From assembly GCF_900091855.1 (NCBI RefSeq), contig NZ_FMCH01000538.1:1-35222 (forward strand): 35,222 nucleotides of DNA, given 5' to 3'. This DNA is from Streptomyces sp. DvalAA-14 (GTDB lineage Bacteria > Actinomycetota > Actinomycetes > Streptomycetales > Streptomycetaceae). Shown here in pieces: positions 1 to 35,222 of this stretch. Under the pieces are notes generated by a model that did not search any database, was not told where the DNA came from, and worked only from the letters and a program-made list of their open reading frames with translations. Every line of letters starts with the position of its first letter. Position 1 is the stretch's first letter. The translations under genes were made by a program, and so were the position numbers.

Positions 1-502
1 GTACAGGGCGGCGGCGGGCGTGGCGCAGCCGCACCGGGGGCGCCGCGCCGGGCGCCCCGGAGGCGAGCAGCCGCAGTCCCGGGCCGGGCGGGGCCGGATC
101 GGGTACCGCCGTGTAGTCGGGCGGACCGCCGAAGGTGTCGGGGTGCAGCCACATCTGCAGGAAGCGCAGCGGCGTGCAGCCGGCGTTGCGCTCCTCGTGC
201 CGTACGCCGCTTCCCGCGCTGAGCCGCTGCAGGCCGCCGGGCCCGAGGCGGACCGTCCGCCCGGCGCCGTCGCGGTGCTCCAGCTCGCCCTCCAGCACCC
301 AGGTGACGATCTCGGTGTCCCGGTGCGGGTGTTCGGCGAAGCCGGCGCCGGGGGCCAGCCGCTCCTCGTTGCACGCCAGCAGCAGACCGAACCGGACGTT
401 GTCCGGGTCGTAGTGGGCGCCGAAGGAGAACGCGTGCCGCGTCTCGATCCCCGCCCCGGGCTCCGCCGCGCGCCGCTCCCCCGCCCGCCGCACCTCGATC
501 AT
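1..502 (-). CDS. Pirin family protein (cupin), C-terminus cut by window edge
   Basis: The minus strand reads from ATG at 502 without a stop to the left edge, giving 167 residues of a bicupin of the pirin/YhhW type. The cupin metal-binding set is visible: His58 and His60 in EHPHRDTEIVTWVLEG, then His102 and Glu104 in SGVRHEE, matching the spacing of pirin metal ligands. Proteins of this family bind Fe(II) or another divalent metal; some oxidise quercetin, but the physiological substrate is usually unknown, so no reaction is assigned. The second cupin half lies mostly outside the window. The gene is divergent from fasR across 199 bp. The start rests on the family-typical N-terminus MIEVRRAGE; no strong ribosome site is visible before it. 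Confidence 0.88.
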   Translation of the reverse strand, partial: MIEVRRAGERRAAEPGAGIETRHAFSFGAHYDPDNVRFGLLLACNEERLAPGAGFAEHPHRDTEIVTWVLEGELEHRDGAGRTVRLGPGGLQRLSAGSGVRHEERNAGCTPLRFLQMWLHPDTFGGPPDYTAVPDPAPPGPGLRLLASGAPGAAPPVRLRHARRRPV

Positions 503-701
503 GCTCCCACCGTACGCAACCGGTGTGCGCGCCCGCCCGCGCTTCGACCAGCTGCCCACCGCCGGCGCACCCTCGCGGGGTGCGCGCGGGTCACCTGGGG
601 AGCACCTCGGGAGCGCCTCGGGAGCACTGGCCGAGCACCTCCGGGCAAACCGTCGGAGACCCACGCACAGCCCGCGGCAGGCGATAAGGCAGGCTTGTGC
701 C
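503..701. other. Intergenic region between pirin gene and fasR
   Basis: This 199 bp divergent intergenic region holds a perfect 8 bp stem at 565-572/578-585 (GCGCACCC, loop TCGCG, GGGTGCGC). It also has an imperfect direct repeat of CTCGGGAGC around 606-625. Promoters for both genes must lie here, but I cannot fix -35/-10 boxes with confidence. The hairpin could be an operator or a leader structure. Confidence 0.4.
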
Positions 702-1907
702 GTGCCCGATGCCTCGCAAGTCACGCCAGTGTCCCCCGAGCCTCCGCGTGGGGATCACTCCGCGACGCTGCGGCGGCTGGAGAAATCCGCCGGCCGGCTG
801 GCCGCGAACGCCATCGCCCGGATGGACGAGCAGCTGCCCTGGTACCGGGCGATGCCACCGGAGAACCGGTCCTGGATCGGACTGGTCGCGCAGGCCGGCA
901 TCGCCGCGTTCACCGAGTGGTTCCGGCACCCCGGGGCGCCGCAGGCGATCAGTACCGATGTGTTCGGCACCGCGCCGCGCGAGCTGACCCGGGCCATCTC
1001 GCTGCGCCAGACCGTGGAGATGGTCCGCACCACCATCGAGGTGATGGAGGCGGCGATCGACGAAGTGGCCGCGCCCGGCGACGAGTCGGTGCTGCGGGAG
1101 GCACTGCTGGTCTACGCCCGGGAGATCGCCTTCGCCACCGCGCAGGTCTACGCCCAGGCCGCCGAGGCGCGCGGCGCGTGGGACGCCCGGCTGGAGTCGC
1201 TGGTGGTCAACGCGGTGCTGTCCGGGGAGGCGGACGAGGGTGTGCTGTCCCGGGCCGCCGCTCTCGGCTGGAACTCGCCGGACAAGATCGTGGTCGTCCT
1301 CGGCACCGCACCCGACGGGGACAGCGAGTTGACCGTCGAGGCGATCCGCCGGGCCTCCCGGCACGCCAAGCTCCAGGTGCTGACCGGGGTGCTCGGCGAG
1401 CGCCTGGTGGTGATCGCCGGCGGGGACGACGACCCGATCCGGGTGGCCAAGGCGCTGATCGGTCCGTTCGCGGCCGGCCCGGTGGTGGCCGGCCCGGTGG
1501 TCGGCGACCTGCTGTCCGCGACCCGCTCCGCGCAGGCCGCCGCGGCCGGCCTCAAGGCGTGCGCGGCCTGGCCGGACGCGCCGCGGCCGGTGCTGTCCGA
1601 CGACCTGCTGCCGGAACGGGCGATGGCCGGGGACCGGTACGCCCGCGAGCAGTTGGTGGAGGAGATCTACAGGCCGCTGGAGGAGGCCGGCTCCGCGCTG
1701 CTGGAAACGCTGAGTGTCTATCTGGAGCAGGCGTCCTCCCTCGAGGGGGCGGCGCGGATGCTGTTCGTGCACCCCAATACGGTCCGCTACCGGCTGCGAC
1801 GTGTGACCGATGTCACCGGTTGGTCACCCTCGGACGTGCGGTCGGCGTTCACCCTGCGCATCGCGCTCATCCTGGGCCGACTGGCCGATGCGCATCGGCC
1901 GGGCTGA
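702..1907 (+). CDS. fasR: PucR-family transcriptional regulator FasR of fatty-acid synthesis
   Basis: A 401-residue regulator starting at GTG 702. It has an N-terminal all-alpha region, a central GGDEF-like/regulatory segment, and a C-terminal PucR-type helix-turn-helix at about residues 345-370, seen as LEGAARMLFVHPNTVRYRLR. Its position directly upstream of fabD-fabH-acpP-fabF is the conserved streptomycete arrangement in which FasR activates the fab operon; the assignment rests on this context plus the PucR C-terminus. The frame is open upstream to 501, but residues before 702 look non-coding. It is transcribed in the same direction as fabD, 89 bp away, and the gap holds a perfect palindrome that is a candidate FasR site. 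No odd residues were noticed. Confidence 0.88.
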   Translation: MPDASQVTPVSPEPPRGDHSATLRRLEKSAGRLAANAIARMDEQLPWYRAMPPENRSWIGLVAQAGIAAFTEWFRHPGAPQAISTDVFGTAPRELTRAISLRQTVEMVRTTIEVMEAAIDEVAAPGDESVLREALLVYAREIAFATAQVYAQAAEARGAWDARLESLVVNAVLSGEADEGVLSRAAALGWNSPDKIVVVLGTAPDGDSELTVEAIRRASRHAKLQVLTGVLGERLVVIAGGDDDPIRVAKALIGPFAAGPVVAGPVVGDLLSATRSAQAAAAGLKACAAWPDAPRPVLSDDLLPERAMAGDRYAREQLVEEIYRPLEEAGSALLETLSVYLEQASSLEGAARMLFVHPNTVRYRLRRVTDVTGWSPSDVRSAFTLRIALILGRLADAHRPG

Positions 1908-1910
1908 GTC

Positions 1911-1929
1911 TTTGTGGGACACCCACAAA
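1911..1929. promoter_or_regulatory. Perfect 8-3-8 palindrome upstream of fabD, candidate FasR operator
   Basis: The sequence TTTGTGGGACACCCACAAA is a perfect inverted repeat (arms TTTGTGGG/CCCACAAA, spacer ACA) starting four bases after the fasR stop codon and 68 bp before fabD. FasR is known to act at the fabD promoter in Streptomyces coelicolor. Assigning this palindrome to FasR is inference from position and symmetry. It is AT-richer than its surroundings, as regulator sites often are in such genomes. Confidence 0.55.
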
Positions 1930-1996
1930 TCGCCCGACAGTTCTTGGTCCCTGTCCCCACCGGCGGGCAGGGCCGCCCGCGCGAGAGAGTGTGAGG

Positions 1997-2926
1997 GTGC
2001 TCGTACTCGTCGCTCCCGGCCAGGGTGCCCAGACACCCGGCTTCCTCGCGCCCTGGCTCGAACTGCCCGGCGCTGCCGACCGGCTGGCCGGCTGGTCCGC
2101 CGCGGCCGAACTCGACCTCGCCCACTTCGGGACCGCGGCCGACGCGGAGGCGATCCGCGACACCAAGGTCGCGCAGCCGCTGCTGGTGGCGGCCGGTCTG
2201 CTGTCGGCGGCCGAACTCGGCGCCACCCCGGGCCTGGTGGCCGGGCACAGCGTCGGTGAGATCACCGCGGCGACACTGGCCGGCGTGCTGGACCCGACCG
2301 ACGCGATGACCTTCGTGGCCGCGCGCGGCCGGGCGATGGCGGACGCGGCGGCGATCACCGAGACCGGTATGTCGGCGGTGCTCGGCGGCGATCCGGCGGT
2401 GGTGGTGGCACACCTGACCGCGCTGGGCCTGACCCCGGCGAACAGCAACGGAGCCGGTCAGATCGTCGCGGCCGGCACGGTGGAGCAGCTGGCCGAACTC
2501 ACCGCGAACCCGCCGGAGGGAGCCCGGGTCCGGCCGCTGAAGGTGGCCGGCGCGTTCCACACCGCCCACATGGCTCCGGCGGTGGCGACGCTGGAGGCAC
2601 TGGCTCCCACGCTGGCCGTCGCGGACCCCTTGCTGCCGTATGTTTCCAACGCCGATGGACAGACGGTGGACAATGGCGCGGAGGTCGTGCGCAGGCTGGT
2701 CGCGCAAGTGTCGAACCCCGTGCGCTGGGATCTGTGCATGGAGACGTTCAAGCAGCACGGGGTCACCGCGATCATCGAGGTGTCTCCCGGCGGCACACTG
2801 GTGGGTCTGGCCAAGCGGGCGCTGCCCGGGGTACGGACCCTGGCGCTGAAGACGCCGGACGACCTCGAAGCGGCCCGCGCGCTGATCGCCGAATTCGGCG
2901 TGCCCGCCGAAGTACCAGCCGAATAG
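1997..2926 (+). CDS. fabD: Malonyl-CoA:ACP S-malonyltransferase
   Basis: FabD transfers malonyl from CoA to the acyl carrier protein, supplying the extender unit for type II fatty-acid synthesis in the cytosol. The 309-residue protein shows the GQGAQ motif near residue 8, the nucleophilic Ser85 in GHSVGE, the substrate-binding Arg110 in AARGRAM, and catalytic His188 in GAFHTAH. I chose GTG 1997 because it gives the family-typical start VLVLVAPGQGAQ and lies 7 bases after a GAGAGAG ribosome site; GTG 1991 is an in-frame alternative two codons earlier. The reading frame is open far upstream, but that part overlaps fasR and is a shadow. It is the first gene of the fabD-fabH-acpP-fabF run; fabH follows after 12 bp, so the two are probably co-translated from one mRNA. 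Confidence 0.95.
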   Translation: MLVLVAPGQGAQTPGFLAPWLELPGAADRLAGWSAAAELDLAHFGTAADAEAIRDTKVAQPLLVAAGLLSAAELGATPGLVAGHSVGEITAATLAGVLDPTDAMTFVAARGRAMADAAAITETGMSAVLGGDPAVVVAHLTALGLTPANSNGAGQIVAAGTVEQLAELTANPPEGARVRPLKVAGAFHTAHMAPAVATLEALAPTLAVADPLLPYVSNADGQTVDNGAEVVRRLVAQVSNPVRWDLCMETFKQHGVTAIIEVSPGGTLVGLAKRALPGVRTLALKTPDDLEAARALIAEFGVPAEVPAE

Positions 2927-2938
2927 GAGTCCTGTCGG

Positions 2939-3973
2939 ATGACAGCGAAGATCAGCCCCACGAAGGGTGCGCCGTACGCACGGATCCTCGGCGTCGGCGG
3001 CTACCGGCCGACCCGTGTGGTGTCCAACGAGGTGATCCTGGAGGGCATCGACTCCAGCGACGAGTGGATCAGGACCCGTTCCGGTATCGCGTCCCGGCAC
3101 TGGGCCGGGCCCGAGGAGACCGTCGCCGAGATGTCGCTGGCGGCCGGCGGCAAGGCGATCGCCGCCGCCGGGATCGACGCGTCGGCCATCGACGCGGTGG
3201 TGGTCGCGACCGTCTCGCACTTCAAGCAGACTCCGGCGATCGCCACCGAGATCGCGCACCGGATCGGCGCCGGCAAGCCCGCCGCGTTCGACATCTCGGC
3301 CGGCTGCGCGGGCTTCGCCTACGGGCTGACGCTGGCCAAGAGCATGGTCGTCGACGGCAGCGCCGCCCACGTACTGGTGATCGGCGTGGAGCGGCTCAGC
3401 GACCTGACCGACAAGTCGGACCGCGGCACCGCCTTCCTGTTCGGCGACGGGGCGGGCGCGGTCGTGGTCGGCCCGTCCGAGGTGCCCGCCATAGGACCCA
3501 CGGTCTGGGGTTCCGAGGGTGACAAGGCCGACATCATCACCCAGACGGTGGCCTGGGACAGCTTCCGGGAGGGCGACAGCATCCGGCTGCCGCTCGACGG
3601 GAACGGCGAGGTGAAGTTCCCCGCGATCACCCAGGAGGGCCAGGCGGTCTTCCGCTGGGCGGTGTACGAGATGGCCAAGGTCGCCCAGGAGGCGCTGGAC
3701 GCCGCCGGGATCACCGCCGACCAGCTCGACGCGTTCATCCCGCACCAGGCGAACATGCGGATCATCGACTCGATGATCAAGGCGCTGAAGCTTCCGGACC
3801 ATGTCGCGGTGGCCCGCGACATCGAGACCACGGGTAACACCTCCGCGGCGTCCATCCCGCTCGCCATGGAACGGCTGCTCGACACCGGAGAGGCCAAGAG
3901 CGGTGACACCGCCCTGGTCATCGGGTTCGGGGCGGGTCTGGTGTACGCGGCGGCTGTCGTTACTCTCCCCTAG
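2939..3973 (+). CDS. fabH: Beta-ketoacyl-ACP synthase III (KAS III)
   Basis: FabH condenses a short acyl-CoA starter with malonyl-ACP to begin each fatty-acid chain; in actinomycetes branched starters such as isobutyryl-CoA are typical. The 344-residue protein has the complete Cys-His-Asn triad: Cys123 in ISAGCAGF, His269 in IPHQANMR and Asn300 in ETTGNTSAA. The C-terminal glycine-rich GFGAGL loop is also present. ATG 2939 is preceded by AGGAG at 2925-2929, which overlaps the fabD stop, indicating translational linkage. Length and motifs are normal for the family. Substrate preference cannot be read from the sequence alone. Confidence 0.97.
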   Translation: MTAKISPTKGAPYARILGVGGYRPTRVVSNEVILEGIDSSDEWIRTRSGIASRHWAGPEETVAEMSLAAGGKAIAAAGIDASAIDAVVVATVSHFKQTPAIATEIAHRIGAGKPAAFDISAGCAGFAYGLTLAKSMVVDGSAAHVLVIGVERLSDLTDKSDRGTAFLFGDGAGAVVVGPSEVPAIGPTVWGSEGDKADIITQTVAWDSFREGDSIRLPLDGNGEVKFPAITQEGQAVFRWAVYEMAKVAQEALDAAGITADQLDAFIPHQANMRIIDSMIKALKLPDHVAVARDIETTGNTSAASIPLAMERLLDTGEAKSGDTALVIGFGAGLVYAAAVVTLP

Positions 3974-4041
3974 GCACACCCACCGCGGCGCCGCAGTCCC
4001 GCACGCCGCACCACCTGGTTTACACACAAGGAGCGCCACAC

Positions 4042-4287
4042 ATGGCCACCAAGGAAGAGATCGTCGCCGGTCTCGCGGACATCGTGAACGAGATCGCCGG
4101 CATCCCCACCGAGGACGTCCAGCTGGACAAGTCCTTCACCGACGACCTCGATGTCGACTCGCTGTCCATGGTCGAGGTCGTCGTGGCGGCCGAGGAGCAG
4201 TTCAGCGTGAAGATCCCGGACGAGGACGTCAAGAACCTCAAGACGGTCGGCGACGCGGTCGACTACATCCTGAACGCTCAGGGCTGA
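4042..4287 (+). CDS. acpP: Acyl carrier protein
   Basis: An 81-residue acidic carrier protein that holds growing acyl chains as thioesters on a 4'-phosphopantetheine arm. The attachment serine is Ser40 in the canonical DSL motif (LDVDSLSMVEV). Four predicted helices with many Asp/Glu residues are typical. ATG 4042 sits 8 bases after a near-ideal AAGGAG ribosome site at 4028-4033, fitting the very high expression expected of AcpP. It lies 68 bp after fabH and 79 bp before fabF, in the standard order. Because the neighbours are housekeeping FAS genes rather than polyketide genes, this is the primary-metabolism ACP. Confidence 0.97.
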   Translation: MATKEEIVAGLADIVNEIAGIPTEDVQLDKSFTDDLDVDSLSMVEVVVAAEEQFSVKIPDEDVKNLKTVGDAVDYILNAQG

Positions 4288-4366
4288 GCCGGTCCCCTCG
4301 CGGGCCCCATCCCCTCCCGGACGACGCGCATGTCGCCCGCCCTTCTAGACGTGGAGAGACATTCCT

Positions 4367-5635
4367 GTGAGCCCGACCAATCGCACCGTGGTCGTCACCG
4401 GTATCGGAGCAACCACACCGCTGGGTGGCGACAGCGCGTCGACCTGGGAGGCGCTGCTCGCCGGACGTTCCGGCGTGCGGACGCTCACTGAGGACTGGGC
4501 GGCCGAGTTGCCCGTGCGGATCGCCGCCCGGGTCGCCGTCGAGCCCGGCGAGATCCTGCCCCGGCCGCTGGCCCGCAAGCTCGACCGCAGCGCGCAGTTC
4601 GCGCTGATCGCCGCGCGTGAGGCGTGGGCGGACGCCGGCTTCACCGCCAAGGCGGGCGAGGACCCGTCGGTGGACCCGGACCGGCTGGGCGCGGTGGTCG
4701 CCTCCGGTATCGGCGGCGTCACCACCCTGCTCGACCAGTACGACGTGCTCAACAAGCAGGGTGTCCGCAAGGTCTCCCCGCACACCGTGCCGATGCTGAT
4801 GCCCAACAGCCCGGCCGCCAACGTGGGCATCGACGTCAACGCCCGGGCCGGGGTGCACACGCCGGTCAGCGCGTGCGCGTCCGGCGCCGAGGCCATCGGC
4901 TACGGCATCGAGATGATCCGCACCGGCCGCGCCGACGTGGTGATCGCGGGCGGCACCGAGGCGGCGATCCACCCGCTGCCGATCGTCGCCTTCGGCAACA
5001 TGATGGCCATGTCCAAGCGCAACGACGATCCGCAGGCCGCGTCACGTCCCTATGACGCGGGCCGCGACGGTTTCGTCCTCGGCGAGGGCGCCGGCGTCGT
5101 CGTCCTGGAGTCCGCGGAGCACGCGGCCGCGCGCGGCGCCCGGGTGTACGTGGAAGCCGTCGGCCAGGGTCTGTCCTCCGACGCGCACCACATCACCCAG
5201 CCGGAGCCGTCCGGCCGCGGCATCGCCGCCGCGCTCCAGCACCTGATGGAGAACTCCGACCTGAAGCCGGCCGAGATCGTGCACGTCAACGCGCACGCGA
5301 CCTCGACCCCGCAGGGCGATGTCGCGGAGATCAAGGCACTGCGCCGGGTGTACGGCGACGACGTGGACCACATGGCGATCTCCGCCACCAAGTCGATGAC
5401 CGGCCACCTGCTGGGCGGCGCCGGCGGCATCGAGACGGTCAGCACGGTGCTGGCGCTCTACCACCGCATCGCCCCGCCGACCATCAACCTCGACAACCCG
5501 GACAGCGAGGTCGACGCGGACATCGTCCGCGGCGAGCCCCGCGCGTTGCCCGCGGGCGGCATCGTGGCCCTCAACAACTCCTTCGGCTTCGGCGGCCACA
5601 ATGTGGTGCTGGCGCTGCGGACGGTGAGTCACTAG
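4367..5635 (+). CDS. fabF: Beta-ketoacyl-ACP synthase II (KAS II)
   Basis: FabF elongates acyl-ACP by decarboxylative condensation with malonyl-ACP. The 422-residue protein has nucleophilic Cys170 in SACASGAEA, catalytic His310 in VNAHATSTPQGD, Lys342 in SATKSMTGH and His347, plus the GFGGHN C-terminal glycine motif. Start GTG 4367 follows GGAGAG at 4353-4358. It is the last gene of the fab run; a hairpin at 5708-5734 separates it from the convergent dehydrogenase gene. Among ketosynthases, the presence of the ACP immediately upstream and the lack of a partner chain-length factor argue for FabF rather than a type II polyketide ketosynthase. Confidence 0.96.
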   Translation: MSPTNRTVVVTGIGATTPLGGDSASTWEALLAGRSGVRTLTEDWAAELPVRIAARVAVEPGEILPRPLARKLDRSAQFALIAAREAWADAGFTAKAGEDPSVDPDRLGAVVASGIGGVTTLLDQYDVLNKQGVRKVSPHTVPMLMPNSPAANVGIDVNARAGVHTPVSACASGAEAIGYGIEMIRTGRADVVIAGGTEAAIHPLPIVAFGNMMAMSKRNDDPQAASRPYDAGRDGFVLGEGAGVVVLESAEHAAARGARVYVEAVGQGLSSDAHHITQPEPSGRGIAAALQHLMENSDLKPAEIVHVNAHATSTPQGDVAEIKALRRVYGDDVDHMAISATKSMTGHLLGGAGGIETVSTVLALYHRIAPPTINLDNPDSEVDADIVRGEPRALPAGGIVALNNSFGFGGHNVVLALRTVSH

Positions 5636-5707
5636 GGCCCCTTTTTTGCCGCCCTCTCGCCTCCGGGCGCTTGGACCCGGTTTCGGCAGTCGATCGTGCT
5701 CGCTCGC

Positions 5708-5734
5708 TCTCCCCCAGACTCCGTCCGGGGGAGA
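5708..5734. terminator. Hairpin between convergent fabF and dehydrogenase genes
   Basis: A perfect 8 bp stem TCTCCCCC (5708-5715) / GGGGGAGA (5727-5734) with an 11-base loop lies between two converging genes. A T6 run at 5642-5647 just after the fabF stop, next to GGGCCCC, may add to termination of the fab transcript. A similar CCCCCAGACTCCGTCCGGGGG pattern recurs widely between streptomycete genes as I recall it. Confidence 0.55.
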
Positions 5735-5758
5735 AGGATCACCCGTGCGCCTGCGGCT

Positions 5759-6667
5759 TCACTGAGTGGCGCCGTCCGGGAGGCCCGCGAAATACGCGGC
5801 CGCCATGTCCTCGTCGCCGTGGCCGAGTTCGATGGCCCGCTGGAAGCGCTCGGCGGCGGCCTCGGCCTGGTCGAGGCGGATGCCCGCCGCTTGGGCCGCG
5901 GCCAGGATCAGGCGTTGGTCCTTGTGGGCGGCCCGCACCGTGAAGCTCGGCGTGTAGTCGCCGCCGAGGATGACCGCGGACTTGGTGCGCAGGTAGGGCA
6001 GGTCGAAGGCGCCGCCCTTGATCGCGTCGAAGAAGCGGTCCGGGTTGACGCCGACGCCGCGGGCGAGGGAGATGATCTCGCCGGCCGCCGTGTTGATGGT
6101 GAGCACCCACAAGTTGAGCACCATCTTCAGCGCGCTGGCCGGGGTGTCGGCGGCGTCGCCCTCGATCCAGACGGTGTTGCTGCCGATCGCGTCGAAGATC
6201 CGGGCGGCGACCGGACGCGCCTCGGGCGGGCCCGCCACCAGCACGGTGAGCTGACCGGCCTCGGCGACCGGCTTGCTGCCGAGCACCGGCGAGTCGAGGA
6301 AGAGCAGGCCGTGCTCGGCGCCCAGCGCGGCCAGCTCGGCCTGGGCCTCGGGGCCGACCGTGCTGGTCTGCGCCCACACCGTGCCGTCGGGGAGGGCGGG
6401 CGCCACGGTACGCATTACGTCGAGGACGGCGGGGCCGTCGAGCAGCATGGTGATCACCGCGTCGGCGTCACGGGCCGCCTCGGCCGGGTCGGCGATCACC
6501 TGGATGCCGTAGTCGGCCAGCGGCTGCGCGCGGGAGATCGTACGGTTCCAGACGCGTACCCGGTGGCCGGCCGCGGCCAGGCTGCGGGCCATCCCGCCGC
6601 CCATCAGGCCGGTACCGAGGACGGCGACGGTCAGTGGGCCGGAAGTGTCGTGAGTATCGGAGGACAT
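5759..6667 (-). CDS. NAD(P)-binding beta-hydroxyacid dehydrogenase family protein
   Basis: From ATG 6667 this encodes 302 residues of the 3-hydroxyisobutyrate/6-phosphogluconate dehydrogenase superfamily, which oxidise beta-hydroxyacids (or reduce the semialdehydes or imines) with NAD(P). Visible are the Rossmann glycine motif GTGLMGGGMA at 18-27, the substrate loop DSPVLGSKPVAEAGQL at 125-140, and the catalytic Lys181/Asn185 pair in ALKMVLNLW. The exact substrate is unknown; imine reductases share this fold. The same frame is open upstream through the whole DUF3145 gene, so as read the two form one 476-residue ORF. The spacing of an off-frame TGA at 6694-6696 suggests that this gene is normally separate, starting 26 bp after DUF3145. 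There is no good ribosome site before ATG 6667, consistent with translational coupling. Confidence 0.85.
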   Translation of the reverse strand: MSSDTHDTSGPLTVAVLGTGLMGGGMARSLAAAGHRVRVWNRTISRAQPLADYGIQVIADPAEAARDADAVITMLLDGPAVLDVMRTVAPALPDGTVWAQTSTVGPEAQAELAALGAEHGLLFLDSPVLGSKPVAEAGQLTVLVAGPPEARPVAARIFDAIGSNTVWIEGDAADTPASALKMVLNLWVLTINTAAGEIISLARGVGVNPDRFFDAIKGGAFDLPYLRTKSAVILGGDYTPSFTVRAAHKDQRLILAAAQAAGIRLDQAEAAAERFQRAIELGHGDEDMAAAYFAGLPDGATQ

Positions 6668-6693
6668 GACCGCCAGGCTATGCCGACGGGGGG

Positions 6694-7189
6694 TCAGGAC
6701 CACCTGGTGCAGCCAGCGGACCGGCGCGCCTTCGCCCGCGTAGCGGAACGGTTCCAGCTCGTCGTCCCAGGGCTTGCCGAGCAGTTTGGACAGCTCGCTC
6801 TCCAGCTCGGCCTCGCCCTTGCGGGCCCGCAGCATGGCGGCGCGCAGCCGGTCCTCGGGGATCAGGATGTCGCCGTGCATGCCGATGACGGCGTGGAAGA
6901 TGCCCAGCTCGGGGGTGGCGCTGTAGCGCTCGCCCTCGGCGCTGGCGCAGGGCTCCGCGGTGACCTCGAAGCGCAGCATGTGCCAGCCGCGCAGCGCGGA
7001 GGCCAGCTTCGAGGCCGTGCCGGGCTCGCCCTGCCAGGAGAACTCGGCGCGCCAGGTGCCGGGCGCGGCCGGCTGGCGGATCCAGTCCAGCGAGACGCGC
7101 ACGCCGAGGACGCCCGCGACAGCCCACTCGACATGCGGGCAGAGCGCGCGCGGTGCGGCGTGGACGTACAGAACACCACGTGTCGTCAC
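6694..7189 (-). CDS. DUF3145 family protein, stop codon lost by apparent one-base insertion
   Basis: GTG 7189 follows GGAGG with a 5-base gap and opens a protein beginning VTTRGVLYVHAAPRAL, with LDWIRQP and EFSWQGE further on: the actinobacterial DUF3145 family of unknown function, usually encoded just beyond fabF and about 164 residues long. Codon 164 (end of RWLHQVV) is where I expect the stop; the next bases read CTGACC, so TGA is present one base out of frame at 6694-6696. The frame therefore runs on through 10 linker residues into the dehydrogenase. This could be a true fusion, a real mutation, or an assembly error. The recalled family length is from memory and should be checked by alignment. 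Confidence 0.8.
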
Positions 7190-7271
7190 CGGTACCTCCA
7201 GTGTGGGACGAGGTTCGCCTTCCCCAGCGGCCTCAACACCCGAACCGGCTGCTCCCGGGGCAACAGGAAAC

Positions 7272-7301
7272 ATTCTGCACTATTCACCTCAAACAGGACA
7301 A
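7272..7301 (-). promoter_or_regulatory. Possible promoter of the DUF3145 gene
   Basis: Read on the minus strand, TTGTCC (7301-7296) and CAGAAT (7277-7272) are 18 bp apart, resembling a primary-sigma promoter with two mismatches in each box, about 75 bp upstream of GTG 7189. The surrounding 60 bp is markedly AT-richer than the coding flanks. The rest of this 257 bp divergent region also holds a small palindrome GACGTAACGTC at 7392-7402 on the lipoprotein side. Function is inferred only. Confidence 0.3.
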
Positions 7302-7446
7302 CATTCACTCATCGTGCCCGCCAGGTCCGACCTCCCGTCAGGTGTCTCGGGTGTCAGGCTAAAAGCTACCGTGCGGCGTCCAGGTGAGAGTGACGTAACG
7401 TCGGGCTCGTAGCAGATGTCACCCACTCGTCGGAGGGGAGCGCCGG

Positions 7447-8406
7447 ATGTGGCACCCGATGCGAACACGTGTTCCGGTCGTGGCGGCGATGCGCCGCCGG
7501 CTGCTGCCCGCTGTGGTGGCGCTGGTGCTGGGCAGCCTCGTCGCGGTGGCCGGCTGCGGCGCGGGCGGCACGACGCCGGACGCGCGGCGGTCGGCCGGGC
7601 AGATCTCCCGGGCCGCCGCGCCGAGCGGCGGGCCGCACCAGGCGCCCAAGCCGGTGCGCCCCTGGAACGACAGTCCGGCGTCGGTGGCGGCGCTGGGCGA
7701 CTCGATCACCCGGGGATTCGACGCCTGCGACCCGCTGGCCGACTGTCCGGCCGTGTCCTGGGCCACCGGCTCCCGTACCGCGATCGACAGCCTCAGCAGC
7801 CGGCTCACCGCCGCCGCACCCAGCACCCGCAGCTGGAATCTGGCCAGGTCAGGGGCCCGCGTCGCCGATCTGACGGCCCAGGCGCATGCCGCGGCGGCGC
7901 ACCGGCCGGCCATGGTCACCGTGCTCATCGGGGCCAATGACGCCTGCACCTCGACCGCCGGCACGATGACCTCGGTGGCCGACTTCCGCGCCGACTTCGA
8001 CAGCGCCCTGACGTACCTGCACCGCACGCTGCCGGACACCCAGATCCTGGTGGCCAGCATCCCCGACCTCGAACGCCTGTGGTCGGTGGGCCGTACCAAT
8101 GTGTTCGGCGAGGCGGTCTGGAAGCTGGGCCTGTGCCCCTCGATGCTGCGGGACGCCAACGTCCAGACCGCGGCGGCCCAGCAGCGGCGCACCGCGGTCC
8201 GCGACCGGGTGATCGCGTACAACACCGCGATGGGCCAGGTCTGCTCCCGCTTCGCCCGCTGCCGCTACGACGGCGGCGCGGTCTTCGACTACCGGTTCAG
8301 CACAAAGGAGCTGAGCCAGTGGGACTGGTTCCACCCGAACGAGGAGGGTCAGGCGGTGCTGGCGCGCATCCTGGCGGGGGTGGCCGGGCTCGCCGAGCAC
8401 GGCTGA
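7447..8406 (+). CDS. SGNH/GDSL hydrolase lipoprotein
   Basis: A 319-residue exported esterase/lipase-like hydrolase. The N-terminus has basic residues, a hydrophobic stretch and a lipobox VAGC with lipidation at Cys37, so it should be anchored on the outer face of the membrane. SGNH blocks are in order: block I ALGDSITRG with nucleophile Ser86, the block II Gly in ARSGARV, block III GANDAC, and block V DWFHPNEEG with Asp293 and His296. The substrate (lipid ester, acetylated sugar or other) cannot be told. ATG 7447 is preceded by GGAGGGGAG at 7432-7440. It faces the GH3 gene tail to tail, and a hairpin overlaps both stop codons. Confidence 0.88.
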   Translation: MWHPMRTRVPVVAAMRRRLLPAVVALVLGSLVAVAGCGAGGTTPDARRSAGQISRAAAPSGGPHQAPKPVRPWNDSPASVAALGDSITRGFDACDPLADCPAVSWATGSRTAIDSLSSRLTAAAPSTRSWNLARSGARVADLTAQAHAAAAHRPAMVTVLIGANDACTSTAGTMTSVADFRADFDSALTYLHRTLPDTQILVASIPDLERLWSVGRTNVFGEAVWKLGLCPSMLRDANVQTAAAQQRRTAVRDRVIAYNTAMGQVCSRFARCRYDGGAVFDYRFSTKELSQWDWFHPNEEGQAVLARILAGVAGLAEHG

Positions 8407-8434
8407 GCCGCCCATGGGCCCGCTCGGGCGGCTC
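8405..8434. terminator. Bidirectional terminator hairpin overlapping two stop codons
   Basis: A perfect 9 bp stem GAGCCGCCC (8405-8413) / GGGCGGCTC (8426-8434) encloses a 12-base loop. The left arm starts inside the TGA of the SGNH lipoprotein gene and the right arm ends inside the reverse-strand TGA of the GH3 gene. There is no T run on either side, as is usual for terminators in high-GC actinomycetes. Confidence 0.7.
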
Positions 8435-10949
8435 ACAGCAGCAGGGGGGCCACCAGGCGCGGCTCGGCGGCGGAGTGGGCCGCGGTGAGCGCGTAGCGGC
8501 CCGGCAGGAAGCGCCACCCGGCGGCCTCGGCATCCCAGGTCTCGGCCGCCCGGCGGGGAATCGGGACGAGGACCTCCGCCCGGGCGCCGGGGGCCGCCGC
8601 CACGGAGGCGAAGCCCGCCAGCCGGCGGACGGGGCGGTCGGCGGGGAGAGCGGCGGCACCGCCGGCACCGGCGGCACCGGCGCGCTCGGCGGCGAGGTAC
8701 AGCTGCACGACCTCGCGGCCGGGGCGGGCGCCGGTGTTGCGGAGGGTGACCCGGGCGGTGGCGAGGGTGCCGTCTGCCACATCGTCGGTGTCGACGGTCA
8801 GGCTCTCGTACTCCCACCGCGTGTAGCCCAGCCCGTGCCCGAAGCAGTACGCGGGGGCCGGGCCGGGGCGGCGGTCCCAGGCCCGGTAGCCGATGAACAG
8901 GCCCTCGTCGTAGGAGAGCACGCCCTGGACGGGAGTGACCCCGGTCACGGGCGCGTCGGCGAGGCGGGCGGGCCAGGTGGTGGGCAGGCGGCCGCCGGGT
9001 TCGGCGGCGCCGAGCAGCACGTCGGCGAGCGCCGCGCCCGCCTCCTGGCCGGGGAACCAGGCCAGCAGGATCGCCGCCACCTCCTCCCGCCAGGGAAGCT
9101 CCACCGGGGCGCCGGCATTGACCACGACGACGGTGCGCGGGTTGGCCGCCGCCACTCGGGCGACGAGTTCGTCCTGCCGCCCCGGCAGCCGCAGACCGGT
9201 GCGGTCGAAGCCCTCCGACTCGACCCGTTCGGTGGTCGCCACGACCACGATCGCGGTGTCCGCGCCCCGCGCCGCCTCGACGGCCTCCGCCAGCAACTCC
9301 TCCGGGTCCCGCTCGGGTTCGCCGTGCAGCAGGGTGAAACCGACCGCTGCGATGAGGAGTTCGGTGGCCTTGGGCGGCGTGCTCAGCAGGCTGACCTCGA
9401 CCGGCCGGCCGGCGACCAGTTCCACCGTGCCTCGTTCCACCGGACGGCCCATGAACGCCTCGAAGGGATCGGGGTGTTCGTCGCGCTGCGGGCCGTCGAA
9501 GAGCACCTGCCCGGCCACGGCCAGCCGGAACTCGCCGGTCCCGCGGGTACCGAAGCGGTGCGCGCCGCTCACCCGAGGGGTGAAGGTGCCGCGGCTCTCC
9601 ACCGTGTGCAGCCGCTCGTAGGTCACGCCCTTCGGCAGGTCGCCGAGCCACTGCACCCGCCCGCCGGGCAGGGATTCGCTGCCCAGTTCGCGGCCCTGTT
9701 CGTCGCGGGCCACCGCGCGCAGGCTGAACCCGGCCCCGGCCGGGGCCAGTTCCTCGGCGGGATCGGCGCCGAGCGTGTAGCTCAGCGGTGTGCCGGCCGG
9801 CAGCGCGGCCCGCAGTCCGTCCAGCGGCGAGACCACGTGGTCGGGGAAGACCTCGGCCGAACCGCCGCCCAGGATGCGGGAGTCGCGGGCCGCGGCGCCG
9901 ATCAGCGCGATCCCGCCCGCGCAGGTCTGCGCGTCGAGCGGCAGCACGGCGCGCTCGTTGCGGAGCAGCACACAGCCCCGTACCGCGATCTCCCGGGCCA
10001 GCGCGTCGCCGTCCACGCCGGGCGGCCGGTCGGCGACCGCGACCGCCGCCGGGGCGCCGGACAGCAGCCCGGCCCGGGCGGCGAGCAGCAGCACCCGCCG
10101 CGCCGCCTCGTCGACCAGGCTCTCCGGCACCTCCCCGGCCAGCACGGCGGCGGCGAGCGCCGCGCCGTAGACGGTGTGCGGGCCGGGCATCGCGATGTCG
10201 AGCCCGCCGCGGATCGCGCCGGTGGTCGAGCGGGCGCCGAGCCAGTCGGAGACCACCACCCCGTCGAAGCCCCACTCGCCGCGCAGCACGCCGTTGACCA
10301 GCGCGTCGTGCTCGGTCATCGGGACGCCGTTGACCGCGTTGTACGCGGCCATCACGCCCCACGGCCGGGCGCCCGTGACGATGGCCTCGAACGGGGCCAG
10401 GTACAGCTCGCGCAGGGCCTGTTCACCGATCCGGTTGTCCACCGTGAAGCGCTCGGTCTCCGCGTCATTGCCGACGAAGTGCTTGACGGTGACGCCGACG
10501 CCGCCGTCCTGCACCCCCAGCACATACGCGGTCCCGATCACTCCGGTCAGATACGGGTCCTCGCTGTACGCCTCGAAATGCCGCCCGCCGAGCGGGCTGC
10601 GGTGCAGATTGACGGTGGGCGCGAGCAGCATGTGCACGCCCTTGCCGTGCGCCTCCTGGGCCAGCAGCCGGCCGGCCCGGCGGGCGAGCTGCGGGTCCCA
10701 GGCGGCGGCCAGCGCGGTCGGGCTCGGCAGCGCGACCGACGGGTCGTCGGCGGTCCAGCGCCGCCCGCGGACACCGATCGGGCCGTCCGACATCACCAGC
10801 GAGCCCAGTCCGATCGCCCCGAGCGCGGGCAGCGTCCACATGTCCTGCCCGGCCAGCAGCCGGGTCTTGGCGGCCAGATCGAGCGCGCCGAGCGCGCCTT
10901 CGACGGCCCGCTGCCGCTCGGCGTCCGCGCCCTGTGCGTACGGCGTCAT
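8433..10949 (-). CDS. Glycoside hydrolase family 3 beta-glucosidase with inserted PA14 domain
   Basis: An 838-residue retaining beta-glycosidase. The N-terminal GH3 barrel shows KHFVGND (156-162), a catalytic nucleophile Asp235 in GVVVSDWLG, and the MPGP loop. About residues 395-535 form a PA14-like beta-barrel inserted in the GH3 C-terminal domain, as in beta-glucosidases that trim oligosaccharide ends. A fibronectin-III-like domain closes the protein, with the VTLRNTGARPGREVVQLYL segment typical of it. There is no signal peptide, so it is probably cytosolic and acts on imported oligosaccharides. ATG 10949 follows GAGGGG; an ATG-less extension to 11000 is possible but has no ribosome site. 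A TetR regulator diverges 137 bp away and probably controls it. Sugar specificity is not determined. Confidence 0.92.
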   Translation of the reverse strand: MTPYAQGADAERQRAVEGALGALDLAAKTRLLAGQDMWTLPALGAIGLGSLVMSDGPIGVRGRRWTADDPSVALPSPTALAAAWDPQLARRAGRLLAQEAHGKGVHMLLAPTVNLHRSPLGGRHFEAYSEDPYLTGVIGTAYVLGVQDGGVGVTVKHFVGNDAETERFTVDNRIGEQALRELYLAPFEAIVTGARPWGVMAAYNAVNGVPMTEHDALVNGVLRGEWGFDGVVVSDWLGARSTTGAIRGGLDIAMPGPHTVYGAALAAAVLAGEVPESLVDEAARRVLLLAARAGLLSGAPAAVAVADRPPGVDGDALAREIAVRGCVLLRNERAVLPLDAQTCAGGIALIGAAARDSRILGGGSAEVFPDHVVSPLDGLRAALPAGTPLSYTLGADPAEELAPAGAGFSLRAVARDEQGRELGSESLPGGRVQWLGDLPKGVTYERLHTVESRGTFTPRVSGAHRFGTRGTGEFRLAVAGQVLFDGPQRDEHPDPFEAFMGRPVERGTVELVAGRPVEVSLLSTPPKATELLIAAVGFTLLHGEPERDPEELLAEAVEAARGADTAIVVVATTERVESEGFDRTGLRLPGRQDELVARVAAANPRTVVVVNAGAPVELPWREEVAAILLAWFPGQEAGAALADVLLGAAEPGGRLPTTWPARLADAPVTGVTPVQGVLSYDEGLFIGYRAWDRRPGPAPAYCFGHGLGYTRWEYESLTVDTDDVADGTLATARVTLRNTGARPGREVVQLYLAAERAGAAGAGGAAALPADRPVRRLAGFASVAAAPGARAEVLVPIPRRAAETWDAEAAGWRFLPGRYALTAAHSAAEPRLVAPLLL

Positions 10950-11006
10950 GTCCCGTCCCCTCGTGATCCTTCCGGGGTGCCATCCTGCTTCCGGCACCAC
11001 CGGTCA

Positions 11007-11024
11007 GCCTGTCATCCAGCAGGC
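11007..11024. promoter_or_regulatory. Short inverted repeat in the GH3-tetR divergent promoter region
   Basis: GCCTG (11007-11011) and CAGGC (11020-11024) form an inverted repeat with an 8-base spacer in the 137 bp between the divergent beta-glucosidase and TetR genes. It is short, but it sits where a TetR autoregulatory operator would be expected. I see no clear -35/-10 pair. Confidence 0.25.
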
Positions 11025-11086
11025 ATAGTTACCATTCCGCAATCTTGTACGCTCGGACCCGAAGCAGCGGAAGAGGGGGCGGCGGT

Positions 11087-11680
11087 ATGCCGAGGACACG
11101 GGTGGACCGCGGGGAGCGGCGCGCCGAGATCATCCAGGCCGCGACGGAGGTGATCGCCGAACGCGGCTACCGGGGCGCCACGCTGGCCGGCGTCGCCGAA
11201 CGGGTCGGGCTGACCCAGCAGGGCCTGATGCACCATTTCCCCACCAAGGAAGCCCTGTTGGTGGCCGTCCTGGAGGCCCGCGACCAGTGGGACATGGCCT
11301 CGGCGGCCCTGCACGGCCGCGCCTGGCCGCTGGAGATCGTGGCGAACCTGGTGGAGTACAACGCGACCCGCCCGGGCATCGTCCAGGCCTTCACCGTCCT
11401 GGTCGGCGACAGCGTCACCGAGGACCACCCGGCCCAGTCCTACTTCCGCGACCGCTACGCCCATGTCCGGGGCGGCGGCGCGGACGCCCTGCGCGCGGAG
11501 TACGGCGACCGCCTCCCGGGGGGCCTCACCCCGGAACGCGCCGCCACCCTGCTGGCCGCGGTGATGGACGGCCTGCAGGTGCAGTGGCTCCTCGACCCCG
11601 ACGCGGTCGACATGCCGGCCGCCTTCCGCGACTTCCTCGCTCTGCTGGCCCCGGTACCGGCGGCGCAGGAGAAGTCCTAG
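11087..11680 (+). CDS. TetR family transcriptional regulator
   Basis: A 197-residue one-component regulator. The N-terminal helix-turn-helix is visible at about residues 12-55 (EIIQAATEVIAERGYRGATL, then VAERVGLTQQGLMHHFPTKE), followed by an all-alpha ligand-binding and dimerisation domain. ATG 11087 follows AGAGGGGG with good spacing; the open frame from 11045 adds residues of unlikely coding character. The divergent neighbour is the GH3 beta-glucosidase, so a sugar or glycoside-derived ligand and local control are plausible. The ligand itself is not predictable. It ends convergent with ohr across a long hairpin. Confidence 0.9.
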   Translation: MPRTRVDRGERRAEIIQAATEVIAERGYRGATLAGVAERVGLTQQGLMHHFPTKEALLVAVLEARDQWDMASAALHGRAWPLEIVANLVEYNATRPGIVQAFTVLVGDSVTEDHPAQSYFRDRYAHVRGGGADALRAEYGDRLPGGLTPERAATLLAAVMDGLQVQWLLDPDAVDMPAAFRDFLALLAPVPAAQEKS

Positions 11681-11702
11681 GCGCGGCCCGAGGAAGAAAG
11701 CG

Positions 11703-11747
11703 GCCGGGGGCGCGGATCGGGTCCGGACCCGGTCCCGCGCCCCCGGC
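11703..11747. terminator. Long GC-rich hairpin between tetR and ohr
   Basis: A perfect 13 bp stem, GCCGGGGGCGCGG (11703-11715) paired with CCGCGCCCCCGGC (11735-11747), encloses a 19-base loop that is itself nearly palindromic (GGGTCCGGACCC). It sits in the 79 bp between two convergent genes and most likely terminates both transcripts. Confidence 0.7.
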
Positions 11748-11759
11748 GGAGCAGCACGC

Positions 11760-12188
11760 TCAGGCGACCGTGAGCTCCACGGCCACGTTCCCGCGGGTGG
11801 CGTTCGAGTACGGGCACACCTGGTGCGCCTTCTCGGTCAGCTCCTTGGCGGTCGCCGCGTCCACGTTCGGTATCGACACGACGAGTTCGACGGTCAGCCC
11901 GTAGCCGCCCGCCTCCGTCTTGCCCATGCCAACCTTCGCCGTCACCCGCGAACCGGAGATGTCGGTCTTCGACTGCCGGGCCACCGCGCCGAGCGCGCTC
12001 TGGAAACACGCGCTGTACCCGGCCGCGAACAGCTGCTCGGGGTTGGTGCCGGCGCCGCTGCCGCCCATCTCCTTGGGCGGGTTGACCACCACGTCGAGCT
12101 TGCCGTCGTCACTGGCGACCCGGCCGTCGCGGCCGTTCTCCGCCGTCGCGACGGCGGTGTAGATCACGTCTACGGACTGAATGCTCAT
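11760..12188 (-). CDS. ohr: Organic hydroperoxide resistance protein, OsmC/Ohr family
   Basis: A 142-residue thiol peroxidase that reduces organic and fatty-acid hydroperoxides, in the cytosol as a tight homodimer, with electrons from dihydrolipoamide in known members. Both catalytic cysteines are present: Cys61 in GYSACFQSAL and Cys125 in HQVCPYSNATRGN, a pattern that marks the Ohr rather than the OsmC subgroup. ATG 12188 follows AAGAGGA at moderate distance. A perfect 15 bp palindrome lies directly upstream of that ribosome site. The classical OhrR repressor is not adjacent on the same side; the nearest MarR-type regulator is at 13398. The gene follows the MDR oxidoreductase on the same strand after 90 bp. 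Confidence 0.94.
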   Translation of the reverse strand: MSIQSVDVIYTAVATAENGRDGRVASDDGKLDVVVNPPKEMGGSGAGTNPEQLFAAGYSACFQSALGAVARQSKTDISGSRVTAKVGMGKTEAGGYGLTVELVVSIPNVDAATAKELTEKAHQVCPYSNATRGNVAVELTVA

Positions 12189-12200
12189 GCCACATCCTCT

Positions 12201-12215
12201 TGATCGTTGCGATCA
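12201..12215. promoter_or_regulatory. Perfect 6-3-6 palindrome just upstream of ohr, candidate operator
   Basis: TGATCGTTGCGATCA is a perfect inverted repeat (spacer TTG) ending 13 bases before the ohr start codon and immediately upstream of its ribosome site. Such a position suits repression by a MarR/OhrR-type redox sensor or another regulator. The sequence does not obviously match an OhrR box I know. The regulator is not identified. Confidence 0.45.
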
Positions 12216-12278
12216 TGGAAAAACCTGTCGCGTCCCCGGCGGAAGGCCCGGGGGCCCGGTCGCGGCGGCCCGATCCCC

Positions 12279-13286
12279 CTACTCCGGGAGGGCGACCAGC
12301 ATCTTCCCGGTGTTCTCGCCCCGCAGCAGTCCCAAAAACGCCTCGGCGTTCCGCTCGATTCCCGTCACCACCGTCTCGCGGTGGCGCACCGAGCCCGCGC
12401 GCAGCCAGCCGCCCATCTCGCGCAGGAACTCCGGCCGCATGTCCTGGTGGTCGCCGATCAGGAAGCCGCGCAGGGTCAGCCGCCACGGCACCATCCGCGA
12501 CAGATTGCGCGGTCCGGACGCCCGCTCGGTGTCGTTGTAGCCGGCTATCGCCCCGCACAGCGCGGCGCGGCCGTGCACTCGCAGGGACGAGATCGCGGCT
12601 TCCAGGTGGTCGCCGCCCACGTTGTCGAAGTAGACGTCGATGCCGTCCGGGGCCGCGGCCCGCAACTGCTCGGCCACCGGCGCCCGCTTGTAGTTGAAGG
12701 CGGCGTCGAAGCCGTACTCCCCCGTCAGCAGGTCCACCTTCTCGTCCGAGCCGGCGCTGCCGATCACCCGCTTGGCGCCCTTCAGCTTGGCCATCTGCCC
12801 GGCCAGCCCGCCGACGGCGCCGGCCGCGCCGGAGACGAACACCGTCTCGCCCGCGCTGAACTCCGCGATCCGCAGCAGGCCGACGTACGCGGTGAGCCCG
12901 GTCATGCCGAGCACACCGAGGTAGTGGGACAGCGGCGCCGCGTCCGGATCGACCTTGACGCTGTGCGCGGCGTCCACCAGCGCGTACTCCCGCCAGCCGA
13001 GCATGTGCACCACATGGTCGCCGACCGCGAACCCGTCGGCGGCCGAGGCCACCACCCGGCCGACCGCGCCGCCGGTCATGGGCGCGTCCAGCGCGTAGGG
13101 CGGGCTGTAGGACACGACGTCGTTCATCCGCCCGCGCATGTACGGATCGACGGACAGATACAGGTTGCGGACCAGGATCTGCCCCGGACCGGGCTCCGCG
13201 GTCTCCGTCTCGACCAGGGCGAAGTCCTCCGGGACCGGCCACCCCTGCGGGCGGGCGACCAGGTGCCAAGCGCGGCTCTTCGGCAT
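12279..13286 (-). CDS. NADP-dependent MDR-superfamily oxidoreductase (zinc-independent reductase)
   Basis: A 335-residue medium-chain reductase of the prostaglandin/leukotriene/curcumin reductase group, which reduces carbon-carbon double bonds of enones with NADPH. The N-terminal GroES-like half carries the family signature NLYLSVDPYMRGRM (41-54). The Rossmann half has SGAAGAVGG at 152-160 followed by a basic GAKRVIGSAGS strand. No catalytic zinc ligands are seen, consistent with this group. ATG 13286 lies 11 bases after AAGGAG; a GTG at 13310 is in frame but overlaps that ribosome site. A MarR regulator diverges 111 bp away and probably controls it. The substrate may be reactive aldehydes or enones; this is inference. 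Confidence 0.9.
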   Translation of the reverse strand: MPKSRAWHLVARPQGWPVPEDFALVETETAEPGPGQILVRNLYLSVDPYMRGRMNDVVSYSPPYALDAPMTGGAVGRVVASAADGFAVGDHVVHMLGWREYALVDAAHSVKVDPDAAPLSHYLGVLGMTGLTAYVGLLRIAEFSAGETVFVSGAAGAVGGLAGQMAKLKGAKRVIGSAGSDEKVDLLTGEYGFDAAFNYKRAPVAEQLRAAAPDGIDVYFDNVGGDHLEAAISSLRVHGRAALCGAIAGYNDTERASGPRNLSRMVPWRLTLRGFLIGDHQDMRPEFLREMGGWLRAGSVRHRETVVTGIERNAEAFLGLLRGENTGKMLVALPE

Positions 13287-13341
13287 GTCGGGGGGTTCTC
13301 CTTCCGCCACAGCTTCAGCATGGCAAAGGTTCAGATAGTCA

Positions 13342-13360
13342 ATTAACCATGGACCTTAAT
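13342..13360. promoter_or_regulatory. Inverted repeat ATTAA-N9-TTAAT between MDR reductase and marR
   Basis: The 111 bp divergent region is unusually AT-rich. It holds ATTAA (13342-13346) and TTAAT (13356-13360) around nine bases CCATGGACC, giving the 19 bp dyad size typical of MarR operators. A TTGACA-like hexamer reads leftward at 13375-13370. Binding by the adjacent MarR protein is inference. Confidence 0.4.
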
Positions 13361-13397
13361 GTTTCATGCTGTCAAGCAAACAGGTAGCCTGGGCGGC

Positions 13398-13829
13398 ATG
13401 AGCAGCCGCATGGATCCCCTGTCCGCCGAGGTCGTCGACCTGATCGGCACCGTGGTGGCGCGCTACTACCAGGAGTACGACGCCGCCGCGGCCGTGCACC
13501 GGCTGACGGGTGCGCAGGCCCGGGTGCTGGCGCTGCTGTCCACCGGACCGATGCCGATGCGGCAGATCGCCCAGCGGCTCAAGTGCGAGCCGTCGAACGT
13601 GACCGGGATCGTGGACCGGCTGGAGGCCCAGGGCCTCGCCGAGCGGCGCGCCGACCCGGGCGACCGCCGGGTGAAGCTGGCCGCCGCCACCACGGCGGGC
13701 CGCACCACGGCCGCCGAGCTGCGCGAGTCGCTGGACTTCGCGCGCGAACCGCTCGCCGAACTGTCGGTCGAGGACCGTACGGTGCTGCGCGATCTGCTCC
13801 GCCGCATGCTCGGCCCGGACCGGGACTGA
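13398..13829 (+). CDS. MarR family transcriptional regulator
   Basis: A 143-residue winged helix-turn-helix regulator. The recognition region reads MRQIAQRLKCEPSNVTGIVD followed by the wing ERRADPGDRRVKL, where the conserved D-x-R-x3 pattern of MarR proteins is intact. Flanking helices form the dimer interface. There is no reactive Cys near the N-terminus of the OhrR kind; the sole cysteine lies inside the DNA-binding region (RLKCEPSN), so peroxide sensing by an N-terminal Cys is unlikely. ATG 13398 has only a weak upstream GGGCGG. It is divergent from the MDR reductase and is the likely repressor of it and of itself. The distance to ohr (1.2 kb) makes control of ohr possible but unsupported. 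Confidence 0.9.
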   Translation: MSSRMDPLSAEVVDLIGTVVARYYQEYDAAAAVHRLTGAQARVLALLSTGPMPMRQIAQRLKCEPSNVTGIVDRLEAQGLAERRADPGDRRVKLAAATTAGRTTAAELRESLDFAREPLAELSVEDRTVLRDLLRRMLGPDRD

Positions 13830-13885
13830 GGGCTGTCCCGGCTCGGCCCGCCGGTTCACCGGACCGGGCGGGGCCGCGTCCTCCC

Positions 13886-13938
13886 GGTCCTCGCGCTCAC
13901 GGTCCTTACGCTCACGGCCCCCATGCTCACGGTCCTCA
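13886..13938. repeat. 15 bp tandem repeat, about 3.5 copies, ending at a stop codon
   Basis: Units start at 13886 (GGTCCTCGCGCTCAC), 13901 (GGTCCTTACGCTCAC), 13916 (GGCCCCCATGCTCAC) and 13931 (GGTCCTCA, partial). The invariant part is the GCTCAC end. The array lies between marR and the convergent zinc-ribbon gene, and its last partial unit includes that gene's reverse-strand TGA at 13936-13938. An imperfect GC-rich dyad at about 13845-13876 precedes it and may act as terminator. Confidence 0.7.
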
Positions 13939-14826
13939 GGGGCAGATCCACAGCAGCTTGGTGCAGGCCGGCGACGGGGTCGGCTGCCCGGTGGGCGACG
14001 CGGTGCGCGTCGGGGTCGGACTCGGCCGGTGGGTGGGCGTGACCGTCGGGGACGGGCTGTGTGTCGTCGGCGGCGCGGTACGGGTGGGGGGCGCGGCCGT
14101 GGCGTGGGCCGCCGTCGCGGTCGGCGAGGCCGGGGCGGAGGTGCTGGCCGAAGGCGAGGCGGCGGCCGAGGTCTTCTTGCCGCCGGGGGTGGTCGGGAAC
14201 AGGCCCGCGTCGTCCGGCGCCGGTGTGCCCGAGCTCGTCGTGGGCGGGGGCGGCAGGTCGTGCACCCCGGAGCCGGGCTTCGAACCGCCGCCCGAACCGC
14301 CGGTGAGCGCCGCCATCGGAGAACCGATCGTCAACGCGCCGACCACGGCGACCGCGCCGACCCCGTAGACGGCGGCCCGCTGCCCGCGGCGTCGCGAACG
14401 CCGCTTGGCCGCAGCCGGTTCGGGCTCGAACGCGGCGCCGGCCTGGAGCCCGGATATCAGCTCGCCCGCGCCGTCCTCGAGTCCGTCGGCCGCGGGTCCC
14501 TCCCCCGGCTGCCCGCCACCGGCCGGCTCGGCGTCCACCGGGCCGATCGCCCCGACGCCGCCCCGTTCCCGGCCGCCGCCGGCCGCCGGGGAGTCGCTGG
14601 GGTCGGCGAGGTCGGCGGGGGCGAGGGAGCCGCCAGTGTCGCCGGTGCCGGCGTCGGCGTCGGCGGCGAGGTCAGCGGCGGTGTTGGCGGCGGGGTCGGC
14701 CGGAACGACGGGCAGCTGGGCCGTGTCGGCGACCGAGGACGTCGCGGAGCGGTCCGCGACCGTCCCGCAACCCGGGCAGGAGTATGCGCCGTTGAGGTGG
14801 CGCCGGCACGTGTGGCAGTAATCCAT
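13936..14826 (-). CDS. Zinc-ribbon single-pass membrane protein with Ser/Thr/Pro-rich exterior
   Basis: A 296-residue protein with no assigned function. The N-terminus carries two CxxC pairs (Cys4/Cys7 and Cys17/Cys20, CHTC and CPGC) forming a likely zinc ribbon. It continues with an acidic Ala/Asp/Gly-rich linker, a basic patch KRRSRRRGQR at 141-150, one transmembrane segment at about 151-172, and then about 120 residues rich in Thr, Ser and Pro, ending CTKLLWICP with two Cys. The positive-inside rule puts the ribbon in the cytosol and the Pro/Thr tail outside, possibly as a cell-wall-spanning, perhaps glycosylated stalk. Similar proteins are widespread in streptomycetes (I recall one group named after SCO2400, unverified). 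No good ribosome site is seen. Confidence 0.8.
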   Translation of the reverse strand: MDYCHTCRRHLNGAYSCPGCGTVADRSATSSVADTAQLPVVPADPAANTAADLAADADAGTGDTGGSLAPADLADPSDSPAAGGGRERGGVGAIGPVDAEPAGGGQPGEGPAADGLEDGAGELISGLQAGAAFEPEPAAAKRRSRRRGQRAAVYGVGAVAVVGALTIGSPMAALTGGSGGGSKPGSGVHDLPPPPTTSSGTPAPDDAGLFPTTPGGKKTSAAASPSASTSAPASPTATAAHATAAPPTRTAPPTTHSPSPTVTPTHRPSPTPTRTASPTGQPTPSPACTKLLWICP

Positions 14827-14959
14827 GGCGGATGGACCCTATGGGACACCTGAGGCACAGGGGAACCCTCGCCCGCGGCCGAAGGTAAAGAGATAGTCAA
14901 ATCCCCACGATTTTCCGTACTTTGGCACCCTCTTCGTCCGGTTTGTACGCGCGCATGGC

Positions 14960-14990
14960 TTGACGTACCACGGGGCTCAGCGATTCTAAT
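14960..14990 (+). promoter_or_regulatory. Promoter of the efeUOB iron locus
   Basis: TTGACG (14960-14965) and TCTAAT (14985-14990) are 19 bp apart, five of six consensus matches each, 60 bp upstream of efeU. The -10 box coincides with the start of the iron box, so a bound iron regulator would block RNA polymerase. Confidence 0.6.
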
Positions 14991-15003
14991 AAGGCTGACC
15001 TAA
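14985..15003. promoter_or_regulatory. Iron box (DmdR/IdeR/DtxR-type operator) upstream of efeU
   Basis: TCTAATAAGGCTGACCTAA matches 13 of 19 positions of the actinobacterial iron box TTAGGTTAGGCTAACCTAA by my alignment; the right half is nearly perfect. In Streptomyces the DtxR-like repressor DmdR1 binds such sites when loaded with Fe(II). The site overlaps the -10 box and predicted start point, which fits repression in iron-rich conditions and fits the iron-uptake genes downstream. Confidence 0.7.
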
Positions 15004-15050
15004 CCAAGGGCAGGCTTGGCTTACTCCCGATCCGGAACCAGAGGGACCTC

Positions 15051-15959
15051 ATGCTTCCAACGTTCGTCATCGGGCTCCGCGAAGGTCTGGAGGCGGCCCT
15101 CATCGTGGGCATCATCGCCTCCTTCCTCGGCCAGCAGGGCCGCCGGGACGCACTGAAGAAGGTCTGGCTCGGGGTCGGCCTCGCGGTCGCGATCTGCGTG
15201 GTCGTGGCCATCGCGCTGCAGGTCTACTCCAGTGACCTGCCGCAGCGGCAGCAGGAGCAGCTGGAAACGGTGATCGGGCTGATCGCCGTGGTGATGGTCA
15301 GCTACATGGTGCTCTGGATGCGCCGCCACTCCCGGGACCTGCGCAAGGACCTGGAGGGCATGGCCGGACGCGCGCTGTCCGAGGGATCGGCCTCCGCGCT
15401 GGTGATGATGGCCTTCCTGGCGGTACTGCGCGAGGGCTTCGAGACCTCGGTCTTCCTGCTGGCCACCTTCAACGAGAGCAGCAACCCGGCGTACGGCGGC
15501 ACCGGCGCCGCGCTCGGCATCGTGCTGGCGGCGGCCATCGGCTACGGCATCTACCGCGGCGGGGTCCGGCTCAATCTGTCCCGCTTCTTCCGCATCACCG
15601 GGATCGTGCTGGTCCTGGTCGCGGCCGGCCTGGTGGCCACCGCGTTCATGACCGCCGTCGAGGGCGGCTGGCTGAACCAGGGCTCGCAGGCGTTCGACCT
15701 GTCCTGGCTGGTCCGGCCCGGCACCCCCACCTCCTCGGTGGTCACCGGCGTGCTCGGTATCCAGCCCTACCCCACCTGGCTGATGGTGGCCGGCTGGCTG
15801 ATCTACGCGGTCCCGATGACGGCCGTCGTGCTGTGGCCGGCCCGGCGCCGCAAGCCCCCCGCCCCGGTGGCGGCCCCGGACACCGCGCCCGAATCCGCGC
15901 CCGGATCCGCGCCGCAGACCTCGGCGGACGCCGCGGCGAGGGCCGCCCAGGCCGGCTGA
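15051..15959 (+). CDS. efeU: FTR1/EfeU-family iron permease
   Basis: A 302-residue polytopic membrane protein that moves iron across the cytoplasmic membrane after oxidation. Both FTR1 signature motifs are present: REGLE at residues 10-14 and REGFE at 127-131, with the acidic residues thought to bind Fe(III). About seven hydrophobic segments follow in the usual arrangement. The tail after residue 266 is Arg/Lys-rich then Pro/Ala-rich, likely cytosolic and disordered. ATG 15051 follows AGAGGG at 15040-15045. It leads the efeU-efeO-efeB run under an iron box. The next gene begins about 160 bp later, after a pyrimidine-rich stretch. Confidence 0.93.
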   Translation: MLPTFVIGLREGLEAALIVGIIASFLGQQGRRDALKKVWLGVGLAVAICVVVAIALQVYSSDLPQRQQEQLETVIGLIAVVMVSYMVLWMRRHSRDLRKDLEGMAGRALSEGSASALVMMAFLAVLREGFETSVFLLATFNESSNPAYGGTGAALGIVLAAAIGYGIYRGGVRLNLSRFFRITGIVLVLVAAGLVATAFMTAVEGGWLNQGSQAFDLSWLVRPGTPTSSVVTGVLGIQPYPTWLMVAGWLIYAVPMTAVVLWPARRRKPPAPVAAPDTAPESAPGSAPQTSADAAARAAQAG

Positions 15960-16122
15960 CCCCGCGGCCCCCGGCCCGGGCGTTCTCGCTGCCTTCCCCG
16001 CGCTCCCCGTCTTTCCTGCCTCCGCTGCCCCGACCGACTTCGCCGCTCGCCCCCCTTTACCCACTACCCCTGTCGCCGCTCGCCCCCCGTGCCGCCCCCG
16101 CCGGGTCTTTCCTAGGAGCTGA
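15960..16122 (+). other. Pyrimidine-rich intergenic tract between efeU and efeO
   Basis: The plus strand from about 15980 to 16110 is made almost wholly of C and T with few purines, unlike the rest of the locus. It ends with AGGAG at 16114-16118, which is placed as the ribosome site for efeO. I see no gene here. A strand bias of this kind can form unusual DNA structure or reflect decayed sequence. Confidence 0.5.
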
Positions 16123-16125
16123 CCG

Positions 16126-17311
16126 TCGAACCCCCGTGCCAACCACCGCCGTGTCCTGGCCTGCGCCGCGACCGTGATCGCCGCGGGCCTGCTGCTGACC
16201 GCCTGCGGCGGCGACAAGGGGGGCGACGCCAAGGACCCCGCCGGCGCGAAGGGTGACAACGCCGCCGCCAAGTCCTCGACCGTCACCATCACCATCACCG
16301 ACAAGGACTGCGCGCCGAGCCCGGCCACCGTCCCGGCCGGCGCGGTGAAGTTCAACGTCACCAACAAGGACTCCGCCAAGGTCACCGAGGCCGAACTGCT
16401 CGACGGCGGCAAGATGCTCGGCGAGAAGGAGAACCTCACCCCCGGCCTGTCCGGCGACTTCTCGCTCACCCTGGGCGCGGGCACCTACCAGGTCTACTGC
16501 CCCGGCGCCGGCACCGACAAGACGGCCTTCACCGTCACCGGTTCCGCCGCGCACAGCTGGAAGGACGACCCGGCACTGGTCGCCGCCACCAAGAACTACG
16601 CCGCCTGGATCGACAGCGAGGTCAAGCAGGAGGTGACCGCCACCGACGCGTTCACCGCCGCGGTCAAGGCCGGCCAGACCGACCAGGCCAAGCTGCTCTA
16701 CGGCAAGGCCCGCGTCTACTACGAGCGCATCGAGCCCACCGCCGAGATCTGGGGCGACCTGGACGGCCGGATCGACGGCCGCGCCGACGACGCCGCCACC
16801 CCCGACCAGTTCACCGGCTTCCACCGCATCGAGCAGGCGCTGTGGCAGAAGAAGTCGCTGGCCGGCATGGACAAGATCGCCGACCAGCTCAGCGCGGACA
16901 CCCACGACCTGTACAGCAAGGTCGAGACCGTCGAGTACCAGCCGGCCGAGATCGCCAACGGCGCCACCGACCTGGTCAACGAGATCCAGTCCTCCAAGAT
17001 CACCGGCGAGGAGGAGCGCTACTCGCACATCGACCTGCTGGACTTCGAGGGCAACCTGGCCGGCGCCAACGAGGCGGTCACCGTCCTGCTGCCGGTCCTG
17101 AAGCAGAACGGACCCGGCCCTGGTCGCCACCCTCGCCGAGCGCTACCAGCAGACCGCCCAGGCGCTGGCGGGCTACGCGGCCAGGCCCGGCTACGAGCAG
17201 ACCGGTTACGTGGACTACAGCAAGGTCACCGACACCCAGCGGCGGGCGCTGTCGCAGACGGTGAACGCCTACGCTGAGGCCGTCTCCAAGATTGCCGGCC
17301 AGCTCGCCTGA
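16126..17311 (+). pseudogene. efeO: EfeO iron-uptake lipoprotein (cupredoxin plus M75 domain), frameshifted and lacking a start codon as read
   Basis: EfeO works outside the membrane with EfeU and EfeB in iron uptake. After a lipobox LLTAC come a cupredoxin-like domain (VTITITDKDCAPSPATVPAG) and an M75 imelysin-like domain with HRIEQALW. Two lesions show. First, the frame at 17107 reads AAC GGA CCC; dropping one G at 17110 or 17111 restores NDPALVATLAERYQQ and GYVDYSKVTD, ending at TGA 17309-17311, whereas the uncorrected frame ends at 17277 with unrelated residues. Second, signal-peptide-like codons SNPRANHRRVLACAATV start at 16126, but no ATG/GTG/TTG lies between an in-frame TGA at 16120 and GTG 16174, which would leave a 12-residue signal. 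AGGAG at 16114-16118 points to a start near 16125, where GTC stands. This is either decay or indel error. Confidence 0.82.
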
Positions 17312-17362
17312 TCCCCCCGCGAGCCGCCCGCACCCCAGCGACGTGAAAGAGATCGGCTGACC

Positions 17363-18667
17363 GTGAACGACACTCCGGACATCACCCCCGAACCCCGTGT
17401 CCCCGAGCCGGGGACGGCCGTCAGCCGCCGCCGGCTGCTCGGCGCGGTGGGCGCCGGAGCAGCCGTGGCGGGCGCCGCCCTGGGGGCGGGCGGCGTGCTG
17501 GCCGCCCGGCACGACGACGACGGCGGCGGGGACGACTCCTCCGCCGCCACGGCGGCCACCGTCGACTTCCGTGCCGCGCACCAGGCGGGCATCGCCACCG
17601 CGTCCCAGGACCGGCTGTGCTTCGCGACCTTCGATGTCGCCCCGACCGCCGGCCGTGCCGACCTGGCGGATCTGCTGAAGACCTGGACGGCGGCCGCCGA
17701 GGCGATGGCGGCCGGCCACCCGGTCCCCGGGGACGAGGGCGACCTCAACTCCCCGCCGGACGACACCGGTGAGGCGGTCGGCCTGCTGCCGGGCCGGCTG
17801 ACCATCACCATCGGCTACGGCCCCTCGCTGTTCGACGGCCGCTTCGGACTGGCCGGCCGCCGCCCGTCCCTGCTCAAACGGCTGCCCCAGCTGCCCGGTG
17901 AGGACCTGGACCCGGCCAACTCCGACGGCGACCTGTGCGTCCAGGCCTGCGCCGACGACCCGCAGGTGGCCTTCCACGCGATTCGGAACCTGCGGCGGCT
18001 CGGCTTCGGCACCGTGGTGCCGCGCTGGATGGAGCTGGGCTTCGGCCGTACCTCCTCCACCTCGCCCCAGCAGGCCACCCCGCGCAATCTGATGGGCTTC
18101 AAGGACGGCACCCGCAACATCGACGCCACCGACGCGTCCTTGATGGGGCAGCACGTGTGGATCGGTGACGACGAGCCGCAGCGGTGGGCGCGCGGCGGCT
18201 CGTACCTGGTCAGCCGCAAGATCCAGATGCGGATGGAGCAGTGGGACCGGGACCGGCTCGGCGACCAGCAGGACGTCTTCGGCCGCCTCAAGACCAGCGG
18301 CGCCCCGATGACCGGCCGCAAGGAGTTCGACACCCCCGACTTCGCGGCCAAGGACAGCGGCGGGCAGTACGTCATCCCCGCCACCGCGCACATCCGGCTG
18401 GCCGCCCACGAGAACAACAACGGGCTGCGGATCCTGCGCCGCGGCTACTCCTACACCGACGGCATCAACCCGGAGACCGGCGACCTGATGGGCGGGCTGT
18501 TCTTCATCGCCTTCATGAAGAGCCCGGACCAGTTCGTCACCCTGCAGCGGGTGCTGGGGCGGCACGACGCGCTGAACGAGTACATCCAGCACATCGCCAG
18601 CGGCCTGTTCGTGGCCCCGCCCGGGCTGGCGGCCGGGCAGGACTGGGGCGGCCAGCTCTTCGGCTGA
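17363..18667 (+). CDS. efeB: Deferrochelatase/Dyp-type haem peroxidase EfeB
   Basis: A 434-residue Tat-exported haem peroxidase that completes the EfeUOB system, oxidising Fe(II) or releasing iron from haem. The twin-arginine signal SRRRLLG is at residues 21-27, followed by a hydrophobic alanine/glycine run and a cleavage region near AAR. The Dyp hallmark GFKDGTRN is intact with distal Asp248, and the proximal haem ligand is His343 in TAHIRLA. Length is normal. GTG 17363 is preceded only by a weak GAAAGAGAT. It begins 51 bp after the restored efeO stop and is co-directional with it, so the transcript is shared. Efe function may be lost if efeO is truly broken, but EfeB and EfeU themselves look intact. 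Confidence 0.94.
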   Translation: MNDTPDITPEPRVPEPGTAVSRRRLLGAVGAGAAVAGAALGAGGVLAARHDDDGGGDDSSAATAATVDFRAAHQAGIATASQDRLCFATFDVAPTAGRADLADLLKTWTAAAEAMAAGHPVPGDEGDLNSPPDDTGEAVGLLPGRLTITIGYGPSLFDGRFGLAGRRPSLLKRLPQLPGEDLDPANSDGDLCVQACADDPQVAFHAIRNLRRLGFGTVVPRWMELGFGRTSSTSPQQATPRNLMGFKDGTRNIDATDASLMGQHVWIGDDEPQRWARGGSYLVSRKIQMRMEQWDRDRLGDQQDVFGRLKTSGAPMTGRKEFDTPDFAAKDSGGQYVIPATAHIRLAAHENNNGLRILRRGYSYTDGINPETGDLMGGLFFIAFMKSPDQFVTLQRVLGRHDALNEYIQHIASGLFVAPPGLAAGQDWGGQLFG

Positions 18668-18768
18668 GCTCGCCCCGACAGCCGAACGCCTGGTTGCCCG
18701 ATCACCCGATCCGGTCCGGTCCGTACGGTCCCGCGCGTGGCGCGCCCACCGTGAGGCATCGATTCTGC

Positions 18769-19944
18769 ATGCCCCAACGCACCCGGCTCGCCCTGATCGT
18801 CGTCTGCCTGCTCAGCCTGCTGGCCACGGCCCCCTTCTCTCCCGGCCGGGCCGCCGCCGCGCCCGCCGCGTGCACCACCACCTTGTGGACGTCGGGCGCG
18901 GGCGGCTTCCGGTCCTACCGGATCCCGGCGGTCGTCGCGGTGCGCGGCACCCTGGTGGCCTTCGCCGAGGGCCGCCGGAACAGCTCGGCCGACAACGGCG
19001 ACATCCAGGTGGTCGAACGCCGGTCCACCGACGGCGGCTGCCGGTGGTCCCCGCAGCGGGTGGTGGCCGCCGACGGGCACGAGACCGTCGGCAATCCCAC
19101 CCCGGTCGTCAGCGCCGGCGGCGCCCTGGTGCTGCTCACCAACCGGCAGGCCGGCCGGGTCAGCCAGGCGCAGATCGAGGCCGGCAAGGCGTCGGCGGCC
19201 GACGGCCGGCGCGTCTTCGTACAGATCTCGACCGACGCCGGGGCCACCTGGTCCGCGCGCCGGGAGATCACCGCCTCGGTCAAGAAGCCGGGCTGGCTGT
19301 GGTTCGCCACCGGCCCGGGCCACGGCCTGACCCTCACCCGCGGCGCCGCCGCCGGGCGCCTGGTGGTGGCCGCCGACCACTCCGAGCCGGGCGGCCGCCC
19401 GGGCGTGGACCTGCTGCTGTCCGACGACAACGGCCGCAGCTGGCGGATCGGCGCCTCCGAGGACGACACCGACGCCGTGATCAGGCCCAACGAGACCAGC
19501 GCCGCCCAGCTCCCGGACGGCCGGATCTTCCTGTCGGCCCGCAACAACGGCGGCTCCACCGGGCTGAACCGTGCCTACACCTACTCCTCGACCGGCGGCC
19601 GTGGCTACGACGCCCCGCTGCGCCCGCTGGCGGACATCACCGGCCCCTCGGTGGAGGGCAGCGTGCTGCAGGACCCCGGCGCCCCGAAGGGCGTCACCTG
19701 CGCCCCGCTGCTCTACTCCGGGCCCCAGGACCCGTCCGACCGCCGCCACCTGACCCTGCGCCGTTCCGACGACGCCGGCCGCAGCTGGCGCACCGTCGCC
19801 GAGCTGACCGGAGCCACCACCCCGGCCGCCTACTCCGACCTGACGAAGATCAGCCGCACCCGGGTCGGCGTCGCCTACGAGACCGGCGCCGCCAACCCCT
19901 ACCAGCGGATCGACTGGCGGTCCGTCACCCTCACCTGTCCCTGA
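18769..19944 (+). CDS. Secreted sialidase (exo-alpha-sialidase-like, GH33-type)
   Basis: A 391-residue secreted six-bladed beta-propeller. A Sec signal spans residues 1 to about 32 (hydrophobic LALIVVCLLSLLATA, then a small-residue cleavage site). The sialidase FRIP-type motif is present as YRIP with Arg51, and four Asp boxes of the S-x-D-x-G-x-x-W type appear in order: STDGGCRW, STDAGATW, SDDNGRSW and SDDAGRSW. These features place it with bacterial sialidases that release terminal sialic acids, though some relatives act on other sugars. ATG 18769 was chosen because it starts the signal peptide; GTG 18751 is an in-frame alternative. A hairpin follows the stop. No sialic-acid catabolic genes are nearby. 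Confidence 0.85.
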   Translation: MPQRTRLALIVVCLLSLLATAPFSPGRAAAAPAACTTTLWTSGAGGFRSYRIPAVVAVRGTLVAFAEGRRNSSADNGDIQVVERRSTDGGCRWSPQRVVAADGHETVGNPTPVVSAGGALVLLTNRQAGRVSQAQIEAGKASAADGRRVFVQISTDAGATWSARREITASVKKPGWLWFATGPGHGLTLTRGAAAGRLVVAADHSEPGGRPGVDLLLSDDNGRSWRIGASEDDTDAVIRPNETSAAQLPDGRIFLSARNNGGSTGLNRAYTYSSTGGRGYDAPLRPLADITGPSVEGSVLQDPGAPKGVTCAPLLYSGPQDPSDRRHLTLRRSDDAGRSWRTVAELTGATTPAAYSDLTKISRTRVGVAYETGAANPYQRIDWRSVTLTCP

Positions 19945-19950
19945 CACCGG

Positions 19951-19993
19951 GGCGGCTCAGGGGTGTCCCACGGGGGGGAGATCCTGAGCTGCC
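19951..19993 (+). terminator. Hairpin downstream of the sialidase gene
   Basis: GGCGGCTCAGG (19951-19961) pairs with CCTGAGCTGCC (19983-19993) as an 11 bp stem with one G-T pair and a 21-base loop, six bases after the sialidase stop. It probably ends the sialidase transcript before the opposing tRNA gene. Confidence 0.55.
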
Positions 19994-20008
19994 ACATCAC
20001 CGGGCGGG

Positions 20009-20024
20009 GGGAACGTATGTTCCC
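20009..20024 (-). terminator. Hairpin downstream of tRNA-Met
   Basis: A perfect 6 bp stem GGGAAC/GTTCCC with a four-base loop lies 14 bases beyond the 3' end of the tRNA-Met gene on its transcribed strand. It could terminate the tRNA transcript or help define its 3' processing. Confidence 0.45.
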
Positions 20025-20037
20025 AACGGGGGCGCGG

Positions 20038-20111
20038 TGGGGCGGGTGGGACTCGAACCCACGACCGACGGATTATGAGTCCGCTGCTCTAACCGGCTGA
20101 GCTACCGCCCC
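20038..20111 (-). tRNA. tRNA-Met (anticodon CAT)
   Basis: The minus strand folds into a complete 74-base cloverleaf: acceptor GGGGCGG paired with CCGCCCC (discriminator A at 20038), D arm GCTC...GAGC, anticodon stem-loop with loop CTCATAA, and T arm GTGGG TTCGAGT CCCAC. The CAT anticodon fits elongator Met; an Ile2 tRNA with lysidine would also read CAT. The G29-C41 pair rather than C29-G41 favours Met, though I cannot exclude Ile2. No CCA is encoded. A TATGCT -10-like box lies about 30 bp upstream (20147-20142). Confidence 0.9.
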
Positions 20112-20233
20112 GTACGGCGCGCCGTGCGCGCCGTCTGCCGCAGCATAGCCGCTCATACGATCTGTCGCCCTCGCGGGTCACAGACAGGTCGTCAGGTGGA
20201 CCGGCAGGATTGACGGGCGGTTCACGGGGGCAT

Positions 20234-20257
20234 GAAAAAGGACCCCGACGGGGCCCT
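20234..20257 (-). terminator. Intrinsic terminator of the tRNA-Asn transcript
   Basis: Read on the minus strand, AGGGCCCC-GTC-GGGGTCCT forms an 8 bp stem (one G-T pair) followed by a run of five T (20239-20235). It starts ten bases after the 3' end of the second tRNA-Asn. This is the clearest rho-independent terminator of the window. Confidence 0.8.
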
Positions 20258-20266
20258 GATCCTGCG

Positions 20267-20339
20267 CTCCCCCGACTGGACTCGAACCAGTAACCTGCCG
20301 GTTAACAGCCGGCTGCTCTGCCAATTGAGCTACAGGGGA
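20267..20339 (-). tRNA. tRNA-Asn (anticodon GTT), copy 1
   Basis: A 73-base cloverleaf with acceptor TCCCCTG, anticodon loop CTGTTAA (anticodon GTT), T loop TTCGAGT and discriminator G at 20267. It is identical in sequence to the copy at 20345-20417, five bases away, and both lie on the minus strand upstream of one terminator. No CCA is encoded. Confidence 0.95.
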
Positions 20340-20344
20340 CCGAG

Positions 20345-20417
20345 CTCCCCCGACTGGACTCGAACCAGTAACCTGCCGGTTAACAGCCGGCTGCTCTGCC
20401 AATTGAGCTACAGGGGA
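20345..20417 (-). tRNA. tRNA-Asn (anticodon GTT), copy 2
   Basis: The sequence and fold are the same as in the copy at 20267-20339, with a 78 bp repeat period. It is the promoter-proximal copy on the minus strand; the two are almost certainly processed from one precursor. The identity suggests a recent duplication or gene conversion. Confidence 0.95.
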
Positions 20418-20594
20418 TCGCTCTGTGTGCACCGAATGCACCTGCCGAAGTCTTCCCGGAAGGCGCGCTCTCGGTGCGACACATACATTAGCGCAAGTGG
20501 AGGGGTGCTCCGCCAACCACTTGTGCGGGGTTGCCGCCCCGGCGGGCGGGGTAGGCGCCGAAGCAGTCCGACAGGGACGAAGAAGGGTGGAGCC

Positions 20595-20888
20595 ATGGTG
20601 CGGCTGACGTTCATCACAGGGGCCCTCGTCGGCTACGTGCTCGGCGCACGCGCCGGCCGGGAGCGGTACGAGCAGTTGGTCAAGACCGCGCAGCGGATCT
20701 CGCAGAACCCGGCGGTGCGCAACACCGCGGAGAGCGCCATGCACCAGGGCCGCACCGCGGCCGCCAAGGCGGCGGACTCGGTGACGGCGAAGTTCGGCGA
20801 CCGGATGCCGGACGCGCTGGCCGGGAAGGTGCGCTCGCTGCGCAACGGGAACGCGCCCGAGGACGACTGGGGCACCTCCAACACCTGA
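20595..20888 (+). CDS. YtxH-like small membrane-associated protein
   Basis: A 97-residue protein starting MVRLTFITGALVGYVLGARAG. The first 18 residues are a short glycine-containing hydrophobic segment, followed by the actinobacterial YtxH signature ARAGRERYEQL. The rest is a charged amphipathic helix rich in Ala, Arg and Lys. Function is unknown; family members are small, often stress-related, and membrane-associated by that N-terminal segment. ATG 20595 follows GAAGGGTGGAG. The gene lies alone between the tRNA-Asn pair (opposite strand) and the sugar-kinase gene 75 bp downstream, with which it could be cotranscribed. Confidence 0.82.
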   Translation: MVRLTFITGALVGYVLGARAGRERYEQLVKTAQRISQNPAVRNTAESAMHQGRTAAAKAADSVTAKFGDRMPDALAGKVRSLRNGNAPEDDWGTSNT

Positions 20889-20963
20889 TCCGCGGGGCGC
20901 GCGGGGTCCACCGAGATCGATCTGTGAGGCACAAGGCGCCCCCGGTGCGGCATCATCAGCGGC

Positions 20964-22409
20964 ATGGGCAAAGTCGCCGGGATAGACAGTTCCACCGCGG
21001 GCACCACCGTTGTCGTGTGCGACAGCGACACCGGGGAGGTGCTCAGGCAGGGGCACGCGCCGCACCCGATCGGCGAGGGCGAGAAGCCGACCGAGATCGA
21101 CCCGCAGGCCTGGCTGCTGTCGCTGGGCGAGGCGGCCAAGGACGGCCTGCTGGAAGGCGTGCAGGCGATCGGCATCTCCGGGCAGCAGCACGGCCTGCTG
21201 GCGCTGGACGCCGGCGGTGTGACGGTACGGGCGGCGCTGCTGCGCGGTGACAAACGGGCGCAGGTGCAGGCCGCGGACCTGACCGAGGAGCTGGGCGGGG
21301 CCGGCGGCTGGATGGAGGCGGTCGGCGCCGTGCCCCAGGCGTCGTACCCGGTGGCGAAGCTGCGCTGGCTGGCCCAGCACGAACCGGCCACCGCCAAGCG
21401 GACCGCCGAGGTGCTGCTCCCGCACGACTGGCTGGTGTGGCAGCTGCTGGGCCGGCCCACCCGCAGGACCACCGACCGCGGCGACGCCTCCGGCACCGGC
21501 TACTGGTCGGCGGCCACCGGCGAATACCGCACCGACCTGCTGGAGCGGGCGTTCGGCCATCAGGTGGCCCTGCCCGAGGTGCTGGCGCCCGCCGAGCCGG
21601 CCGGGCAGACCCCCGAAGGCCTGCTGATCTCGGCCGGCACCGGTGACACCATGGCGGCCGCGCTGGGCCTGGGCCTCGGCCCGGGGGACGCGGTGGTCTC
21701 GCTGGGCGCAGGCGGCACCGTGTTCGCGGTGCACCAGGAGGCGCTGAAGGACCCCACCGGCACGGTCACCGCCTTCGCCGACGCCACCGGCCGCCATCTG
21801 CCGCTGCTGCACCTGCGCAACGCGGTACGGACCCTGCGCGCCACCGCCGAACTGCTCGGCACCGACCTGCCCGGGCTGTCCGAGCTGGCCCTGCGCTCCA
21901 CCCCGGGCGCGTACGGGCTGGTGCTGCTGCCCTATCTGGAGGGCGAGCGGACCCCGGACCTGCCGCACACCGCGGGCACCCTGGCCGGGCTGCGGCGGGA
22001 CTCGATGAAGCCGGAGCACCTGGCCCGGGCCGCCTTCGAGGGCATGCTGTGCGGGCTGGCCGACGCCGTGGACGTCCTGCGGGACAAGGGCGTCTCGGTG
22101 CACCGGGTGTTCCTGCTGGGCGCCGCCGCCGATCTGCCGGCCGTACAGGCGATCGCGCCGGCGCTGCTGGGGGCGCTGGTCGTGGTACCGCCGGCCGCCG
22201 AGTACGCGGCGATCGGGGCGGCCCGGCAGGCGGCCTGGTCGCTGGGCGCGGTGCTGGGCTCGCAGTCGCAGAGCGAGCCGCCGCAGTGGGCGCGGGACGG
22301 CGCCCTGCTGCTGGACCCGGGAGAGGACTCGGCGGTCGGCTCCGCGGTGCGCCAGCAGTTCACCGCCGTGCGCGAGCACACCCACCCCGGCGCCTTCGCC
22401 GGCCTCTGA
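20964..22409 (+). CDS. FGGY-family carbohydrate kinase (xylulokinase-like)
   Basis: A 481-residue sugar kinase of the FGGY family, which phosphorylates pentuloses, glycerol or related substrates with ATP. The N-terminal lobe shows IDSSTAGTTVVV and the substrate motif GISGQQHGLLAL (70-81), typical of xylulokinases. The catalytic base Asp228 is in SAGTGDTMAAALG, and the second ATP lobe begins at VVSLGAGGTVF. The length fits XylB. ATG 20964 lacks a recognisable ribosome site (CATCAGCGGC upstream), so translation may be leaderless or weak. No xylose isomerase or transporter is adjacent; the ABC pair downstream is of exporter type. The true substrate is therefore uncertain, although D-xylulose is the best guess. 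Confidence 0.87.
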   Translation: MGKVAGIDSSTAGTTVVVCDSDTGEVLRQGHAPHPIGEGEKPTEIDPQAWLLSLGEAAKDGLLEGVQAIGISGQQHGLLALDAGGVTVRAALLRGDKRAQVQAADLTEELGGAGGWMEAVGAVPQASYPVAKLRWLAQHEPATAKRTAEVLLPHDWLVWQLLGRPTRRTTDRGDASGTGYWSAATGEYRTDLLERAFGHQVALPEVLAPAEPAGQTPEGLLISAGTGDTMAAALGLGLGPGDAVVSLGAGGTVFAVHQEALKDPTGTVTAFADATGRHLPLLHLRNAVRTLRATAELLGTDLPGLSELALRSTPGAYGLVLLPYLEGERTPDLPHTAGTLAGLRRDSMKPEHLARAAFEGMLCGLADAVDVLRDKGVSVHRVFLLGAAADLPAVQAIAPALLGALVVVPPAAEYAAIGAARQAAWSLGAVLGSQSQSEPPQWARDGALLLDPGEDSAVGSAVRQQFTAVREHTHPGAFAGL

Positions 22410-22463
22410 GCGGCCCGCTCCGGCCCCCGCCCGCCCAGCGCCCGCCGACCGCCCCCTCCGGCG

Positions 22464-22479
22464 GGGTGCGGCCGCACCC
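22464..22479 (+). terminator. Palindromic hairpin downstream of the sugar kinase
   Basis: GGGTGCGGCCGCACCC is a perfect 16 bp palindrome 55 bp after the kinase stop, followed 11 bases later by TTTT (22491-22494). It probably ends the kinase transcript. The remaining 200 bp to the ABC genes holds short open frames with no protein-like character, and must hold the ABC promoter, which I cannot place. Confidence 0.45.
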
Positions 22480-22674
22480 GGACGCGGCTCGTTTTAACCT
22501 GCTGCGTGCCGGAGGCGGGGGAAGATAGGTTTGCTCGCCGGTCCCGCACGGACCGGCTGGGGCCGGCCCGGTCCCAGCCGCCGGTCCCGCCCCCAGGTCC
22601 GTCGCGTCGGGCCGACGCGCCGTGTCAACCGTCGGCGGTCCGTACGCGTCCTTCCGTCCAAAAGCCCCGCACCA

Positions 22675-22694
22675 TCCGAGGTATCCCGAGGTAT
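22675..22694 (+). repeat. Tandem 10 bp repeat carrying the ribosome site of the ABC gene
   Basis: TCCGAGGTAT (22675-22684) is directly followed by CCCGAGGTAT (22685-22694). Each unit contains GAGG; the second lies 9 bases before GTG 22701 and serves as the ribosome site, so the site is effectively duplicated. Confidence 0.6.
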
Positions 22695-22700
22695 TGAGTT

Positions 22701-24437
22701 GTGCTGATCCGACTCCTGCGGTCCCATCTGGGGCCGTACAAGCGCCCCATCGGCCTCCTGGTACTGCTCCAGCTCGTGCAGACCGTCGCCACCCTGTATC
22801 TGCCGACCCTCAACGCCGACATCATCGACAACGGCGTGGTCAAGGGCGACACCGGCTACATCGTGACCGTGGGCGGCGTCATGCTCGGGGTGACCGTGGT
22901 GCAGGTCTGCTGCGCGATCGGCGCGGTCTTCTTCGGCGCCCGGACCGCGATGTCGGTCGGCCGGGACATCCGCGCGTCGGTCTTCAACAAGGTCCAGACG
23001 TTCTCCGCCCGAGAGGTCGGCCAGTTCGGGGCGCCCTCACTGATCACCCGTACCACCAACGATGTCCAGCAGGTTCAGATGCTGGTGCTGATGACCTTCA
23101 CCCTGATGGTCTCGGCGCCGATCATGTGTGTCGGCGGCATCGTGCTGGCGCTCGGCCAGGACGTGCCGCTGTCCTCGCTGCTGCTGGTGGTGGTGCCGGT
23201 GCTCGGCATCGCGGTGAGCCTGATCATCCGCAAGATGCGGCCGCTGTTCCGCACCATGCAGACCCGGGTCGACACGGTGAACCGGGTGCTGCGCGAGCAG
23301 ATCACCGGCATCCGGGTGATCCGGGCCTTCGTCAAGGACGACTACGAGCAGCGGCGCTTCGGCGCGGCCAACGACCAGCTGACCTCGGTGTCGCTGGCCA
23401 CCGGCCGCCTGATGGCGCTGATGTTCCCGACCGTGATGGCGATCGTGAACATCTCCAGCGTGGCCGTGCTGTGGTTCGGCGCGCACCGGATCGACAGCGG
23501 CGGGATGCAGATCGGCGCGCTGACCGCGTTCCTCAGCTATCTGATGCAGATCCTGATGTCGGTGATGATGGCCACCTTCATGTTCATGATGGTGCCGCGG
23601 GCCGAGGTGTGCGCCGAGCGCATAGAGGAGGTGCTGGGCACCGAGTCCAGCGTCGTCCTGCCGCCCGACCCGATCACCACCTTGCGGCAGCACGGCGAGC
23701 TGGAGCTGTTCGACGTCGAGTTCGCGTATCCGGGCGCCGAGGTCGCGGTGCTGCGCGGTGTGGACATGGTGGCGCACCCCGGCCAGACCACCGCGGTGAT
23801 CGGCTCCACCGGCAGCGGCAAGTCCACGCTGCTGGGCCTGATCCCGCGGCTGTACGACGCCACCGGCGGCCGGGTGCTGGTGGACGGCGAGGACGTGGCC
23901 GAGCTGGACCCGGTGCTGCTGTCCGAGACGGTCGGCCTGGTGCCGCAGAAGCCCTACCTGTTCTCCGGCACGGTCGCCTCCAACCTGCGCTACGGCAAGC
24001 CGGACGCGACCGACGAGGAACTGTGGCACGCGCTGGAGGTCGCCCAGGCCAAGGACTTCGTGGCGAACCTGGAGGGCGGCCTGGAGGCGCCGATCGCGCA
24101 GGGCGGCAGCAATGTCTCCGGCGGCCAGCGGCAGCGCCTGGCCATCGCCCGGCTGCTGGTGCGGCGCCCGGAGATCTATCTGTTCGACGACTCCTTCTCC
24201 GCACTGGACTACGCCACCGACGCGGCGCTGCGCCGCGCGCTGGCCGCGGAGACCTCGGACGCGACCGTGGTGATCGTCGCCCAGCGGGTGTCCACCATCC
24301 GCGACGCGCACCGGATCATCGTGCTGGACGAGGGCCAGGTGGTCGGCACCGGCACCCACGGGGAACTGATGGAGAGCAACGAGACCTACCGGGAGATCGT
24401 GTTGTCCCAGCTGACGGAGCAGGAGGCCGCGGCGTGA
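22701..24437 (+). CDS. ABC exporter half, permease plus ATPase with degenerate catalytic site
   Basis: A 578-residue half-transporter: six membrane helices (about 1-310) fused to an ATPase domain. The Walker A motif GSTGSGKST is at 368-376, Q-loop context LVPQKPYLF is present, the signature VSGGQ is at 472-476, and Walker B is YLFDDSFSALD. The residue after the Walker B Asp496 is Asp497 rather than the catalytic Glu, and the H-loop reads VAQRVSTI with Gln528 in place of His. These are the marks of the non-hydrolysing subunit in heterodimeric exporters such as LmrCD, BmrCD and TM287/288. It overlaps its partner by 4 bases. Substrate (drug, lipid or peptide) is unknown. Confidence 0.93.
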   Translation: MLIRLLRSHLGPYKRPIGLLVLLQLVQTVATLYLPTLNADIIDNGVVKGDTGYIVTVGGVMLGVTVVQVCCAIGAVFFGARTAMSVGRDIRASVFNKVQTFSAREVGQFGAPSLITRTTNDVQQVQMLVLMTFTLMVSAPIMCVGGIVLALGQDVPLSSLLLVVVPVLGIAVSLIIRKMRPLFRTMQTRVDTVNRVLREQITGIRVIRAFVKDDYEQRRFGAANDQLTSVSLATGRLMALMFPTVMAIVNISSVAVLWFGAHRIDSGGMQIGALTAFLSYLMQILMSVMMATFMFMMVPRAEVCAERIEEVLGTESSVVLPPDPITTLRQHGELELFDVEFAYPGAEVAVLRGVDMVAHPGQTTAVIGSTGSGKSTLLGLIPRLYDATGGRVLVDGEDVAELDPVLLSETVGLVPQKPYLFSGTVASNLRYGKPDATDEELWHALEVAQAKDFVANLEGGLEAPIAQGGSNVSGGQRQRLAIARLLVRRPEIYLFDDSFSALDYATDAALRRALAAETSDATVVIVAQRVSTIRDAHRIIVLDEGQVVGTGTHGELMESNETYREIVLSQLTEQEAAA

Positions 24438-26401
24438 GCGACGACGGGGCACAGAAGCCGGCCGTCCAGCGGCCGCCGCGGCCGATGGGCGGTCCGGCCC
24501 GCTTCATGAGCGGCGGGCCGGTCGAGCGGTCGATGGACTTCCAGGGCTCGTTGAAGCGGCTGATCCGGATGATGCGGCCGGACCGCTTCCTGCTGTGGGT
24601 GATGCTGGCCTTCGGCACGGTGAGCGTCGGGCTGGCGGTGACCGGCCCGCGGATCCTCGGCCATGCCACCGACCTGATCTTCGCCGGGGTGATCGGCGCC
24701 CAGACCAAGGGCGGCTCCAAGGCGCAGGCGCTGGCGGCCTTGCGGGCGCACGGGCAGCACCGGATCGCCGACGTGCTGTCCGGCATCGACTTCACGCCCG
24801 GCAAGGGCATGGACTTCCACGCGATCGGCGCGGTGCTGCTGCTGGCCCTGGGCGTCTACCTGGCGGCGGCGGTGCTGAGCGTGTTCCAGATGCGCACCGC
24901 CACCAAGGTCATCAACCGGGCCGTGTACCGGCTGCGGCGCGACGTGGAGACGAAGCTGTCCCGGCTGCCGCTGTCGTACTTCGACCAGCAGCCGCGCGGC
25001 GAGGTCCTCAGCCGGGCCACCAACGACATCGACAACATCGGCCAGACGATGCAGCAGACCATGGGTCAGCTGATCAACTCGCTGCTGACCATCGTCGGCG
25101 TGCTGGCGATGATGTTCTGGATCTCCTGGCTGCTGGCGCTGGTCGCGCTGGTGACCGTGCCGGTGACGATGCTGGTGGCCACGCGGGTCGGCAAGCGCGC
25201 CCAGCCGCAGTTCGTGCGGCAGTGGAAGACCACCGGGGCGCTCAACGCGCACATCGAGGAGATGTACACCGGGCACGCGCTGGTGAAGGTCTTCGGCCGG
25301 GCGAAGGAGTCGGCGGAGATCTTCGAGCGGGAGAACGAGGCACTGTTCGCCTCCGGCTTCCGGGCGCAGTTCATCTCCGGCACCATCCAGCCGATGATGA
25401 TGTTCATCGGCAACCTCAACTACGTGCTGGTGGCGGTGATCGGCGGCCTGCGGGTGGCGTCGGGCACGCTGTCCATCGGCGACGTGCAGGCCTTCGTGCA
25501 GTACTCGCGGCAGTTCAGCCAGCCGCTGACCCAGGTGGCGAGCATGGCGAACCTGATCCAGTCCGGGGTCGCCTCGGCCGAGCGGGTCTTCGAACTCCTG
25601 GACGCCGGCGAGCAGTCCCAGGAACCGCGGACGCCGGCCCGGCCCGCCGAGCTGCGCGGCCGGGTCGCGCTGGAGGAGGTGGCCTTCCGCTACGTCCCGG
25701 ACCGGCCGCTCATCGAGAACCTGTCGCTGACGGTCGAGCCCGGCCACACGGTGGCCATCGTCGGCCCCACCGGCGCCGGAAAGACGACGCTGGTCAATCT
25801 GCTGATGCGGTTCTACGAGGTGTCCGGCGGGCGGATCACCCTGGACGGCAGCGATGTGTCGGCGATGTCCCGGGAGGAGTTGCGCTCCTCGATCGGGATG
25901 GTGCTCCAGGACACCTGGCTGTTCGGCGGCACCATCGCCGAGAACATCGGGTACGGCAGCGAGGGGGCCACCCGGGAGGACATCGAGGCGGCGGCCCGGG
26001 CGGCGCACGCGGACCGCTTCATCCGCACCCTGCCCGAGGGGTACGACACGGTGATCGACGACGAGGGCAGCGGCGTCAGCGCGGGCGAGAAGCAGCTGAT
26101 CACCATCGCCCGGGCGTTCCTGTCCGACCCGGTGATCCTGGTGCTGGACGAGGCGACCAGTTCGGTCGACACCCGTACCGAGGTGCTGATCCAGCGGGCG
26201 ATGGCCAAGCTGAGCCACGGCCGGACCAGCTTCGTCATCGCGCACCGGCTGTCCACCATCCGGGACGCCGACGTCATCCTGGTGATGGAGTCCGGGTCGA
26301 TCGTGGAGCAGGGCACCCATAGCGAGCTGCTCGCGGCGCAGGGGGCGTACGCCCGGCTGTACGCGGCGCAGTTCGCGCAAGCGGTGGCCGAGGTGGACTG
26401 A
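24434..26401 (+). CDS. ABC exporter half, permease plus ATPase with canonical catalytic residues
   Basis: A 655-residue half-transporter that pairs with the upstream one. The start GTG 24434 overlaps the previous TGA (GTGA) and sits just after AGGAGG, so translation is coupled. A 60-residue Pro/Arg-rich N-terminal tail precedes six membrane helices; a roughly 50-residue insertion between the first two helices (GAQTKGGSKAQ region) would lie outside. Walker A GPTGAGKTT starts at 444, Walker B is LVLDEATSSVD with catalytic Glu573, and the H-loop is His604 in IAHRLST. The signature here is VSAGEKQ (548-554) rather than LSGGQ, which fits formation of the degenerate site with the partner's Asp497 and Gln528. 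Substrate is unknown. Confidence 0.93.
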   Translation: MSDDGAQKPAVQRPPRPMGGPARFMSGGPVERSMDFQGSLKRLIRMMRPDRFLLWVMLAFGTVSVGLAVTGPRILGHATDLIFAGVIGAQTKGGSKAQALAALRAHGQHRIADVLSGIDFTPGKGMDFHAIGAVLLLALGVYLAAAVLSVFQMRTATKVINRAVYRLRRDVETKLSRLPLSYFDQQPRGEVLSRATNDIDNIGQTMQQTMGQLINSLLTIVGVLAMMFWISWLLALVALVTVPVTMLVATRVGKRAQPQFVRQWKTTGALNAHIEEMYTGHALVKVFGRAKESAEIFERENEALFASGFRAQFISGTIQPMMMFIGNLNYVLVAVIGGLRVASGTLSIGDVQAFVQYSRQFSQPLTQVASMANLIQSGVASAERVFELLDAGEQSQEPRTPARPAELRGRVALEEVAFRYVPDRPLIENLSLTVEPGHTVAIVGPTGAGKTTLVNLLMRFYEVSGGRITLDGSDVSAMSREELRSSIGMVLQDTWLFGGTIAENIGYGSEGATREDIEAAARAAHADRFIRTLPEGYDTVIDDEGSGVSAGEKQLITIARAFLSDPVILVLDEATSSVDTRTEVLIQRAMAKLSHGRTSFVIAHRLSTIRDADVILVMESGSIVEQGTHSELLAAQGAYARLYAAQFAQAVAEVD

Positions 26402-26409
26402 CCCGCACG

Positions 26410-26425
26410 GTCCTCGGCGGAGGAC
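26410..26425 (+). terminator. Short hairpin after the ABC pair
   Basis: GTCCTC-GGCG-GAGGAC is a perfect 6 bp stem with a tetraloop, nine bases after the ABC stop codon and 77 bp before the DUF3048 gene. It has no T run. It may attenuate or end the ABC transcript. Confidence 0.4.
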
Positions 26426-26501
26426 ATCGCGGCCTCCCGGGTTCACCATGGAGTGAGGGCGAACAACACGCCGACGCGGCCCAGGGACCCGGGGAGCAGC
26501 G

Positions 26502-27452
26502 ATGAGAAGACGGCAGGCGATCGGGGCGGGCGTCGCGGGGGCGCTGGCCGTCGGACTCGTCGCGGGCTGCTCCGGCTCGGGGGGCGGTGGCGGTGGCGCC
26601 TCCCCCAGCGCGACCCCGCGGGCGACCGGCAGCACCGGCCCGGTCCGCTCGGTGCTCACCGGCGAACCGGGCCCGGCCGGCCGGGTGGTGGCGGTGAAGA
26701 TCGACAATGTGGCGGCCGCCCGCCCCCAGACCGGTCTCAACAGCGCTGACCTCGTCTACGGCATCGAGGTCGAGGGCGGGCTGTCCCGGCTGATGGCCGT
26801 CCTGGACAGCAACCACCTGCCGCCGGTGATCGGCCCGGTGCGCAGCGCCCGCGAGACCGATCTCCAGCTGCTGGCCGACTACAACCACCCGGTGCTGGCC
26901 TTCTCCGGCGCGCAGAGCGAGCTGCTGCCGGTGCTCAAGAAGAGCTCGCAGCTCGCGGCCAGGACCGGCACCCGCGACTTCTTCCGCAACCCCGGCCGGC
27001 CCGCCCCGCACAACGAGTACCTGCGCCCCAAGGGCGTGGCCGGCGACGGCGGGACGGCCCAGGACATCGGCCTGCGCTTCGCCGCGAAGACCCCGGCGGG
27101 CGGCACCCCGGTCACCACCACCTCGGCGTCGATGCCGTCGGCCCGCTTCACCTTCAGCTGGAACGGCTCGCAGTACCGGGTCGCGATGGACGGCAGGCGC
27201 ACGGCCTGGACGGCCGACAATGTGATCGTCCAGCACGTGATCGTGAAGGAGTCCCGCTTCCACAGCCGCACCGGATTCGTACCGTTCTCGGAGACCGTCG
27301 GCAGCGGTACGGCCGTGGTGCTCCGCGACGGCCGCTCGTACAGCGTGCGGTGGAGCCGCCCCGCTGAGACGTCCGGGACGACGTTCCGGCTGGGCGGCGC
27401 GACGCTGCCGCTGCGCCCCGGGCGGACCTGGATCATTCTGGAGCCCCGCTGA
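26502..27452 (+). CDS. DUF3048 domain lipoprotein (YerB family)
   Basis: A 316-residue exported lipoprotein with MRRR at its start, a hydrophobic stretch, and a lipobox LVAGC with lipidation at Cys23. A Gly/Ser-rich linker (24-45) leads to the DUF3048 core: VKIDNVAAARPQTGLNSADLVYG, then the conserved RLMAVLDSN and GPVRSARETD segments. The C-terminal part (DUF3048_C) holds SARFTFSWNG and the FHSRTG motif. The function of this family is not established; YerB-type proteins occur at the cell surface. ATG 26502 follows GGGGAG with a 6-base gap. It ends convergent with the sigma-factor gene 39 bp away. A 10 bp repeat GAGCCCCGCT (about 27441-27465) runs across the stop codon. Confidence 0.88.
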   Translation: MRRRQAIGAGVAGALAVGLVAGCSGSGGGGGGASPSATPRATGSTGPVRSVLTGEPGPAGRVVAVKIDNVAAARPQTGLNSADLVYGIEVEGGLSRLMAVLDSNHLPPVIGPVRSARETDLQLLADYNHPVLAFSGAQSELLPVLKKSSQLAARTGTRDFFRNPGRPAPHNEYLRPKGVAGDGGTAQDIGLRFAAKTPAGGTPVTTTSASMPSARFTFSWNGSQYRVAMDGRRTAWTADNVIVQHVIVKESRFHSRTGFVPFSETVGSGTAVVLRDGRSYSVRWSRPAETSGTTFRLGGATLPLRPGRTWIILEPR

Positions 27453-27491
27453 GCCCCGCTGAGCCCCGCCGGGCCGCCCGGGCGCCCCGCT

Positions 27492-28448
27492 TCAGTCGAG
27501 GTAGCCGCGCAGCTGGTCGGCGAAGGTGTGGTCGCGCAGTTTGCCCAGCGTCTTGGACTCGATCTGGCGGATGCGTTCCCGGGTGACGCCGAAGATCCGG
27601 CCGATCTCCTCCAGGGTGCGCGGGCGGCCGTCGGCGAGGCCGTACCGCAGCTGGACGACCTTGCGTTCGCGCTCGCCGAGGGTGGACAGCACCGCCTCCA
27701 GGTGCTCGCGCAGCAGCAGGAAGGCGGCCGACTCGACCGGTGAGGCGGCGTCGCCGTCCTCGATGAGGTCGCCGAGCGCGACGTCGTCCTCCTCGCCGAC
27801 CGGGGCGTGCAGCGACACCGGCTCCTGGGCGAGCCGCAGCACCTCGCAGACCCGCTCCTCGGTCAGGTCGAGCTGGGCGGCGACCTCTTCGGTGCTGGGC
27901 TCGTAGCCGCGTTCCTGGAGCAGGCGGCGCTGGACCCGCACCACCCGGTTGATCAGCTCGACGACGTGCACGGGCACCCGGATGGTCCGGGCCTGGTCGG
28001 CCAGCGCGCGGGACATGGCCTGGCGGATCCACCAGGTGGCGTAGGTGGAGAACTTGTAGCCGCGGGCGTAGTCGAACTTCTCGACCGCGCGGATCAGGCC
28101 GAGGTTGCCCTCCTGCACCAGGTCCAGCATGGTCAGGCCGCGGCCGATGTAGCGCTTGGCCACCGAGACGACCAGCCGCAGGTTGGCCTCGATCAGCCGG
28201 CGCTTGGCCATCCGGCCGAGCACCACCAGCCGGTCGAGGTCGACGGCGAGCTGGGAGTCCGGGTCGGGGAAGGCGGCGAGTTTCTCCTCGGCGAACAGGC
28301 CGGCCTCGACCCGGCAGGCCAGCAGGACCTCTTCCTCGGCGCTGAGCAGCGGGATACGGCCGATCTCGCGCAGATACTGGCGGAAGAGGTCGGCGGACGG
28401 GCCGGCCGTGTCGGGCCGCAGCGGTTTGACGCGGGGGGCGGCGGCCAC
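27492..28448 (-). CDS. hrdA: Primary-like RNA polymerase sigma factor, Hrd type (probably HrdA)
   Basis: A sigma-70 family factor carrying regions 1.2 to 4.2. Region 1.2 is [21 protein letters not shown], regions 2.1-2.4 include [37 protein letters not shown] and [16 protein letters not shown], and region 4.2 is [20 protein letters not shown]. As read, this frame gives 318 residues from GTG 28448, which has no ribosome site. A better start, GTG 28725 with GGAGG 8 bases before it, lies in another frame; removing one C from the CCCC run at 28467-28470 (minus-strand sense) joins them, giving D-P-A-D-P-P-D-P-V. The HrdA call rests on adjacency to dnaG, as I recall for S. coelicolor, and on the short N-terminus; another Hrd paralogue is possible. 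It lacks the long acidic N-terminus of the main sigma HrdB. Confidence 0.88.
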
Positions 28449-28725
28449 GGGATCCGGGGGGTCCGCGGGGATCCGGGTGGTCTGCCGGGTCCGCGGGGTC
28501 CGCCGGGTCCGGGGCGAAGGGCTCGTGGTCCGGGTCGTCGGGGTCGTCGGCGCTCCCGAAGCCGTTCGCCGGGTCGGGGGTCTCGCCCTCCCGGCGCTGT
28601 TCCGGCACCCGGGGCGCGCCCGCGTCCCCGGGCGGCTGAGGCAGGAACTCCATGGCGACCACCTCGGCTACGGCGGGCAACGGGGGTAATTCGGCCTGGA
28701 CCTGGATCGGGCTACGGGTCTGCAC
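28449..28725 (-). pseudogene. hrdA: Out-of-frame N-terminal extension of the sigma-factor gene
   Basis: From GTG 28725, with an ideal GGAGG ribosome site at 28735-28739, the minus strand reads VQTRSPIQVQAELPPL, then an acidic Pro/Asp repeat ([10 protein letters not shown]), before leaving the sigma frame at the CCCC run 28467-28470. An acidic low-complexity N-terminus before region 1.2 is common in Hrd-type sigma factors. It should be read as one gene with 27492-28448 if the extra base is an error. Confidence 0.6.
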
Positions 28726-28950
28726 GGAAGCGACCTCCGCGGTGAGCGCGTCGTTGGGCTCGGAGACGGGCTGAGGCCGGGCGGTTCACGTCGTTCCGGC
28801 ACAGCCGGGCCCCCGGACGCCGTCACCCAGTGTGGCCCACGACACACCTCCGCTACGAGGGTCGTGCGTACCCTTTTTCACGCCACGTCACCATCCGCGT
28901 CCGCGCCGTGACGCGCTCCCCCGGCGCACGATCCGCCGGGCGGGCGCGGG
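28726..28950 (-). other. Intergenic region between dnaG and the sigma-factor gene
   Basis: These 225 bp separate two co-directional minus-strand genes and presumably hold a promoter for the sigma factor. The minus strand shows GAAAAAGGG at about 28880-28872 and GGAAC at 28799-28795, the latter resembling the -35 of ECF-sigma promoters, but no matching -10 is convincing. No other gene is seen. Confidence 0.35.
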
Positions 28951-30882
28951 TCACAGGCCGGCCGCGCCCTGCAACCGCAGCCGCTGGCCGTACTGCTGGA
29001 GCGCCCACAACTCGTCCCGCACCGCGATCGCCTCGGGGGCGTCGGGGCGTACGTCCTGGGCGGCCAACCGGCCCAGGGCGGCCTGGACTTCGGCGGCGCG
29101 GCGCTCGACGGCGTTCATCCGGACCCGGACCAGCACCTCGCCGGCGTAGATCTCCGGCACCTTGTGCATGACCGGCTCGACCGCCAGCTCGGTCACCATC
29201 ATCCGGACGGTGTCGTCCGGGGCCGCGTCCCGGACCCGCACCAGGTAGTCGTCGCCGGCCCCCTCCACGCCGCCCGCCGCGGCGATCACCCGGCGCACCG
29301 CGACATAGGGCGGACCGGTGAACTCGTCCTCGCCGTAGGCGTCGAAGGCCGGGGAGACCAGCTGCGGGTACTGCAGGGCCAGCTTCAGCAGTTCCCGCTC
29401 CACCCGGTGGGCCGGGCTGCGCAGATCCAGCCGGGGCCCGCGCGGGCCGGTCCGATCCGGCGCGGCGGCAGCACGGCCGCCGGGCCCCGGACCGTAGCCG
29501 GGGCGGGCCGGACGGCCCTGGTCCGGGGCGTTTCCGGCCGCCCGGGCCCGGGACATCGCCCGGACCCGGCGGATGATCGACTGCTCCTCGGCCTGGGTGC
29601 CGATACCCGCCATGCCGATCAGCCGGATCGCGTAACGGTCCCGCAGCGACTGGTTCTTGATCGCGGCCACCACCGGGACCGCCGCGTCCACCGCCGCCAC
29701 CCGGCCCTCGTCGGTGTCCAGGTTGTAGCGGGCCACGATGGAGCGCAGCGCGAACGCGAACAGCGGTGTGCGGCCGTCGATCAGCCGCTGCACCGCCGCG
29801 TCGCCGTCGGCGAGCCGCAGTTCGCAGGGGTCCATGCCGCCCGGGGTGATCGCGATCGACGTCTCGGCGGCGAACTTCTGGTCGTCCTCGAAGGCGCGCA
29901 GCGCCGCCTTCTGGCCCGCCTCGTCGCCGTCGAAGGTGAACACCACCTCGGCCAGCGCGTTGTCCATCAGCAGCCGCCGCAGGATCTTGATGTGGTCCCC
30001 GCCGAAGGCGGTGCCGCAGGTGGCGATCGCGGTGGTGACGCCGGCCAGGTGGCAGGCCATCACATCGGTGTAGCCCTCGACGACGACCGCCCGGCCGGTC
30101 CTGGCGATCTCCTTCTTGGCCAGGTCGATCCCGTAGAGCACCTGGGACTTGCGGTACAGCGGCGTGTCGGGGGTGTTCAGGTATTTCGGCCCCTGGTCGT
30201 CGTCGCGCAGCTTGCGCGCGCCGAAGCCGATCACCTCGCCGGTGATGTCCCGGATCGGCCAGATCAGCCGGCCCCGGAACCGGTCGATCGCCCCGCCGCG
30301 CCGGCTCTCCGAGGCCAGCCCGGAGACGATCAACTCCTTGTCGGTGAAGCCCTTGCCGCGCAGCAGCCGCACCAGGTGGTCCCAGCCAGCCGGCGCGTAC
30401 CCCACTCCGAAGTGCTCGGCCGCCGCCTGGTCGAATCCGCGCTCGGCCAGGAATCTGCGGCCGATCTCCGCCTCGGCCGAGCCCAGTTGCTCGACGTAGA
30501 AGGCGGCGGCCGCCCGGTGCGCCTCGACCAGCCGGATCCGCTCGCCCTGCTGCTGCCGCCCGGGGCCGTGCCCGCCCTCCTCGTACCGCAGGGTGATCCC
30601 GGCCTGCCCGGCCAGCCGCTCCACGGCCTCGGCGAAGGTCAGATGGTCGAGCTTCATCACGAAGGCGAGGGTGTCGCCGCCTTCGCCGCAGCCGAAGCAG
30701 TGGTACAGGCCCTTGGACGGACTGACCTGGAAGGAGGGGGACTTCTCGTCGTGGAAGGGGCACAGGCCCTTGAGATTGCCGCCGCCGGCCGGCTTGAGCT
30801 GGAGGTATTCGGAGACGACGGCGTCAATGGGGACGGCGTCGCGTACCGCCTTCACGTCGTCGTCTCTGATCCTGCCGGCCAC
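28951..30882 (-). CDS. dnaG: DNA primase
   Basis: DnaG makes RNA primers for replication and acts at the fork with the DnaB helicase. The 643-residue protein has an N-terminal CHC2 zinc ribbon (Cys41, His44, Cys62, Cys65 in CPFH and CFGC), the RNA-polymerase domain with RGRLIWPI, and the Toprim fold with Glu269 in VVEGYTDVM and the DGDEAG acidic pair Asp318/Asp320. The C-terminal helicase-interaction domain follows a Pro/Arg/Gly-rich linker at about 440-490. GTG 30882 starts MAGRIRDDDV, the usual actinobacterial beginning. The sigma-factor gene follows on the same strand after 225 bp, recalling the primase-sigma linkage seen in many bacteria. Confidence 0.97.
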   Translation of the reverse strand: MAGRIRDDDVKAVRDAVPIDAVVSEYLQLKPAGGGNLKGLCPFHDEKSPSFQVSPSKGLYHCFGCGEGGDTLAFVMKLDHLTFAEAVERLAGQAGITLRYEEGGHGPGRQQQGERIRLVEAHRAAAAFYVEQLGSAEAEIGRRFLAERGFDQAAAEHFGVGYAPAGWDHLVRLLRGKGFTDKELIVSGLASESRRGGAIDRFRGRLIWPIRDITGEVIGFGARKLRDDDQGPKYLNTPDTPLYRKSQVLYGIDLAKKEIARTGRAVVVEGYTDVMACHLAGVTTAIATCGTAFGGDHIKILRRLLMDNALAEVVFTFDGDEAGQKAALRAFEDDQKFAAETSIAITPGGMDPCELRLADGDAAVQRLIDGRTPLFAFALRSIVARYNLDTDEGRVAAVDAAVPVVAAIKNQSLRDRYAIRLIGMAGIGTQAEEQSIIRRVRAMSRARAAGNAPDQGRPARPGYGPGPGGRAAAAPDRTGPRGPRLDLRSPAHRVERELLKLALQYPQLVSPAFDAYGEDEFTGPPYVAVRRVIAAAGGVEGAGDDYLVRVRDAAPDDTVRMMVTELAVEPVMHKVPEIYAGEVLVRVRMNAVERRAAEVQAALGRLAAQDVRPDAPEAIAVRDELWALQQYGQRLRLQGAAGL

Positions 30883-31019
30883 GGACGAAGTCTACGGCCC
30901 AGGTCGGACCGGCCGGTTCGGACGCGGTGGGAGCCCGGGTCGGACGCCGGTCGGGCGCCGGCCGGACGCGGGCCGGACGCGGTGGGAAGCTTGGGCCGGG
31001 CAAGGATCGGGCCGATGCA
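30883..31019. other. Intergenic region between dnaG and the GH9 gene
   Basis: A GC-rich stretch with repeated CGGACGC units and two copies of GGACGCGGTGGGA (near 30919 and 30976). It should contain the dnaG promoter, which I cannot place. No gene is seen. Confidence 0.4.
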
Positions 31020-31049
31020 TTGACCACGCGGCTCGCGGGGGGCTAGCTT
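31020..31049 (+). promoter_or_regulatory. Promoter of the GH9 cellulase gene
   Basis: TTGACC (31020-31025) and TAGCTT (31044-31049), 18 bp apart, match the primary-sigma pattern well (five and four of six). A start point near 31056 would leave a 44-base leader that begins just before the palindrome at 31060. Confidence 0.55.
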
Positions 31050-31059
31050 CGCGATTCGT

Positions 31060-31074
31060 TAGGAACCTTTCCTA
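31060..31074. promoter_or_regulatory. Perfect 6-3-6 palindrome at the GH9 start point, candidate operator
   Basis: TAGGAACCTTTCCTA has perfect arms TAGGAA/TTCCTA around CCT, four bases after the predicted start point. I recall similar TTAGGAAA-type palindromes before secreted polysaccharide hydrolase genes of streptomycetes, but cannot verify it here. It differs from the CebR site (TGGGAGCGCTCCCA). A repressor or activator of this family is not encoded nearby. Confidence 0.5.
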
Positions 31075-31099
31075 TTTTCGGCGCGAGGAGACGCAGCGT

Positions 31100-33022
31100 A
31101 TGCCGTTCCGTCGTAGGCGCAGCACCAGAGCCACGGTGACCGGGCTCACCGCCGCCGCCCTGCTGGCCGGTCTGTCTCTGACCGGTGGGGCCGAGCCCGC
31201 GCAGGCCGCGACCGGCGGCCTGGTCCGGGTCAATCAGGTCGGATACGCGGGCGGCGGCGCCAAGGAGGCGTTCCTGCTCGCGAAGTCGGCCGTGTCGGGG
31301 GCGAAGTGGCGGCTGCTGAACAGCCGCGGCAAGGCGGTCGCCGCCGGCCGCACCAAGGCCAGCCTCGGCACCTGGAACGCGGCCTACCCGGCGGTCTACC
31401 TGATCGACTTCAGCTCGGTGACGGCCCGCGGCACCTACCACCTGGTGGTCGACGGCGCGGCCGAGGGCTCCTCCCCGGCCTTCACCATCGGCTCCTCCTC
31501 GGCCGTCCTGGCCGGGCCGGCCGCCGACGCCACCACCTTCTTCCAGGCCCAGCGCGACGGCGCCGACACCATTCCCGGCCAGTTGGGGCGCGGCCCGTCG
31601 CACCTGAACGACGCCCACGCGTCCGTCTACGCCTGGCCGGCCTTCACCGACCCCGACAGCGACACCATCACGGCCGCGCCGCGGAAGATCGGCGGCCCGG
31701 TGGACGTCTCCGGCGGCTGGTTCGACGCCGGCGACTTGCTGAAGTTCACCGAGACCACCTCCTACGCCGTCGCCGCCCTCCAGATCGCCGCGCTGCACAC
31801 CGGCGCGGGCCCGAAGTCCGCACTGGGCGCCGAGGCGCAGCACGGCCTGGACTGGCTGGACAAGATGTGGGACCCGAAGACGAAGACGCTCTACATCCAG
31901 GTGGGCCTGGGCTCGGGGACGGACAGCGGCAGCGTGGTCGGTGACCACGACGTCTGGCGGCTGCCGGAGCAGGACGACACCGACAGCGCCGACCCGTTCC
32001 TGCGCGACCGCCCGGTCTTCCGGGCCGGCGCCCCCGGTTCGCGGATCAGCCCCAACCAGGCCGGCCGCCTCGCCGCCGACTTCGCCCTGGCCGCCCAGCG
32101 CTACGCCGCCACCGGCCGTGCCGCCGACCGCGCCAGGGCGCGCGGCTATCTGGCCACCGCCGCGCAGATCTACGCGCTGGCCGACACGCACCCGAAGGGC
32201 CAGCTGGTGACGGCCGTCCCGTTCGGCTACTACCCGGAGACCAGCTGGCAGGACGACCTCGCCTTCGGCGGCGCGGAACTGGCCCTCGCCGCCCAGAAGC
32301 TGCGCGATCCCCGCGCCTCGGCGTGGCTGGCGCAGGCCGCGACCTGGGCGAAGGGCCACCAGAGCGAGGCCGACGCGGACACGCTGAACATGTACGACAC
32401 CAGCGCGCTCGCCGACCTGGACCTGGCCCGGGCGGAACAGGCGGCCGGCCGGCCGAAGGGCCTGGCCGCGTCCTACGACCAGCTGATCGGCTATGTGAAG
32501 GGCCAGCTCGGCACCGGGCAGCGGCGCGCCCAGGCCGATCCCTTCCACGCGGGCGCGATCTACGACGACTTCGACGCGGACTCGCACACCATGGGGCTGG
32601 CGGCGACCGTCCAGCTCTACCGGTCGGTGACCGGTGACACCTCCTACGACCGCTTCGGGACCGAGCAGCTCGACTGGCTGCTGGGTGCGAACGCCTGGGG
32701 CTCGTCCTTCATGGTCGGCGAGGGCTCGACCTTCCCCGAGTGCACCGCGGGCGAACTGGGCAACCTGGCAGGCAGTTTGAACGGCACCCGGCCGCTGGAG
32801 GTCGGCGCGATCGTCAACGGGCCCAACGGCACTGGGCAGTTCGACGGCGGACTGGGCGACTACCTGGACGGTATGCGCCCGTGCCCGGCGAGCGGCGACG
32901 CGTTCGCCGCCTTCACCGGGCACGGCAGCACCTACACCGACGACGTACGGTCCTGGCAGAGTTCGGAGCCGGCGCTGGACATGGACGCGTCGGGGCTGCT
33001 GGCGTTCTACCTGTCGAAGTAG
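31100..33022 (+). CDS. Secreted glycoside hydrolase family 9 cellulase
   Basis: A 640-residue secreted endoglucanase-type enzyme. A Sec signal (1 to about 36: MPFRRRRSTR, hydrophobic run, cleavage after AQA) is followed by an Ig-like CelD_N domain (about 40-130, with VNQVGYA), then the GH9 alpha-barrel. Catalytic Asp209 and Asp212 lie in GGWFDAGDLLKF, and the proton donor Glu623 in SSEPALDMDASGLLAF. There is no carbohydrate-binding module or dockerin, so it is a compact GH9 of the theme-D kind. ATG 31100 follows GAGGAG with a 9-base gap. It probably cuts beta-1,4-glucans; related enzymes act on lichenan or chitosan, so the substrate is inferred. It ends convergent with the GNAT gene at a strong hairpin. 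Confidence 0.93.
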   Translation: MPFRRRRSTRATVTGLTAAALLAGLSLTGGAEPAQAATGGLVRVNQVGYAGGGAKEAFLLAKSAVSGAKWRLLNSRGKAVAAGRTKASLGTWNAAYPAVYLIDFSSVTARGTYHLVVDGAAEGSSPAFTIGSSSAVLAGPAADATTFFQAQRDGADTIPGQLGRGPSHLNDAHASVYAWPAFTDPDSDTITAAPRKIGGPVDVSGGWFDAGDLLKFTETTSYAVAALQIAALHTGAGPKSALGAEAQHGLDWLDKMWDPKTKTLYIQVGLGSGTDSGSVVGDHDVWRLPEQDDTDSADPFLRDRPVFRAGAPGSRISPNQAGRLAADFALAAQRYAATGRAADRARARGYLATAAQIYALADTHPKGQLVTAVPFGYYPETSWQDDLAFGGAELALAAQKLRDPRASAWLAQAATWAKGHQSEADADTLNMYDTSALADLDLARAEQAAGRPKGLAASYDQLIGYVKGQLGTGQRRAQADPFHAGAIYDDFDADSHTMGLAATVQLYRSVTGDTSYDRFGTEQLDWLLGANAWGSSFMVGEGSTFPECTAGELGNLAGSLNGTRPLEVGAIVNGPNGTGQFDGGLGDYLDGMRPCPASGDAFAAFTGHGSTYTDDVRSWQSSEPALDMDASGLLAFYLSK

Positions 33023-33034
33023 CCGGCCGGCGGC

Positions 33035-33071
33035 CGCCGGACCCGGGCCCCCGAGCGGCCCGGGTCCGGCG
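33035..33071. terminator. 15 bp perfect-stem bidirectional terminator
   Basis: The stem runs CGCCGGACCCGGGCC (33035-33049) against GGCCCGGGTCCGGCG (33057-33071) around a 7-base loop. It is the longest perfect hairpin I found, and lies between the convergent GH9 and GNAT genes, 13 and 15 bp from their stop codons. No T run follows. Confidence 0.75.
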
Positions 33072-33085
33072 CCGGGCGGGCGCCG

Positions 33086-33547
33086 CTACCGGTCGAGGTC
33101 CTTGGTGACGAAGACGTAGTGGGGCCCGCTCGGTTCGATGGTGAACTCCGCACCGACCGCGGTGAAGCCGAGGTGCTCGTAGAAGCCGGTCGCGGACGTG
33201 CGGCCGTTGCACCAGCCCAGCTCCGCGCCCCGGGCGGCGGCCTCGCGCAGGCCGGCCTTCAGGGCGGCGGCGCCGTAGCCCTGGCCGCGGACCTCGGGCG
33301 AGCTACCCATGCCGCGGAAACGGAAGGCGGGGGCGGTCTCGCCGGGCATCGGGTCCGGGAAGAAGGTCACGCAGCCTTTGACGACCGGCTCGGCGCCGGA
33401 GTCCCCCGGGTCGTCGTACACCGCTATGTGAAAGGTGTCGCCGCGCGAGTCCTCCGGATAGACGGCGGTCTCGCGCGGCATTCCGGTGCGCAGCACCGCC
33501 CACCGCAGGGCGAAGATCTCCTCGACGGGCACGACAGCGGTACGCAT
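33086..33547 (-). CDS. GNAT family N-acetyltransferase
   Basis: A 153-residue acetyltransferase transferring acetyl from acetyl-CoA to an amine of an unknown acceptor. Motif A, binding acetyl-CoA pyrophosphate, reads EVRGQGYGAAALKAGL (R-G-Q-G-Y-G), followed by motif B with GWCNGRTSATGFYEHLGF. ATG 33547 has GGAAGGA 9 bases upstream. It follows the flavoprotein gene on the same strand after 35 bp, so the two are probably cotranscribed, but no shared pathway is evident. The family is too broad for a substrate call. Confidence 0.9.
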   Translation of the reverse strand: MRTAVVPVEEIFALRWAVLRTGMPRETAVYPEDSRGDTFHIAVYDDPGDSGAEPVVKGCVTFFPDPMPGETAPAFRFRGMGSSPEVRGQGYGAAALKAGLREAAARGAELGWCNGRTSATGFYEHLGFTAVGAEFTIEPSGPHYVFVTKDLDR

Positions 33548-33582
33548 GACGGATGTCCTTCCTGGTCAGTCCAGGAAAGAGG

Positions 33583-34848
33583 CTACCCGAGCGGGCCGAG
33601 CGACCCCAGGGGCACCGAAGGGTCGGACAGCGCATCGGCGTCGACGGGCCGGCCGGACCGGATCAGGTGCTGGACGGCCTCGGTGACGTCCCACACATTG
33701 ACGTTCATCCCGGCCAGCACCCGGCCCTCGCGCAGCCAGAACGCGATGAACTGCCGTTTGCCGACATCGCCGCGGATCACCACCTGGTCGTAGCCACCGG
33801 GGGCGGCATGCCCGGAGAACTCCAGGCCCAGGTCGTACTGGTCGGAGAAGAAGTACGGAATCCTGTCGTACGAGGACTGCCGGCCGAGCATGGCGCGGGC
33901 GGCGGCCGGGCCCCCGTTGAGGGCGTTCGCCCAGTGCTCGACCCGCAGCCGCAGCCCGAGCAGCGGGTGGTGGGCGGCGGCCACGTCCCCCGCCGCGAAG
34001 ATGTCGGGGTCCGAGGTGCGCAGCTCGGCGTCCACCGCGATGCCGCCGAGCGCCGGGTCGGCCAGGGTCAGCCCGGAGGACTCGGCGAGCGCGGTCCGCG
34101 GGGCGGCGCCGATCGCGGCGAGCACGTCGTGGGCCGGATGCTCCTCGCCGTCGTCGGTGATCGCGGCCAGCACCATGCCGTCCTGGCCGGTGATCTCGGT
34201 CAGCCGGCGGCCGAACTGGAAGCGGACGCCGTGCTCGGCGTGCAGGTCGGTGAAGACGGCGCCCAGCTCCGGGCCGAGCACCGAGTGCAGCGGGGTCGGC
34301 GCGGGTTCGACGACGGTCACCTCGGCGCCGTAGCCGCGGGCCGCGGCGGCCACCTCCAGGCCGATCCAGCCGGCCCCGGCGATCACCAGGTGGCCGTTCT
34401 CCCGGCCCAGGCTGGTCAGGACGTTCTTGAGGCGGTCGGCGTGCGCGAGGCGGCGCAGGTGGTGCACCCCGGCCAGCTCGGTGCCCGGGATGTCGAGGCG
34501 GCGCGGCTCGGAGCCGGTGGCGAGCAGCAGCTTGTCGTACTGCAAGGTGGTGCCGTCGCCGAGCGTCACGGTGTGGGCGGCACGGTCCAGGCCCACCACG
34601 GGCTGGCCGAGGTGCAGCTCGATGTCGTGCTCGGCGTACCAGGGGGCCTGCTGCACGAAGGCGGAGTCGCGGTCGGCGCTGCCGGTCAGATACCCCTTGG
34701 ACAGGGGTGGGCGTTCGTAGGGGTGGTCGCGCTCGTCGCCGATCAGTATCACCCGGCCGGTGAATCCCTCGGACCGGAGCGTCTCCGCGGCTTTCGCCCC
34801 GGCTAGCCCCGCTCCGACGATCACGAAGGTCTGGTGTGCGTCCACCAC
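33583..34848 (-). CDS. FAD-dependent NAD(P)H oxidoreductase of the ferredoxin-reductase type
   Basis: A 421-residue two-Rossmann flavoprotein that passes electrons from NAD(P)H through FAD to a small redox partner, as in rubredoxin, putidaredoxin or ferredoxin reductases. FAD binding is shown by GAGLAG (12-17) at the start and the late motif DIFAAGDVAA. The NAD(P) fold is at about 155 (IAGAGWIGLE) with an acidic strand end VVEPAP, which leans to NADH. The RPPLSKGYL segment and the reductase C-terminal domain are present. GTG 34848 follows GGAGG with a 6-base gap; a second GTG is one codon later. No ferredoxin or P450 gene is next to it, so its partner is elsewhere. Confidence 0.92.
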   Translation of the reverse strand: MVDAHQTFVIVGAGLAGAKAAETLRSEGFTGRVILIGDERDHPYERPPLSKGYLTGSADRDSAFVQQAPWYAEHDIELHLGQPVVGLDRAAHTVTLGDGTTLQYDKLLLATGSEPRRLDIPGTELAGVHHLRRLAHADRLKNVLTSLGRENGHLVIAGAGWIGLEVAAAARGYGAEVTVVEPAPTPLHSVLGPELGAVFTDLHAEHGVRFQFGRRLTEITGQDGMVLAAITDDGEEHPAHDVLAAIGAAPRTALAESSGLTLADPALGGIAVDAELRTSDPDIFAAGDVAAAHHPLLGLRLRVEHWANALNGGPAAARAMLGRQSSYDRIPYFFSDQYDLGLEFSGHAAPGGYDQVVIRGDVGKRQFIAFWLREGRVLAGMNVNVWDVTEAVQHLIRSGRPVDADALSDPSVPLGSLGPLG

Positions 34849-34896
34849 TGTGCGCCTCCCCTGCCGGTCGTTCCTTATACGCGAGCGTCCCGCACG

Positions 34897-35016
34897 TCAG
34901 GGCCGTCGGGAAGAGTGCCGCGCCGGTCCGTTCTTGCACCGTTCATATGCCGCCCGCGTGTCCGCCACGTCGGCGGTGGCCTTCAGCGCGGTCGCCGCGA
35001 CCCCGCACATGATCAT
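34897..35016 (-). CDS. Small hypothetical protein (39 residues)
   Basis: ATG 35016 is preceded by AGGGAGGGG with a short gap to the start and opens a 39-residue frame, MIMCGVAATALKATADVADT... ending RHSSRRP, with two Cys and a basic tail. It ends 48 bp upstream of the flavoprotein gene on the same strand. It is the only short frame here with a good ribosome site, but it has no recognised family, and coding is not proved. It could instead be a leader of the downstream operon. Confidence 0.35.
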   Translation of the reverse strand: MIMCGVAATALKATADVADTRAAYERCKNGPARHSSRRP

Positions 35017-35222
35017 CGCACCCCTCCCTGTGCCCCGCCTAGGCCCGCGCCCGCCCCCCTGCGGGGAGCCACTCCGGGCAGCGCCTCACCCCCGGCCCCA
35101 CCGCGGGCCCCCCGCCCGGACCCCGACCACCGGCCGCTGCCCGGCTGGCCGCGCAGTTCCTCGCGCCCCTGACGGGGCACCCCCACGCCTCCCCAACCCC
35201 GGCCCCGCCACGGGCCCCCCGC
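35017..35222. other. Pyrimidine-rich intergenic region at the right edge
   Basis: The last 206 bp are very C-rich on the plus strand, with several GGCCCC runs. I see no gene that I can support here. The promoter of the minus-strand flavoprotein group may lie in the left part, but I cannot place it. Confidence 0.4.
35143..35178. repeat. Streptomycete dispersed intergenic repeat
   Basis: The stretch contains GCGCAGTTCCTCGCGCCCCT followed by GACGGGGC, giving a GCCCC-TGAC-GGGGC hairpin at 35165-35178. A close variant (GGGGCGCGGGGAACTGCGCG on the other strand) is one of the commonest short intergenic repeats in Streptomyces genomes, often placed after genes. Its role is not settled; this copy has one base change in the core. 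Confidence 0.6.

Follow-up and report, generated by a model that had tools for sequence, protein, structure and literature searches.

In the sequence as deposited, the efeO gene of this Streptomycetaceae draft genome is damaged at both ends, because one extra base disrupts its start codon and another displaces its C-terminal tail from the reading frame. Relative to close orthologues the gene carries these two one-base insertions (16127 and 17109) and shows no clear decay elsewhere, and we consider both to be probably the result of sequencing or assembly error. The window, by which we mean the whole stretch of DNA that was analysed, is a contig of 35,222 bases (C58) from a 7.94-Mb draft split over 669 contigs. 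The efeUOB layout within it is ordinary, with efeO occupying approximately 16125–17311. The gene itself is an ordinary bacterial iron-uptake gene with nothing novel in kind, and loss by frameshift in efeUOB is already known. The features are as follows.

15051–15959, + strand: efeU, FTR1-family ferrous-iron permease, intact (NF041756, 315 bits against a cut-off of 255; PF03239)
16127, + strand: extra base within the efeO start codon (gap column in the alignment of 12 relatives; GTG behind AGGAG in 15 of 15)
16174–17277, + strand: efeO open reading frame as deposited, 367 amino acids (NF041757, 349.1 bits, profile positions 2–301 of 359; PF13473 and PF09375)
17109, + strand: extra base in the C-terminal region of efeO (gap column against orthologues; HMM frame change at 17110/17111; bases of the relatives)
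17111–17311, + strand: displaced last 66 codons of the M75 domain and TGA, frame +1 (tblastn and alignment)
17363–18667, + strand: efeB, DyP-type peroxidase, intact (TIGR01412, 464.7 bits against a cut-off of 428)

The operon neighbours of efeO are both present, and since each exceeds its NCBIfam cut-off the first-pass annotation of efeU and efeB as intact is upheld. The deposited efeO frame consists of a short signal-peptide remnant, a cupredoxin domain (PF13473, 43.8 bits), most of an M75 domain (PF09375, 103.1 bits) and an out-of-frame tail rich in arginine and proline that runs to 17277, as had been described. Despite the wrong tail, the NF041757 score exceeds the curated cut-off of 270, which assigns the product to EfeO. 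The truncation is evident in the profile matches: that to PF09375 stops at position 235 of 288, and that to NF041757 ends at position 301 of 359, compared with 358 of 359 in the orthologue from the relative G032. The sequence LLTAC is one that we take to be a lipobox-like motif. The metal-site motifs HxxE and GEEDRY, described for EfeO/EfeM in the accessible text of one article (PMC9174327), correspond to GFHRIE and the GEEDRY-like GEEERY, both of which precede the frame shift. The gene thus resembles the EfeO of EfeUOB systems (NF041757; cupredoxin followed by imelysin/peptidase-M75) in domain order, in these three motifs and in its place between efeU and efeB, but differs in having a disrupted start codon and its last 66 residues out of frame.

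At 17107–17115 the window reads AAC GGA CCC. A C-terminal frameshift had been proposed here, and homology-free and homology-based methods agree on it, placing the change at 17109–17111. A codon-composition HMM, trained on long open reading frames of three relatives and independent of alignment, leaves frame 0 for frame +1 at 17110/17111. Searches by tblastn with the EfeO proteins of G032, G023 and G029 follow frame 1 up to 17115 and frame 2 starting from 17111. The displaced frame is open from 17111 to the TGA at 17309–17311 and, as predicted, gives DPALVATLAERYQQ...GYVDYSKVTD...KIAGQLA, which in the tblastn matches is 88%, 82% and 74% identical to the EfeO ends of G032, G023 and G029, respectively. 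An EfeO C-terminus that is complete in one frame is thus lacking in the deposited sequence, its tail lying in frame +1. When 17111–17308 was searched in isolation, or cut at 17274, no Pfam family was matched.

The proposal of a one-base insertion stands, but the inserted base is not the G that had been named. The gap column against the orthologues falls on C17109, and this is the base we assign, because all 15 close orthologues read Lys-Asp at the shift site (DNA AAG GAC). Deletion of a G instead would give Asn-Asp, a pair absent from all 15. Gap columns were taken from an alignment of 12 relatives, and the sites of three further loci (L007, L012 and L014) were read separately, giving 15 close relatives.

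A wider reading of the genus points the same way. We searched 34 relatives and read the 29 whose best match could be made into a locus, leaving out G001, G002, G013, G016 and G018, where matches were of about 30% identity or less. In all 29 efeO is open through the shift site to an M75-type tail. Homologues using the uncorrected tail, which would have contradicted the frameshift, were not found among these 29. That tail does match the DNA of relatives in eight rows (for example G032:C1:2439570-2439749, 73%), all of which, by their coordinates, overlap the efeO match of the same genome in another frame. Five weak rows (28–30% identity) extend to query residues 320–348. With every relative read using the displaced frame, the alternative already posed, that efeO is either broken or mis-sequenced, is supported. 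Open frames of 626–726 residues running through efeO in some relatives had suggested a fused EfeU–EfeO; this was rejected because efeU has its own stop in all 16 loci that were looked at.

The second insertion, at 16127, had been overlooked in the first-pass annotation. In all 15 close relatives AGGAG is followed by a short spacer and a GTG start codon that lies 16–17 codons further upstream than the start of the deposited frame. In the window the corresponding sequence is AGGAGCTGACC GTCG, in which the GTG is lost. The sole in-frame ATG, GTG or TTG that is left is the GTG at 16174, ten residues ahead of the lipobox cysteine, fewer than a normal lipoprotein signal needs. As written, the gene accordingly lacks both the start codon and the full export signal of an EfeO.

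Two explanations have to be weighed for this damage. We favour error because there are two insertions without decay, because the draft is fragmented and because the lesions were seen in one genome only. A fragmented, high-GC draft would then have acquired sequencing or assembly errors at 16127 and 17109. We infer that the insertions are absent from the organism's own DNA; if they are indeed errors, as is probable, EfeO is probably produced as a normal lipoprotein in the living strain. Less expected of errors is that neither insertion is in a homopolymer run and that both are in the middle of a contig of 35 kb. The explanation that we regard as possible, although clearly the less probable, is that the insertions are real and very recent, depriving efeO of its start codon and of the 66 codons at its end and leaving EfeUOB ferrous-iron uptake inactive. 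Two hits in one gene would suit an efeO that was already dispensable, but a real loss has to be reconciled with intact efeU and efeB genes and with the lack of clear decay apart from the two insertions.

The substitution pattern of efeO is the same as in intact relatives. For the body of the gene dN/dS is 0.40 against G032 and 0.45 against G023, and for the displaced tail it is 0.28 and 0.35; the comparison value between G032 and G023 is 0.39. Nonsynonymous and synonymous changes number 27:24 on the branch leading to the window, compared with 59:53 on the branches of the two relatives (Fisher p = 1.0). Apart from the two insertions, no further in-frame stop was found in efeO. Successive inactivation of a real kind would be expected to leave decay, while a very recent loss would leave no signal of relaxed constraint. 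One result could hint at such relaxation, and it is the sole one: with only G032 and G023 as the comparison, the window's own branch carries 18 substitutions in the 198 bases of the tail and 33 in the 960 of the body, a higher density in the tail (p = 0.002) that is not seen on the G032 or G023 branches. The 18 tail changes fall on codon positions 1, 2 and 3 in numbers of 3, 4 and 11, favouring position 3. Measured against 12 relatives, the private bases of the tail number nine here and 0–10 in the others, with one relative at ten. We read the denser tail as ordinary variation.

A real loss would also leave the strain with no backup that we could see, since searches with PF09375 and with the second M75 gene of G032 both return efeO only. 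The profile search found no second PF09375 (M75) gene in the strain's own genome, efeO being the only place, and the search of that genome with the G032 gene gave efeO alone. The second M75 gene of G032 (L107:983-1924) is about 28% identical to EfeO.

In support of a real loss there is documented precedent in Escherichia coli, where efeUOB has been inactivated by frameshift. The accessible text of one article gives the transporter of strain MG1655 as non-functional through a frameshift in efeU (PMC2808357), and that of another states the same inactivation for the efeUOB operon (PMC7549933). The window resembles this cryptic operon, as those portions of the two articles present it, in having a frameshift in one operon gene (PMC2808357; PMC7549933). 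It differs in that the permease gene efeU was hit there, while here it is efeO, twice, by insertions that may not be real in the organism. The E. coli K-12 efeU frameshift was reportedly described by Cao et al. in 2007. If the insertions are real, efeO would represent a further silencing of efeUOB by frameshift, after that of efeU in E. coli K-12.

The literature on frameshifts restricted to one genome bears on the choice as well. In the available portion of a GeneTack survey, which covered 1106 complete genomes, singleton frameshifts validated by BLAST are expected to be sequencing errors and not genuine indels; elsewhere in that portion, indel mutations in pseudogenes are allowed for confirmed singletons as well as errors (PMC3711429). 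Like the singletons described there, the efeO lesions were seen in one genome only and homologues confirm both sides; unlike them, efeO has two sites and comes from a draft, whereas the survey dealt with complete genomes (PMC3711429).

The direction of the change permits a further explanation, in which translation tolerates the insertions and full-length EfeO is made, +1 slippage around CCC-G (17113–17116) being one example of how. A +1 shift is what would be needed and the displaced frame retains its codon pattern. We nevertheless judge such recoding to be very improbable. None of the 29 relatives read has a frame change at the site, so that the conservation expected of a programmed frameshift is missing, and the lost start codon is left unexplained. 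Moreover, CCC is followed by GGC, a codon expected to be common in a GC-rich genome. We give almost no weight to the prospect of a living strain whose efeO retains both the displaced start and the +1 break and yet yields EfeO through recoding combined with a non-standard start.

To place efeO against its genomic background we used a single DNA-level scan for frame changes. For the strain's own genome, with 146 kb of coding sequence aligned, it gave four, compared with one in 125 kb for G032 and one in 126 kb for G023 (two per 251 kb), these control relatives being in long contigs. The control genomes thus show that such events, each in a single gene, occur in the genus or its data, which lends some support to a real loss. 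The four own changes kept are those in the efeO tail, in a sigma-factor gene of the window, at L065:19457/19458 and at L075:5923-5925. Counting both efeO lesions, the comparison is five against two (P = 0.068); without efeO it is three against two (P = 0.26). The insertion at 16127 cannot be seen by the scan and entered the first figure alone, as a manual addition; this tilts that figure towards error, and the scan would have missed similar insertions in the controls. The direction of the survey leans towards error, and the excess is not significant.

The sample comprised the window and 11 of 30 own stretches that could be placed on G032 or G023; 18 were unplaced and one (L063) was dropped, having no match at the threshold. 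The row C40 was dropped from the G032–own and G032–G023 counts because it precedes the probable start codon of its gene, which reduced the own rows from five to four and the G023 rows from two to one, and the one remaining change in G023 is taken from the scan count alone. A looser first survey had given eight (G032–own), ten (G023–own), four (G032–G023) and ten (G023–G032) frame changes, and a rule requiring 60-base flanks was adopted because many of these were short or alignment-dependent. The HMM, which needs no homology, found two frame changes in the window, ten in 184 kb from 20 other own stretches and 11 in 399 kb from 20 control stretches of G032, G023 and G029. Six of the 11 control changes lie in L042, a 20-kb stretch of G029. 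For this reason, and because the same controls had served to train the model, the HMM scan was kept as support only. An earlier version (two in the window, 23 own and 41 control) was replaced, as it counted many gene overlaps.

The practical consequence concerns annotation. An automatic pipeline would probably label efeO a pseudogene, from which a reader could infer that ferrous-iron uptake has been lost. Such a call hinges on a pair of single-base insertions in a fragmented draft; caution is advisable before physiology is built on it.

Several other frame changes were observed in passing. In the window, a primary-type sigma-factor gene (27492–28767, − strand) has a frame change at about 28430–28510, in low-complexity C-rich sequence, relative to both G032 and G023; the best match of its G032 orthologue is to NF004561, under the cut-off. 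Two further changes lie on other contigs of the draft. The one at L065:19457-19458 is in an aldo-keto-reductase-like gene; the one at L075:5923-5925 is in a gene whose orthologue matches mannosylglycerate hydrolase under the cut-off. At L037:11125-11126 a gene of 831 amino acids is frame-broken in G032, a single-contig genome, and has an open frame in both G023 and the window.
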